DNA of 64,000 nt from Pyrococcus kukulkanii (lineage in GTDB: Archaea > Methanobacteriota_B > Thermococci > Thermococcales > Thermococcaceae), in the NCBI RefSeq assembly GCF_041647995.1, contig NZ_JARRIB010000003.1, forward strand, positions 1 to 64,000, given 5' to 3'. Positions 1 through 64,000 of this stretch are shown here, piece by piece. Every line of letters starts with the position of its first letter. Within the stretch, counting starts at the first letter, position 1. Position numbers and translations under genes: made by a program. The notes under the pieces are model-generated. The model saw only the letters and a list, made by a program, of their open reading frames with translations, did not search any database and was not told the DNA's origin.

Positions 1-312
1 CTGTCCCATTCATAGGCCTCACTTCCACCCTCACCTCGTCCCAGTGCTCCTCCCCTTTTCCGTTTGGCTGCCCATCGTAATTGTCGAGGAATAACTTGTA
101 CTTGTGTTCTCCTACTCCATAAACTGTTAGGGTGAATGTTGTCACCGTATAGTTTTGAGCGTTCCCTGGAACTCCAGTCCAGTCAATGTTCTTGACTATC
201 GCCCCATCCCCATCACTCACAAAACCCTTAAGACTAATCCTATCATTGTTATAATTCCAAACCTTAACCAGGAACGTCACTTCCCCACCACCCTCAAGCT
301 CAGTAGGATAGG
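1..312. repeat. 312-bp perfect direct repeat, copy 1 (carrier junction)
   Basis: These bases match 16370-16681 with no mismatch that I can find, and the match may continue past the left edge. It ends abruptly at 312, after which the two carriers diverge. It encodes the last beta domain and the junction sequence before the variable C-terminal domain. Identity this perfect between otherwise diverged paralogues points to recent gene conversion or duplication. Confidence 0.93.
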
Positions 313-2491
313 CGTATAACCTTACGGAGAAAGGTGAGTTTATTCTCGTCACCTCAATCCTTCCGCTCTTACTATCTTTCTTTAAATATACATTGTTGGC
401 AGATTTTTCATAAAGATAAACGACCCACCCATACTCTCCAGCCCCAGTTGGTGTCCAAGAAAGGATGAACTCCCTCTCTTTCCCTCCACTAACAACTCCA
501 TCCACTTGATTTACCGTTTTCCCATCAACCACAAGCTCTACCTTAACTGTCTTCTTGCTTGAGTAAGAGTTGCTTACCTTTACCCTAACTTTCACGTTAT
601 CCTGGACTTTCGGCAATGATGGTTCAAAGTTTACCTGCTTAATCTTCAAGCTCCCCGAGGATCCAGAGCTATCCTGGGAAACGGTAACGCTACCAGAAGC
701 ACTAACCTCAAACTGTCCAAACTTAAAGACACCACTGTACCCGTAAGTTCCGGGCTTACCGTAGCGAACCTCTGCTATTTCGAATGTTTTGGAGCTGCTG
801 GCAGGTACAATCACGTCCTTCGAATACCTCCCAGTACCCTCCGGCAAAGCTATGTAGACGGTGCACTTACCGGAGATCTCTTTGTCGTTATCGTTAGTTA
901 TCGTGACGTAAAACGTGACATCTTGGAACGTTTTTGGATGCTCTGGAGAAGGATATATAGAGAGCTTAATTTTATCCGTATCTATCTCCTGTCTCTTGAC
1001 TTCTACCTCTTTGGAATAATCACTAATGATAATTTTCTCTTTGTCGCAGGTAAGGGCAGGGAGAGTTAGATTGAAGTTGGACTTTATTACATCCCCACAC
1101 AGGGATACATAGCTTATCTCCACTTTACCCTTCACCTTAACAATTCCATCATGGTTATCATCGTAAATGGCTTCGCTTATACCAGTCTCAACGATCTCAC
1201 TACCATCTTCAGGATGAAGTATATCTACTGTCTCCGAATACTTTAAGCCATCCCCACTTACCTTAATCTTTAGATCCCTTACGGCATTATCCTTGGCCTT
1301 CAGCTTTATCTTGAGCTTGTATTTAACGTAAGACTCGGTAATTTTTACAGGGACTACCTCTACCGTGACGAGCAATTTGCCCTCGTTTTCCTCCAGCGCA
1401 AGAGTCTGGGAAAGTATTTGATTAATATCTAAACTCTGTATTCCCGTTTTTGTTGTTTCTGTTAAAGGCCACCTAAGCCCCTTGTACACAATATATTTTT
1501 TGCTCTCGCCCAATTTATAAACGACGAGTGAAGAGCGCAACTCGGAAACTTTTTCATTCAGAATTCCCTCAAGTCTCCTATCCCTATTACCCAAGCTCAT
1601 TGCTAAGAGAATAGTTCTAATGTTACCGGCAAGCTCATAGGCTTTGAGGGCATTAGGCCAGTAGTAGAATTTTGTTACAATTGCTGTACGGGAGGATGAC
1701 ATTAACATAAAATTAACGCCACCTCCCTCTCTGTACACGGTACTTCTATTAAGGGGACCTAGGCCAACGGACATGCCTGTGATTATCTCCAGTATCTTAT
1801 CCCTAAGCTTCGTTATCCAAGAAAGTTGGGTCTGTATATCTCCTTCAGCGTAGGCAGAGTAGAAGTTAACCCATTCAAAAGCAAGCGCTGGATTTATCTC
1901 TTTGTGCTTGGTAGGCTTAAGGGGTTCCCCCTTTACTTTCCATAGCCACTTCTCAAGAGCCCAACGCTCGTACTCATTGTACTTGAATCCCACGTCCACA
2001 AAGGCCCTGCTCATGTTCACCAAGAACTCTTCCATGTCAAAGTCTCCATTAATTTTATCAGCATTCTTGGCGATGTACGCTTCAAGCGCCTTAATATCAG
2101 CGTCGCTCCATCCTTGTTCTTTCAACGCCTTTACAGTTTCTTGGGGCAGGCCATTCTCTTTGATATCATAGGCCATTTTTCTAAGTTCTTCTTCCGTATA
2201 GTACAGTTTCACTCCCGACTTCTTAAGCTCTTGAATGCTTGTCCATATCAAAGCCGAAATATTGGCAGCGTTATCTGCCCCTAACCTAGAGTTCTCTACC
2301 AATTGCCTAGCTATTTTGCTATTCCCCGTTTTATTTAGCTCAACAACCAACTTTGCCTCCCTATCTAATATCTTCCAGAACTCATCGTAGGGAGTAGTGT
2401 ACTCTGCCAAGATTAAGCTTTCACTAATCGCCTGATTTACACTCAATGTTAGTATTAACACTACAATATATATACATGCAAATTTCTTCAC
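1..2491 (-). CDS. Secreted polymorphic-toxin carrier protein B (3' end off window)
   Basis: The frame is open from a GTG at 2491 (SD-like GGTGAT just upstream) to the left edge, about 830 codons, so the C-terminus is missing. The protein starts with MKKF and a hydrophobic signal peptide (residues ~3-22). An alpha-helical domain follows to about residue 335 and resembles carrier A (motifs YYTEEEL, GLPQETVKAL, FKYNEYE). After it come several beta-sandwich (CARDB-like) repeats. From about residue 727 the DNA is identical to carrier A for 312 bp, including the junction motif NYDGQPNGKGEEHW. It is probably exported and surface-exposed, delivering a variable C-terminal domain that lies outside the window. 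The toxin-delivery role is inferred from the array at 6-19 kb; a plain S-layer or adhesion role is the alternative. Confidence 0.75.
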   Translation of the reverse strand, partial: MKKFACIYIVVLILTLSVNQAISESLILAEYTTPYDEFWKILDREAKLVVELNKTGNSKIARQLVENSRLGADNAANISALIWTSIQELKKSGVKLYYTEEELRKMAYDIKENGLPQETVKALKEQGWSDADIKALEAYIAKNADKINGDFDMEEFLVNMSRAFVDVGFKYNEYERWALEKWLWKVKGEPLKPTKHKEINPALAFEWVNFYSAYAEGDIQTQLSWITKLRDKILEIITGMSVGLGPLNRSTVYREGGGVNFMLMSSSRTAIVTKFYYWPNALKAYELAGNIRTILLAMSLGNRDRRLEGILNEKVSELRSSLVVYKLGESKKYIVYKGLRWPLTETTKTGIQSLDINQILSQTLALEENEGKLLVTVEVVPVKITESYVKYKLKIKLKAKDNAVRDLKIKVSGDGLKYSETVDILHPEDGSEIVETGISEAIYDDNHDGIVKVKGKVEISYVSLCGDVIKSNFNLTLPALTCDKEKIIISDYSKEVEVKRQEIDTDKIKLSIYPSPEHPKTFQDVTFYVTITNDNDKEISGKCTVYIALPEGTGRYSKDVIVPASSSKTFEIAEVRYGKPGTYGYSGVFKFGQFEVSASGSVTVSQDSSGSSGSLKIKQVNFEPSLPKVQDNVKVRVKVSNSYSSKKTVKVELVVDGKTVNQVDGVVSGGKEREFILSWTPTGAGEYGWVVYLYEKSANNVYLKKDSKSGRIEVTRINSPFSVRLYAYPTELEGGGEVTFLVKVWNYNNDRISLKGFVSDGDGAIVKNIDWTGVPGNAQNYTVTTFTLTVYGVGEHKYKLFLDNYDGQPNGKGEEHWDEVRVEVRPMNGT

Positions 2492-2861
2492 TCTAATCAC
2501 CACTTTTTATAATGCCATTTAGTATTTATAATTTTCTTATGGATTTTTGTCTAATTGGAGAACTATATATAACATGAATTGACCACTGTTCAAAGCAAAA
2601 TTCTACTTGGTGGAGTTTACTGATCTATAAGTTCGCAGATTTAACCACTCAAGTCAGACACAATATAGCTGACCCCCCATGAGAATCATAGAAACTTCTT
2701 ACGACTTCAAGCTTTCTGGCAACCTGTTCAAACTTGACAGCTCTCTGGCTTTGAGCAACAGCTTCAAGGAGTTTTCAGGGGACCTCTCAACAATGAAAAA
2801 TCTGAAAGCCAGAACAAAGACATAAGAGTGTTGAGGACGTAATGCTAAGTACACAAAGGGG
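2492..2861. other. 370-bp intergenic region with one weak 48-codon ORF
   Basis: This is the divergent gap between carrier B and the coiled-coil gene. It holds the carrier B promoter. A plus-strand ORF at 2679-2825 (starts MRIIETSYDF, 48 aa) has no convincing ribosome site and no family I recognise. It could be a decayed gene or chance. I see no RNA gene or mobile-element end here. Confidence 0.4.
2523..2531 (-). promoter_or_regulatory. TATA box for carrier B
   Basis: The minus strand reads TTATAAATA, about 32-40 nt upstream of the GTG start at 2491. That spacing gives a transcription start around 2500-2505 and a very short leader containing the GGTGAT ribosome site. Assigned from archaeal promoter spacing only. 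Confidence 0.45.
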
Positions 2862-2867
2862 ATGTTT

Positions 2868-3146
2868 ATGATTAAGGAAAGATTCTGCAGAGAGTACATA
2901 GCAGAGATAGAAAGACTCGAAAAGTCAATAGCCGAGTTAGAAGAAACTATAATCGAACTAAAGACTCAACTTAGAATGAAGAGTGAAGAGGCAACTTCCC
3001 TTGCAATTGAAAACAGAAATCTAAGGTATAAGCTCGAAAAGCTTGAGAAAAGATACAACCAACTGATTGAGCTCCTGAAGAAGATGAAAATCCCCTTCAT
3101 AATAATTGATGAAGAGAATTTCGAGGAAGATCAAGAAAATATTTAA
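2868..3146 (+). CDS. Small coiled-coil protein of unknown function
   Basis: The product is about 92 residues and highly charged. It is almost entirely predicted coiled coil (residues ~8-70, with repeated IERLEKSIAELEE-type heptads). The short hydrophobic/acidic tail has IPFIIIDEENFEED. I prefer the ATG at 2868 over 2862 because the GGGG at 2858-2861 then has normal SD spacing. It lies 33 bp before alaS on the same strand, so the two may be cotranscribed. I do not recognise a family; a dimeric scaffold or DNA-binding helper is possible but unproven. Confidence 0.6.
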   Translation: MIKERFCREYIAEIERLEKSIAELEETIIELKTQLRMKSEEATSLAIENRNLRYKLEKLEKRYNQLIELLKKMKIPFIIIDEENFEEDQENI

Positions 3147-3179
3147 CCCCTCCCTGCCTTGAAGTTTCAGGGGTGTGAA

Positions 3180-5918
3180 ATGGAGTTCGTCATGAAAACA
3201 AAAATGTTCGAGGAAGAGGGATGGATAAGGAAGAAGTGCAAGGTCTGTGGAAAGCCCTTCTGGACCCTTGATCCCGACAGAGAGACCTGTGGTGATCCTC
3301 CCTGTGACGAGTATCAGTTCATAGGAAAGCCAGGAATACCCAAGAAGTACACGCTCGATGAGATGAGAGAAAAGTTCCTGAGCTTCTTCGAAAAGAAAGG
3401 CCATGGGAGAGTAAAGCGCTATCCAGTATTGCCGAGGTGGAGAGACGACGTTTTATTAGTCGGAGCCTCAATCATGGACTTCCAGCCCTGGGTTATTAGT
3501 GGAGAAGCAGACCCACCAGCTAATCCGCTAGCGATAAGCCAACCCTCAATACGTTTTACGGACATAGACAACGTTGGAATAACCGGTAGGCACTTCACGA
3601 TCTTCGAGATGATGGCCCACCACGCATTCAACTACCCAGGAAAGCCAATTTACTGGATGGACGAGACGGTTGAACTAGCTTTCGAGTTCTTCACTAAGGA
3701 ACTCAAGATGAAGCCCGAGGACATAACCTTCAAGGAGAACCCTTGGGCCGGCGGGGGAAACGCTGGACCTGCATTTGAAGTCCTCTACCGTGGCCTTGAG
3801 GTTGCTACCCTAGTTTTCATGCAGTACAAGAAAGCCCCTGAAAACGCTCCGCCTGAGCAGGTGGTGGAGATAAAGGGTGAGAAGTACGTTCCAATGGAAA
3901 CCAAGGTCGTTGACACTGGTTATGGCCTTGAGAGGCTTGTCTGGATGAGCCAAGGAACTCCAACAGCGTACGATGCAGTCCTGGGTTACGTAGTAGAACC
4001 CCTAAAGAGGATGGCTGGCGTGGAAAAAATAGATGAGAGAATTCTTATGGAAAACTCCAGATTAGCAGGAATGTTTGACATTGAAGATATGGGTGACCTC
4101 AGGTACCTGAGAGAACAGGTCGCAAAGAGAGTTGACATAAGCGTTGAAGAGCTTGAGAAAATGATAAGACCATACGAGCTAATTTACGCAATAGCAGACC
4201 ACACAAAAGCTCTAACCTTCATGCTTGCAGACGGAGTAATCCCCTCCAACGTAAAGGCTGGATACTTGGCGAGGCTTCTAATTAGAAAGAGCATAAGACA
4301 CCTGAGAGAGCTCGGTCTTGAGATTCCTCTATCCGAAGTTGTTGCCATGCACATAAAGGAACTGCACAAAACGTTCCCTGAATTCAAGGAGATGGAAGAT
4401 ATAATCCTAGAAATGATAGACCTAGAAGAGAAGAAGTACGCTGAGACACTAAGAAGAGGATCAGACCTCGTAAAGAGGGAGATAAGCAAGTTGAAGAAGA
4501 GGGGAATAAATGAGCTTCCATTAGAGAGACTCATAACGTTCTATGAGAGTCACGGCTTAACGCCAGAGATAGTAAGGGAAATTGCAGAAAAAGAAGGGGT
4601 CAAGGTTAAGGTTCCGGACAATTTCTACAGTCTTGTAGCTAAGGAAGCAGAAAAAACTGTAGAGGAGAAGGGAGAAAGCATTGTGGACTTCGAGCTTGTC
4701 AAAGACCTCCCGGACACTAGGACGCTCTATTATGAGGATCCTTTCATGAAGGAGTTTGAAGCTGAAGTTCTAAAAGTGATAGACAACTGGGTAGTTTTGG
4801 ATCAAACAGCGTTCTATCCAGAGGGAGGAGGTCAGCCCTACGACACAGGTATTTTCATAGTTGAGGGCGAGGAAGTTAAGGTAACTAACGTCCAAAAGGT
4901 TGGAAAAGTTATTCTCCACAGGGTAGAGAAGCCTGAAAAGTTCAGGGAAGGGATGAAGGTCAGGGGAAGAATAGACTGGGACAGAAGAATACAGCACATG
5001 CGCCACCACACAGGAACCCACGTCCTCATGGGGGCCTTGGTCAGGGTTCTAGGGAGGCACGTCTGGCAGGCTGGAAGCCAGCTAACCACGGATTGGGCTA
5101 GACTCGACATAAGCCACTACAAGAGAATAAGTGATGAAGAGCTGAAGAAGATTGAAGAGCTTGCGAACAGGATAGTCATGGAAAACAGGAAGGTCACCTG
5201 GGAATGGTTGCCAAGGACTGAGGCTGAACAAAAGTACGGGTTTAGGCTCTACCAAGGTGGCGTGGTTCCGGGGAGGGAGATTAGAATTGTAAAGATAGAA
5301 GACTGGGATGTTCAGGCCTGTGGTGGTACTCACTTACCCTACACAGGACTAGTTGGTCCGATAAAAATCCTCAGAACAGAGAGAATTCAAGATGGAGTTG
5401 AGAGAATAATATTTGCCTGTGGTGAGGCTGCAGTAAAAGAGTGGCAGAAAGAGAGAGACCTGCTCAAGAAAGCCAGCCAAGTCCTCAGAGTCCCACCTGA
5501 AAAGGTTCCCGAAACGGCTGAAAGGTTCTTCAACGAGTGGAAAGAGGCTAGGAAAGAAGTTGAGAAGCTTAGGAAGGAGCTAGCGAAGTTGATAGTTTAT
5601 GAGCTTGAAGGTAAGGTTGAAAGAATCGGCGACTTTGAATTCATCGGAGAAATCGTAGAAGGAACAATGGACGACCTTAGAGAGGCTGCCAACAAGCTCA
5701 GGAAAGACAATAGAGTTGTCATGTTGATTAACAAAGAGGGCCACTTTGTAGTTGCAGTGGGAGATTCTGTTAACTTGAAGGCAGGAGATCTTGCAAAACT
5801 CATTACCTCAGTTGCAGGCGGTGGCGGTGGAGGAAGAAAGGAGCTAGCCCAGGGAAGAATTAAAGATATCAACAAGTCCAAGAAGGCAATAGAGAGGGTA
5901 AAAGAGGAGATAAAGTAA
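3180..5918 (+). CDS. alaS: Alanyl-tRNA synthetase (archaeal type)
   Basis: Charges tRNA-Ala with alanine and clears misacylated serine or glycine. The N-terminus has the archaeal zinc module (CKVCGKPFW ... CGDPPC). The class II catalytic core follows ([37 protein letters not shown]). The editing domain has metal ligands HHTGTH near residue 610 and CGGTH near residue 710. The C-terminal C-Ala domain ends in a glycine run ([15 protein letters not shown]). The ATG at 3180 has an SD (GGGGTG) 5 nt upstream and gives 912 aa, better than the upstream TTG at 3159. The frame is intact. It is sandwiched between two same-direction toxin-carrier loci on the opposite strand, an odd setting for an essential gene. 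Confidence 0.97.
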
Positions 5919-6187
5919 CTTTACCTTTTTCTAGTGTTTGTTTAATCTCTTTTCCTTGATTTTTGGTAAATTATTAAGCAAGATATATCAACGCCCGGAG
6001 GTATACGAGGAGTGTAGTTACTGCGAAGGAGTGAGAAGAGCCTGACCTAACAGTTCCCCAAGTCTGTAATGAGATAAAACCAAAAGACATAGCAGAATGA
6101 AAACTAATTATTTCCATCCCACACTGTTTCCCCTCCAAACTTGATTTTTACTAGCTTTACATAATATGTCGAAATCCTTCAAGTTTT

Positions 6188-6752
6188 TTACATGAATATT
6201 ACTTTGTATAATTCTACGGCATCCTCGCATTCCATCCATGCCTCTATGTTGCTGTCTGACTTCACGGTTATGGTTCTCTCGTCCCCGAGCTCTCCATTAA
6301 CGTAGAGCGCAAAGTAATATTCCCTGGGATTTGCAAAGGTTATGATGAACCATTCTGTTTTAACATCAAGACTGTCAATCTGGCAAATACTAAAATTGTA
6401 TCACTTAAGTCTCCGTCTGGATTTATATAATATAGAAGGCCCTAATGGGAACATTATAAGCTGGGTAATTGTTCTTGTTTCCACAACCACGTCAAAGTGA
6501 ACTTCAGTGCCCGAAACTACTGTACTGGTAGCATTCGGCATGAGCCTGCCGATAAGATTGTCACTAGAAACTTTCAAGCTCCCACTCCTCGATGCCTCCA
6601 GCTGGTTATCTCCCCACACTTCAACCCTCCACGAATGACCTCCAGCCTGAGCACTCCACGTTAAACTCACCACTCCAGTATCCCCGGCACTAACGTTGAT
6701 GCTTCTGCAATCCTTTATCAAGATCGAAATTCTTTTGTTGTTTCATCCATAT
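6188..6752 (-). pseudogene. Decayed fragment of a toxin-carrier protein
   Basis: On the minus strand, pieces in different frames match the middle of carrier A. WSAQAGGHSWRVEVWGDN...SGSLKVS (frame ending 6401) matches carrier A's WTAQAGDHSWRIEV...SGSLEVS. Further beta-domain-like text (KNNYPAYNVPIRAFYI, then NPDGDLSDTILVF, then WFIITFANPREYYFALYVNG) sits in shifted frames to a stop at 6188. At least two frameshifts are needed. There is no signal peptide and no start. This looks like the dead downstream end of the cassette array or a former third carrier. The 269 bp between here and alaS contain nothing I recognise. Confidence 0.65.
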
Positions 6753-6801
6753 AACAATATTTTCACGATCCCTGGAAGTATGAAGAGGGAATAATGAAAA
6801 C

Positions 6802-7502
6802 CTAAACTTTATTATTTCTTCCACCTCCCGGTAACCAGTTTAATTCGAATATTACCAAAAATAAAACCAAATCCAAGACAAGAAACTGCCATCTCGCTCC
6901 ACCAGCAAAAAACGCAATTACTAGAGCGTGGTACACCACTGGGGAAAGGAACCCAGCAACTGACGTTCTCATTGCTTTTCTTCGCATTGTTATTGCATCC
7001 TCATCGAAAAGTTCCTTTAGAAGTCCATAGAGAACTCCTCCGACTCCAACCGCAAAGGAAAGCCAGGTCCAGCCTCCAAACCTCAGCGTTAGCCCAAGCA
7101 TGAACAGCAGTGCCGCTGTCATGTTGATAAACACTGTATATCCCCTGTATGATGAACAAGCAACCGTAAATAGACTGGTGTACAACAGCAGATAACCAAG
7201 GACAATTATTCCTACCTCCTTAGAGCCTCCAGTCCAGGGGGTAAGGGCCAAGAGAGGAGCTAAACTGATATAGCTGGAGAGTATTCTGAGCTTTAATATT
7301 TCAGACGGATATGAACGCTTGAAGAGGAGAGCCGCTAAAAGTGAGGGCACGAGCAATGCAAATGACATAATATAGCTCCTGATGTCCCAATAAATCTGCT
7401 CCTGGTAGTTATCCGCATATACAAAAATCCTGCTGATGTAACAAACAAGTAGCCTAAAATATAAAAAAGCATGGAAAAAGTATAATGATCACGATTTCCC
7501 AT
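6802..7502 (-). pseudogene. Membrane immunity-type protein for the 7.5-8.2 kb cassette, frameshifted
   Basis: This is a polytopic membrane protein with five or six hydrophobic segments. The longest open piece is 188 aa (6802-7368). A natural start lies at ATG 7502 (starts MGNRDHY), six bases after the toxin frame stops. That frame gives the first membrane segment and would join the rest if one base were restored in the A5 run at 7423-7427 (T run in the coding strand), giving about 233 aa. Position directly downstream of a toxin cassette suggests it protects the cell from that toxin. The family is unknown to me. If the short frame starts independently at 7368 it could still be made as a truncated protein. 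Confidence 0.55.
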
Positions 7503-7507
7503 TTGTC

Positions 7508-8223
7508 TCACCCTCCTGTTACGTCGTTTCCGTCAGATCCATTGTCGGGTATCACACCTTCGCCATCTATGAATATCTTCTCAAACACTAGTTTGATCCA
7601 ATTTAGAAACCCAGAGTCCACCAAAGTCTGTCCTGCAACGCCACTTGCTCCTCCGATGGCACCAGCAATGATTCCTCCACCCCCAAAGGTAGCAATGGCT
7701 GCTCCAATTAACGCTCCTGAGGTAAATGCAGTTCCATAATTATATACCGTCTGAACAATGGAATTTGCCTCGGTTATTTCCACTATATCACTTGCTGGTG
7801 GTAGGTTTGTGAAGTACACTTTAACCAGGTATGGGGAGTGCTCTGGAAGCTTGTAGTTAAAAAATGGATCCCCAAATAATAGAGTTGCTATCCCATTCAC
7901 GGTAAAAGTCAGCGATACATTGTTAACCCCATGAGGAGGCACTGTTATTGAAACTTGGTCAATTGTTGCAACTACTGTACCTGTGCCATTCCAAATGACA
8001 TTGTTTCCAAACACAACTTTTGTTATTCTCGTGGAAAAGGCGCTGTTTCCAGTATTCCAGACTCTTATTTTACACTGGGTCGGTCTTTCATCATTTGTGG
8101 CACACTTGAGGGATAATTTAATGTTGCATATGCTAAGGTTGTAGGTTTCACTTCCACGGTCACCCCGCTCCAGTGTTCTTCGCCCTTCCCGTTCGGCTTT
8201 CCATCGTAGTTGTCGAGGAAGAG
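7508..8223 (-). pseudogene. Orphan type-II toxin cassette, frameshifted after the leader
   Basis: The frame opens without a start at the carrier junction sequence (FLDNYDGKPNGKGEEHW, 8223-8145), two to five bases after the preceding gene stops. A one-base deletion near 8136-8142 shifts the frame. The other frame continues with a two-Cys beta domain (C-x9-C), then GDPFFNYKLPEHSPYLVKVY. A glycine-rich hydrophobic hairpin follows (ALIGAAIATFGGGGIIAGAI). The tail ends SDGNDVTGG. The gene lacks promoter and signal peptide, so it is read as a silent C-terminal domain that could be swapped onto a carrier. A pore-forming mode is inferred from the hydrophobic hairpin and the membrane immunity partner. 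Confidence 0.6.
8145..8223 (-). repeat. Cassette leader repeat (carrier junction homology)
   Basis: About 79 bp encode FLDNYDGKPNGKGEEHW plus GVTVEVKP, nearly matching the carrier A junction at 16384-16460. It begins right after the stop of the upstream immunity gene and has no start codon. This fits a short homology arm for recombination with the carrier. Confidence 0.75.
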
Positions 8224-8228
8224 CTATT

Positions 8229-8768
8229 TCATTGCTTCATGTTTGCCCCCCTGAGATCCAGCAGTTTTTTGATATCTCCATCAAGCCACCACAGCAAGAC
8301 TCCATATGGGAGTGCTAGGAATGTGCGAAAGAGCATTGCCATCAATAGTGCGGGAAGATACATAAGAGCCATACGTGTTTTCTCATGCTCACATACATAT
8401 TGCGTACGAAAGCCGTACCACATGGGGAACCATAATAGTACATCCATCAGGGCTATTATCCCATACTTCAAGAGTAGCACAGCAAATACGGGCAGGTAAC
8501 CTAAAGATGCAAAGGAACACGCCGCTTCAACTTCCCTCCTGATTATCCCTCTCAGAGACCATGCGACGCTTAACAGCGATAGAGACAGCCAAAGCAGGAA
8601 TATTGCCATGAAAGCCATGAGGTCATTGTTTGTTTGGCTCATCTTAAGGTACAGAAAAGATGCCAAGAGCACCCCCGCCCCTACCAATGCCCTGCGCTCT
8701 GAGATAAGAGCTCCTATGCCGATAATAATCCACAAAAAGATGGAAATAGCAAGGAAAACGTCCAACAT
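8229..8768 (-). CDS. Small polytopic membrane protein, probable immunity protein
   Basis: An intact 179-aa protein with about five transmembrane segments, starting MLDVFLAISIFLW and ending in a charged tail (LLDLRGANMKQ). It sits between the immunity gene at 8826-9452 and the leader of the next cassette, and no toxin cassette lies directly upstream of it. It may therefore be a second or orphan immunity gene whose toxin has been lost. I recognise no family. Its size and topology match the other array membrane proteins (169-208 aa). Confidence 0.65.
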   Translation of the reverse strand: MLDVFLAISIFLWIIIGIGALISERRALVGAGVLLASFLYLKMSQTNNDLMAFMAIFLLWLSLSLLSVAWSLRGIIRREVEAACSFASLGYLPVFAVLLLKYGIIALMDVLLWFPMWYGFRTQYVCEHEKTRMALMYLPALLMAMLFRTFLALPYGVLLWWLDGDIKKLLDLRGANMKQ

Positions 8769-8825
8769 TCATCCCCTACTACACAATTGTTGTCGTTTTC
8801 TTCGGAAAACCATGTTTCAACCTTT

Positions 8826-9452
8826 TCAATATCGCTCCCACCCATTCTCACCTAATCTTTTCTCTGTGAGGTGCATTAGGAGGAACATGCTAACTCCAAA
8901 AACAATTCCCATGCCCATTATGACGGGATCTGCCCTCTTCCAGTTTATCAGCCCCCATAGAATCACGTACGAAATCAGGAACAACGCTTTTGTTTTAAGC
9001 TTCACGTTTCTCTTCACAACGTAGTGCATCAACAGCAGCGACGCTAGACCTACTGCAGAGAGAGTCTTTGTTGGCAGTCCAAGACACACAATAACTGAAA
9101 GTGCCAGAATAGTGGCATCAACGTTGCCTTTTTGCATCTTAAGGTTCCTCACTGATAATGCAGGAATTAAAAGCACCAAACCTGCCAAAATCCACGAGGA
9201 GGGACTTTTCGTGGCGTATGCGAATGGATAGAATCCTAAGACAGGTAACACTGCATGCACGAACATTAAATCCTCCTTTTCTTTTGCAAAGAGGTAGCCA
9301 ATGAAAAGGAACGGTAGAGATATCATCGCAAACAGAGCTCCAGCAGCTATCCCTTCTTCTCTACCGGAGACCGCTACTATTATCTGAAGCGTGGAGACCA
9401 TTAAAAGTCCTGGAAAAATAAGAGGAAGGGAGACACGTATGCTTACTCTCAT
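8826..9452 (-). CDS. Polytopic membrane protein, probable immunity protein of the 9.5-10.1 kb cassette
   Basis: An intact 208-aa protein with six or seven hydrophobic segments (starts MRVSIRVSLPLIFPG, charged end RLGENGWERY). It starts five bases after the toxin frame's stop; the toxin's last codons and stop supply its ribosome site (GGGTGAGGAT), so the two are translationally linked. The arrangement of toxin then membrane protein recurs throughout the array, which is why I infer an immunity role against a membrane-active toxin. No family is recognised. Confidence 0.65.
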   Translation of the reverse strand: MRVSIRVSLPLIFPGLLMVSTLQIIVAVSGREEGIAAGALFAMISLPFLFIGYLFAKEKEDLMFVHAVLPVLGFYPFAYATKSPSSWILAGLVLLIPALSVRNLKMQKGNVDATILALSVIVCLGLPTKTLSAVGLASLLLMHYVVKRNVKLKTKALFLISYVILWGLINWKRADPVIMGMGIVFGVSMFLLMHLTEKRLGENGWERY

Positions 9453-9456
9453 ATCC

Positions 9457-10133
9457 TCACCCCCCAGCTACAGAGTTATTATCATTTTCTCCCGCCCCAG
9501 GATTACTGATTCCCCAAGCAATATTCCCCCATAAATCCCATATGAACGTGCCTAGTGGTTTTATTACATATTCCGTTGTTGCTGCTCCAGCAAGAAACGT
9601 TGCTACAAATGAGAGTGATATTGGATTTGTGCCTGCAATTACCGCAACTACTGCACCTCCTGCGAAGTCCGCAGCTAGACCAACCGCTACATCCTTCCAG
9701 TCCTTTTCATCTTCCACAATTGTTATAACATCGGAGATGGGGAACGTTAAGCCGGCCAAATGAACTTCAATTCAATCAGATATGAGGGAGTTTCAAGTAA
9801 TCTGTGAGTATAACCCCAGTGGCCGAAGTAGTAGTTCGCCAGCTCGTCGTTTATGGTTATCGTTATTGTTAAGTCTTCTTGCATGTTTGTCGGAGTTAGA
9901 GTTACAGTTTGCTTGTTAACTGTGACACTACTCGGACCGTTAGGCCATACCTTCTTACCACCAAAGTCAACTTCTTGAAGACTCAGCGTAACCGTATCAG
10001 ACCTCTTCAGCTCAAGGTGAACAGTACAAGTAGTTGAATCATCCAAAGGAACAACTGCAGGCTCACACTTCATGCTTGCAATCACGTTGCCCACAGACCC
10101 CACTTCCACCCCCACCTCGCTCCAGTCTATCAC
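9457..10133 (-). pseudogene. Orphan type-II toxin cassette, frameshifted
   Basis: A GTG at 10133, adjacent to the stop of the previous gene, opens into a shortened leader (DWSEVGVEV, compare HWSEVTMEV). It continues as a two-Cys beta domain (C-x12-C) with GGKKVWPN and ELANYYFG. At 9757-9760 a one-base loss in a T run splits the protein. The second part (to 9457) has a hydrophobic Ala/Gly-rich region (VAVIAGTNPISLSFVATFLAG), an aromatic amphipathic stretch (FIWDLWGNIAWGI) and the acidic tail GENDNNSVAGG. Restoring one T gives a continuous ~226-aa domain that matches the layout of the 7.5-8.2 kb and 13.0-13.8 kb cassettes. The two parts could be separate overlapping genes, but the shared layout favours decay. 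Confidence 0.6.
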
Positions 10134-10673
10134 TCATTTAAATGGTTTCGAGATTTTAAGCTCGGCAGTTCCTGAGAAGACTAAGTACCCTCCAAGGAGT
10201 ACTGGGATCAGTAGGAGTACTATGTCCTTGCCTACTTGAACAATAACATAGTAGTTGAGAGCCCACTGAATCAGCCAGAATACCTTCATGTCCCTGGGAT
10301 CATATTTTACTTTTTTCCCAGTTCTCTCTATGGTGATTTTTAGATATGTCAATATCAAAGCAAACATCACGAGAGTTATGAATAGGAATATAAAGCCCAC
10401 GGTTAAATTCCAGTCCCTGTACAGCACCCCCAGAAAGAGTGCAGAGAGGAGAGGTAACACTGAGGTTGCACCCAGTAATAGGTTAGCAGTCCTCTTAGGG
10501 GGCTTACCGTACCCACTAAGGGTAAGAACCAGCCACGGAAAAAGTACTGTTGAGTTTAATGCAAGGACATACAACCCTCTAACTGGGGAATAAGTAATGG
10601 ACACTAAGAGGAATGTTATTAAATAAAGCAAAAATCCAATTGAAATTTTCAGCCTGTTATCCACTAGACTCAC
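10134..10673 (-). CDS. Polytopic membrane protein, probable immunity protein of the type-III cassette
   Basis: An intact 179-aa protein with about five membrane segments (starts MSLVDNRLKISIGFLL with GTG; ends ELKISKPFK). It lies 7 bp downstream of the type-III cassette and abuts the next cassette, whose GTG start directly follows this gene's TGA. A charged cytoplasmic loop (RTGKKVKYDPRDMKVFW) is visible. Immunity function is inferred from position only; no family is recognised. Confidence 0.65.
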   Translation of the reverse strand: MSLVDNRLKISIGFLLYLITFLLVSITYSPVRGLYVLALNSTVLFPWLVLTLSGYGKPPKRTANLLLGATSVLPLLSALFLGVLYRDWNLTVGFIFLFITLVMFALILTYLKITIERTGKKVKYDPRDMKVFWLIQWALNYYVIVQVGKDIVLLLIPVLLGGYLVFSGTAELKISKPFK

Positions 10674-10680
10674 CTCCCAC

Positions 10681-11365
10681 TCAGGGTATCCCTAAGTATT
10701 CATGGAGGATATAGCTAAGGATTATTCCTACTACTGCTCCACCAACAGCCCCAACTACAGCACCAACAGGCCCTCCTACCAAACCTCCAATTACGGCGCC
10801 AACTGCAGTAGTTGTAGCGACTATTGCTAACTCACTAGAGATCCATGACAATTTTATTCTCCTCAATAGAAATCTCTACCATTTTAATTGCCCTGTATTT
10901 TAGGCTCCATGTGTTTCCTTGGGAGTCTACAACGTACGTCTTACCATTGACTTCAAGTGTTAAGTCAACTTCAACTGGAACTGAAACCCCAGCCAAATCT
11001 CCTATCTTAACGCTTTTTCCAAGGAATCCGCTTGCTGGGAGAGTATCATGGAAGTTTACTTGTAGTCTTCCTGTTCCCTTCGCGGGGACTGTAGGAGTAA
11101 GTAGAGTGTCACTAAATTCTGGCGTGATTTCTTGAGTATACTGACCCTTAAGTATGCGCGCTTCAGTGACCACATCAGTGATCCTCCACTCAACATCGGT
11201 AGGATTCGTGAAGTATACTTCACAGGACATATCTAGTATAAGGTTCCCCCTCTCTGCGGATAACACTAAGTCGCTACAGTCCATGAATGCAGTCTGAACA
11301 CTTGGAGGCTTCACTTCCATCGTCACCTCGCTCCAATGTTCTTCCCACTGTTCATTTTTAATCAC
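10681..11365 (-). pseudogene. Orphan type-III toxin cassette with glycine-zipper tail, frameshifted
   Basis: The leader is a partial copy of the junction (WEEHWSEVTMEVKP). A ~150-aa beta-rich domain with C-x17-C follows. The open frame stops at 10835, but the overlapping frame (from a TTG at 10866) carries a very hydrophobic glycine-zipper segment (AVIGGLVGGPVGAVVGAVGG) and the end YILHEYLGIP. Dropping one A from the AAAA at about 10846-10850 fuses the two into one ~227-aa domain. Glycine zippers are typical of membrane-inserting peptides, which suggests a pore or membrane-disrupting toxin. Alternatively the tail is a separate small membrane peptide started at TTG. Confidence 0.55.
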
Positions 11366-11369
11366 AATA

Positions 11370-11813
11370 TTAGGACGTTTCTTGACAATTTCTTACCATC
11401 CACTGGCGTGTAATCCCTGTCAGACCTATGGTCAGTAGAAATAGCGTTAGGAGAAATTTAGAGGATTCATCAACTAAAGGTAGGCTAAGTAAACCACTAA
11501 TGGAAAAGTACAGTACAAAAAGGGAGAATGTCTGTCTGGTCCTGCCCTTTGCTCCAGAGATGTATGGATATCCCAGTAAATGCAATATTAGCCAATGCTT
11601 ACAATTACGATGGTTCAAGCTCTTTCCAATTAGACAGATTCCAACTACAAACAGGAATGCCACTAAAGAACCAATTATAGTTTTAATGGCACTCCAGACT
11701 CCAAAATACCAAGCTTGATAAAATAAAGAAGAAAGAACCAAAAAATACACATGAAGCTGAGAACATTCCTTCCCACCATCTCCAATCCCTCTTATGTATG
11801 TTCTAGAATCCAA
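11370..11813 (-). CDS. Membrane immunity-type protein, family I (partner of 11792-12481)
   Basis: Same family as the protein at 15303-15722: shared YFGVWSAIKTIIGS, SGAKGRTRQTFSLFV and LLTIGLTGITRQW. About four membrane segments are visible. As drawn it overlaps the toxin gene by 22 bp. A more natural ATG at about 11776 (starts MVGRNVLSF), following an SD-like GGGATTGGAG, lies in another frame and would connect only if one base were restored near 11760-11765. The N-terminus may therefore be damaged. It sits directly after a type-I toxin cassette, as in carrier A, so the toxin-immunity pairing is kept between the two copies. Confidence 0.6.
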   Translation of the reverse strand: MDSRTYIRGIGDGGKECSQLHVYFLVLSSLFYQAWYFGVWSAIKTIIGSLVAFLFVVGICLIGKSLNHRNCKHWLILHLLGYPYISGAKGRTRQTFSLFVLYFSISGLLSLPLVDESSKFLLTLFLLTIGLTGITRQWMVRNCQETS

Positions 11814-12481
11814 GGCTTAGCTAGGGTATTCCAAAATATGGCAAACGGATCCAGGCTTAACTTGAGACTAACACTCTTTTCAAAAATGTTAATACTTCCA
11901 ATATTGAAGCTTATGACAGTATTAGGATCCAAGATTGCCGCTGCTCCGGTAAGTATATAGTCAGTTGTGATTGTTTTTGTGTCCATTTTTACTTGAATTG
12001 TATCATAGATTTCTCCGGAAAAGTGTGTCCAGGAGTTTCCATCGTAACTATATCCAAGCGTATAAGTAAACTTAACTGTTGTATATTCTCCGTTCTTCAA
12101 CACGACTTCCGTAGCATCGACTCCACTTATCGGAAGCCACGAACCTATTTCTATTGGAAGGCTGAAGAGGATGCTTTGAGTTCCTTGGGATGAAATGGTG
12201 AATGTTTCTGGTTGGATGTTCCACTTACCCGTACTCAGACTGCCTACTAGAACATCCTCCAGATCACCCAGAGAGTAGTTATCTAGAACTCCAACATCCT
12301 TGACCATCACCTCCTCTCCATTAGGATTGTAGAGATAGACCCTGCATGATAGAGTTGCTCTGTAAGCATAGTCTCTGAAGTCAAAGTATAGATCATCACA
12401 CTCAAAGCCCACCTGCTCTAGCGTCCCGTTCAACGGCTTCACCTTTACCCTCACCTCACCAAGCGCTCTCCCCCACTCCAT
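11792..12481 (-). CDS. Orphan type-I toxin cassette (intact)
   Basis: The 229-aa product is the closest relative of carrier A's C-terminal domain. After a degenerate leader (GEVRVKVKPLNGT) it shares ECDDLYFDF, YAYRATLSCRVYL, DNYSLGDLE, TLGYSYDGNSWTHFSG, DTIQVKMDTKT and the end KPWILEHT. Carrier A ends KPYILEHT. It has no signal peptide and no helical carrier domain, so it is probably silent unless recombined or translated by read-through from upstream. The two cysteines (C-x17-C) could form a disulfide. Activity is unknown; the membrane-protein partner suggests a membrane target. Confidence 0.75.
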   Translation of the reverse strand: MEWGRALGEVRVKVKPLNGTLEQVGFECDDLYFDFRDYAYRATLSCRVYLYNPNGEEVMVKDVGVLDNYSLGDLEDVLVGSLSTGKWNIQPETFTISSQGTQSILFSLPIEIGSWLPISGVDATEVVLKNGEYTTVKFTYTLGYSYDGNSWTHFSGEIYDTIQVKMDTKTITTDYILTGAAAILDPNTVISFNIGSINIFEKSVSLKLSLDPFAIFWNTLAKPWILEHT

Positions 12482-12525
12482 CCAATTTCAGTCCGGTCTT
12501 TGAGAGGAACTTAACATTGAGCCTT

Positions 12526-13035
12526 TCATCCGGCATGGGCCACCAAACCGTGTTTCAGGGCCAAGTACGTCCACAAACCAAGGAGCGCAAATATCCCGGG
12601 TTCTAGAATGCCATGTGTGATTATAAAGATTGCAAGTGAAGATCCAAGGGACAATACCAGCACTCCCGATAATCTGTTGACCATTCTGGAAATCGGCACG
12701 TACATGAGAAATGCCACGACAATGTAAATCAGGAAGTTTCTGATAAAGGTCTCCTTCGTTGAATAGGCGAGGAGAGTGGGTAGCAGAAAGCCCAACGCAA
12801 ACAGGTCATAAATCAAAAGAATCCTGACGAACCCTGGATCTCTATGCGCGCTCCATTTGTGGGTGTAGTGGTGAATTTCAAGTCTAATTGCCAGATAGGC
12901 TATCAAATACGCCGAGACATAAACCAGCGCCTTGGAGTTCCTGTTCAGGAACTCATAAACGAAACCGGCCAAAATCAAAAAGGGAAGGTAAAAGGTCAGG
13001 ATGTTGTGAACTCTCATCTCGTCCATGACCATCAC
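12526..13035 (-). CDS. Polytopic membrane protein, probable immunity protein of the 13.0-13.8 kb cassette
   Basis: An intact protein of 169 aa or slightly less (several possible starts: GTG 13035, ATG further in, MRVHNILTFYL). About five hydrophobic segments and a His-rich loop (LEIHHYTHKWSAHRD) are visible. Its start overlaps the stop of the preceding toxin frame (GTGATG), indicating coupling. Role inferred from position in the repeated toxin-membrane protein pattern; no family recognised. Confidence 0.65.
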   Translation of the reverse strand: MMVMDEMRVHNILTFYLPFLILAGFVYEFLNRNSKALVYVSAYLIAYLAIRLEIHHYTHKWSAHRDPGFVRILLIYDLFALGFLLPTLLAYSTKETFIRNFLIYIVVAFLMYVPISRMVNRLSGVLVLSLGSSLAIFIITHGILEPGIFALLGLWTYLALKHGLVAHAG

Positions 13036-13762
13036 CCCACAAAACCGTCGTTGTCAAAATCCCTCGGTCGCTTCCATCCATAGAAATAAATCTCCTCAGC
13101 GATGTCAGTCAGGAGGAGCAGTAGCCCTACATATCCGAATAGCTTGGATCCAACAACTGCCACTTTTCCAAGCCCCGATGCTTCAGTTGTTATGTAGCCG
13201 GCCCTCTCAAGAATTTCTGTTGCGACAAAGGTTCCCGAGCCCCCGTATTCGACTACATCTTCCGGGTTAACGGCACCGTTCTTTAGAATCCTGAAAGTTG
13301 CGCTTATTGGAGGTGCGTTTTTAAAGTGCAGCACTATCTCCCACGGCCTGTCCGTGGCGAGTTTGTCGACATAGGAATGCCACGGAAAGAGCGGGTCAAT
13401 CCCAAAGTAGAATTCCGCAAATTTTCATCTATTGTAAGTTCAATGTGCGTTTCATCGTCTGGATCATAGGGAGTCACTTTGAGAACTTCTTTAGACAGTG
13501 TGATTCCGTCAAAGTTACTTGGCCACACCTTTGCCCCTCCCACATATATTTTTGATATTTTGACCTGCACAGAGTCTTCTGGATTGGTTCTTAGCAAGTA
13601 TAAAGTGCAGTCAAGGTCGTCAGCGTCATCTTCACTAAGTATGATTTTGTCATCGCACTCAAGTTTCAAACTTGCTTTCCAAGACTTCACCCTCACCCTC
13701 ACCTCGTCCCAGTGCTCCTCCCCTTTTCCGTTCGGCTTTCCATCGTAGTTGTTCAAGGAGGG
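13032..13762 (-). pseudogene. Orphan type-II toxin cassette with full leader, frameshifted
   Basis: It starts with the best-preserved leader copy (LNNYDGKPNGKGEEHW, then DEVRVRVKSW). A beta domain with C-x15-C and GGAKVWPS follows. A one-base loss in the run at 13422-13425 (AAAA in the coding strand) breaks the frame. The restored frame reads KFAEFYFGIDPLFPWHSYVD and runs on to 13032. It contains a hydrophobic stretch (LFGYVGLLLLLTDIAEEIYF) and the acidic tail DFDNDGFVG. Restored length is about 240 aa. No promoter or signal peptide is visible. This is the clearest example of a silent cassette: long leader, variable domain, coupled membrane partner. Confidence 0.65.
13681..13760 (-). repeat. 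Cassette leader repeat (carrier junction homology)
   Basis: These ~80 bp match the carrier junction at 16384-16460 with only a few differences (for example TTGAACAAC for CTCGACAAT). The similarity starts sharply at LNNYDG and fades after VRVKV. Sharp edges like this are expected of a recombination-acquired arm. Confidence 0.8.
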
Positions 13763-13799
13763 GCTTGGTAGTTAAGTCCCGCCATTACACTCACTTTTT

Positions 13800-14314
13800 T
13801 TACTTTTTATTTTTAGCATTTCTGGGTTTATTAAACTCTGGAAGAATAGCATAAACAACGTATATTGCCAACAGGGCAACTGCTTGTATTCCAAAAATTA
13901 GGTGGTACCACACCACAATGAGCAATGGCGGAACTAGTACTACCAGTAATACCTTTATTGGATTTTCTCGCAGTTTAGATCCTCCGTTAATTCCTTTAAG
14001 AAGCTAAGCACACTGTCAATCTTGAAGAGTGGTAGGAATAGCCATGCCAACCATAAAATTGCTGCAAGACCTTCCAAGAACTCCATTCCAGCCAATAATG
14101 CCGCTATTGACAACCATAGGGGAGCAAAGACCTTCATTTCAAATCCAAAACTCTCATCCTCAAACCATGGAAGCATTATGACCAGTGCCGTTAAATACAG
14201 ATTCAGCTGAAGCAACGGATAGGCAGTCTCAGAGTAATTGTCTCCAATGGAAAATAAATAAACCAAAGAAAGCAGGCCGATAATAGCTGGAGTATATCTA
14301 AGTGGTCTTTTCAC
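13800..14314 (-). pseudogene. Polytopic membrane protein, probable immunity, frameshifted
   Basis: A GTG at 14314 opens a 119-aa frame (starts MKRPLRYTPAIIGLL) with three or four membrane segments that stops at 13955. The adjacent frame continues with KLRENPIKVLLVVLVPPLL and a further membrane pair, ending NKPRNAKNKK at 13800. Adding one base near 13977-13983 joins them into about 171 aa, the normal size for this array. Its start overlaps the stop of a toxin-tail remnant (14311-14376). Without the second part it would lack its last two membrane segments. Confidence 0.6.
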
Positions 14315-14376
14315 ACATTATCCCCCACAATGTCGTTGTTATCATCCCCTTTGTCCGGATTCGACCCGAGGTACAA
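14311..14376 (-). pseudogene. Scar: 3' end of a deleted type-II toxin
   Basis: A 20-codon remnant in frame with a stop at 14311 encodes LGSNPDKGDDNNDIVGDNV. It matches the acidic tails of the other type-II cassettes (DNNSVAGG, GNDVTGG, DNDGFVG). The rest of that toxin is gone; the remnant is joined directly to the end of a family-I immunity gene. The immunity gene after it is retained. Confidence 0.6.
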
Positions 14377-14377
14377 T

Positions 14378-14799
14378 TTATAATCCTACCATGTAAGTAC
14401 GTTTACAGGCCTTCCCCACCCATGGAAGCGTAATCCCAATGAACCCAACCGTAAGGAGAAACATCGAGAGGAAAACTCAACGGATCTATGGGCAAGGGAA
14501 TAATTAGTGATTATACCAAAGCTAAAGTACCAGACGAACAGATCGAACAGCTGTCTAACAATCCCCTTAGCACCCGATGTGTAGTAATAACCCGTTACAT
14601 GTAAAATAAGCCAGTGAGCACGGTTTTCAGGCCTCAACCTCCTCCCCACCGTGCATATAACCCATACCATCAGCACTCCCAAAGAGACCCCTATCACGGA
14701 TTTAACAGCAGAAAGCACTCCAAAATAAATGCCCTGATACAGTAAAGGAAAGAATATCAAAAAGCCAAAGGGGAGTTTAAGACAGTATTTGCCTTTCAT
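14378..14799 (-). pseudogene. Family-I membrane immunity protein, frameshifted near the end
   Basis: Starts at ATG 14799, overlapping the previous gene's TGA (ATGA), with SD GGGGAG. It shares IYFGVLSAVKSVIG, SGAKGIVRQLFDLF and overall layout with 15303-15722 and 11370-11813. The open frame ends at 14386 in unrelated residues, but one extra base in the run at 14472-14475 restores FFLSMFLLTVGFIGITLPW, the family's conserved end, with a stop at 14378 (about 140 aa). There is no intact toxin cassette beside it, so it is an orphan immunity gene, now probably broken. Confidence 0.6.
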
Positions 14800-15218
14800 T
14801 TTTCTCCCCTCTTTGACCATGGTGCACAAGTTATCGCATACATTATCGCTAATGTTGTGGTAATATCAACTGGAATAACAACTCGCCAGAAGAACTCATT
14901 GGAAGAATGTGGATTAAACGCAAAGAGGGGAAGTAAAATCAGCATGAAAATTGAGACGAACTGCCTGACACTTCCACGCCTCTCCTTTAAAAAGTCGTAC
15001 ACGAGATCAAGACCAAGTCTCCAGTAGATGCCCTCGTAAACCCTGTCTGCAATTTTATCCAGGGATATCCACACCAGATAGACAATTAACACTCCCACTA
15101 AATCACCAATAACTGTTAACACTGCACTTTGAGGGCTGTAATATAAAGCACCAACGGAAATAAAAAGGAAAATCGTCGAGAGGGAAACCACGTACCCAAA
15201 TTTCCTGCAAGTCATCAC
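14796..15218 (-). CDS. Family-I-like membrane immunity protein
   Basis: An intact 140-aa protein with about four membrane segments (starts MMTCRKFGYVVSLS). The region RRGSVRQFVSIFMLILL aligns with GKSKQLFALFVAYF of the 15303-15722 protein, so it is a divergent member of the same family. It is the middle of three family-I genes in a row. Just upstream lies a short remnant of a type-I toxin end, so its own toxin appears to have been deleted while this gene was kept. Confidence 0.6.
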   Translation of the reverse strand: MMTCRKFGYVVSLSTIFLFISVGALYYSPQSAVLTVIGDLVGVLIVYLVWISLDKIADRVYEGIYWRLGLDLVYDFLKERRGSVRQFVSIFMLILLPLFAFNPHSSNEFFWRVVIPVDITTTLAIMYAITCAPWSKRGEK

Positions 15219-15221
15219 TCA

Positions 15222-15265
15222 GCCCTCACGTGTGTTCCTGTATATAGGGTTTTAGGAACCCCATT
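15222..15265 (-). pseudogene. Scar: 3' end of a deleted type-I toxin
   Basis: The minus strand here contains GGAACACACGTGAGGG preceded by CTAAAACCCTATATACA. The end of carrier A reads GGAACACACGTAAGGG after TTAAACCATACATCTT. The match covers about 40 bp ending at the old stop region. No coding body remains upstream. It marks a toxin lost from between two immunity genes. Confidence 0.45.
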
Positions 15266-15302
15266 CAAAACTAAAAACCAGAGGAAATGCCATTCACCTC
15301 AT

Positions 15303-15722
15303 TTACCCTGCTCTCCCACTGTCACGGCACTCCCTCTCCACCCATGGAAGCGTAATCCCGATTAATCCAATCGTGAGAGGAAACATCGTTAAGAAAAATC
15401 CAGTAGAGTCAGACATCAGCGGAAGATTAAAGATTCCGCCTATGCCAAAATACGCCACAAAAAGAGCGAAAAGCTGTTTGGATTTTCCCCGGGCACCTAA
15501 GAGGGCAGTGTAGCCGATGACGTACTGTATTACCCTATCCCCGAACCTCCCAGAATTCAGGCGCCTACCAGCCCAGCAAATAGCTGCTATGACCATAAAC
15601 GCCACTGCAGAGCCCACTATCGTCCTGGTTGCAACCCATGTTCCAAAATACCCGAGTTGGAAGGATAAAGAAAAGAGAATCAGGGCCCCATAGAGGGTTT
15701 TGAGACTACGTGCATTTCCCAT
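15303..15722 (-). CDS. Family-I membrane immunity protein of carrier A
   Basis: A 139-aa protein with about four membrane segments (starts MGNARSLKTLYG). It begins 12 bp after the carrier A stop and has a GGGGGCAGGGAA ribosome site. Hallmarks are YFGTWVATRTIVGS, GARGKSKQLFALFV and PLTIGLIGITLPW, shared with 11370-11813, 14378-14799 and more weakly 14796-15218. Cotranscription with the carrier and the matching pair at 11.4-12.5 kb support an immunity role against the type-I C-terminal domain. No experimentally known family is recognised. Confidence 0.65.
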   Translation of the reverse strand: MGNARSLKTLYGALILFSLSFQLGYFGTWVATRTIVGSAVAFMVIAAICWAGRRLNSGRFGDRVIQYVIGYTALLGARGKSKQLFALFVAYFGIGGIFNLPLMSDSTGFFLTMFPLTIGLIGITLPWVERECRDSGRAG

Positions 15723-15734
15723 TTCCCTGCCCCC

Positions 15735-18700
15735 TTACGTGTGTTCCAAGATGTATGGTTTAATGAGGGTGTTCCATATTATTGCCCATATATCTACACT
15801 TACTCGGACATTGATGCTTTTGCCAAAGACTGTTACTGTTCCAATTTTATAGCTCACTGTGGTTCCAGGATCTATAACCGCCATTGCCCCGCTCAGCACG
15901 TAGTCTGCTGCAACGGTCTTTGTGTCCATTTTTACTTGAATTGTGTCGTGGATTTTGCCTGAAAAGTGAGTCCAAGTGTTCCCGTCGTAGCTGTACCCGA
16001 GGGTGTAGGGTATTTCGACAGTGATGAATTCTCCATCCTTAAGTACTATTTCGGTAGCATCTGCGCCGCTTATTGGAATCTTCGAGTTAATCTCTAATGG
16101 GAGACTGAACTGGACAATTTTAGTAGTTTGTGCTGGAATAGTGAATGAACTCGGGTTGATGCTCCATTCCCCCGTGTTCAGACTGCCCGCGGGCACACTC
16201 TCCAAATCACCTAAGGAGTAGCTGTTTAGCACTGCAATATCTCTGATTCTAACTTCATCCCTAGAATTGGAATTGTGTAAATAAACCCTGCATGACAACG
16301 TGGCCCTATATGCATGATCCTTAAAGTCAAAGTAAACATCATCACACTCAGAACTAATTTGCTTTAATCCTGTCCCATTCATAGGCCTCACTTCCACCCT
16401 CACCTCGTCCCAGTGCTCCTCCCCTTTTCCGTTTGGCTGCCCATCGTAATTGTCGAGGAATAACTTGTACTTGTGTTCTCCTACTCCATAAACTGTTAGG
16501 GTGAATGTTGTCACCGTATAGTTTTGAGCGTTCCCTGGAACTCCAGTCCAGTCAATGTTCTTGACTATCGCCCCATCCCCATCACTCACAAAACCCTTAA
16601 GACTAATCCTATCATTGTTATAATTCCAAACCTTAACCAGGAACGTCACTTCCCCACCACCCTCAAGCTCAGTAGGATAGGGAATTAACCTAGCATCAAA
16701 CAATGTGGTTGGAGTCCCAGAAACTTCTAGGCTTCCACTTTTCGCTGCTTCCAACCTTCCATCCTCCCGAACCTCAATCCTCCACGAATGATCCCCTGCC
16801 TGAGCTGTCCATGGTAGGGATACTTTTCTAGTTTCCTCGGCACTAAGAGTGATGGTTTTGCTCGACTTTTCGATGCCGTCAATGAAGAGCTTTACCGTTG
16901 CAGTTCTGGAGCGAGAGGCTGGGTTTTTGAGAACCACGTTAAAAGTCACAGTATCTCCGTGCTTTGGAGTTTCTGGGGTTATATCAACACTTGTTATTAG
17001 CAACGTTCCCCTGGTCACAGTTACGCTTTTTTCAGTGCTTTTTGAGTGTCCGTTCCAGTATATTGAAGCCGTTGCAGTGTAAGTGCTTGGAGTGTCGTAA
17101 GCTACTGTCTTTGTTAGAACTACCTTAGTTTCACCGGGATTAAGGGTTATTGTCCCAGAATACGTCTGTGAGCTAGTCAGTGAGATTGGAATTGTTACGG
17201 TATATTTTACGTCTTCAAGCTGAAATTCTTGGTTGTTTTCAATGGTGAACTTATAAGTTACACTTTCACCCTCTGTAGCACTTTCCGGTGAAGCCTCTAA
17301 CCTAATGTTTACCTTACTCCAATCTACTGGGGATTTTAAGTCAATTGTAGCCGAGTACTCTTCTCTAATAGTTCTCTCCTCACAGAAAGATTGCATTAAT
17401 TCCCCATCAGAGGGAGGAGATTGCGGGATATCTCCACAGATAGGTGTGTAGGTTATCTCAACTTTTCCTGTGACAGTAAGTTCACCCTCTGAATTGTGGG
17501 TATACGTGAATCTTTTGCTGGTCCAAGTGTGGCTATCTCCAATATTAATCGCTGGGACTGAACCTGAGTCAGAATCCCCACTTGTATAGTCTTTGACATT
17601 TATTCTGATGTCTTTAACTTCATTGTTCTCGGCCTTAAGGGAAATCTCAATATGGTATTCAACTTTTCCAGGCTGGTTTGTGTCAATGACAACGTCTACC
17701 TTGTTTATTAGAAGAAGGCCTTCATTGTCGGTAATTGAGAGGGCTTTTTTTACGATAGTCTCGTTAAGTATGAGTTCTGTGTTTGTTTGAGATGAAAGGT
17801 TGGAATCTTGGGAAGAGGATCCTGTTAGTGCTCCCGTAGGCCTAGGTTTAGGGGGAAGCGGAATAATGGGCATGATAGGATATGGAGGCTCTGGGAGGTC
17901 ATTTTCTTCATGCCAAATCAATGAAACTTTTAGTGCGTCTTTCAACTCAGCGACTTTCTGGTTGAGTATATTCTCTAACCTAGCGTCGGTATTGCCGTAA
18001 TTTTTTGCCTTTATCAACGTATAAATGTTCCCTATAAGCTCGTACGCTTTAAGGGCTTTGGGCCAATAATATCTATCTTCCACTATATGTGACCCTATTC
18101 CCGTTGAAAAAGCAAATCCTCCATCTTTAACCCAGGTAAAGCCCCAAATGTCTCTTTCAATTCCCTTTTCAAGGGTGCTTATAGACTGAGCAGTCAGCAG
18201 GTTATAAGTAGCCTCTCTCAAGTTTTCAATGGCTTTTTCCATCCCCTGATAGTCTTTTTCGTAGTATTCTTTGTAAAATGCTACCCATAAATTGGCCAAA
18301 ACTGGGTTTATTAGCTGTTCCGTCTCTTCAAACACTGGAGGATTACTAGGTAAAGCCCACTTCCACTTTTCTAGTCCCCATGCTTCATACTCGTTGTACT
18401 TGAAACCAATGTCGATGAATGCCATTGAGAGGTCTTCAAGGAATGCACTCATGTTAAAGTCTCCAGTTATTGAGTCAGCGTTCTGGATGATGTACTCTTC
18501 CAAAGCTTTAATCTGTTCATCAGTCCAGCCTTGAGCCTTTAGGGCTTCTACAGTCTCCTGAGGAAGTCCATTCTGCTTGATGTCTTCAGCCATCTTTAGG
18601 AGCTCTTCTTCGGTGTAGTACATTTTGACTCCGGATGCCTTCAGTTCCTCTAATGCCTGCCACACTAGGGCTGAGATATTGGCAGCATTTTTAGCTCCAA

Positions 18701-18908
18701 GGTGAGAATTCCAGACTAGCTCGGGAGCAAGGCTAAAGTTGCCATTTTCAATATTTGCAACAAGTTCTGATTCTCTGTACAGAATCTCCCAAAATGTTGC
18801 ATATGGGTCGGCAGTTGTCGCCGCTATCACATAGTTGTTCTTAATTCCTGCACTTACTGTCCCACCGCAAACCAGTATTATTAACCATAACCCTACTATT
18901 TTTCTCAT
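15735..18908 (-). CDS. Secreted polymorphic-toxin carrier protein A, complete, type-I C-terminal domain
   Basis: A 1057-aa protein. Residues 1-20 are a signal peptide (MRKIVGLWLIILVCGGTVSA). Residues ~25-340 are alpha-helical (YYTEEELLKMAEDI, FKYNEYEAWGLEKW). A proline-rich linker follows at ~345-375 (PYPIMPIIPLPPKP). Beta-sandwich repeats of CARDB type run to ~840. The junction NYDGQPNGKGEEHW lies at ~818-831. The variable C-terminal domain is ~842-1057, ending KPYILEHT. The linkage of an exported carrier, a swappable terminus, downstream silent termini and membrane immunity genes is the polymorphic-toxin pattern known from bacteria and reported for some archaea. The toxic activity itself is not recognisable; a membrane target is inferred. 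An S-layer or adhesin role for the carrier portion is possible. Confidence 0.8.
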   Translation of the reverse strand: MRKIVGLWLIILVCGGTVSAGIKNNYVIAATTADPYATFWEILYRESELVANIENGNFSLAPELVWNSHLGAKNAANISALVWQALEELKASGVKMYYTEEELLKMAEDIKQNGLPQETVEALKAQGWTDEQIKALEEYIIQNADSITGDFNMSAFLEDLSMAFIDIGFKYNEYEAWGLEKWKWALPSNPPVFEETEQLINPVLANLWVAFYKEYYEKDYQGMEKAIENLREATYNLLTAQSISTLEKGIERDIWGFTWVKDGGFAFSTGIGSHIVEDRYYWPKALKAYELIGNIYTLIKAKNYGNTDARLENILNQKVAELKDALKVSLIWHEENDLPEPPYPIMPIIPLPPKPRPTGALTGSSSQDSNLSSQTNTELILNETIVKKALSITDNEGLLLINKVDVVIDTNQPGKVEYHIEISLKAENNEVKDIRINVKDYTSGDSDSGSVPAINIGDSHTWTSKRFTYTHNSEGELTVTGKVEITYTPICGDIPQSPPSDGELMQSFCEERTIREEYSATIDLKSPVDWSKVNIRLEASPESATEGESVTYKFTIENNQEFQLEDVKYTVTIPISLTSSQTYSGTITLNPGETKVVLTKTVAYDTPSTYTATASIYWNGHSKSTEKSVTVTRGTLLITSVDITPETPKHGDTVTFNVVLKNPASRSRTATVKLFIDGIEKSSKTITLSAEETRKVSLPWTAQAGDHSWRIEVREDGRLEAAKSGSLEVSGTPTTLFDARLIPYPTELEGGGEVTFLVKVWNYNNDRISLKGFVSDGDGAIVKNIDWTGVPGNAQNYTVTTFTLTVYGVGEHKYKLFLDNYDGQPNGKGEEHWDEVRVEVRPMNGTGLKQISSECDDVYFDFKDHAYRATLSCRVYLHNSNSRDEVRIRDIAVLNSYSLGDLESVPAGSLNTGEWSINPSSFTIPAQTTKIVQFSLPLEINSKIPISGADATEIVLKDGEFITVEIPYTLGYSYDGNTWTHFSGKIHDTIQVKMDTKTVAADYVLSGAMAVIDPGTTVSYKIGTVTVFGKSINVRVSVDIWAIIWNTLIKPYILEHT
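16370..16681. repeat. 312-bp perfect direct repeat, copy 2 (carrier A junction)
   Basis: Identical to 1-312. In carrier A it covers residues ~742-846, the last beta domain and the junction, and runs slightly into the type-I domain. The match ends exactly at 16681, where the carriers diverge. Confidence 0.93.
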
Positions 18909-19133
18909 TATGATATCGCCAGAATAACAATAGATAATAATAACTTAAAAAATTTTTGATAAAAATAAAATAACACAAAACTGGAAGAGAAGTTAATTGA
19001 CACTTTGGGTAAGTTATGTGAGATAACGTGATCTCCCCAGTAAAATCACTTCGAAAAAAGTTAGCATTAACTATAAGAAAGGTAAAAGAATTAAATGGTA
19101 ATTAGAGTATTAAGAGGGACAAAAACGGGATTA

Positions 19134-19592
19134 TTAGTATTTTCCTTCTTTTCTCGGCACTAACTTTATTTTATATTCGACACGCCATATAGGGAATTTT
19201 GTCGCTTTAATCGTTAAATAATATTCGCTTTCCCCTCTGTACAGATTTATAGTTTCTTCCTGGGGCAATTTAAAGTTCACTATAATTTCAGTATCTCTGT
19301 CCAGAGTCACCTTGAAGGTTGTTGTCCCTTTGTACTCTTTTCCGTTTACTTTTATCAGGTACTCGGTACCTTGAGGGAAGTCTATCTCAAAGGTAAACCC
19401 GGAAATTCTTGGCTTGACTTCAAGGGTAAACAATCCCCACCCATCCTTTTCTACTATTGTCACTGTTTCGTTGTTTATATAGAACACCTCCGCTGATGCT
19501 TGAATGTTCGCTGGAGGTATTTGAGCAGTTCTAAGGGCGTACCACAGGACGAACAGGAATATCACTAGGATCGCTACAAGCTTCTTATCCAC
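19134..19592 (-). CDS. Membrane-anchored hypothetical protein
   Basis: A 152-aa product from a GTG at 19592 with SD GGAGGG. An N-terminal hydrophobic anchor or signal (residues ~5-21, VAILVIFLFVLWYAL) is followed by a beta-rich domain. That domain has a VNGKEYKGTTTF motif and a basic end (LVPRKEGKY). It is likely outside the cytoplasmic membrane. It lies upstream of carrier A on the same strand with a 225-bp AT-rich gap that holds carrier A's own promoter region. I recognise no family and cannot say whether it belongs to the toxin locus. Confidence 0.6.
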   Translation of the reverse strand: MDKKLVAILVIFLFVLWYALRTAQIPPANIQASAEVFYINNETVTIVEKDGWGLFTLEVKPRISGFTFEIDFPQGTEYLIKVNGKEYKGTTTFKVTLDRDTEIIVNFKLPQEETINLYRGESEYYLTIKATKFPIWRVEYKIKLVPRKEGKY

Positions 19593-19710
19593 GCGAATCC
19601 CTCCAAATCTTTATTATAAAAGGATCCCCATCTTAGGTAACTTTCAGTTCTTGGGGATATATAAACCTTTGTAGCTAGTTCTTAGTCGTATTTTGCGAGC
19701 AACAAATAAT

Positions 19711-19740
19711 TTATAAGTGTTCACCACTCATAGTGACTAT
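19711..19740 (+). promoter_or_regulatory. Promoter of the GH57 gene with a degenerate TGM-like site
   Basis: A TATA element (TTTATAAG, ~19710-19717) is followed by CCACTCATAGTGACT. Its core CAC-N5-GTG (19725-19735) matches the centre of the Thermococcales glycolytic motif TATCAC-N5-GTGATA, bound by TrmBL1/Tgr, but the outer bases fit poorly. Lying at the expected start of transcription, it would act as a repressor site. SD GGTGGGGAT precedes the ATG. Confidence 0.35.
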
Positions 19741-19754
19741 ATGGTGGGGATAAA

Positions 19755-21683
19755 ATGGTGAACTTCATATTTGGGATTCACAATCACCAACCCCTAGGAA
19801 ACTTTGGCTGGGTCTTTGAGGAGGCCTATGAGAAAGCGTACAGACCATTTCTCGAGATTCTAGAGGAATATCCAAGTATGAAAGTTGCAATCCACATAAG
19901 TGGCCCTCTAATAGAGTGGTTACAGGAAAATAGACCAGAGTACATCGACCTTTTACAGTCGCTCGTAAGAAGAGGACAGGTGGAAATAGTTGTAGCAGGA
20001 TTTTACGAGCCAGTCCTAGCTGCAATACCTAAGGAGGATAGGCTAGAGCAGATAAGGCTCATGAAAGAGTGGGCCAAAAACCTCGGGTTCGATGCTAAAG
20101 GGGTATGGCTAACAGAGAGAGTTTGGCAACCCGAACTCGTGAAAACGCTGAAAGAAAGTGGGATAGAGTACGTGATAGTGGATGATTACCACTTCATGAG
20201 TGCAGGCTTGTTAAAGGAACACTTATTTTGGCCCTACTATACTGAAGATGGTGGAGAAACGATAGTTGTGTTCCCTATAGATGAAAAGCTCCGATATCTA
20301 ATTCCATTTAGGCCTGTTAAGCAGGTCCTTGATTACTTGCACTCGCTAGATGATGAAGACGAAAGTAAGGTTGCTGTATTTCACGATGATGGAGAGAAGT
20401 TCGGAATTTGGCCAGGAACGCACGAGTGGGTCTACAAGAAGGGATGGCTCAGGGAGTTCTTCGAGAAGGTGACTTCCGATGAGAGGATAAACCTCATGCT
20501 GTACACTGAATATTTGAAAAGGTTCAAGCCTAAGGGTTTAGTGTACCTCCCGATAGCTTCGTACTTTGAGATGAGCGAGTGGTCACTGCCAGCTGAGCAG
20601 GCGAAGCTTTTTGTCGAGTTCGTGAACGAGCTAAGGATAAAAGGCATGTTTGATAGGTACAGGGTCTTCGTAAGGGGAGGTATCTGGAAGAACTTCTTCC
20701 ACAAGTATCCGGAGAGTAACTACATGCACAAGAGAATGCTAATGGTCAGTAGACTTGTAAGGGACATCCCGGAAGCGAGGAGGTACCTATTCAAGGCCCA
20801 GTGCAACGATGCGTACTGGCACGGTCTCTTCGGTGGAATATACCTGCCCCACTTAAGGAGGGCCGTGTGGAGCAACCTAATAAAAGCTAACACCTACGTT
20901 TCCCCAGGGAACTTTATTAGAGATATAGACTTTGATGGTAGGGAGGAAGTCTTCCTCGAGGGGAAAAACTTCTACGCCGTTTTTAAGCCCTCCTACGGAG
21001 GTTCCCTTATAGAATTCTCAAGTAAGAGGAGATTAGTTAATTATGTAGACATTCTAACCAGGAGATGGGAACATTATCATGGTGTAGAAGTTGCGTATGA
21101 TGGAGCCGGTGTCCCAAGTATACATGAGCTCGAGAAAAGGCTTCCGGATAACCTCAGAGGAGAAGTCGCATACGATAAATACCAGCGGTTCATGCTTCAG
21201 GATCACCTTATTCCACAGGAAACCACTATAGACGATTTTAGGCTCTCAAGAAATGCGGAAATTTTAGAGTTACCTGCTAAGCCCTACCACTTCAACATGT
21301 TTGAAAATGGGATAAATCTGTGGTTTGAAGAAGGGGGCTTTAGAGTAGAAAAGTCATTTAGGCTACTAGATGACGGTTTCATCGTGGATTATTCCGCCTC
21401 CGGAAAGGATATAGTTCTCGCAATAGAGCTCAACTTAGCAGTTCAAAGCATAATGGAAAAACCTGAGGTTCTCAAGGTAAAAGAGTTGGAAGTTGATGAC
21501 AAGTACGCAATAGGAAAGTTTGGGCTTGAGTTCGACAGGGAGGTTACCCTCTGGAAGTTCCCCATAAAAACCTTAAGCCAAAGTGAAAGCGGGTGGGACT
21601 TAATTCAGCAGGGTGTTAGCTACACGGTGGTGTTGCCCTTAGATGGAGAAGAGAGACTGAGGATAAGGTTCAGGGAAATTTAA
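19755..21683 (+). CDS. GH57 4-alpha-glucanotransferase / alpha-amylase
   Basis: Transfers or hydrolyses alpha-1,4-glucan chains in the cytoplasm, part of maltodextrin and glycogen metabolism. GH57 hallmarks are IHNHQPLGNFGWV at residues 8-20, the nucleophile region GVWLTERVWQPE (Glu121) and FHDDGEKFG with acid/base Asp212. A (beta/alpha)7 barrel occupies roughly 1-380 and a beta-sandwich the rest (642 aa, usual for the Thermococcales enzymes). Family members were first named alpha-amylase and later characterised as glucanotransferases (Thermococcus litoralis enzyme), so transferase is the better call. The gene stands alone, transcribed from its own promoter. Confidence 0.9.
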   Translation: MVNFIFGIHNHQPLGNFGWVFEEAYEKAYRPFLEILEEYPSMKVAIHISGPLIEWLQENRPEYIDLLQSLVRRGQVEIVVAGFYEPVLAAIPKEDRLEQIRLMKEWAKNLGFDAKGVWLTERVWQPELVKTLKESGIEYVIVDDYHFMSAGLLKEHLFWPYYTEDGGETIVVFPIDEKLRYLIPFRPVKQVLDYLHSLDDEDESKVAVFHDDGEKFGIWPGTHEWVYKKGWLREFFEKVTSDERINLMLYTEYLKRFKPKGLVYLPIASYFEMSEWSLPAEQAKLFVEFVNELRIKGMFDRYRVFVRGGIWKNFFHKYPESNYMHKRMLMVSRLVRDIPEARRYLFKAQCNDAYWHGLFGGIYLPHLRRAVWSNLIKANTYVSPGNFIRDIDFDGREEVFLEGKNFYAVFKPSYGGSLIEFSSKRRLVNYVDILTRRWEHYHGVEVAYDGAGVPSIHELEKRLPDNLRGEVAYDKYQRFMLQDHLIPQETTIDDFRLSRNAEILELPAKPYHFNMFENGINLWFEEGGFRVEKSFRLLDDGFIVDYSASGKDIVLAIELNLAVQSIMEKPEVLKVKELEVDDKYAIGKFGLEFDREVTLWKFPIKTLSQSESGWDLIQQGVSYTVVLPLDGEERLRIRFREI

Positions 21684-21706
21684 AGCCTCGGTTAGGGAGG
21701 CCCTCA

Positions 21707-23989
21707 TCACCTATCAGGGCCCGAAAGAGGCCTCATCGGCTTAATCTTTCCAGTTTTCTTTCTCTTTGTCAGGACGTATGCTCCAGCTAGCATCCATCCT
21801 AGTAATGAATAATATCGCAGGTTAATAAATGGATCCCTATACACTCCCTCTATTTTGTGGATACCCCCTGGAATGCTTACAACCATAAGCCCAGTTCTGT
21901 AGTCCCTCCAAACTTTCACCTCCTTGCCATCTATGTAGACCTTCCAATATGGGTAGTATGCTATTGAGACTATTATAGTTGCTCTGGACGTTGAAGTGAT
22001 GGTTGCGCTAAACCTTGTATCACTGATCATGAAGTCCCTATACCCCAGGGAAACATTTTTGTTCTTTGCTAGGGAGAATATGCGGTTTAGTTCCTTACTC
22101 GAGTTCCAGTAAAGTGAGTGAAACAGTAGATTGCCGCCGATGAAATAGATATGACCCTTCCCTACGTCTCTAAATCCGATGAGCGTGTAATTGCCTACCT
22201 TGATAATGGGAGTTAAATTCCCTTGAAAGACAGGACCATACCATGTTTTTCCTTCATACACAAATGGTGCAAATCCTGTTACATTAGGCATCGCTATTAA
22301 AACGCTCTTAGTGCCCAGGAATTCTCCAGCCCTTTCCGGTATTACAATGAGGGTACCTCCTTCCTTCACGAACTCTAGCAGGGTTTTTTCTTCGCTCTTT
22401 TTAGGTTCTCCTAGGTACATTACGGTGCTAACTCCATGGGGTACGTCAGTAAGGGAGGGCATGTATATGTACCTGTAGGGAAAATCATAGAATTTCCCAA
22501 CGATTAGCAGATCTACAGGTGTAAAGAAGCTCGTATTAGCTTCATATATTCTGAACTTTCCAATTTTCCCGACGTACTTATACGGTTCCGGAACTGGTGA
22601 TTGAAGAGTCGTTATAAGGAATCTCGTGGCATAGGGTAAGAGGTAGTGTTCCGCAAGATGGTTATCTTGACCATAATTTACCTTACAAAGGATATGCATC
22701 ATCCTAAAATATTCCCTGTCCGCGGGACTACCTTCATGGTACCAGCCGTTTAGGCTTAGCTTGCCTGTTAAAGCTGGGAGGTAAGAATAAGGGGCCACAG
22801 CTGGAACAACGTAAAACCTCCAGTCCCTACCTTTCTCGTCTTTCAGGAACTTAGCGAGTTCCAAATAGTCTTTAGGCATTCCTCCGATTGAGTAAGGAAG
22901 TGCCAGAGTTATCGCGATAATTAAGGCGACTGCGGTTATCTTTACAATTGACTTCCTCTTAACTTCCGAGCTCCCTAAGACTAAAACTAGAGGTAACACA
23001 TCAAGCCATCTGTAGGGAAGCATCTTGGAGAGTAGTGGCAGGTTGTAGAAGCTTCTAACTGGCGAATAGTATCCCGTTGCTAGTAGCATGAGCGCGACAA
23101 CTAATGCGAGGTGTCTGATAGTTTTCCTAACACTCAAGAATAGTGTAAGCAACAGCGGGATCATTAGGAAGAAGTACTTTGATAGGATGATCTCCCCTAG
23201 TTTTTTTGACGTATACTCAAATAGGTAAGGATATTTGGTTATCGTAAAGAAGTTGGAGTACCTGTAATCGAGAATAAATGGCACGTAGAAGAAAGCCGTC
23301 AGCACAAGAATTATTCCAATGGCTCTTACAATGTTATGTGCGCTGGGCATTTTTCTTAGATAAAGCACGCCTACTAGAACTACAAGAGGAAGGAGAGCTG
23401 AGTGGTGGGTTAGTAGCACTATCGAGACCAGCATTGAGCCGAGAGTTACCTCCTTAGCGTTTCCCTCTAATATCAGCTTTGCACCCAGGATAAAGGCTGG
23501 GGCCGCAAGAAGGGCACACAGCCTTGGATATGCACCTTCAATCGTTACTATTGGAGAGTGCGCAAGCAGTGTTGGATAGAGTAATGACAGTGGCACGTTT
23601 TTAGTCAGCTTATAAAGGGAAACCACTCCAATTAGCGAGAAGAGGGTTAATGTTATGGCTAGTCCTCGAATAGGCGTTCCTAAAATTTTCCCAAAGAAGG
23701 CAGCGACCAAGTATGAGAGTGGCGGGTAATACTTGAGAAATGGATATCCAGTGTACCAATCATTTATCCATGGCTTCCATCCATCCTGCATGAGTTTGTA
23801 AACCTTGAATAGATGGCCATTTCCGTCAACAGGAAGGGCTGGAATCTCGGGAGCTCTATAGAATGGCAGAAAGATAATAAACGACCAGATGATAAATATT
23901 CCGGCGATTGCTACATTTCTGCTAAGATCTCCCTTAACCCTCTTATCGTTGCTGAAAAGTAGCAACCATCTCCCCCTCTGGCTACCCAC
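21707..23989 (-). CDS. Large polytopic membrane protein (PTPS-related membrane family)
   Basis: About 760 aa. The N-terminal half has roughly ten membrane segments starting at residue ~25, and the C-terminal half is largely extracytoplasmic. The first loop (VDGNGHLFKVYKLMQDGW, then WYTGYPFLKYYPPLSYL) is typical of the archaeal membrane proteins labelled 6-pyruvoyl-tetrahydropterin-synthase-related. Those resemble GT-C-type glycosyltransferases and are not PTPS enzymes. The start is uncertain: GTG 23989 gives a 79-bp overlap with the next gene upstream, and no good internal start was seen before the first membrane segment. Nearby GT2 and GH57 genes suggest cell-surface glycan work, by inference only. 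Confidence 0.7.
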   Translation of the reverse strand: MGSQRGRWLLLFSNDKRVKGDLSRNVAIAGIFIIWSFIIFLPFYRAPEIPALPVDGNGHLFKVYKLMQDGWKPWINDWYTGYPFLKYYPPLSYLVAAFFGKILGTPIRGLAITLTLFSLIGVVSLYKLTKNVPLSLLYPTLLAHSPIVTIEGAYPRLCALLAAPAFILGAKLILEGNAKEVTLGSMLVSIVLLTHHSALLPLVVLVGVLYLRKMPSAHNIVRAIGIILVLTAFFYVPFILDYRYSNFFTITKYPYLFEYTSKKLGEIILSKYFFLMIPLLLTLFLSVRKTIRHLALVVALMLLATGYYSPVRSFYNLPLLSKMLPYRWLDVLPLVLVLGSSEVKRKSIVKITAVALIIAITLALPYSIGGMPKDYLELAKFLKDEKGRDWRFYVVPAVAPYSYLPALTGKLSLNGWYHEGSPADREYFRMMHILCKVNYGQDNHLAEHYLLPYATRFLITTLQSPVPEPYKYVGKIGKFRIYEANTSFFTPVDLLIVGKFYDFPYRYIYMPSLTDVPHGVSTVMYLGEPKKSEEKTLLEFVKEGGTLIVIPERAGEFLGTKSVLIAMPNVTGFAPFVYEGKTWYGPVFQGNLTPIIKVGNYTLIGFRDVGKGHIYFIGGNLLFHSLYWNSSKELNRIFSLAKNKNVSLGYRDFMISDTRFSATITSTSRATIIVSIAYYPYWKVYIDGKEVKVWRDYRTGLMVVSIPGGIHKIEGVYRDPFINLRYYSLLGWMLAGAYVLTKRKKTGKIKPMRPLSGPDR

Positions 23990-24339
23990 GCCTCCTCACC
24001 TACCCTAATGAATTTCACTGTCCCTCTATTCTTCCTGATTAGTATATATCCATCTCCTTCAGCCCCAAGTTTATGGGAAAAGCCAATTATTATCGAGTTT
24101 CGGAGGAATTTCTCGTGTTTTATGAGCTTTGACAATATTAGTTTCATATCTTCGTCAGGGGTCCAGATGATTATGTTCCCGGTGGAGAATTCATAGATCA
24201 GCTTAAATCGTGCTCCTTCCACCTTACCTTGAGCGACTATCCTTTCCTGGCTCGATGATTCCATGAACTCTCCTCCTTCTAGGAACTCCCGTATAAACGC
24301 CACTTGGTATGAAGGATTCACTATTTTTATCACGGCCAC
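23911..24339 (-). CDS. Conserved-looking hypothetical protein
   Basis: A 142-aa soluble protein (starts MAVIKIVNPSYQVAF, ends ATIRGLREILAEM) with mixed alpha/beta character and no membrane segment or obvious motif. Its 3' end overlaps the start of the large membrane protein in another frame, so the two are probably cotranscribed. I do not recognise a family. The ATG at 24339 follows a plausible leader; an internal start at MESSSQERI would give a shorter product of about 117 aa. Confidence 0.6.
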   Translation of the reverse strand: MAVIKIVNPSYQVAFIREFLEGGEFMESSSQERIVAQGKVEGARFKLIYEFSTGNIIIWTPDEDMKLILSKLIKHEKFLRNSIIIGFSHKLGAEGDGYILIRKNRGTVKFIRVGEEAWVARGGDGCYFSATIRGLREILAEM

Positions 24340-24384
24340 GCAAATCCTCTTAAAATATCCAATATAATAAACTATCGATAACTC

Positions 24385-25722
24385 ATGAGATCTTCCTTGA
24401 GAATTCAGTCAACGTTCTATCTATACATCCTCTTAGTCCTCGGGTTATTGGAGATATTCCCTCTCTGGCTTGTTTTGCAAGGCATACTTGTTTTTCTGTT
24501 TTTCATGGTCTTTTCTGGTGCGATCTTTTACTCCCTTCTAATGCTGGCCACTAGAAGGAGCTATCCCTTTGAAGTACCTGATGATCCCTCTACTCCTCTC
24601 GATCCGCTCGTTTACGTGCTTATACCTGCTCACAATGAAGAGTCCGTAATTAGAGCTACGGTAACATCCGTATTAAATCAGGACTATAAGAACATGCGAG
24701 TGTTCCTGATAAACGACAACTCAACTGATGGAACCCTTGAAATCTTCAGGGAATTTGAGAAAAAGGATAAGAGGGTCGTCGTTATAAACGTACCGCCAGA
24801 AAGGGGAAGAAAAAAGCCTAAGGCATTGAACTATGCACTTGAGATAATAAGCATAGCCTTCCCGAAGCCTGAGTTCGTGTTCATACTCGATGCGGACTAC
24901 ATAATACCCCGGGACGCAATAAGAAAACTTGTGAGAATAATGGAAAAGGCTCCAAACTACGTTATTGGAATCCAGGGGAATGTGAGACCTAGAAACTGGA
25001 AGAAAAACTTCATAACCAAGTTCATAACACTTGAAAGGCTCGTTGGTTTTAACGTTGCCATAGAGGGAGATATGAAGTTCAATGAAAATGGTAAGAATGG
25101 GGGTACAGTGGTTCTTATTAGATATAAACACCTGTCAAGTCTGGGATTCTTCAATGAGGATGTTGTTACCGAGGATACAGAGCTCTGGGCTAGGGCTTTC
25201 ATATCTGGATACAGGTTCTGGTACTATCATGGCGTTATAGGATGGGAGGAAGCTGTTGAAGATGTGAGACACTATATAAAGCAGAGATCAAGATGGGCTC
25301 AGGGTCACTTTCAGGTTATGGTAGACTACTACTGGCCTGTTATTAGAGGAGCCTCAAGCATCCCCGAGGCATTCATAGAACACTTTTACCTGTTGAGTTA
25401 CTTAGTTCCAGTTTTCTGGTTCTCATCCATCGTGCTCAATTCCTACTTAATGCTCGTGGAACACCCACCTTCCTCAATAATCCCTCCCAAAGTTTCCCTG
25501 ACGTTGGCTGCTCTCTCATTCCTTTTGTTTTGGCTTTCGGTAGCGTATTCTAACTGGATCGAAAAGAAGAGAACAGGATACTGTGTTAATTGGGGTTTTG
25601 TTCTCGCATATCCCCTATATTTCATTATATTTGTGGTATTTTCCGTTATTTACACTACGAGAGGGCTTATTAGGCTGATGATGGGAAAGTTGCAGTGGGA
25701 GAAAACCAAGAGATTTACTTAG
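24385..25722 (+). CDS. Membrane-bound family 2 glycosyltransferase
   Basis: A 445-aa processive-type GT2 enzyme. Two membrane segments at residues ~10-60 precede the catalytic domain, which has YVLIPAHNEESVI, the nucleotide-sugar DxD region FILDADY (~170), VTEDTELW (catalytic Asp of the TED motif) and QRSRWAQGH (QxxRW type). Three or four membrane segments follow at the C-terminus. These features are those of cellulose or hyaluronan synthase relatives, which extrude polysaccharide while building it. The product is unknown. The ATG is probably leaderless or nearly so, with an AT-rich element (CAATATAATAAAC) about 20 nt upstream. It ends converging on the next gene with 8 bp overlap. Confidence 0.85.
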   Translation: MRSSLRIQSTFYLYILLVLGLLEIFPLWLVLQGILVFLFFMVFSGAIFYSLLMLATRRSYPFEVPDDPSTPLDPLVYVLIPAHNEESVIRATVTSVLNQDYKNMRVFLINDNSTDGTLEIFREFEKKDKRVVVINVPPERGRKKPKALNYALEIISIAFPKPEFVFILDADYIIPRDAIRKLVRIMEKAPNYVIGIQGNVRPRNWKKNFITKFITLERLVGFNVAIEGDMKFNENGKNGGTVVLIRYKHLSSLGFFNEDVVTEDTELWARAFISGYRFWYYHGVIGWEEAVEDVRHYIKQRSRWAQGHFQVMVDYYWPVIRGASSIPEAFIEHFYLLSYLVPVFWFSSIVLNSYLMLVEHPPSSIIPPKVSLTLAALSFLLFWLSVAYSNWIEKKRTGYCVNWGFVLAYPLYFIIFVVFSVIYTTRGLIRLMMGKLQWEKTKRFT

Positions 25723-26215
25723 AAAACGGGTCTACTATCACGAGAAGGTCTATGTTGCTCATAGTTAGTTCGAAGTGAAGGTATGAGAGAACCATAAGGG
25801 AGTGTATTTCGTCGTGTAATACTATTTCAAAAAGGCCCTTTACGGCAATTAAGGCCGCTAAAACTCCGTAGCCACCCTTTAGCACGTCTGCAATGGCAAG
25901 CACGAGGGAGATAATTATATGGAGGAATCCATACGATCCGAAAGGCGGCGAGTACCTTCTAAAGAACATCCAGTACGAATTAAAACGAGTCTTCTTCAGC
26001 TTATCCAGAAAGTCTAGGTGCATTAGATAGGTAGTCACGAAAAGGAAAGTTCCGACCAAATACAGTATTGATCTGTGCGGCTTTTCGCTGAATAGATAAA
26101 GCCCCACAAGCATTGAGCAAAGTATCGCAGAGGAGAGGGAGTACAGGGCGTAGAGCTTGACTATCCTAAGTAGTCTAACCCTTTCCCTAGGTACTTCAGA
26201 GATCACCCTCATCAC
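25715..26215 (-). CDS. Four-helix membrane protein of unknown function
   Basis: Up to 166 aa with about four membrane segments and a basic N-terminus (MRVISEVPRERVRLLRIVK). It overlaps the end of the upstream thiolase gene by 20 bp in the same operon; a start a few codons in would reduce the overlap. No family is recognised, and nothing in it suggests an enzymatic site. Confidence 0.6.
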   Translation of the reverse strand: MMRVISEVPRERVRLLRIVKLYALYSLSSAILCSMLVGLYLFSEKPHRSILYLVGTFLFVTTYLMHLDFLDKLKKTRFNSYWMFFRRYSPPFGSYGFLHIIISLVLAIADVLKGGYGVLAALIAVKGLFEIVLHDEIHSLMVLSYLHFELTMSNIDLLVIVDPFSK

Positions 26216-27128
26216 GACCCACCTTAAAATTAAGGGGTTCTTTCAGCCCCCAGAACCTACAGAAGGCACAAATTTCCCCACTCGACGGCATTCCACAAAC
26301 CTTGCATTCTCTTAACTCCTTTCTCTCTACTTCGATCTCGAACAGCTCTCTCTTTTTGAGGTAACCCCTCACGAACATGAACTTCGTTCCGGGCCTCTTC
26401 TCCTCGAGCTCATTGAGGATTGCTTTCATGTCAAGGGTGGTTGCCCCCTTTGCGTGGGGGCATTCCTCAACAATATACTCTAGGCCAACTGCAAGGGCAT
26501 AGGCCACAACTTCCCTCTCCGTGAGCTCGTAGAGAGGTTTGACCTTTTTGACAAATTTGCCCTCTCCAGGAAGCAGGGGACCCCCTTTCGCTAGATACTC
26601 GGTGTTCCAGTGTAGTATGTTATTAAGGAGGAACGAAGCTTCATCATCTAGGTTGTGCCCTGTGGCTATTACATCAAAGCCGTTGTCGTAAGCAAACTTA
26701 TTCATTATGTACCTCTTCGTTAACCCACAGTAAGAGCATGGGGGTCTCCTTGTTTTTACCTCCCCTATTCCATACCCCAAGATCTCTTTTATCCTAACTA
26801 TATGGAGCGGAGCACCAATTAGATCGCACTGCTTCTTTGCGAACTCCTCACTCTTCTCCGAGTATTCTCCTATACCAAGGTTTATGTGGAGGCACTCAAT
26901 ATTGTAACCAAGCTTGTTAAGAACGTAAGCCGTAACCGCAGAATCTTTACCCCCACTTACCGCTACTAGGACATTTTCATCCTTTTGAAGGAGCCTGTAT
27001 CTCTCTATCGTCCTCTCCACTTTCCTCTCAAAGTATTCAATGAAATGATCAATGCAAAGGTACATCTTGGGATAATGAAGCTTTATATAGGCCTCTTTTG
27101 AGCAAAATTTGCATTTCACAATTCTCAC
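26196..27128 (-). CDS. ttuA: TtuA/Ncs6-type tRNA 2-thiolation protein
   Basis: ATP-dependent sulfurtransferase that makes 2-thiouridine or 5-methyl-2-thiouridine in tRNA, at position 54 for TtuA, aiding thermostability. It has 310 aa. An N-terminal zinc finger uses C6, C9, C25 and H28. The PP-loop is SGGKDS (58-63). The three cysteines that hold a 4Fe-4S cluster in TtuA are present: C131, C134 (RPPCSYC) and C223 (EECPHAKG). A C-terminal zinc finger uses C275, C278, C287 and C290. All key residues are there. The downstream small membrane gene overlaps it. Ncs6 (U34 thiolation) is the alternative, but the architecture matches the P. horikoshii TtuA structure as I remember it. Confidence 0.88.
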   Translation of the reverse strand: MRIVKCKFCSKEAYIKLHYPKMYLCIDHFIEYFERKVERTIERYRLLQKDENVLVAVSGGKDSAVTAYVLNKLGYNIECLHINLGIGEYSEKSEEFAKKQCDLIGAPLHIVRIKEILGYGIGEVKTRRPPCSYCGLTKRYIMNKFAYDNGFDVIATGHNLDDEASFLLNNILHWNTEYLAKGGPLLPGEGKFVKKVKPLYELTEREVVAYALAVGLEYIVEECPHAKGATTLDMKAILNELEEKRPGTKFMFVRGYLKKRELFEIEVERKELRECKVCGMPSSGEICAFCRFWGLKEPLNFKVGRDEGDL

Positions 27129-27213
27129 CTTCTTCAGATAAGAAGAAAGCTCTTAAAATTTATACTACCTAAAAATATGTCCAGACACCATGCTACAATA
27201 AGGAGGTATCTGT

Positions 27214-27705
27214 ATGGACGTATTCCTCGAACTTACCCTGATCCTAATAATAGCAAAAATTTTGGTATCTCCCTTAAGCTCGGTTTTCCAGCTATCCTCG
27301 CCCAACTTATTGAAGGAATACTCATAGGATCATCGTTGCTTAATATTAACCACGCCTGTCTTAATGGAGATGAAAAAGCTTAGAACAAAAGTTAGAACCA
27401 TGATTCTTGCCGTCACGGTGTTGATGATATTTTGGAGATCCTTATTGCAATGAACGTGAGGGAGAAGCGTTAGACTGCCCGATGTTACAATAATCTTGGC
27501 TGAGATTAGTCCTGTAATGCTTTGCCTGTCTATATTCACTGGTCGCAGTGATAGGTAAAGACGGGGTTGGAGTGTTGATGATGAAATTCAAACCAAAAGA
27601 ATCCCTTCATGTGGAAACTGGATGATTCCAGAATGAAGGTAGCTTTAATCATTGCTTGCGGTTCCGGTAACGATGGTAGTTCTAACGACTTTAATGACTC
27701 CATAG
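27214..27705 (+). pseudogene. Remnant of a CPA2-type cation/proton antiporter
   Basis: A good start (AAGGAGGT, then ATG at 27214) gives MDVFLELTLILIIAKIL. Recognisable antiporter text then follows in shifted frames: FPAILAQLIEGILIGSSLLNI, then MEMKKLRTKVRTMILAVTV with DDILEILIA in another frame, then KPKESLHVETG, then MKVALIIAC and finally MVVLTTLMTP with a stop at 27705. A normal antiporter is about 380-400 aa; only ~160 codons remain. The gene has several frameshifts and at least one large internal deletion. The order of fragments matches an NapA/Kef-like transporter throughout. Confidence 0.75.
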
Positions 27706-27712
27706 GGCATTC

Positions 27713-29188
27713 TCAAGCTGATTCAGATTCTAAACTCTCTATTTTTTGCTTCCAGTTCCCAGGCTTCTTAAAGTCCTTGAGGTTGAAAAGACCTTCTTTC
27801 ACCAATATGCCCCTCGCTGCCATGATTCCAGTTGCAGCGGCGTTTACGATGTCCCTACTTAATCCAGCCCCATCTCCCGCAGCGAATACGTTCTCTATGC
27901 TCGTCTCAAGCAACTCATTTACCTCAACTTTCATTGCATAGTACTTTATCTCTGGGGCGTAGAGGAGGGTATGGTCACTTGCAACCCCAGGAATTACCTT
28001 GTCGAGCTTCTCAAGCCCCTCAATTATATTAGTGACTACCCGGTGGGGGAGGGCCATTGCTATATCCCCTGGGGTCACGTGCTTGAGCGTTGGCTCTACA
28101 TCGCTTTTTCTTATTCTTGACCACGTGCTCCTCCTTCCTCTCCTTAAATCCCCTAAACGCTGGATTATTGGCTTTCCTCCTCCTATTGTTGTTGCTAATT
28201 GGGCTATACTCCTCCCGTAGGCCGTTGTATCTTCCACAGGCTCCGTAAGCTCTATCCTAGTTAGAAAGGCGAAGTTCGTGTTGTTACTCTTCTTCTCCCT
28301 CATTGAATGGCCGTTTACACCAACGTAACTATCGTACCTTTCCTCAACCACGAAGCCGTACGGGTTAGTACAGAAAGTCCTCACGAAGTCATCGTAGGTG
28401 TCTGTGTAGATGTGGAACTTAGGATCATGGTTTATGCTCGTTATCGGCTCCATTATAATGGCCGGAACCTCGACCCTAACTCCAACGTCTATCGGTCCAT
28501 GCCTCGCCTTCAGCCCGATCTTCTCAGCAACGTCATGGAACCACTCGGCACCTCCCCTTCCTGGGGCCACAATTATGTACTTAGCCTCTATCGTGAAGAT
28601 ATCTTTGCCCCTCTGAACCTTGACCCAGCCTTCATTGAACTCTAAAGCCCTTGTCCAGAGCATGAACTTTACTCCCTTGCTCTCCAAGTACTGCTTAATG
28701 CTCTTAATTACCCTGGGAGTGTGATCACTGCCGATGTGCCTCTGGATTATTGGGATGAACTTAACTCCAGCCTGAGCGGCCCTCCTTTCCCAGTACCTTA
28801 TTTGGTCTGGATCTCCTTTGTACAGGTTCCTGGGGGCACCGTGCTTGAGGAGTATCTGATCAACTTCCCAAACGAGTTGCCAAGAATAATTCTCATCGTT
28901 CGTTAACTCCGTAAGATCCCCACCGATGTCCGGTCTTAGGTTCACTGTTCCATCACTTAGTCCCCCAGCCCCTCCAACGCCGCTCATTATGTGGCAGGGC
29001 TTGCACCCAACGCAGTAGCCGAGCTCGTACATTGGACAGACTCTCTGATCGACATCTCCACCTTCTTCGATAACTAGAATGCTTAGATCGCTCTTTTCGG
29101 CAAGTTCATAAGCCGCAAAAAGGCCTGCAGGACCCGCCCCTATTATAACAACATCATACTTCATTAGTTCCCTTACCGAGGTGCACAT
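27713..29188 (-). CDS. FAD-dependent dehydrogenase, COG2509 type
   Basis: A 491-aa flavoprotein with an N-terminal Rossmann dinucleotide motif (VIIGAGPAGLFAAYELA), IEEGG, and a cysteine cluster (CPMYELGYCVGCKPCHIMSG) followed by GVGGAGGLSDG. The C-terminal FAD motif is VFAAGDGAGLSRDIVNAAATG. These are the marks of the uncharacterised COG2509 dehydrogenases; the substrate is unknown. The cysteines could bind metal or act in redox. An internal ATG (MKYDVVII) at residue 9 is an equally good start. Its 3' end abuts the antiporter remnant. Confidence 0.85.
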   Translation of the reverse strand: MCTSVRELMKYDVVIIGAGPAGLFAAYELAEKSDLSILVIEEGGDVDQRVCPMYELGYCVGCKPCHIMSGVGGAGGLSDGTVNLRPDIGGDLTELTNDENYSWQLVWEVDQILLKHGAPRNLYKGDPDQIRYWERRAAQAGVKFIPIIQRHIGSDHTPRVIKSIKQYLESKGVKFMLWTRALEFNEGWVKVQRGKDIFTIEAKYIIVAPGRGGAEWFHDVAEKIGLKARHGPIDVGVRVEVPAIIMEPITSINHDPKFHIYTDTYDDFVRTFCTNPYGFVVEERYDSYVGVNGHSMREKKSNNTNFAFLTRIELTEPVEDTTAYGRSIAQLATTIGGGKPIIQRLGDLRRGRRSTWSRIRKSDVEPTLKHVTPGDIAMALPHRVVTNIIEGLEKLDKVIPGVASDHTLLYAPEIKYYAMKVEVNELLETSIENVFAAGDGAGLSRDIVNAAATGIMAARGILVKEGLFNLKDFKKPGNWKQKIESLESESA

Positions 29189-29257
29189 CTAATCCCCTTA
29201 TAAATCTTTTGGCAAGTTTTAGTTTAATACTTTCAGTGTTATCTAATGATTTTAACA

Positions 29258-29590
29258 TTAATCTGGCAATTTTTGAAGGGCTTTCCTTAATTTCGCTACG
29301 ACCTTTGGTGGGGCAGGCCCATCAAGACCTACTATCTTGACCTCTTCATCCCTCCTAATTCTCTCGATAACTTCGATTGCCCAGTCGCAGGCCTCAGTGT
29401 AGTTGTTCGCCTGCGCTGTCTCATCAACTCTATACCACTCATCGTTCTTTTTATCGTATATAGCCAGGGCGGGGGGCATCGGCTCACAGGGACAGTTAAT
29501 GTAAATCAGCTCGATTATGAAATCTCCCACATTCAGAAAACCCTCCTTTCTTAGCTCTTCTCTCCATCCCACCCCTACCACCATATTCAT
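29258..29590 (-). CDS. Small hypothetical protein
   Basis: Up to 110 aa, with a possible start at residue 3 (MVVGVGWREEL). It is soluble and acidic, with a CPCEPMPPALAIYD motif and helical C-terminus (AKLRKALQKLPD). The sequence of a short beta part followed by helices looks like a real folded protein, but I recognise no family. It is divergent from the phosphoesterase gene and shares a control region with it. Confidence 0.6.
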   Translation of the reverse strand: MNMVVGVGWREELRKEGFLNVGDFIIELIYINCPCEPMPPALAIYDKKNDEWYRVDETAQANNYTEACDWAIEVIERIRRDEEVKIVGLDGPAPPKVVAKLRKALQKLPD

Positions 29591-29607
29591 GAATAAAATT
29601 TCATCTT

Positions 29608-29629
29608 TTAAGCTTAAGTTAAGCTTAAG
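29608..29629. promoter_or_regulatory. Tandem palindromic 11-bp repeat between divergent genes
   Basis: TTAAGCTTAAG occurs twice, head to tail with no gap. Each copy contains the 10-bp palindrome TTAAGCTTAA. It lies just upstream of the TATA-like CTTATAAC at 29631-29638 of the phosphoesterase gene and 18 bp from the start of the divergent gene. Placement and symmetry suggest an operator, though AT-rich palindromes can arise by chance. Confidence 0.4.
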
Positions 29630-29663
29630 GCTTATAACATGCTTAGATTTTTAGGGTGATAAA

Positions 29664-30302
29664 ATGAGAGTCCTTGCTATAACTGATATACACGGGAACT
29701 ACCGAGAAGTTAAGACACTAGCGGGGGAGCTTGATGATTTTGATGTGATTTTAATAGCCGGTGATATCACCCACTTTGGCAACGGCAGGGAGGCTGAAAA
29801 AATATTATCCCCTCTCCTTGGAACTGGAAAGCCCCTCTTGGCTGTTATGGGAAACTGTGATGGAAGGGATGTCCTTAAAACATTGGAGAAACTGGGAATA
29901 AGCGTCCATAATAAGAGGGTCGAAGTTAGAGGCGTGGGAATAGTTGGATTCGGTGGCTCGAATGTAACTCCATTCTCAACAATATGGGAGTTTTCGGATG
30001 AGGAAATTTACGAGTCCCTAAGGAGGAACTATAAGGAGGGGGACATTATTCTAACCCACGCTCCTCCGTACGGTACGAAGCTTGACAAAACTTTTTCAGG
30101 AGTTCATACTGGGAGTAGGGGACTAAGGAAGTTTATCGAAGAAAATCAGCCACCTCTATGTATCTGCGGTCACATCCATGAAGGTAGGGGAGTAGAAAGA
30201 ATTGGAAGGACAATAGCTGTTAATCCCGGTCCGCTTTCACGGGGATACTATGCCATGGTGGACTTGGAGAAGCTGGAGGTCGAGCTCAAGAAAATATCTT
30301 AA
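29664..30302 (+). CDS. Calcineurin-like metallophosphoesterase
   Basis: A 212-aa dinuclear-metal phosphoesterase. Ligand motifs in order are TDIHGN (7-12), AGDITH (~35), GNCD (~65), LTHAPPYGT (~127) and CGHIHEGRG (~167). Such enzymes cleave phosphate mono- or diesters; the physiological substrate cannot be told from sequence. The length and motif set match compact archaeal members. The start ATG has GGGTGAT 5 nt upstream. It is followed 20 bp later by the ribosome site of acyP, so they are probably one operon. Confidence 0.85.
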
Positions 30303-30334
30303 GCGTCCCAGGAGATATATGGGTGGGAGGAGCT

Positions 30335-30610
30335 ATGGGAATCGTTAGGGCTCACTTGAGAATATACGGCAGGGTTCAGGGGGTCGGGTTCAGGTGGAGC
30401 ATGCAGAGAGAAGCTAGGAAACTTGGTATAAATGGCTGGGTAAGGAATTTACCTGATGGAAGCGTTGAGGCCGTGCTTGAAGGGGAAGAGGAAAGGGTTG
30501 AGGCTTTAATAGGATGGGCTCACCAAGGGCCCCCGCTGGCCAGGGTTACCAGGGTGGAGATACAGTGGGAAGAACCCAAGGGAGAAAGGGGGTTTAGGAT
30601 TCTGGGGTGA
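30335..30610 (+). CDS. acyP: Acylphosphatase
   Basis: Hydrolyses acyl phosphates such as carbamoyl or 1,3-bisphosphoglyceryl phosphate. It has 91 aa from ATG 30335, preceded by GGGAGGAG; the upstream GTG at 30323 lies before that SD and is not used. The active-site loop [10 protein letters not shown] carries the catalytic Arg, and [15 protein letters not shown] supplies the catalytic Asn. The length is normal for the family. The 3' end overlaps the convergent regulator gene by 17 bp. Confidence 0.93.
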
Positions 30611-31187
30611 AGATAACTTTCCTAGGGCAATATTTGACTTCACACTTCGGACATATCATCCTCTCTTTATTCCTCTCGGGTGTGTGGATGACTATCTTCT
30701 CCAACGCCCCTTCACTTCTCATGGATGCTATGACATCAAAGGGAAGTACTCCCTCTATAACGAGATAGGCCTTACTTCTCTCTTCGTAAGGGTTGCTCCC
30801 AAATACCTCAACAACCCTTATCCCCCTCTCGGCCAGGATCTGGAGAACCTTAGCAAGGACTCTCTCATATGATTCTTTTTGTATCGTGAGCTCGAGCACT
30901 TCCCAGCCCATGAGAGGGGCTATTGAAATTAAGCTCGACCTAGGAGAGAGGTTCTCGAAGAGTATTCTCAACGCTGGTTTTGACTCTATGTACTCTATGG
31001 TGTGATAGACTATCTTTCTGTTTACTCCGGTGGCTTGAGCTATCCCCGTGATTGGAACTTCAACTCCCCTGATGTAGATCTTTCCATCCCTCACTGACAG
31101 TCCAGCATTCCAGAGAAACTCAACAACCTTCCTCCTTGCTGGATAATTCTTGAAGTACTCCTCAAGGATGTGTATCATTTTTGTCAC
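30594..31187 (-). CDS. HTH-ACT transcriptional regulator (COG2061-like)
   Basis: Up to 197 aa; ATG 31178 ([13 protein letters not shown]) is an alternative start. Residues ~1-65 form a helix-turn-helix region ([20 protein letters not shown]). The middle resembles an ACT ligand-binding domain ([20 protein letters not shown] and onward, ~95-165). The C-terminus has four cysteines arranged CPKCEVKYC plus a second short element, a possible zinc site. ACT domains usually sense amino acids. A near-perfect 18-bp palindrome overlaps its own predicted start of transcription, so it probably represses itself and perhaps guaB on the other side. Confidence 0.7.
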
Positions 31188-31190
31188 CTC

Positions 31191-31208
31191 TTACTCAATA
31201 TTGGGTAA
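31191..31208. promoter_or_regulatory. 18-bp palindromic operator at the regulator promoter
   Basis: TTACTCAATATTGGGTAA equals its own reverse complement except for one base pair. It sits 3 bp upstream of the 31187 start codon and downstream of a minus-strand TATA element (CTTTAAATATT at 31214-31224), thus over the predicted transcription start. This is a classic place for autorepression in archaea. Confidence 0.6.
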
Positions 31209-31236
31209 AAATGAATATTTAAAGATTGCCCCCTAA

Positions 31237-32748
<1,512 letters not shown>

Positions 32749-32756
32749 CTTTTTTA
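32749..32756 (+). terminator. T-run terminator after guaB
   Basis: Directly after the guaB stop comes CTTTTTTAACC, then another pyrimidine-rich stretch (CTCCCTCCTTTCTTTT) to 32776. Archaeal RNA polymerase stops at such T runs without a hairpin. Confidence 0.4.
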
Positions 32757-32779
32757 ACCCTCCCTCCTTTCTTTTAGCG

Positions 32780-34019
32780 ATGGCCAAAAGCCTCAAGTGG
32801 AAGCTCATAGAAAACGCTGGTTGGCTTTTCATTGCTGAAGTACTCTCGGAAGTTTCTAGCCTATGGTATAATAGTTGTCATGGGAAGAACCTTGGGACCA
32901 GAGGGTCTTGGGCTATACTCTTTCATATTCTACTACGTTGGAATCCTGGGAGTATTTTCGGACTTTGGCGTTAACTTCTATGTAACGAAGGAAGTCTCCA
33001 AGGATAAAAATAGACTCCGCGATTTAGTTCCAGTAGCCCTTGGACTGAAGATTTCCTTAGCATTTATGAATTTCGTGATTCTAGCCGTAATAACTCTATT
33101 CCTTCCAAAGCCCCTCTGGGTGAAGCTCCTGATCTTGGGAGTTGGCGTAGAAGCTATTCTATACTGGGTAGCTACTTTCTTTACTGGACTTATGTACGCG
33201 CATGAGGTTACCAAGTATGAGGCTATAGCGAGAATCACAGAAAGGTGCTGGGCCTTTATAACGGGAGTTCCAATTCTGTACTACCTCAGATCACTGCGAA
33301 CCTTTGTGGAAGCCTTAGTGGCTGGATACGTTATCAGAGATACCATGAGGATTTACTTCACAACCAAAATTGCCGGATTTGTGAGGCCTAAGTTTAAACT
33401 TAAAGAGTGGCTAGGGATTCTCAGAAGGTCATATCCCTTCTGGCTAATCAACCTATTCACCATGATATACTATCAGACCGATGTTGTCATGCTAAACCTG
33501 CTGAGGGGAAATTACGAGACGGGCCTTTATAGAGGGGCATATATGTTTATTCAAGTTGCCTTGCTTGTCCCTACGGTTGTGATTCCAACCATCTTACCTC
33601 CAATGGCAAGGCTATGGGAGAAGGATAGGAGAATAGTCAGAACGCTGTTCAATAAAGCCTATATGACCCTCTTAGGACTAGGAATCGTAGGTGCCGGTGG
33701 ATTGATGGCATTCCCTAACCTCTTGATCAGCATTTTCTTGGGAAGTAAATTCCTACCCAGCATTCCAATTCTCAAAATCCTAGGGGTTGCAGTTCCTTTT
33801 ATGTTCCTGAACTCCCTTATAGGAAGTCTAATGAACGCAACCGGTAAGGAGCTTGAGTTTACGAAGATAGTGGGCTTCACGGCCCTGCTAAATGTAGTGC
33901 TGAACTATATTCTCATATCCAAGTATGGAGCCTCTGGAGCGGCACTTGCAACTTTAGTTTCTCAGGTCTCTGTGACCATCATGGGAAGTTATAAAGCCTA
34001 TCATCATCTAAAAATTTAA
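32780..34019 (+). pseudogene. Polysaccharide flippase (Wzx/MATE-like), frameshifted near the N-terminus
   Basis: ATG 32780 opens MAKSLKWKLIENAGWLFIAEVLS. The natural continuation KFLAYGIIVVMGRTLGPEGL lies one frame over. One surplus G at 32848-32849 causes the break; without it the gene would encode about 412 aa with 12 or so membrane segments, normal for lipid-linked oligosaccharide exporters. The rest of the frame (to 34019) is perfectly open, so the damage is recent, or a sequencing error, or an alternative start (ATG 32832) yields a protein lacking the first helix. It would move glycolipid precursors across the membrane. Confidence 0.75.
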
Positions 34020-34043
34020 ATACTTATATTGATAGTGCTGAGT

Positions 34044-34901
34044 ATGCGATCCCTTAAGGATTTAAGTCCCCAAGAGGTCGAGAAGATTCGTGAAGAAGTG
34101 AGAAGGTTAAGAAAGAAGGGCTTGAGTTATTCCAAGATAAGCGAGATTATTAAGGAAAAGAAGGGAGTTAAGATTTCAAAGGCCACTGTTATGAGATGGT
34201 GCAAAGGGGAGAGTGATCCTCTGAGGAAAGTCAGGAGGATTAACTTTGAATCACCTTCTCTTGCCTATGTAGTTGGAGTACACCTCGGGGATGGGAGTGT
34301 GAGCCTTGACGATAGATACAGATACAGGATAAGGCTTAAGGTAGTTGACAGGGAGTTCGCTGAGGCCTTCGCTGAGGCCCTTAAAGATATAGGCTTGAGG
34401 CCAAGCCTCTACTGGGAGAACGATTCTTCAAGAGTTGGAAGGTGGGTTGTTGAAGCTGTAAGCAAGGAGCTTTACATGTTTTTGAGCGGGCCAAGGGAGA
34501 AGCTGTTCGAAGTTGCAGGAAGGTGGCCCGTAGAATTCCTAAGGGGATTCTTTGATAGCGAGGGGAGCGTTTCCATAAGCAAAAAGAACCCACGAAAAGC
34601 TAGTATAACTGCAGATAACTATGATAAAGACGTCCTTAAATTATGTAGGGATCTTCTTGAGGGTATGGGAATTCACTCCACGGTGTACTTGGCTAGAAAG
34701 AAAGGAACAAAAGTTGTAATTAGGGGACAGGAATACGAGTACACTAGCGACCTATACAGAATCAGTATTCACAGGAGGAGCAGTGTTGCAAGGTTCGCTG
34801 AAGTCATTGGGTTCACCATCTTACGAAAGCAAGAAAAGCTAGCAATGTTTCTTCAAGAATATTACTCACAATCCTCCGAAAATAATTACCACAGAAAATA
34901 A
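34044..34901 (+). CDS. Free-standing LAGLIDADG endonuclease-like protein with N-terminal HTH
   Basis: 285 aa from ATG 34044, which lies 24 nt after a TATA-like TTTAAATA and lacks an SD, so it is probably leaderless. Residues ~5-55 form an HTH (GLSYSKISEIIKEK, ISKATVMRWCKG). Two LAGLIDADG-type helices follow: YVVGVHLGDGSVSL (~75) and FLRGFFDSEGSVSI (~170), each with the acidic catalytic position. The C-terminal beta strands carry many basic residues (ARKKGTKVVIRG, RISIHRRSS). It is not inside an intron or intein. It may be a homing endonuclease or one turned into a regulator, as in WhiA. It lies 5 bp from the convergent initiator tRNA gene. Confidence 0.75.
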   Translation: MRSLKDLSPQEVEKIREEVRRLRKKGLSYSKISEIIKEKKGVKISKATVMRWCKGESDPLRKVRRINFESPSLAYVVGVHLGDGSVSLDDRYRYRIRLKVVDREFAEAFAEALKDIGLRPSLYWENDSSRVGRWVVEAVSKELYMFLSGPREKLFEVAGRWPVEFLRGFFDSEGSVSISKKNPRKASITADNYDKDVLKLCRDLLEGMGIHSTVYLARKKGTKVVIRGQEYEYTSDLYRISIHRRSSVARFAEVIGFTILRKQEKLAMFLQEYYSQSSENNYHRK

Positions 34902-34906
34902 ATGTA

Positions 34907-34981
34907 TAGCGGGGGGAGGATTTGAACCTCCGACCTCCGGGTTATGAGCCCGGCGGGCACTCCTAGCTGCCCCACCCCGCT
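34907..34981 (-). tRNA. Initiator tRNA-Met (CAT)
   Basis: 75 nt on the minus strand: acceptor AGCGGGG pairs with CCCCGCT, the anticodon is CAT in GGGCTCATAACCC, and the T arm is GGAGGTTCAAATCCTCC. Three G-C pairs at the base of the anticodon stem and the A1-U72 pair mark an archaeal initiator. No intron. The 3' CCA is not encoded (ATACAT follows). Confidence 0.95.
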
Positions 34982-35012
34982 GCGAGACCCAATACTAACT
35001 CTCAGCATTGGC

Positions 35013-35020
35013 TTTATAAA
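35013..35020 (-). promoter_or_regulatory. TATA box of the initiator tRNA gene
   Basis: The minus strand reads TTTATAAA, 32-39 nt upstream of the mature tRNA 5' end, correct for an archaeal box A with a short processed leader. Confidence 0.6.
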
Positions 35021-35115
35021 CTTTACGCACAAAAGTGGACATTTAAAAGTCCTAATTTAACTTAATAATCCAAAAACCCTAAAGTCCTCTTTGCCATCCT
35101 ATCCTGGGGATGAGA

Positions 35116-36558
35116 ATGAGGATCGAAGACGTTTACATATGGGACATAAACGCTAAGTGGCTTGGGATAACTCCTTTCCAGCTAATGGAAAATGCAGGGG
35201 CCGGGGTTGCTAGAGTTATAGAGGAGAGATTTGGGAAGGGCCTTAAGATAGCTGTCTTCTGTGGAACTGGGAATAACGGAGGGGATGGGTTCGTTGCTGC
35301 AAGACACCTAAGTTTTGAGAATGATGTTACGGTCTTCCTTGTGGGGGATGAAGCAAAGATAAGGAGCGAAGAGGCTAAGCTTAACTGGGGCATACTCAAG
35401 AACCTTGAATTTGTAAAGGTAAAGGTACTAAAAGATTCAAGTCAGATAAAAGATTTGGACTTATCTAGTTTTAATGTAATAGTTGACGCTCTCCTTGGAG
35501 CTGGAACGAAGGGTGAACCCAGGGAACCGATAAAGTCAGCGATAGAGAAGATAAACGAATACTCCGGGAAGGCTAAGATTGTAAGTATTGACTTACCAAG
35601 CGGATATCCTTCCGAGGTAAGGGTAGAGTGTGATTTAGCAATTACATTTCAGTGGGATAAGGAAGAGTTCAGGGACTTTGAGAGGATCATAGTGAAGATA
35701 GGATATCCCAGGGAGCTGTACCACTTGGTAGGGCCAGCCCACGTCAAATTTGCGTTCAAGAGGAAAGGCGAACATAAGGGCCAGAATGGGAAGTTGCTCA
35801 TCATAGGAGGTAGCGAAAACTATTATGGAGCTCCATACTTAGCTGCTAAAGCCGCAAGTTATCTCGTTGATCTTGTGTTCCTCCTAACTCCAGAGAGGGT
35901 CGCAAAGAAAATTACCGACCCCAATCTAATCATTAGAGAAGTTAGGGGTGAAAACCTAACGGCAAGACATGTAGAAGAGGCGTTGAAACTTGCTGAGAAA
36001 GTTGATGCTATAGTCCTGGGGCCGGGGATAGGAATAAATGAGGCAACAAAGGCTTTCGTTTCTGAATTCCTGGAGAAAGTGAATAAGCCTATCGTGATAG
36101 ATGCAGACGGCCTTAAGATAGTGGCCGAACATAAGGAGTCATTAAAGGGCAAGGCTTTCGTGTTAACACCTCACTCAGGAGAGTTCTACACTCTTTTTGG
36201 GGTCAAGCCCGAGGGTTCTCTTGAGGAAAGGGCTAAACTTGTAATGGAAAAAGCCAAAGAAATTGAAGGAACGATACTCCTAAAGGGGCCAATTGACATT
36301 ATAAGCGATGGAAATGGATGGTACTACAATAAAACTGGAAACAAGGGCATGACAACTGGGGGAACTGGAGACGTTTTAGCTGGAACCGTTGGAGCGTTCT
36401 TGGCTTTAGGCAATAACCCTCTAAGAGCAGCTCAAGCTGCCGCATTTCTCGTTGGGTACGCTGGAGATCTTCTAAAAGAAGAGAAAGAAGAGGCGTATAC
36501 GGCAATTGATGTTGCGGAAAAGATACCAAGGGCATTAAAAGATGTTATAGGGTTTTAG
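35116..36558 (+). CDS. nnr: Bifunctional NAD(P)H-hydrate epimerase/dehydratase
   Basis: Repairs hydrated NADH and NADPH. The N-terminal epimerase half (residues ~1-215) has [25 protein letters not shown] and [15 protein letters not shown]. The C-terminal ADP-dependent dehydratase half (ribokinase-like) has [30 protein letters not shown] and [18 protein letters not shown]. 480 aa from ATG 35116, chosen over 35110 because GGGG then has proper SD spacing. It ends overlapping purL by 4 bp, tail to tail. Confidence 0.93.
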
Positions 36559-38669
36559 TCCATAAGCCTGTACAGTTCGTTCCAGTAGATATCCCGAAGC
36601 CATTGAACGTCCTTTGTAACTTTTTCATTGTTTATATCTAACTCAAATTCTTTCCCGCCGATACGTCCAACAACTTCAACTGGGAGAACTCTCCGAACTT
36701 TCTCTAAGCTCTCCTCTGGGAACGTTATAACATACCTCCCATGGCTTTCACTAAATGCGAAGTCTACTGGCTTTAAGTTAGTCTTAATTTTGACAGAAAC
36801 CCCAACGTTGAACCACGTGCTAATCTCTGCCAAAGCCACTGCGATTCCACCCTTTGATACATCGTGAACAAAGGATACCAGCGAACTCTCGATGAGTTCA
36901 AGAACTCCGTAGGCGTTCCTTCTTTCTCTCTCAAGGTCAACCCTCGGTGCTACTCCCTTGCTGATTCCCAGAATCCTGTACAGCTCGGAACCACCAAGCT
37001 CCTTCTTAGTTTCTCCCACGACGGCGATGAGATCTCCTCTCCTGGGACCTTTAGGGATTACTTCAAGTTTAACCTTTCCAAGGCCAGCTACAACTGGAGT
37101 CGGTTTTATTGGCTTATCCACAACCTCATTGTAAAAGCTGACGTTCCCACTTATGTAAGCTAGGTTGAAAGCTTTAGCTGCATCAGCTAAACCCCTCACG
37201 GTCTCGGCAAAGGCCCAGTAAACTTCGGGTCTTTCGGGAGAGGCAAAGTTCAAGTTATCGATTAATGCCATGGGTCTAGCTCCAACACTAACGAGATTCC
37301 TCACGACTTCGGCAACCGCCCCCATGGCTCCGTGATAGGGGTTTAGATAGCTGTGCCTGGGATTGCCATCGGCAACAAAGGCTAGGCCATATTCATCGTT
37401 TATCTTCAAAACTGCGGCATCAAATCCAGGCTTTACAACGGTTCTTCCCTGAACTTCATGGTCATACTGCTCCCAAATCCACCTCTTTGCTATAATGTTC
37501 GGACTCCTCCAAACCCTATCGAAGGCTTCTTCCAAGGAAATTTGGGGAGTTTCAACGTCCTCCTCAATCTTATACTTTTTCAAGGGCCATTTAATCGTGG
37601 GGACGTCAGTGAGGAGATCAATGGGAAGATCTGCAACCTTCTCGCCCTTCCAGTAGACGATAAAGCGGGGCTCCTCTATAGTTTCTCCCACAACAGCCCA
37701 CTCAAGCCCATATTTCTCAAATATCTTCCCCAGGATTTCAACGTCCTCAGGCCTTATCGCAAAGAGCATCCTCTCTTGGCTCTCGGAAATCATAACCTCA
37801 ACGACATTCATTCCAGGCTCCCTCAAGGGAATCCTGTCGGCGTATATTATTGCCCCAAAGCCCTTCTTCCCGGCCATCTCGGAGGCGGCGCAGGTTAAGC
37901 CGCCACCACCCAAGTCCTTCAATGCCTTAACTTTACCCGTGTACACGACTTCAAGAGTTGCCTCTATCAACAATTTTTCAGTGAAGGGATCGGGGATCTG
38001 GACGGCGGAGCGATCCTCTTCCTCAGCATTTTCACTAAGTTCTTCGCTAGCGAACGTAACTCCGTGAATTCCATCCCTCCCAGTTCTATTACCTACCAAC
38101 ACGAGCTTTAATCCAGCCTCAGTAACGTAGCTGTGAACTAAGTGCTCTGGTCTCATTATTCCTATACAGGCCACATTTACGAGTGTGTAATTATCTAAGC
38201 TCTCATCAAACTCCGTCTCTCCTCCAACGGTCGGAACGCCAATTCTATTACCGTAATCAGCTATACCTTTAACCACGTACTCGAAAAGGTATCTGTTCCT
38301 GTCGTTCTCAAGGGGCCCAAATCTTATCGGGTCTAATAACGCTATGGGCCTAGCCCCCATACAAAGGACATCCCTGACAATCCCACCAACTCCAGTTGCG
38401 GCCCCACCGTAAGGTTCAACGGCGGAGGGATGATTGTGACTCTCTATTCCGGCAACTATCCAAGTTTCATCATCGAACTTTATTATCCCGGCATCTTCTC
38501 CTGGGCCAAGAATTACGTGCTCGTTCTTCGTGGGCAGAAGCTTGAGCCAAGGCCTACTTGATTTGTAAGATGCATGCTCGCTCCACATTACTTCAAGCAT
38601 TGCCCACTCAAGTTCATTTGGTTCCCTACCTAGCCTCTCACGAATGTACTTTTCCTCGTGCGGGAACAT
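36555..38669 (-). CDS. purL: Phosphoribosylformylglycinamidine synthase, large (PurL) subunit
   Basis: Fourth step of purine synthesis: FGAR to FGAM, using ATP and ammonia from PurQ, with PurS as third partner. About 704 aa, the small-type PurL. Motifs: [64 protein letters not shown] and [18 protein letters not shown] 38669 has SD GAGGTGAT, which contains the purQ stop; the GTG at 38678 is inside that SD. Last gene of the purSQL operon, converging on nnr with 4 bp overlap. Confidence 0.95.
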
Positions 38670-38674
38670 AAAAA

Positions 38675-39346
38675 TCACCTCTTAACCCACTCTACCATGC
38701 TTCTAAACACCCTAAGCCCGTCCTCGCTTCCCAGGAACCTGTCACTTGCCCTTTCAGGATGAGGCATCATTCCTAAAACGTTGCCCTTCTCATTGCTTAT
38801 CCCGGCTATGTTCAAGACTGATCCATTGGGATTCGTATCTTCGGTTATGTTTCCCTTCTCATCACTATACTGGAAGACCACCCTAACCTTTGAGGGGTCA
38901 TCAATGTAATAGTTACCCTCAGCGTGAGCTATCGGCATCCTGATGACCTCCTCCGGCTCGTAGAGCCGTGTAAATGCCGTGTTGGTATCAACTACCTTAA
39001 GGTAAACCCATCTGCAGATGAACCTCGGGATCTTGTTCGGTCTTAAGGCACCAGGCAAAATCCCCGATTCAGTTAGAACCTGAAAGCCATTGCATATTCC
39101 AAGGACGGGCCTTCCCTCCTCTACGAACTCCCTAACTTCCTCCATTATCCTCTGCCTTGCCGCGATTGCTCCGGCTCTTAAATAATCAGCGTAGCTGAAG
39201 CCTCCCGGAAGAACAACGCCATCATAGTCCTTTATTGACTCCTGATACCAAACTCTCTCAGCCTTTCCTCCCGCCTTCCTTATGGCCTCGACTGTTTCAA
39301 AGTCACAGTTCGTTCCTGGAAAGACTATAACTGCGAACCTGGGCAT
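38675..39346 (-). CDS. purQ: Phosphoribosylformylglycinamidine synthase, glutaminase (PurQ) subunit
   Basis: Class I glutamine amidotransferase that supplies ammonia to PurL. 223 aa. Motifs are [32 protein letters not shown] and the nucleophile elbow [11 protein letters not shown] (Cys ~85). The His/Glu pair is in [11 protein letters not shown] near residue 200. It follows purS by one base and its stop lies inside the purL ribosome site, so the three are translationally linked. Confidence 0.95.
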
Positions 39347-39347
39347 C

Positions 39348-39590
39348 TCATTTCACCGGCTCAATTGTGTACTCCCAAGTGTGGATCAGGGGATTTGCAA
39401 GTAACCTTTTGCACATCTCTTCTACTTCTTTCTCAGGCCTCTCGCTCTCTAGGGTAAACTCAAAGCACTTAGGAACCCTAAGATCCTCAACCTTGTAGCC
39501 AAGGTTCCTGAGTGCGTTGCCTATAACCCTCCCTTCTGGATCATTTAATCCCTCCTTCAGCCTGACGAGAACCCTAACCCTCCACTTCAC
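39348..39590 (-). CDS. purS: Phosphoribosylformylglycinamidine synthase, PurS subunit
   Basis: Small dimeric bridging subunit of the FGAM synthase. About 80 aa, with the family's [20 protein letters not shown] start and a conserved [17 protein letters not shown] chose the GTG at 39590 (SD AAGGTGAT) over the GTG at 39599, which lies in the SD itself. First gene of purSQL. Confidence 0.9.
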
Positions 39591-39723
39591 CCATATCACC
39601 TTGGCATGAATATGTAAAAATTAGAAGTTTTTAAGGATTATTTACACATAGAAATGTCAATTCAGCACCTAAAGCTTCAAGTGCAAACAAACTCAAACAT
39701 CAAAAATTAGTGAAGAAGAGATA

Positions 39724-40293
39724 TCAGCTCTTCCACCTAGGATTGTCAACTACCTTAACTTCGCCGTCCTCTTCTATAACGATCTTGCTGAATCCTTTCT
39801 CTGCTATCGTCCCATAGTCATGTCCTGCATCGGCCGGGTAAATCGCGAGAAATATGAACGGTTCATCTCCAGTGTTAACTGTTCTATGAGCCCAGTAAGG
39901 GGGGACGTAGACTACAGTCCCAGGTTCCATTGGAATCCATCTCGCTTCTCCTTCTGGAGTTTGGAGGAGCATGCCTCCTTTACCCTTTAGTGCAACGTAA
40001 ACTTCAGCCCTATCTTTTTTGGCATGAAAATGCCCCTTGGTGAAGAAGAACTCCTTACCGACTTTCCCTGGGTATAAAACAGTGGTTGCAAAGTTCAAGT
40101 CACCCTCCTTCTCCTCCTGCTCCACCGCATAAACTTCGTAAACCACAGGATCATCATCCTTGACCATTTCCTCCCAGGCTTTCTCATCCAAGAAGTATCC
40201 CTTCATGTCGCTTAATCTTCTCACGGACTTCTTGGCCCCAGGAATTATCCCAGTTTTAAAGTCTACCTTTACGCCAAGCGGCTCCTTGTACAT
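39724..40293 (-). CDS. pgiA: Cupin-type glucose-6-phosphate isomerase
   Basis: Interconverts glucose 6-phosphate and fructose 6-phosphate in the archaeal modified Embden-Meyerhof pathway. 189 aa from ATG 40293 (SD GGTGGTGAAG). The metal-binding cupin motif TKGHFHAKKDRAEVYVALKG supplies two His and a Glu, and PYWAHRTVN supplies the third His. Sequence and length match the Thermococcales enzyme, unrelated to the classic PGI. Its 5' end overlaps the membrane protein gene by 38 bp. Confidence 0.95.
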   Translation of the reverse strand: MYKEPLGVKVDFKTGIIPGAKKSVRRLSDMKGYFLDEKAWEEMVKDDDPVVYEVYAVEQEEKEGDLNFATTVLYPGKVGKEFFFTKGHFHAKKDRAEVYVALKGKGGMLLQTPEGEARWIPMEPGTVVYVPPYWAHRTVNTGDEPFIFLAIYPADAGHDYGTIAEKGFSKIVIEEDGEVKVVDNPRWKS

Positions 40294-40789
40294 CTTCACC
40301 ACCATGGGTGTCTTCTCTCTTCGTCTTTTTCACCTTTTCCATTTCTCCCTGCATGTAACTAACAAAGCCTAGAAGGGAAAGCATGCTACCTGCTATCATT
40401 GTAATGAAGCCTATTGGAGACAGCCATGAATAGGGATATGAATACCCAAGGATTGCAAGCTTGTACGTTACCATTCCATCGGTAGTTATTGCCGGAAAGT
40501 CATGTAAACCGGTAATTGTCCTACTATTGTTCTTAAGTTCAAAGTTGTAGTACTTGCCTTCCCATGATACAGAAACGTTGGCGTTTGCTGAATAGAGGGT
40601 TAAATTGGCATCAATTATCTTTACTATCTGTTTGTCATAAAGAAAGTGCGTTCCTGGGCTTAAATCACCAGAAAGCTCTTTGCTAATAATTTTGCCTTGC
40701 AAGGCAATGAATGCTAAGCCTAATGAAAGAAATAGTAGAAGGAGACCGGCAAGTATAGTCGGATACCTTAGACCTTTAATGATCCCCAT
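40256..40789 (-). CDS. Two-helix membrane protein of unknown function
   Basis: About 177 aa from ATG 40789 (GAGGAAA upstream). An N-terminal membrane helix (TILAGLLLLFLSLGLAFIAL) is followed by a beta-rich external domain of ~100 residues. A second helix near residue 135-155 and a basic/acidic tail (VKKTKREDTHGGEDV) complete it. It lies between the ABC transporter operon and pgiA with small overlaps, so may be cotranscribed with either. No family recognised. Confidence 0.6.
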   Translation of the reverse strand: MGIIKGLRYPTILAGLLLLFLSLGLAFIALQGKIISKELSGDLSPGTHFLYDKQIVKIIDANLTLYSANANVSVSWEGKYYNFELKNNSRTITGLHDFPAITTDGMVTYKLAILGYSYPYSWLSPIGFITMIAGSMLSLLGFVSYMQGEMEKVKKTKREDTHGGEDVQGAAWRKGRL

Positions 40790-40799
40790 GGTCATTTCC

Positions 40800-41807
40800 T
40801 CATATCTTTCCAGCTAGGTGGCATTCGACCCAGTGGTTGTGGGAGTATTCTATCATTTGGGGTTCTTTCTTGTCGCACAAGCCCTTCTGGAAGTACACGC
40901 ATCTTGGGTGGAACCTACAGCCTGGCGGTATGTTTACAGCACTTGGCACTTCACCCTTGATTGGGAGTTCCTTAATGACGTCCTTCCTTGAGGGGTCAGG
41001 TTCGGGGACTGCAGTGAGGAGAGCCCTAGTGTACGGGTGAATTGGATTGTCAATGACTTCCTTAGCCGGACCCATCTCAACAATCCTTCCGAGGTACATC
41101 ACCGCAATCCAGTCAGCAAAGTACCTTGCAGTCGAGAGGTCGTGTGTAATGTAAAGGTACGTAACCCCCATCTTCTCCTTCAACTCCTTCATCAACTCAA
41201 GAATTTCCGCCCTAATTGAAACATCAAGCATTGACACTGGCTCATCCGCAACTATGAATGTTGGGTTAAGGATAAGGGCCCTAGCAATAGCAACCCTCTG
41301 CCTCTGACCTCCCGAGAGCATGTGGGGGAATCTATGCACGTACTCCTCTGGGGGAACTATCTTAACCATCTCAAGAGCCTTGTAAATCAACTCCTCCCTC
41401 TCAGCCCTCGTCTCACCAATACCATGAATTAGGAGGGGCTCCTCAAGAACATCATAGATCCTAAACCTAGGATTCATTGAGCTAAAGGGATCCTGGAATA
41501 TCATCTGAACCTTTCTCCTATAAGCCTTTATCTCCTCCTTGGTTCTTAGTTCTGTAACATCCTGACCCTCAAGGTATATCTTTCCATCCGTGGGTTCCAA
41601 CAGCTTCATTACCAGCTTTCCCGTCGTAGTCTTACCACAACCACTCTCCCCAACTAAGGCAAACACCTCCTGCTTGTGAACCTCAAAGCTTACCCCATCA
41701 ACTGCCCTAACGAACTTTGGAGGTTCTCCCCTAAGCGAAGCCAGCAACCCCCTCCTAACCGGGAAGTACTTCTTAAGATTAACAACCTTTAGGACTGGCT
41801 CACTCAT
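40800..41807 (-). CDS. dppF: ABC transporter ATPase, OppF/DppF type
   Basis: Second ATPase of a peptide/oligosaccharide-type importer. 335 aa with Walker A GESGCGKTTTGK, Q-loop FQDPFSSMNP, signature LSGGQRQRVAIARAL, Walker B FIVADEPVSMLD, H-loop YITHDLS. The C-terminal OppF extension has the Cys pattern seen in 4Fe-4S-binding members (PPGCRFHPRCVYFQKGLC). Last gene of the operon, 9 bp after dppD. In Thermococcales such systems carry oligosaccharides at least as often as peptides, so the substrate is open. Confidence 0.92.
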   Translation of the reverse strand: MSEPVLKVVNLKKYFPVRRGLLASLRGEPPKFVRAVDGVSFEVHKQEVFALVGESGCGKTTTGKLVMKLLEPTDGKIYLEGQDVTELRTKEEIKAYRRKVQMIFQDPFSSMNPRFRIYDVLEEPLLIHGIGETRAEREELIYKALEMVKIVPPEEYVHRFPHMLSGGQRQRVAIARALILNPTFIVADEPVSMLDVSIRAEILELMKELKEKMGVTYLYITHDLSTARYFADWIAVMYLGRIVEMGPAKEVIDNPIHPYTRALLTAVPEPDPSRKDVIKELPIKGEVPSAVNIPPGCRFHPRCVYFQKGLCDKKEPQMIEYSHNHWVECHLAGKI

Positions 41808-41816
41808 ACGACCACC

Positions 41817-42776
41817 TCACAGGAGCCAACATGCGGCATAGTGATCCTTATCAACCTCAACAAGCTTTGGTTCCTCTTGTCTGCACCTATCCATGGCATA
41901 AGGACACCTTGGGTGGAACCTACAACCACTTGGAGGATTGAGCAAGTTTGGAGGACTTCCTGGGATAAATTCCAGCTTTTCAACATCCTCATGTAGCCTT
42001 GGGATTGCGGCCAAGAGCTTCTGCGTGTACGGGTGTGCTGGTTCATTGTATATCTTCTCGCTTGGCCCTATCTCCACGATCTTCCCCGCGTACATTATCG
42101 CAACCCTGTCACTAATCTCAGCCAAGATGCTGAGGTCATGAGTGATGAAGATCATTGAAAGGCCAAGCTTCTTCTTCAGCCTCTTCATCAGGTTTATTAT
42201 CTGAGCCTGAACAACAACATCAAGGGCTGTAGTTGGTTCATCTGCAATTACAATGTCTGGTTCGAGTATTAGGGCGGTAGCAATGATGACTCTCTGCTTC
42301 ATCCCGCCCGAGAGCTCGTGCGGATACCTGTAAACTATTTCAGGATCAAGACCAACGAGCTCCAAGTACTTCATCGCCTTCTCTAGTGCTTCCTCCCTCT
42401 CCATGCCTTTGTGATAAATTAAAGGCTCAATCATCTGATAACCAATAGTGTAAACGGGGTTGAGGGCATTCATAGCACCCTGGAATATCATTGAAATCTT
42501 CTGCCACCTAATCTCCCTCCTAAGAACATCCTCGGGTAAGCCAACTATCTCCCTGCCATCAATCTTAATACTACCACTAACGATCCTTCCTGGCGGTTGA
42601 GGCATTCCCATCAAGGTGAAGCCTATTGACGACTTCCCACAACCACTCTCCCCTGCAAGCCCAAGCACCTCACCCTTCTCAAGATCAAAAGTAACATCAT
42701 CAACCGCCTTAACAGGACCCCTCGAAGTAAAATAATACATCTTAAGATTCCTAACCTCAAGTATCTTCCTCCCCAT
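41817..42776 (-). CDS. dppD: ABC transporter ATPase, OppD/DppD type
   Basis: First ATPase of the importer. About 319 aa; ATG 42776 with SD GGAGGTTGTG. Walker A GESGCGKSSIGF, signature LSGGMKQRVIIATAL, Walker B IVIADEPTTALD, H-loop FITHDLSILA, and the OppD-type end PPSGCRFHPRCPYAMDRC. Overlaps the end of dppC by its ribosome site. Confidence 0.92.
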   Translation of the reverse strand: MGRKILEVRNLKMYYFTSRGPVKAVDDVTFDLEKGEVLGLAGESGCGKSSIGFTLMGMPQPPGRIVSGSIKIDGREIVGLPEDVLRREIRWQKISMIFQGAMNALNPVYTIGYQMIEPLIYHKGMEREEALEKAMKYLELVGLDPEIVYRYPHELSGGMKQRVIIATALILEPDIVIADEPTTALDVVVQAQIINLMKRLKKKLGLSMIFITHDLSILAEISDRVAIMYAGKIVEIGPSEKIYNEPAHPYTQKLLAAIPRLHEDVEKLEFIPGSPPNLLNPPSGCRFHPRCPYAMDRCRQEEPKLVEVDKDHYAACWLL

Positions 42777-42778
42777 AT

Positions 42779-44209
42779 TCACAACCTCCTGAGTCTTGGG
42801 TTCAACACCCTATCAAGTGCGGTACCCAGGAGAACGAACGTTAACGCCACTAAGGCAATTGCAAGCCCTGGAGGGATAACCCACCACCAGTAACCGTTTA
42901 CTGCTGCACCTGCATTCTGTGCATCGTGTAATATCTGACCCCAAGTTACTTGGGTCGGATCTCCAAGACCTAAGAAACTAAGCGATGCTTCAGAGAGCAC
43001 GGCACTTGGAACATTTAAAGCCATCTGAGCGAAGGCATAAGGCAAGAGCTGTGGAACCATGTGCTTGAAGATTATTCTACCAGTACCAGCTCCAAGGGCT
43101 ATTGCCGCCTCTACGTACGTTTGCTCCTTAATCTGATATGCCATACTTCTTGCTACTCTAGCTATTCCGACCCAACCAAAGACCGTTAGCAGTAATACTA
43201 TCTGCCAGAGCTGAATGTGCCCACCGAAGTACGTTCCCAGGAGTATCAGGATAGGGAGACTTGGAATTGAAGCCATGAACTCCTGGAATCTCATCATTAT
43301 CTCATCGGTCCATCCTCCAAAGTAGGCAGCTGCAACGCCATAGAATATACCAACGAGAACCGTGAGGACTGCGGTTGCTATTCCTATGGTCAGGGACACT
43401 CTCGAACCCCAGACAATTCCTGCAAATAAGTCTCTTCCCTTGTCATCTGTTCCAAGATAACCGTAAGTCCTTCCAGTAAGGATGAGTTTGGTGTTTGATA
43501 AATCAACGGAGGTTCCCTTAGGCGTCTTAATCTCAAGTATTATGTGATATTCGCCCTTGAGGGCCTGTGGATTGTCAAGCATGTCTGGGGAAAGCTTTGC
43601 AAAAACGACCTTAAGTGTATCAAGGGTAGTTACAAGCTGAAATTCCTTAGTAGGATCTAGTTGAATTCCAGTTTTCTGTTTAACCCAATTTATAACTGTC
43701 TTCCTAACTGAACTATCCCTTGCAACCTGAATGTTGGTAGTTCCCTTGATTTTAAGCCCTGAAACTAGGGTTATTTCCTCTCCATCGGGCCTCAGGACTT
43801 TCAATGTGAGTGATGGTTTTAATCTTTTGTGCGTTGAATTACCTGAAATGCCCATTATAACGATATCCTGAGGAGGAACGTCGTACTTCATGTTATAGGG
43901 GATATCAACTATTATTTTAGTCCCTTCTACCCTCACGTACTTCTGTAATTCCTCCGGGGGCACTACGTACTGCGGCGCCTCACTAACACCACTGAATATG
44001 CCAACCCAAGTTGGAGGAACTGTTTTTGGGTATTCTATCCATATGCTCCTCCATTTTTCTGGGATATCCGGCTCAGTAATGTACGGGGCTCCTATTGCAA
44101 CGAGAATCCAAAATATGAGGAGGAGAACTCCAAGTATTCCGGTCTTCTGCCTCTTGAACTCAAACCAAAAGTTTGATAATGAGTCTTTAAGGTCGACCCA
44201 TCTAACCAT
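42779..44209 (-). CDS. dppC: ABC transporter permease, OppC/DppC type, with a long external insert
   Basis: About 476 aa from ATG 44209 (SD GGTGGGGGAG), against ~300 aa for typical family members. The extra ~200 residues lie between the first membrane helix (~residue 25-45) and the permease core (YGYLGTDDKGRDLFAGIVWG). They look beta-rich and external (GTTNIQVARDSS, KGEYHIILEIKTPKG). The core has five helices and the EAA loop (EAAIALGAGTGRIIFKHMVP). The insert may contact the binding protein or protect the translocation mouth. Confidence 0.88.
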   Translation of the reverse strand: MVRWVDLKDSLSNFWFEFKRQKTGILGVLLLIFWILVAIGAPYITEPDIPEKWRSIWIEYPKTVPPTWVGIFSGVSEAPQYVVPPEELQKYVRVEGTKIIVDIPYNMKYDVPPQDIVIMGISGNSTHKRLKPSLTLKVLRPDGEEITLVSGLKIKGTTNIQVARDSSVRKTVINWVKQKTGIQLDPTKEFQLVTTLDTLKVVFAKLSPDMLDNPQALKGEYHIILEIKTPKGTSVDLSNTKLILTGRTYGYLGTDDKGRDLFAGIVWGSRVSLTIGIATAVLTVLVGIFYGVAAAYFGGWTDEIMMRFQEFMASIPSLPILILLGTYFGGHIQLWQIVLLLTVFGWVGIARVARSMAYQIKEQTYVEAAIALGAGTGRIIFKHMVPQLLPYAFAQMALNVPSAVLSEASLSFLGLGDPTQVTWGQILHDAQNAGAAVNGYWWWVIPPGLAIALVALTFVLLGTALDRVLNPRLRRL

Positions 44210-44219
44210 CTCCCCCACC

Positions 44220-45269
44220 TCACATACTTGCTGAGGCACCAACTCTTACTCTTGGGTCGAGGAAACCGTATGATATATCAGCTATTATCACCCCAATTAG
44301 GTAGAGTGCCACACTTATGAACGTCAGTCCCATAACGAGGTTTATCTCATTAGTCTGGATCGCAATCCAATAGACTCTACCCATTCCAGGCCAATTGAAC
44401 ACACTCTCCGTGATTATTGCACCGCCTAATGAACCAAGGAGCGAGAATATCGTCATTGTAACGATTGGTGGAGCTGCTGCCCTTAAGGCGTGGCCATAAA
44501 TTACCTTTCTCTCTGGAACACCCTTCGCCCTTGCAGCCATGATGAAGTCCTCTTGCATAGTTCCTATCATTATGTTCCTTGTAACCCAGGCCCATCCTCC
44601 AAATAAGACAAATACTATTGTGGTAACTGGGAGTACCAACCTCTTCGCCACGTCAAGTACGTGAGCAAGACCCGTCAAATTTGGATCAGGCATTGAGTTC
44701 GCTGGGAACCATCCAAGCTTGAAGGCAAAGATCAAGAGCATCATCATTCCGAACCACCACATTGGTATACTCGTGGTAATCAGCGCCAGAATCGACAGTG
44801 TTCTGTCAAATAGACTACCAACCTTCTGGGCAGCCTTAACTCCCAGGAGTAGTCCAATAATGATAACTATTATCTGAGCGGTTGTGAATAGAAGTATCGT
44901 TCTTGGAAGTGCGAGGGAGATTATGTTCTTTACGTTTCTCTCAGTTCCAAATATTGGGATTCTGGTATTACCGAAATCTAAGAGTATTGTCCTCTTGGCA
45001 TAATACAGAACTCTCCACCAGTACGGCCTATCTAACTTAAACTGGTGCTTGTAGTAAGCTATTCTCTCTTCCCTCCATTTTTCAGGATCAGAAGGAGCTT
45101 TATTCTGTTGTAACAGGCTTTGATATTCAGAATTCACTAACTCCTGGATCCTGTTCTCTAAGTCCTTTTCGGCCATCTTGACGAATAGCGCCGAAACCAC
45201 CAGGGTGACTATCGAGAGAACTATTAATGCATTTATTATCCTTATGAGCAGGTATTTACCCATCCCCAT
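44220..45269 (-). CDS. dppB: ABC transporter permease, OppB/DppB type
   Basis: 349 aa with six membrane helices. The first helix (LIRIINALIVLSIVTLVVSALF) is followed by a ~70-residue external loop with DRPYWWRVLYYAKRTILLDFGN. The EAA-type loop is FIMAARAKGVPERKVIYGHAL. Ends FLDPRVRVG as usual in the family. Stops 10 bp before the dppC start. Confidence 0.9.
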   Translation of the reverse strand: MGMGKYLLIRIINALIVLSIVTLVVSALFVKMAEKDLENRIQELVNSEYQSLLQQNKAPSDPEKWREERIAYYKHQFKLDRPYWWRVLYYAKRTILLDFGNTRIPIFGTERNVKNIISLALPRTILLFTTAQIIVIIIGLLLGVKAAQKVGSLFDRTLSILALITTSIPMWWFGMMMLLIFAFKLGWFPANSMPDPNLTGLAHVLDVAKRLVLPVTTIVFVLFGGWAWVTRNIMIGTMQEDFIMAARAKGVPERKVIYGHALRAAAPPIVTMTIFSLLGSLGGAIITESVFNWPGMGRVYWIAIQTNEINLVMGLTFISVALYLIGVIIADISYGFLDPRVRVGASASM

Positions 45270-45476
45270 TTCTCACCCTCCTGCCCAAGCAAGTTTTGTA
45301 ACGAACATTTTTGAACATCGTCTTTTTCAAGCTTGTAAAACTAGTTTAAATATCTTCTTTTCGATATTCATTTAAATGGGTACCCTAAAAAGCCATGAAA
45401 TCTAAAATCTGAAGAACTCTCAGAAAGATTGCAAGGAAAATAGGCAGAAAAGGAACAAGAAAATAGGAAACTGAGA

Positions 45477-47662
45477 TTAGAGCCTTCTCCTCAAGAGTAG
45501 TGGTACTGCCACTAGGGCCAAGATAGCTGCTGGACCACAAATGCCCCCCTCGGTTTCAGTGGTCTCAGTTGGTGATGCAGTCTGAGTAACCGTCTGGGTC
45601 ACTGTCTGGGTTACGGTTTCAGTTGCAGTTGCCGTCTGGGTTGGTGTCTGGGTCTCAGTCTTTGTCTCGGTCTTGGTTTCAGTTTCAGTCTGGGTTGGTG
45701 TCTCTGGAGCTTCAGCAAGGTAGGCACTCTTCATGACAATGCTGTTACCAAGACCAACTGCTGGATCCATGACTCTGAACTTGATCTTCTTGTTGACTGG
45801 GAAGAACTCCCAGGTCTCTGCGGTGAATACTCTGAAACTCTCGTAGATACCAAGTGCTGCGCCAATCTTGCTCATGTCCCAGTACTTAGCCTCTGAGTCT
45901 AGGGTCAAGTTCTTGTAGTGGCTGGTGTAGATGAGCCATCCAACGTCATCAGCAGTCCAATCGAGGATTGGCTTAAGCTTGTCAACACTGGTGTAGTACT
46001 CAAGTCCAAGCATGTCAATTGCGCTCTGGATGTCACCCTCGCCAAGGAACTCGAGAACTTCCTTGACGGTTGCTCTGTAGGTGTTCTCCGGTGTGAACTT
46101 CCAGCCAACGAATCCTGGGCCGAACCATGCTGTGGTGTAGTACTGCAGGATCCTGCTTATTGAGAACTTAACGCTACCACTTGCAACCCAGCCCTCAGTG
46201 TAGTAGTTCCATTCGTAGTTAGCTGGATCACTAAGGTAGACTATCTTGTTTGCGGTCCTCCTGTCAACGATCTTAACTTGCACGTCAAATCCTGCCTTCT
46301 TGAGTATCTCTGCAATGTAGTAAGCCTCATCCTTTCTCTCGTCCTCCTGCCTTCCGATACCAACAATCTTGACGGGCTCTCCGTTGAAGTACCACTTGCC
46401 ATCCTTCTTCTCAAGCTTGTAGCCCATCTTAGCGAGATCCTCTGCAGCCTTCTTCATGGCCTCGTCGATTAATTGTAGTGCGTACTCCTCGTCACCCTGG
46501 GCGTCAATTCCAAAGGCATCAAGAACTGGTTGTAGCTTCTCGATTGCGAGCTTGTCACCGCTCGTCCATGGGGTGTACATGGGCCCACCTGAACCTTGGA
46601 GGACGTTCTGGACGATATAGTTCCTGTTAATGAGGTACTCCATTGCAAACCTTATCTCCCTGATTGCGAACGGGTTGAAGTACTTCTTGTCACCAACGGT
46701 GATTAGGTATGGATTGTCCTTGTCGTGAACTGGATTCCAAACCATATCCCAGAATCCACCAATATTAACGTACATGTCAATGTTCTTCTTGTCCTCCTCG
46801 CTAAGTCCTGAGAACTTGAATGACGGGAATGAATATAATGATACGTCATAATCTCCCTTAGCAACACCAAGAATTATTGTATTCTCGTTCTGTATACCGT
46901 AAAGCTCGATAACGTCAAAGTACGGCTCAAAGTTGTACATTGGCTCTGCGTACTCAGGCTTAACCCACTTGTCAAACTTAACGTACCTAAGGTAGAGGTT
47001 CTCCGGTTTGTACACATCAACTATGTATGGACCGTTTGATATGAACATGTGGTTGTGCTGCTTGATAAAGTTGATTATGTCATCGTACTCCTTAATCTCA
47101 TCCTGCTCATCATAAATGAACTGCTTGATTACATCTGGAATTGGCTTCTCCTTCTTGAGCTTCTCAAGCTCTGCTAAAACATCCTGGGTGTGGCTAGGAG
47201 TTAGCATATCAATCTGCTGAACTTCTTCGGTTGACTCACTGAAGGAGTACTTCTTGTTGTGAGCAACTACCTCACTGATTGCGTAGATAAGTTGCCATGG
47301 ATATGGGGTGTATGGTGTGAAGTACCAGTACTGATACTTCTTGTATGGTGGGAACGTGTAGGTGTGGTAGATCGTAATTACGAAGTGGTTATCATCCTCG
47401 CTGACAACTTTCAGACCAAGTCACCATCAATACCCCAGACGCTTGCTCCCTCATCCTGGGCAAGGCTTGCTGCTCTAAGTGAGTACACATCTCTGAAACC
47501 TGCTGAACTTGGATTCCATGCACCCATGAAGAGTGAACCCGTTGCTGAGTACATTGCTATCTTAAGAACCTTCTGCTCTTCTGCAGCCACTGGCTTTAGA
47601 AGGGGCGTCACTACCATACCAAGAGCAATTAATATTGCCAATATGCCAAGCAATCTCTTCAT
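45477..47662 (-). pseudogene. ABC transporter substrate-binding protein with CGP-CTERM tail, disrupted
   Basis: The N-terminal frame (47411-47662) has a signal peptide (MKRLLGILAILIALGMVVTP) and mature text to GASVWGIDGDLV, then stops. A second frame, open from about 47414, resumes with LKVVSEDDNHFVITIYH and continues through a family-5 binding protein to 45477. Family members normally carry about 100 residues (including a WHDG-type motif) at this point, so I infer a deletion that also shifted frame. The C-terminus has a Thr-rich linker (TQTETETKTETKTETQTPTQ) and GGICGPAAILALVAVPLLL plus RRR, the Thermococcaceae CGP-CTERM signal, placing it at the cell surface. The permease and ATPase genes downstream are intact. 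Confidence 0.75.
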
Positions 47663-47726
47663 TGCATATCACCCACCGTGTATCTCTAAAGACACAACAA
47701 TGCCACCATTGAGGAAGTATGGCATA

Positions 47727-47735
47727 GTTTTATAC
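47727..47735 (-). promoter_or_regulatory. TATA box of the ABC transporter operon
   Basis: The minus strand reads GTATAAAAC, 65-73 nt upstream of the binding-protein start at 47662, so a leader of roughly 40 nt is expected, ending in GGTGGGTGAT. The remaining ~230 bp to pyrC show only a possible pyrC TATA region (AAGCTTAAGAACC, ~47925-47937); I see no other feature. Confidence 0.45.
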
Positions 47736-47970
47736 ATTAAATGCAGTATTTAAGGATTACGACAAATTTTGAAATCCGTTAGATTAATTAGTGGTTACAA
47801 GAAATTCTAGATCTCAAACCTTAACGTCAATGTAAAAGTTATTTATTTCCGGTTTTCCCAATTTAAAGGAAATATCGGTCGCTAATCAGGCTAAAACTTC
47901 AACAAAGAAGGTAAGAAATCCAGAAAAAGCTTAAGAACCCTAAAAATTTTGTTGTAGAGAGGTGTTCAAT

Positions 47971-49215
47971 ATGGAGATGGTCATCGCAGGTAAATTTCTT
48001 CTCAATGAAAGGATATTTGACGGTTATATAGGCATAGAGGATGGCAAAATATCAAAATTTTCTCTAGGAAAATTAAAAGGTGACAGCGAAATTAAGGCAG
48101 GGAAAGGCCAAATAATACTGCCCGGCCTAATAGATGTTCACGTTCATCTAAGGGATTTTGAAGAACATAGAAAGGAAACAATAGGAAGTGGGACAAAGGC
48201 ATCGCTTCATGGGGGGATAACAACGGTATTTGATATGCCAAATACAAAACCTCCTGTAATGGACGAAAGAATCCTTAGAATGAGGGAGCTTTTATTTAAA
48301 AGAAAAAGCTATGCAGATTATGCCCTTGGCTTCTTACTAGCTGGAAACGAACCTAAGCCGGCTGATTTCTACAAGATATTTATGGGGGCATCAACTGGGG
48401 GAATATATTCCAAGAACTTTGAAGAAGATTTCAGGAAAGCCCCAGGGATTGTAAGCGTCCATGCCGAGGATCATGAATTAATTCAGAGACATCCAGAGAG
48501 GCCACCAATAGTTGAGGTGACCGCAATAAGAAAAGCTCTGTCAGCGGCTGAAAAGTTGAAGAAGCCCCTACACATATGTCACGTTTCAACAAAAGGAGGC
48601 CTTCAGGAGATACTAAGCAAAAAGTTACCCTGGGTCAGCTTTGAAGTAACCCCTCATCACTTATTTCTCACGGAGAAGGACTACGAGAGGAACAAGTTCC
48701 TGAAGGTTTACCCCCCATTAAGGAGCGAAGAGGAAAGAAGGTACCTCTGGTCAAGGATAAAAGATATCCCAATAATAGCAAGTGATCACGCCCCACATAC
48801 ACCTGAAGACAAGGAAGCTGGCTCTGCAGGGCTTCCAGGGCTAGAAACTGAAGTCCATTTACTCCTAAATGCAGTTAACAAAGGATTGATAACGTTATGG
48901 GACATCGTGAAAAAGATGAGCATAAACCCAGCAAGGATATTTGGGATAAAGAACAAAGGCTGGGGAGAAGGAAAAGATGCAGACATTATAATCGTTGACA
49001 TGAAGAGGGAGTGGACTGTCAAAGCTGAGAACTTCTACACGAAAGCAGGATGGACCCCCTACGAGGGATGGAGGCTGAAGGGAAAAGTTATAATGACGAT
49101 CCTAAGGGGAGAGATAGTGATGGAGGAGGATGAGGTAATAGGAAAACCAAGGGGGGAGAGGATTGTTAGAGCGGGTTCAGCTGAGGGAAGTGTGGGAAGT
49201 CGCGAGGAACATTAA
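47971..49215 (+). CDS. pyrC: Dihydroorotase
   Basis: Third step of pyrimidine synthesis: carbamoyl aspartate to dihydroorotate. 414 aa from ATG 47971 with SD GAGGTG. Zinc ligands DVHVHLRDF (~55). Further His motifs are VHAEDHEL and HICHVST; the catalytic Asp motif is IIASDHAPHTPEDK. Amidohydrolase fold throughout. The 3' end overlaps pyrK by 53 bp in another frame. Confidence 0.93.
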   Translation: MEMVIAGKFLLNERIFDGYIGIEDGKISKFSLGKLKGDSEIKAGKGQIILPGLIDVHVHLRDFEEHRKETIGSGTKASLHGGITTVFDMPNTKPPVMDERILRMRELLFKRKSYADYALGFLLAGNEPKPADFYKIFMGASTGGIYSKNFEEDFRKAPGIVSVHAEDHELIQRHPERPPIVEVTAIRKALSAAEKLKKPLHICHVSTKGGLQEILSKKLPWVSFEVTPHHLFLTEKDYERNKFLKVYPPLRSEEERRYLWSRIKDIPIIASDHAPHTPEDKEAGSAGLPGLETEVHLLLNAVNKGLITLWDIVKKMSINPARIFGIKNKGWGEGKDADIIIVDMKREWTVKAENFYTKAGWTPYEGWRLKGKVIMTILRGEIVMEEDEVIGKPRGERIVRAGSAEGSVGSREEH

Positions 49216-49903
49216 GGCATTTAGATTTGACAAGAAGTTAGACTTCACCCCAGGACAGTTCATAATGACGTGGCTCCCAGGGAAGGGAGAGAAGCCATTC
49301 AGCTTAGCCGATAAAGATCTCATAGTCGTGAAGAAAGTCGGAAAGTTCACAACAGAACTCTTCAAGCTAGAAGAAGGAGATTACATATGGATTAGAGGCC
49401 CCTATGGGAATGGATTTTCTCCCGTTGAGGGAAGAGTTGCGCTAGTTGCCGGAGGGATTGGGATTCCTCCAATCTATGCCCTTGCCAAGCATGGTAACCT
49501 AGAAGAAAAAATCCTAATCTATGGCGCAAGAAGTAAGGATGAGCTAGCTCTCTTAGATATTGAGAATTACGTTAATGAAGTCATTGTAACGACGGACGAC
49601 GGTTCTCAGGGGATTAAAGGGTTTCCCACTGACATTTTAGAAAAGAGAAAGGAAGAATTTACACAGGTGTACGCCTGCGGGCCCGAGATAATGCTGAAGA
49701 GGGTTCTGGAGATAATGAACTATAAAAGGGTTCAGATTTCAGCGGAGAGGTACATGAAGTGCGGGATTGGGGTGTGTGGGAGTTGCGCCCTTGGCCCCTA
49801 CCTAGTCTGTAGGGATGGGCCGGTATTCACGGGAAAGCAACTTAAGAATACGGAATTTGGCCAGTACTCGAGGCTACCTGACGGCAGGAAGGTGAAAATA
49901 TGA
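49163..49903 (+). CDS. pyrK: Dihydroorotate dehydrogenase electron-transfer subunit
   Basis: Passes electrons from dihydroorotate dehydrogenase to NAD. 246 aa from a TTG at 49163. FAD domain at ~1-95 (TPGQFIMTWLPGKGEKPFSL), NAD domain (VAGGIGIPPIYAL) and a C-terminal 2Fe-2S cluster with CGIGVCGSCALGPYLVC. The catalytic PyrD is not in the window. The 53-bp overlap with pyrC is long; a later start would cut into the first beta strand, so I keep the TTG. Confidence 0.88.
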   Translation: MLERVQLREVWEVARNIKAFRFDKKLDFTPGQFIMTWLPGKGEKPFSLADKDLIVVKKVGKFTTELFKLEEGDYIWIRGPYGNGFSPVEGRVALVAGGIGIPPIYALAKHGNLEEKILIYGARSKDELALLDIENYVNEVIVTTDDGSQGIKGFPTDILEKRKEEFTQVYACGPEIMLKRVLEIMNYKRVQISAERYMKCGIGVCGSCALGPYLVCRDGPVFTGKQLKNTEFGQYSRLPDGRKVKI

Positions 49904-50808
49904 AGAAGTACTCATGGGAAGAGTTCGCGAGGCTCATGGGAGTTGAGCCCCAGGTTCTAGAGAACAAGGAAGCGAGACTATTAAAGAAGTTCGTTGACGA
50001 GGTAACATGGCCAACACACTGTAACTACTGTCAAGGGTTAGATTTAAGCAACCCAAATCCAGTCCATCATCCAAGTTACGAATTAACTCCAGCGTGCAAC
50101 CACGACTGCATATTCTGCTATTCTAACGTTGCCGTAAAGCTAGGAAAGGCACCAAAACCGGGCTACTACGGCTGGGACAATCCCAAGGCCATAACCGTCT
50201 CCCAGTATGGAGAACCCCTCTTAAGCCCAAGGATAGTCGAAGTCAACAAGATGCTCAGGAAAAGGTTTCCAGACGCCAGACTGGACCTCCAAACAAACGG
50301 TTCCCTTCTCACAAGGGAACTTTGGGAGAAGCTTGATTTTGATGTTGTCATGATAAGCCTTGATGCAGCGACGAGGGAAAAACACAAGATGATAACAAAT
50401 GCGGACACATTTGATGCCGTTGTTAACGCATTAAAGATAGTTGGTGAGGATAAGAGTGTTGTTTCGGCCGTACGAACGATATTCATGCCTGGGATAAACG
50501 ACGAAGACATCCCAAAGATCGCGGAGCTGGCGGCATCTCTGGGGATTGACGAGATGTTCCTGCAACCGCTAACAATTCACGAGCTGAACGTTGAGAGACT
50601 TAGAAAAGCTGGGCTAGACTTCGAGAGAGCTGAGAGTATTAGGGAATTCCTAAAGGCAGCAATGGAGGCCAAAAAGTACATAGATGTAAGGATAGGTGGT
50701 TGCTTATTGGTTCAGCTGAAGCAGATGGATCCACTAACACTCTTCAGCGTTAGAAGGGTCGCTAGGGAAGTTGTCCCTTTAGTAAAGAGGAGCAAACTTG
50801 AGCTATAG
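49900..50808 (+). CDS. Radical SAM protein of unknown function
   Basis: 302 aa overlapping pyrK by 4 bp (ATGA). The radical SAM cluster is C66-x3-C70-x2-C73 (PACNHDCIFC), followed by SQYGEPLLSP, DLQTNGSLL and MISLDAA, the SAM-binding elements. An extra N-terminal Cys pair (THCNYC, 41-44) could hold a second metal. There is no SPASM domain. The function is not apparent; cotranscription with a PP-loop ATPase suggests a nucleotide or tRNA modification pair. Confidence 0.8.
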   Translation: MKKYSWEEFARLMGVEPQVLENKEARLLKKFVDEVTWPTHCNYCQGLDLSNPNPVHHPSYELTPACNHDCIFCYSNVAVKLGKAPKPGYYGWDNPKAITVSQYGEPLLSPRIVEVNKMLRKRFPDARLDLQTNGSLLTRELWEKLDFDVVMISLDAATREKHKMITNADTFDAVVNALKIVGEDKSVVSAVRTIFMPGINDEDIPKIAELAASLGIDEMFLQPLTIHELNVERLRKAGLDFERAESIREFLKAAMEAKKYIDVRIGGCLLVQLKQMDPLTLFSVRRVAREVVPLVKRSKLEL

Positions 50809-50817
50809 GGTGATAAA

Positions 50818-51642
50818 ATGCTCAAATGCTCAATCTGCATAAACGACGAGAGGGTAACGAGGATATTCATAATAGATGGAAAACCTATATGCAAAGAATG
50901 CAAGGCTTACCTTGAGCATCCGCCAAACAAAGAAAAGATAAGAAGAGAGCTGGAGGAGATAATGAAGAACGTTGACAGAGCAATCGTGGCATATTCTGGG
51001 GGCAAAGATTCAACGGTAGCATTGTACCTAGCAAAGGAGCACTACAAAATCTCAGAGCTCAAGGCCGTAATGGTTGATCACGGCTTCATAGCCAAGGAAG
51101 CCATCGAAAATGCCAGAAGAGTTGCAGAGTACCTGGGAGTGCCTTTTGAGGTTATAAAGAGGGACTATTCGGATATATTCAGGGATGCCCTGCTTAAGGC
51201 AAAGTCGCCTTGCAGAAAGTGCTCCAAAAGAACGATGGAAACCCTTCGAAAGTACGCCCTAAAGAATGGATACAAGTACATAATAACGGGGCACGAGATA
51301 CCCTTCGGCCATCACCCCTACATGCTCATGAGCGGGGGAGTTATTCAGGTAAGGCTACTCTCTCTAATGACGGAGGAAGAAAGGCTCAAGATTCTCAAAA
51401 ACCTGCCATTTAAGCTTCCAGAGCTTCCAGGGTACACGAGCAACTGTTTGATCCTGGGGCCAGCATTGGAGAAGTTCTGGGAGAAGCATGGTTATTCCTT
51501 CGAGCACAGGAGAATAGCTGCGCTAGTGAGATATGGCCTTTTGGATGAGGAGAAGGCCCTAAAGAAAGTGCAAAGGCCAGAGGTTCCAAAAGAACAAAAG
51601 GAATACGTGTACAAGAGACTAGGCCTCGAGCATCTCCTTTAG
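50818..51642 (+). CDS. PP-loop ATPase, TtuA-like
   Basis: 274 aa. An N-terminal zinc ribbon (C4, C7, C25, C28) precedes the PP-loop SGGKDS (60-65) and the Cys pair KSPCRKCSKR (~122-126), the same layout as TtuA/TilS-type tRNA modifiers. The stretch GHEIPFGHHPYMLMSGG is distinctive. It starts 9 bp after the radical SAM gene with SD GGGTGAT. Adenylation of a tRNA base or other substrate is the family's chemistry; the substrate here is unknown. It converges on alaX with 24 bp overlap. Confidence 0.75.
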   Translation: MLKCSICINDERVTRIFIIDGKPICKECKAYLEHPPNKEKIRRELEEIMKNVDRAIVAYSGGKDSTVALYLAKEHYKISELKAVMVDHGFIAKEAIENARRVAEYLGVPFEVIKRDYSDIFRDALLKAKSPCRKCSKRTMETLRKYALKNGYKYIITGHEIPFGHHPYMLMSGGVIQVRLLSLMTEEERLKILKNLPFKLPELPGYTSNCLILGPALEKFWEKHGYSFEHRRIAALVRYGLLDEEKALKKVQRPEVPKEQKEYVYKRLGLEHLL

Positions 51643-52833
51643 CTTTTCGAGGGCGACATCTATTACATCCTCAGGCTCTGCCTCTATTTTGCCCCTCGCT
51701 AAGTTGTCCGTTCCGCCACCTTTTCCACCAAGTTCCTCCATGACCTTCTTAAGCAATTCCTTCATTGAAACTGGAACCTCCTCGTTTCTCGCAAAGATTA
51801 CATAGTCATCACTTGCCAAGATAACTATCGTCCCAGGATTATTCTTAACGAAGTCCACCGCGAACGCCTGAGCATCCTTCATGTCCCAGCTCTCAACAAA
51901 TGTTACAACGTTATAGTGACCAACTTCCCAGCTCCTGCTAAGCAACGCCTGTTCCTTCCACTTCCAGAGCTCCCTCCTCTGAGCATTAAACTCATCTTCA
52001 AGCTTATCAATTGACTTAAGAACTTCTTTAACTCTCTCGGAAAGGGACGGGTTCTTATTTGGCATTAGGTCAAGGGCCTCCCAGTAATCTTTGAGGATCT
52101 CATTGAGCTTCTTTATTGCCCTCTCGCCCGCAACGAACTCAATCCTCCAGACACCTTTTGACTTCTTGTAGAAGCGGATAACCTTAAGGAAGCCAACTTC
52201 CCTAGTAGACTTAACGTGGGTTCCACCGCATGGGGTTACATCAATATCTCCTATCTTTACTATCCTTATCTTATCCTTGATCTTTGTCACGTGCTTCCTC
52301 AAAATTTTGGCGATGTCCTCAGGGAGATACTTGTATTCTTTAATAGTAACGAGCAGATCCTCCTGAATTATCTTGTTAGTTTCAAGTTCGGCTCTTTCTA
52401 TCATGTCCCAGGTGACCTCTCCATTCACCTCTATCTTCGCATAGTCCTCGAAAATGTGGAAGCCTGAAGTGTCAAGGCCATACAGCTTCTTTAGGACTGC
52501 AGAAAGTATGTGCTGGCCAGTATGGATCTTCATATTCTCGTATCTCCAGTGCCAGTCGAGGTCAAGCTTAACTCTATCCCCTTTTTTAGGTGTTGAACCC
52601 TTCAAAGTTCCAAGGTGCCATATCCCGTCCGGCTTCTCGACGGTGTTTTCTACCAAAACTTCAAACTCCTTACCCTTTATCTTTCCCCTATCCCCAGGTT
52701 GGCCACCGCCTTCTGGATAAAATATTGTCTTGTCAAGCCTTATTGCAACTCTATCCCCCTCAACCCTTACGTCTTCAACTATCGCCTCAGCCTCCCTCAG
52801 ATAGGGATCCTCATAATACAGCCTTTCCGTCAT
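51619..52833 (-). CDS. alaX: AlaX-L alanyl-tRNA editing protein
   Basis: A free-standing editing factor that removes serine (or glycine) from mischarged tRNA-Ala, working in trans with AlaRS. 404 aa, the long form. Zinc ligands H104 and H108 (HTGQH), and CGGTH near residue 200. [13 protein letters not shown] matches the AlaRS editing domain start, and the end has GGKGGGTDNLARG, the C-Ala-like glycine element. Starts with a 4-bp overlap of the chemoreceptor gene's stop. Confidence 0.93.
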   Translation of the reverse strand: MTERLYYEDPYLREAEAIVEDVRVEGDRVAIRLDKTIFYPEGGGQPGDRGKIKGKEFEVLVENTVEKPDGIWHLGTLKGSTPKKGDRVKLDLDWHWRYENMKIHTGQHILSAVLKKLYGLDTSGFHIFEDYAKIEVNGEVTWDMIERAELETNKIIQEDLLVTIKEYKYLPEDIAKILRKHVTKIKDKIRIVKIGDIDVTPCGGTHVKSTREVGFLKVIRFYKKSKGVWRIEFVAGERAIKKLNEILKDYWEALDLMPNKNPSLSERVKEVLKSIDKLEDEFNAQRRELWKWKEQALLSRSWEVGHYNVVTFVESWDMKDAQAFAVDFVKNNPGTIVILASDDYVIFARNEEVPVSMKELLKKVMEELGGKGGGTDNLARGKIEAEPEDVIDVALEKLKEMLEA

Positions 52834-53603
52834 AATATACCACCCTCTTCAAGTTGCTCCTTTGAATATTCACTAACCATTAACCTAAGAAGGGTAGCCA
52901 GTTCCTTATTGTATTTGTCCTGCATATCAGCGAACTTCCCCAATGCTAAAGCTATACCCTTGAGCCTTTTTATGTCATTTATAAACTGCTCCTGTTCCTT
53001 GGAAATTTCGCTTAGCACGTTGCTTATCTCAACTATAACCTCAATATCCCTCCCCAAGATTTCAGTCCCCTCTTTTATTCTGTCCATGACCTCCAAGGCA
53101 TCCCTCAATGCATCAAGCTGGGACATGACCCTCGAGTTAAAGTCCTTTATCTCTTTAGCTAAATTCATTGTCTGAACTGCCATCCTCCTAATTTCGTCGG
53201 CAACTACAGCAAAACCCCTTCCAGCCTCTCCAGCCCTCGCCGCCTCTATTGATGCATTTAAAGCAACAAGGTTAGTCTGCTTAGCAACGCTCGCAATGGA
53301 GTCGCTAATCTTAGAAACGTACTCAAGGTTCTGAACTAGGGTATTAAACTCTTTAGCAAACACTTCAAACCTTTGGAAGAATGGTAAGAATTCTTTCCTG
53401 AACTTATCCAGCTCAACCATCACTTGGGACAGCCTTTCAATGTTCTCAAGTATCATTGTATTGTTCTCCATGAACTTTCCGCTTATCTCCTCAGCGAGCT
53501 CTTCAACTATCTTGCTCGCTTCCTTGCTTGAAGTCTTTATCCTTAATGATTGAGCTAGAGCATTTGACGCCTTCTCTATGTTCTTAATGTTCATTAGTAT
53601 CAC
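52830..53603 (-). CDS. Soluble methyl-accepting chemotaxis-like protein
   Basis: 257 aa, nearly all coiled coil, with the hairpin tip that binds CheA/CheW in chemoreceptors: KQTNLVALNASIEAARAGEA then GRGFAVVADEIRRMA (~115-150). There is no membrane segment, no HAMP and no sensor domain, so it must receive its signal from a partner. The overlapping upstream gene encodes a diiron-type MBL protein, the likely sensor. No che genes are in the window. Confidence 0.85.
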   Translation of the reverse strand: MILMNIKNIEKASNALAQSLRIKTSSKEASKIVEELAEEISGKFMENNTMILENIERLSQVMVELDKFRKEFLPFFQRFEVFAKEFNTLVQNLEYVSKISDSIASVAKQTNLVALNASIEAARAGEAGRGFAVVADEIRRMAVQTMNLAKEIKDFNSRVMSQLDALRDALEVMDRIKEGTEILGRDIEVIVEISNVLSEISKEQEQFINDIKRLKGIALALGKFADMQDKYNKELATLLRLMVSEYSKEQLEEGGIL

Positions 53604-54367
53604 CTCATAAGATCAACACCAACCTTTAAGTTCTCTAACCAGTCAAAGAACTTCTTAACATGTCTCCTTGGGATTATGGCACCATGCTGGGGGAGAATTG
53701 CCTCTATATCGAGATACCTAACCTTATTTATCCAAATTTTCAGAGCCTTATTACTTGCCATGAGTCTTTCATGAAGGGGCTTCATGTATTGGACGTGCTT
53801 TTCAAAGTTTTCAACAACAAGGTAACCTTCCTTAGGAAATGCTATCCCGATGTCACCCGTGAATAGGAACTTACTTCTGTGGTCATAAATCGTGAAGTGT
53901 CCAGGGCTATGGAGGAAGTGAGCTGGGATGAATTCTAATGTTGTAGCTCCAAAATCCAGAGCCTCTCCCTCATCTTGTAACTCATGAGCATACCCCCCTA
54001 TACTTTCAAATCCGAAATGAGGTAAAAACCTCACCCACAACCAGTGAACTATGACCTTTGCATCGCTTATTTCTCTCCATAGGGGGATACTCCCAGCAAC
54101 GTCTGGATCCTGGTGGCACATGTAGATGTAATCAATGTTCCTTGGGTCTATGTACTTTGATATGTTAGCCAAAACTTTTGAAAAAATCTTGTACCCTCCA
54201 GGGTCTATTAAAATTCCCCTTCCCCTACTGACTATGAGGTAACTATTCACGTCAACGTCCTGGCCTCCTTCTTGGGTTCCCAAATAGATAACCATGTGCT
54301 CATCGTCCTTGTAAAGGACATGATCCTTTCTGGGATCCAAGTCCGGTGTGATAAAATACTCTCCCAC
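53600..54367 (-). CDS. MBL-fold diiron (ODP/flavodiiron-like) protein, candidate oxygen sensor
   Basis: 255 aa. Metallo-beta-lactamase fold with a flavodiiron-like ligand set: the usual HxExD is replaced by HQDPD (~83-87), then HSPGHF (~150), FTGDIG (~170) and LPQHGAI (~226). There is no flavodoxin domain, so it is not a standard flavodiiron reductase. Stand-alone proteins of this type (ODP) serve as oxygen/iron sensors for chemoreceptors in spirochetes. Here the gene overlaps the soluble receptor gene by 4 bp, strongly suggesting the same pairing. Confidence 0.8.
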   Translation of the reverse strand: MGEYFITPDLDPRKDHVLYKDDEHMVIYLGTQEGGQDVDVNSYLIVSRGRGILIDPGGYKIFSKVLANISKYIDPRNIDYIYMCHQDPDVAGSIPLWREISDAKVIVHWLWVRFLPHFGFESIGGYAHELQDEGEALDFGATTLEFIPAHFLHSPGHFTIYDHRSKFLFTGDIGIAFPKEGYLVVENFEKHVQYMKPLHERLMASNKALKIWINKVRYLDIEAILPQHGAIIPRRHVKKFFDWLENLKVGVDLMR

Positions 54368-54439
54368 CTTTTCCCACCAAAAGAGGGATAGAAAAGGGAA
54401 TATTTAAGTGGTTTGCCTACACAACAACCTACATAAACG

Positions 54440-55084
54440 CTATCTCTGGGATCTGGCCTCAATTAATGCCTTAACCCTCTTGAGCCTGAAGAAGTTCTCC
54501 CTTTCCATCTCGTCCAAGTGCTGCTCAATGAACTTTATCGTGTTCTTCATCCTCGGAATAATAATGTATTCGAGGGCATTAACTCTTCTCTTAGTCTTCT
54601 CTATTTCTTTTCCTAGTCTCTTAAGGGCCTCTTCAACCTCGGCTAACCTTACGGCGAGCTCGAGAACTTCCTCAAACTTTTCCGCTGCAACATCTACCGT
54701 GGAGGTCGTCGCTATAAACGAATAACCCCTTTCTCCAGTCTTCCTCTTCATTTCGGGTACCTCAATAAGGGGAACCCTAACACCCATTATGTTCCTCGTT
54801 CTCACTTTGATCTCCTTGTTTGAATTGACTCCTATAGCAATCTCCTTGAGCCTTAATGAACCAACGTCAATCTGAGCCTTCCTTAGAGCCTCAAAAGCTT
54901 CTTCCATCTTCTGGATAAGCTCCTTTCTGAGATTCAGGGCCTCGTCATATATCGTAAAGAACTCCATTATGAGTGCATCCTGCTTCTCCTTGAGTAACTT
55001 ATGGCCCCTCTCAGCTAGCTTAACCCTTCTCTTGAGCTTGAGTAACTCCATTCTTGTTGGTTTGACCTTAAGGATCTCTGGCAT
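54440..55084 (-). CDS. atpD: A-type ATP synthase subunit D
   Basis: Central rotor stalk. 214 aa, two long coiled-coil helices ([20 protein letters not shown] and the C-terminal [19 protein letters not shown]) around a short middle domain. Last gene of the operon, 22 bp after atpB, followed by a T-rich region. Confidence 0.93.
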
Positions 55085-55106
55085 TCCCTGTCACCCTAAA
55101 AAGTAG

Positions 55107-56495
55107 TTAGGAGGAGCGCTTCCTGTACTTTGGATGATACTTCATGATCATTTCCTTCTTTACCCTCTTCAGCTCACTCTCCGGCAATATTGAGAGGAGC
55201 TCCCAACCGAGATCCAGAGTCTCCTCAATGCTCCTGTCCTCATCATAGCCCTGTGCAACGAACTCCCTCTCGAACCTATCAGCAAACTCTAGGTACTTCT
55301 TGTCAGTCTCGCTCAGAGCCTCCTCACCAACCACCGCAACTAAATCTCTCAAGCTCCTGCCCTCAGCATAAGCAGCGTATAGTTGCTGAGCAAGCTGTGG
55401 GTGATCCTCCCTCGTCCTGCCCTTCCCTATACCGTCCTTCATCAGTCTTGAGAGCGAAGGTAGGACGTCAATTGGTGGGTAGATACCCTTCCTGTGAAGC
55501 TCTCTGCTCAGGACTATCTGGCCCTCGGTGATGTAACCTGTCAAGTCCGGAATTGGATGGGTTATGTCATCGTCCGGCATCGTAAGGATCGGCATCTGAG
55601 TTATCGATCCCTTCCTTCCTCTTACACGGCCGGCACGCTCGTAGATAGTAGCTAGGTCTGTGTACATGTAACCTGGGTAGCCTCTTCTTCCTGGAACTTC
55701 TTCTCTTGCCGCAGAGATCTCTCTCAAGGCCTCACAGTAGTTCGTCATGTCTGTGAGAATTACGAGAACCTGCATGTCATAGTCAAAAGCTAGGTACTCC
55801 GCAACGGTCAGAGCCATTCTTGGAGTTATTATTCTCTCAATCGCTGGATCATCAGCCAAGTTTAAGAACAACACAGCCCTCTCAATTGCCCCAGTCTCCT
55901 CAAAGCTCTTCTTGAAAAAGTTTGCCTCCTCGTAAGTGATACCCATTGCCGCGAAGACTACAGCAAAGCTCTCTTCCTCTCCGAGAACTTTTGCCTGTCT
56001 AGCTATTTGAGCAGCTAACTTATTGTGGGGCAGACCCGAGCCACTAAATATTGGAAGCTTCTGTCCCCTAACGAGGGTGTTCATTCCATCGATTGCCGAG
56101 ATTCCAGTCTGGATGAAGTCCCTGGGATAAGCCCTTGCCACAGGATTAAGGGGAGCCCCGTGAACGTCCCTCCTGTCCTCCGGGATTATTTCAGGTCCGC
56201 CATCGATGGGCTTACCAATACCATTAAATATCCTTCCAAGCATGTCCATTGAAACTGGAACCTTTAACGTCTCTCCAGTAAAGCGAACGCTTGTAGTTTT
56301 AATATCGAGATCTCTCGTTCCCTCAAAGACCTGAACTATAGCCAGGTTTTCCCTAGCATCCAAAACTTGGCCTTTCCTCTTCTCACCGGTCTCAGTCTCT
56401 ATCTCAACTACCTCACCGTAGGCTACTCCCTTTACACCTTCAACTATCATTAAGGGCCCATAGATCTTGCTTATCGTTGAGTACTCCTTGCTCAT
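55107..56495 (-). CDS. atpB: A-type ATP synthase subunit B
   Basis: Non-catalytic nucleotide-binding subunit of the A1 head. About 462 aa; ATG 56495 ([15 protein letters not shown]) is preferred, with SD GGGGAG 10-15 nt upstream; the GTG at 56504 overlaps the atpA stop. It has [17 protein letters not shown] in place of the P-loop, as in all B subunits, and [20 protein letters not shown]. Confidence 0.95.
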
Positions 56496-56500
56496 GATCA

Positions 56501-59500
56501 TCACTCCCCATACTTCTTGAAGAGCTCCTCAAACTGCTCATTGGTCTTATCAATTAGGGCCTTAATCTTCTCAACATCACGCTCAAACTTCATTCTACCG
56601 ATCTCTTCCCTGACTGGCAACTTTGCTATCTCCTCAAGTGGGACTCCCCTGCTTATTGCCTCCATCGTCTTCTCGTAGAAGTTGAGGAGAACCCTCATCA
56701 TCGTTACCTGCTTCTGGGGTGGACAGTAGGTATCGACTTCATCGAAGGCGTCCTGCTGCAGGTAGTCCTCTCTGAGCATCCTTGCAACTAGCAGGATAGC
56801 CCTCTCCCTCTCTGGAAGGGCATCAGGACCCACAATTCTAACGATCTCCTGTAGCTCAGCTTCCTTCTGCAGTAGCTCCATTGCCTTGTCCCTCATCTTC
56901 CTCCACTCTGGGTCAACGTTCTTATGCCACCAGCCCTGAATTGCATCTACGTAAAGGGAGTAGCTTGTCAGCCAGTTAATAGCTGGGAAGTGTCTTCTTC
57001 TTGCTAGGTCCGCATCAAGGGCCCAGAAGACCTTCACAACTCTCAGGGTGTTCTGAACTACGGGCTCGGAGAAGTCACCGCCCGGAGGCGAAACTGCTCC
57101 AATTACACTAACGCTACCCACCCTATAGTCGCTACCCAGGGTTACAACTCTCCCCGCTCTCTCATAGAATTCAGCGAGCTTTGAAGCAAGGTACGCAGGA
57201 TAACCTTCCTCACCAGGCATTTCCTCAAGTCTTCCTGAAATCTCTCTCAACGCCTCAGCCCATCTTGACGTTGAATCTGCCATCAAAGCAACGTCATAAC
57301 CCATATCTCTAAAGTACTCAGCAATTGTAATTCCAGTGTAAATTGAGGCCTCTCTCGCTGCGACAGGCATGTTGGAGGTGTTTGCAATTAAAACTGTTCT
57401 CTCCATAAGTGGCTTGCCCGTGTTGGGGTCTTTAAGCTTTGGAAACTCCTCGAGAACATCGGTCATCTCATTTCCTCTCTCACCGCATCCAATGTAAACT
57501 ACTACCTGGGCATCGCTCCATTTCGCCAATTGGTGCTGGGTGACCGTGTTATGGAGTAAAGTTGGCATATTGCCCCCAACGAAATTGTGGGTCTCAGTCG
57601 TTACATCGTAAACTTCCTGGGGCTCATCTATGTACCTTATCTCAACGATCTCATCGAAGAGAACGTGGCTAAGGTGGTTCTCGGCTATTTCCTCCATGCC
57701 AATGAACTTCGCAAACTTTCTGAAGGTCTCATAGCTCATGTTTTCTCCTGAAAGGTAGTTGTGTATCTCTATCCCAGCTTTCTTGAGCCTGGCGTACGGC
57801 CTTCCAATGACCTCGTAGAGATCCTCAACGTCCACTGGAACAACGTCAATGCTTGTGTATCCCCTGCCTTCCCTCTCAACTCCAAGCTTCTCAAGGTTTG
57901 CTTTACCGCTTATAATTACCCTATAGTACTTCCTGCCACTCACTTCTTTCTCCCTTATTATAGCATATATACCGAGCTTGGCAAGTAGATAGCTTAGGCC
58001 GTAAGCGGCTTCCTCTGAGGCAGTTGCTATCTCTATCTCACCCTTCTTCTCGTTGTAGTGGCCGTCACAAGCTATGTAGGCCTTAATGAATGCCTCCACA
58101 ACGCTTGGCTTGCTCATGAGAAGCTCCTTAGGAACTTTCCAGTTCCTCGCTTTCTTAGCCCCAGGAACTCCCAAAGCCTTGAAGAATTCCACTAAGGCCT
58201 TGCTGTGTATCAGGAGTGCCTTTACAGTTCTATCCTGCACTATCTTCCCTTCAACACCAAAGAGCTCCCTAGCGAGATCATTGGCCCTCTTAAGGAGAGC
58301 CTCATCGTTGTTGTATATAGCGACTGTCCTAAGCTTAAGGGTTCCGTCGGCAAGTAGATAGCCCAGGAACTCTGCTAGTTTCTCATCGAGAACTTCCGGT
58401 ATTCTAACTTTCTTCGGAGATCTAACGTTGACCTCGACATTGAGCCTAACGTCTTCTCCGCCATCTATCTTCTTTGCAACCAAAATTCTGTCTCCCTTCT
58501 TTAGGTGCATTGCCATTACTTCCTCTATAACTAGCCCATCTTTTGTTACCCTGCCAGTGAATAGCTTGTGTATCGGGGTGACCTTTATCTTTCTACCTGT
58601 CCTGGTCTTTATCTCAACCATTCCCTGGGAGTAGCCCTTGTACACGTGCGTTGCCTTTATCTCAACGATCTTTCCATCCTTGTATCCATAGAGCGTTATT
58701 GGTTCATCTAGCTCAGTCCACTCCTCTCCTTCCTTGACTGTCTTCTTGCCCTTATCCTCAAGCTTCTCATAGAGCTCCCTGATCTTTATTAGACCGAACT
58801 CCTTCGTTAAGACTAGCGTATCGCCATCCACACACTTTCCGCTTCCGAAGGGTCCTGGAATAGCTGCAGTTCCTCCCTTGGCCTGTGGGAAGAACGTATC
58901 AATAACTCTCTGCCCTGTAATGAGCGGAATTTCTGGTGGGAGCTTCTCCTTATATGGTCTCTTCACTCTGACTGGCCACCTCTGATACATCTTTAATTCC
59001 TTGATCTCTCCGCTTGGAGTCTTAACCTTTGCAATGACATCTTCAATAGTATATTCTCCTTCATCGGCGATCTCAACTATCTCTCCTTCTATCCCTGGGG
59101 GCACCATTATCTTGTGAACAATAATGCTGGTCTCGGGCACTTCACCGATAATATCTCCTCCAACGACCTTGTCTCCAACTTTAACCTTTGGAGTGAAGTG
59201 CCACTTCTTGTCCCTGGGGAGGGCAGGAGCTGTAATACCTCTAGCTATGAAGTCGCCACTCTTCTCCCTAAGGATTTCAAGAGGCCTTTGAATACCATCG
59301 TATATTGAGGTTAAAAGCCCAGGACCGAGTTCAACACTTAACGATGCTCCAGTTCCAACGACGGGCTCGCCAGGTCTAACTCCAGCCGTTTCCTCGTAAA
59401 CCTGAATCACCGCCTTGTCTCCCTCAAGTCTAATGATTTCTCCTATGAGACCAAGCTCACCGACTCTAACGACCTCATACATCTTTGCTCCTTTCATCCC

Positions 59501-59554
59501 ATCGGCAACTACGAGAGGACCTGTAACCCTAATTATCCTCCCTTTGGCTGGCAT
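56501..59554 (-). CDS. atpA: A-type ATP synthase catalytic subunit A, intein-containing
   Basis: Catalytic ATPase subunit. ATG 59554 ([30 protein letters not shown]) gives a 1017-aa precursor. A 429-aa intein interrupts the P-loop GPFGSGK/T exactly after the lysine; removing it leaves 588 aa, the normal length. Downstream motifs include [36 protein letters not shown] and [18 protein letters not shown]. The protein cannot work unless spliced, since the phosphate-binding Lys and Thr are apart. Confidence 0.96.
57548..58834 (-). mobile_element. VMA-type intein with LAGLIDADG homing endonuclease
   Basis: 429 residues starting with Cys (CVDGDTLVL, block A) and ending HN ([15 protein letters not shown]) before extein Thr. 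The block B region has KVTPIHKLF. Two LAGLIDADG helices are [13 protein letters not shown] and [12 protein letters not shown], both keeping the acidic residue, so the endonuclease may be active. The insertion point in the ATPase P-loop is the common VMA site of Thermococcales. From memory its length matches the larger Pyrococcus VMA inteins. Confidence 0.95.
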
Positions 59555-59559
59555 TTCCT

Positions 59560-59871
59560 TCACCTCTTTATCTCAACCCCTATCGCCCTTCTAACTATCT
59601 CCTTTAACAGTTCTTCCCCATAAATGGAACCAAACTTATCTGGGATTTGAAGTATGATTGGAAGGTTAACTTCAGGCAATTCACCTATCTTTTCAGCGAG
59701 TCTTTCAGTGATGAGTATAACCCCAATATCATCCCTCTCGACGAGTTCCTTCAGCTTATTTCTAGCTCTCTCAATCGATAAGTCCGAGAGGTCAAACTCA
59801 TAAGCTTCATGAACCCCCGCAAGCTTGAATCCCACTACGGTGTCTTCATCTCCCATTACTACTATCTTCAT
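59560..59871 (-). CDS. atpF: A-type ATP synthase subunit F
   Basis: Small central-stalk subunit, 103 aa, with [19 protein letters not shown] and the conserved ITERLAEKI. Overlaps the atpC stop by 4 bp (ATGA). Its end lies 5 bp from the atpA start. Confidence 0.93.
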
Positions 59872-60980
59872 GCTACCTCACCAACGAGTTCCTTGATCTT
59901 TTCGGGCTTTACGCCATCAACAATGAGCTTTGCAATTGCCCTTAGCTTCCTAACTTCCATTTCCCTCTCCAGGAGATACGTTAGAGCAACGCCAACACTC
60001 AGCGGATAGAACTGAGATAACTCTCTCATTCTGGTCAGCCTGTACCTCCTCATGGCCCTCTCAATTGCTTCGATATTGCCACTCTCAAGTTCCTCTCTGA
60101 CATCTCTCATAACCTGGCCATATTTAGTTCCTTCGAGTTCTCCTATGGCCATTATGTGATCCTCAGCGTTTACCATGGCATCGAGGGTTGCCCTTGAGAG
60201 GCTCCCACCTTCAATTATCAGCCTCTTTAGGTTCTCTGGATGCATTCCAGCCATTTTTGCCCTGAGTATCGTTGATATGTTCCTTTCATCTATGAGCATC
60301 TTAACGAACTCAAGCAGTATCTCCTTCTCTTCACCTTTTCTTGAGTTTGCATATTTAAACAGCTTCGTATAATAGTTCCTATACAGTTCAAGCTCAAACT
60401 CTTGAATACTTATCTCCTTAAGAAGAAGCCTCCTAAGAGGTTCTTCATACTCAGTCCCCTCTAGTATTACTAGTATTTCCTCCATAGTTTTTGCCTCGAT
60501 TATCGCCTTCACCTTTGGAAGCATCTTGCCCGCAGGTATTATATAATCTTGGGCAGGTAAGCCATGGAGCTTCGCCTTTACGACGTTAGAGATGTTCCTA
60601 ATATCAACTCCCTCTTCAAGTAGCTCAAAGAATCCTCTCACTCTCTTAGGCATTATTTTTACTATTAACTCTAGTAAATCCACAAGCGAAAGTTCTAGTG
60701 CCATCTCAACGTTCCTCAAATTCACGTTCTCAAGGCTCGTCAGCCTTGGTCCATAGTCAGAATCTTCAAGGTTAACCACGAAATTCTGCAGGGTCCTACT
60801 TTCTGAAAGCTCAAGTATCCTTTGGTCTGAGAGCAGTCTAGCTTCCATTGCTTTTATCCTGGCATTTGGGTACGAGTAGGGAGTATACTTCCAGATAATC
60901 TGGCCGGTTTTATAGGCTACCCATGTAAGGACTACCGCTAATGTCGTGTCGAGTATCGCGGTTATCGTTGATACTTCCAT
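59868..60980 (-). CDS. atpC: A-type ATP synthase subunit C
   Basis: Funnel-shaped subunit joining the central stalk to the membrane ring. About 370 aa from ATG 60980 ([24 protein letters not shown]). Almost all helical, with three repeats of the (K)ARLLS...LL-type unit. The N-terminal hydrophobic stretch ([18 protein letters not shown]) is unusually long for the family in general but seen in Thermococcales. Confidence 0.92.
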
Positions 60981-60985
60981 TTGAT

Positions 60986-61582
60986 TCACCCGAAGAGGAC
61001 TTTTGCTATTTTAGATCTGATCTCACTTTCCATTCTCTCCATTCTCGCCTCGAAGGTGTTGTCTATCCTTATGTCTCCTGCTTCATTTTCAACTACAATC
61101 CCTCCAATGGTCTCTATTGCCTCCCCTATTTCTATTGAGACATCCCCAAGCCCAGCTTTCAGTTCATCAATCCGCGAAGCTATTAGGGAGAGTGTCGCCT
61201 CATTTGAGTACACCCTAATCTTCTTTTCTCCAAGCTCCTGGACTGCCGACTTCAGTAAGACTTTTATCGTTTCAAAGTACTCCTCCTGAGGGAGCTCCCT
61301 CAGCCTTTTCTTAACCTCTTCAATGACCTCCTGAATTAATTTCTCCTGCACGGCTAGTTTTTTTCTCCTTACTTCAAGTCTTGCATTTGCTATTATCCTC
61401 TGCTTTTCTAATTCGGCCTGAGTTTTTGCTTTCCTAAGTATCCACTCAGCCCTAGCCTCGGCCTTCCTCTTCGCCTCCTCTTTTATCTTCTTAGCCTCCT
61501 TCTGTGCCTCTTCTAGGATGTACTTTATCTTCTGCTCTGCTTCCCTATTGATCTCCTGTATTATTAGCTCAGCTCCAGACAT
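60986..61582 (-). CDS. atpE: A-type ATP synthase subunit E
   Basis: Peripheral stalk subunit. 198 aa: a long N-terminal coiled coil rich in KEEAKRKAEARAEWILRKAK, then a globular C-terminus. It is 28 bp downstream of atpK and contributes the SD of atpC at its stop. Confidence 0.94.
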   Translation of the reverse strand: MSGAELIIQEINREAEQKIKYILEEAQKEAKKIKEEAKRKAEARAEWILRKAKTQAELEKQRIIANARLEVRRKKLAVQEKLIQEVIEEVKKRLRELPQEEYFETIKVLLKSAVQELGEKKIRVYSNEATLSLIASRIDELKAGLGDVSIEIGEAIETIGGIVVENEAGDIRIDNTFEARMERMESEIRSKIAKVLFG

Positions 61583-61610
61583 TTTTGTGTCCTCCTAAAA
61601 GGATAAAGGA

Positions 61611-64000
<2,390 letters not shown>

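Follow-up and report, generated by a model that had tools for sequence, protein, structure and literature searches.

A candidate oxygen- and iron-sensing pair of a di-iron protein and a sensorless chemoreceptor in Thermococcaceae

We analysed a 64,000-nucleotide stretch of DNA (the window) from the genome of a thermophilic, anaerobic archaeon of the Thermococcaceae; this genome of 2.05 Mb is assembled in 9 contigs and is 99.8% complete. Two genes on the minus strand sit between a V/A-type ATPase subunit D gene and alaX. The first (53600..54367, GTG start) encodes a 255-residue MBL-fold protein of the oxygen-binding di-iron protein (ODP) family, and the second (52830..53603, GTG start) encodes its cognate MCP-type receptor, a soluble, sensorless protein of 257 residues. 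The stop of the ODP gene and the start of the receptor gene share 4 bp (53600..53603). The receptor gene in turn overlaps by 4 bp (52830..52833) the minus-strand gene of an AlaX-type alanyl-tRNA editing protein (51619..52833), whose match to the NCBIfam AlaXM model (E 1e-54) lies under the curated cut-off. Both overlaps had been reported in a first-pass annotation of the window and are real; that between the ODP and receptor genes would be expected to couple their translation. The upstream border of the site is a minus-strand frame at 54440..55084, whose probable identity as ATPase subunit D was assigned from its sequence and its position in the ATPase operon. The ATPase A-subunit frame in the window (56501-59563) encodes 1020 residues, compared with 591 in the relative at locus L042, and the inserted sequence has an intein-like reading.

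The protein encoded at 53600-54367 is confirmed as a true ODP by profile, ligands and fold. It matched PF19583 (ODP) in Pfam with an E-value of 4.8e-72 and 242.4 bits, against a cut-off of 27.2, and its sequence matched the ODPs 6qnm and 6qrq in the PDB (E 2.5e-63 and 2.1e-61). The AlphaFold model (pLDDT 94) is a single domain, for which Foldseek gave 6qwo as the best match (TM 0.90, E 1.8e-31). TM-scores of the model were about 0.9 against the solved ODPs of T. maritima and T. denticola and about 0.7 against flavodiiron proteins. The bacterial T. maritima ODP (6qrq, 6qwo), the best structural match, is about 42% identical to the window ODP and differs from it in having N where the window protein has H157.

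Four motifs are present in the window ODP: HQDPD (H85-D89), HSPGH (H153-H157), GD (G171-D172) and QHG (Q227-G229). The predicted metal ligands are H85, D87, D89, H153, D172 and H228, and these residues, together with Q227, are invariant or almost so among 155 aligned ODPs. Q227 corresponds to the glutamine that precedes the last ligand histidine, a replacement described as specific to ODPs (PMC7785958). No flavodoxin domain was detected by Pfam in the 255 residues. The ODP-like ligand set without flavodoxin proposed from the first reading was therefore borne out by the PF19583 match, the ligands and the single MBL domain. One of its ligand motifs held in part: HSPGH is present and H153 is a predicted ligand, but H157 is replaced by N or Q in other ODPs of the 155-sequence alignment and is therefore not a conserved ligand. 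The hydrolase motif HxHxDH is absent from the window ODP, which has HQDPDV at this place, and the ligands follow the ODP-type pattern HxDxDV ... Q-H and not that of a hydrolase. Membership of the MBL hydrolases was ruled out by the ligand set and domains, and membership of the flavodiiron proteins by ligands and domains, there being no MBL-flavodoxin fusion.

The partner protein matched PF00015 (MCP signalling domain, E 3.2e-28). This was the one domain given by Pfam, and no sensor or membrane domain was found in the 257 residues. The receptor was modelled as one antiparallel hairpin of two helices (residues 6-123 and 125-254; pLDDT 75), and this model was used for topology alone because its pTM was low (0.42). 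The domain search and the hairpin agree with the earlier description of an MCP-type protein without a sensor domain. The receptor tip (...VAKQTNLVALNASIEAARAGEAGRGFAVVADEIR...) is invariant in thermococcal orthologues, and as judged from these residues the CheA/CheW-binding tip is intact. No match to the methylation-site motif was found in the receptor sequence, nor a CheR-tether pentapeptide at its C-terminus. As the receptor has no clear methylation motif, adaptation would have to come from another source. Alignment to the genome's other MCPs left gaps too uncertain for a receptor length class to be used.

We compared the arrangement of these genes across 94 Thermococcaceae genomes, in which two ODP subtypes occur: the window type and a second, ODP-A. 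Pairing with a receptor is obligate for the window type, as a receptor gene adjoined the ODP gene in 30 of 30 fetched Thermococcaceae loci (one receptor being truncated), compared with 0 of 31 for ODP-A. The chance that a given gene adjoins one of the genome's 5 MCPs is small (p about 0.005). Therefore, the adjacency of ODP and receptor is not due to chance. In a wider scan of named genomes, which repeats a few of the same Thermococcaceae genomes, the receptor lay immediately downstream of the ODP in 48 of 80 loci, distributed among Spirochaetota, Aquificota, Thermotogota, Thermodesulfobacteriota, Methylomirabilota, Campylobacterota and archaeal records. In most relatives the two genes either overlap by 4 bp or lie no more than about 10 bp apart. 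In the ODP tree, a supported clade unites the window-type ODPs with the ODP of one Aquificota MAG.

Distances between ODPs and between their receptors were strongly correlated: Mantel r was 0.90 overall (0 of 2000 permutations), 0.67 for the wider set and 0.91 for the thermococcal set. This correlation in part reflects shared species history. For both genes, comparison with the closest relatives gave dN/dS values of about 0.01-0.03 (dS was close to saturation in most of these comparisons), which indicate that both are under strong purifying selection in the window lineage. When residues of receptor-paired and unpaired ODPs were compared, position 72 was the sole standout, with Tyr in 73 of 78 paired and 25 of 76 unpaired proteins; as this position alone stood out, no interface is named from ODP residues. 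In two genomes (G027 and G069), an extra soluble MCP lies immediately upstream of the ODP (L053:5701-6942 and L068:5701-6930). Its N-terminal domain of about 120 residues contains the motif HFGRVHYRP or HFGKVHYRP and had no Pfam or PDB match.

A single cluster on a different contig of the source genome holds cheA, cheW, cheB, cheR, cheC, cheD and the archaeal adaptor gene cheF, so that both cheA and cheW are present within a full che set in a genome whose receptor keeps its CheA/CheW-binding tip. Its 5 MCPs are the cognate receptor and four others. Among the 94 Thermococcaceae genomes, with che presence scored by canonical CheW, 28 had both the pair and che, 59 had neither and 7 were mismatched (Fisher p 2e-16). 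Phylogenetic contrasts gave a similar result, with about 9 of 11 independent contrasts concordant and 0 discordant (median p 0.004); these were drawn on a tree of one marker gene, atpB, which is next to the locus, for 75 genomes with a completeness of at least 90%. No association between ODP-A and che was found by contrasts on the same tree. The pair has thus been gained and lost jointly with the che genes across Thermococcaceae, and this repeated joint gain and loss is evidence, apart from bacterial experiments, that the pair acts via chemotaxis.

The link between the pair and che is not absolute, because five genomes at least 90% complete are mismatched: G002, G065 and G077 have che and lack the pair, and in G049 and G069 the pair is present and CheW was undetected. 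In the complete genome G069, which had no CheW-domain match, the receptor start and approximately the first hundred codons are deleted and the ODP is intact. Loss of this part of the receptor in a genome without CheA is what would be expected if the receptor is useless without CheA. The receptor remnant in G069 lies at L068:4457-4957, and the deletion occurred at a short GATAGC repeat.

The first-pass annotation had suggested alaX as an odd third partner of the pair. Within Thermococcaceae, alaX almost always follows the receptor gene. In 15 of the 16 pair-less genomes examined, alaX directly adjoins the ATPase D gene, leaving an empty site, and alaX was not seen at the closest pairs outside Thermococcaceae (L077-L079). 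As it adjoins the ATPase D gene in genomes without the pair as well, alaX is a neighbour and not a partner. These observations rule out the suggestion of a third partner; alaX is next to the receptor by chance.

An ODP-receptor system was reportedly already known from the work of Muok et al. in 2019. In T. denticola, the ODP TDE2498 senses oxygen and is coupled genetically to TDE2496, a sensorless receptor capable of CheA modulation; deletion of this ODP alters CheA order in arrays (PMC7666581). Direct contact between ODP and receptor has also been reported (PMC6978683), and signalling pathways of bacteria and archaea, chemotaxis among them, have taken up ODPs, whose genes share operons with those of MCPs (PMC7319448). 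The spirochete precedent cited in the first-pass annotation, of an ODP feeding a soluble receptor, agrees with TDE2498 and TDE2496. The idea of a sensor pair is right, and it is already known in kind given the T. denticola system (PMC7666581) and the archaeal operons (PMC7319448). The window ODP belongs to the same family as TDE2498, with about 45% identity and the same ligands, and both have a genetically coupled sensorless receptor. The window pair differs in that its host is archaeal, with CheF and an archaellum instead of a flagellum, and in that its genes overlap by 4 bp. A literature search of incomplete coverage returned no account of how the pair is distributed in Thermococcaceae, of its gain and loss along with che, of the receptor in decay, of the vacant site or of the ODP-A operon; nothing on point was found for oxygen-response transcriptomics naming this receptor.

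ODP membership, the receptor tip and the che set all support the earlier interpretation of the two proteins as a sensor and its receptor, apart from the role given to alaX. As a general mechanism, we consider it quite likely that the ODP and receptor are an O2/iron sensor pair feeding chemotaxis, that is, a split aerotaxis or iron-taxis receptor. Metal and O2 binding, ODP-receptor contact, the effect on CheA and the behaviour are carried over from bacterial ODP work. By this analogy, the ODP would bind two irons in the cytoplasm, and O2 at the di-ferrous site, or altered iron loading, would change its conformation. The ODP would dock on the sensorless receptor, which, as part of a chemoreceptor array, would change CheA activity; phospho-CheY would then act via CheF on the archaellum. 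In this way the anaerobe might find its direction in gradients of O2 and Fe(II), probably so as to avoid O2. The pair is a concrete, testable candidate for O2 sensing and avoidance in strictly anaerobic vent archaea, and che-bearing relatives that are open to genetic manipulation would permit testing.

It is possible, if rather doubtful, that the pair is primarily a sensor of Fe(II) (or of general redox state or NO) and not of O2, the signal at vents being the iron loading of the ODP. Gradients of Fe(II) at vents are steep, and an identical ligand set would serve either signal. The title under which the T. denticola study is cited (PMC7785958, PMC7319448) likewise names Fe(II) and O2. Against this, the MBL di-iron family reacts with O2 and NO, and an ODP has been solved in a peroxo state (6r9n).

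Two other explanations appear very improbable. If the ODP were an O2- or NO-reducing detoxification enzyme, the receptor gene would be a mere neighbour. Di-iron MBL proteins are frequently reductases, and the ODP is distantly homologous to the flavodiiron proteins (ROO, FprA, flavorubredoxin), with which it has an MBL-fold di-iron core and the positions of H85, D89, H153, D172 and H228 in common. The window ODP, however, lacks their flavodoxin, has D87 in place of E and V90 in place of the second H, and has Q227 in place of G; a separate full-length flavodiiron-like protein is encoded in the source genome, and obligate pairing with a receptor and loss together with che would be unexpected for a detoxification enzyme. 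With equally little probability, the receptor has a role other than chemotaxis, or the pair is a remnant in decay. The pair is absent from more than half of Thermococcaceae and the G069 receptor is truncated, but the strong purifying selection estimated for both genes in the window lineage and the full che set of the genome argue otherwise. A zinc hydrolase is scarcely credible, as the shared superfamily and a Lactamase_B profile match (E 6e-23) are set against the far better fit of PF19583, the missing HxHxDH and the presence of H85-Q-D-P-D89 in all 155 relatives.

Alongside the proposed sensor-receptor pair, archaea have the second ODP branch. ODP-A is about 44% identical to the window ODP and has the same ligands; in contrast to the window type, it never adjoins a receptor, follows an unannotated protein and is che-independent. 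Its hosts are Thermococcaceae and Desulfurococcales-type archaea, many of them without che. In 38 loci, the gene that comes before ODP-A, on the same strand, encodes a member of a protein family mostly of 250-268 residues (for example, L043:4106-4900 and L111:3203-3955). This partner protein had no Pfam, NCBIfam or PDB match, and a weak match to Polyketide_cyc2 (E 0.07) was SRPBCC-like. We tentatively suggest, at somewhat less than even confidence, that archaeal ODPs split into two sensors, one receptor-coupled and used by strictly anaerobic hyperthermophiles for O2 avoidance or iron following, the other che-independent with an undescribed partner, as a general O2/iron module that swaps outputs. 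If this is true, O2/iron sensing by di-iron MBL proteins would be a general archaeal module whose output partners are exchanged.

Some bacterial loci place ODPs with what appear from their gene content to be other signalling outputs. In Sulfurimonas, ODPs are flanked by a response-regulator protein on one side and a CBS-PAS-GGDEF-EAL protein on the other (L118:2509-8412), and tandem ODPs in Oceanospirillum lie upstream of an HD-domain protein (L092:3980-6827).
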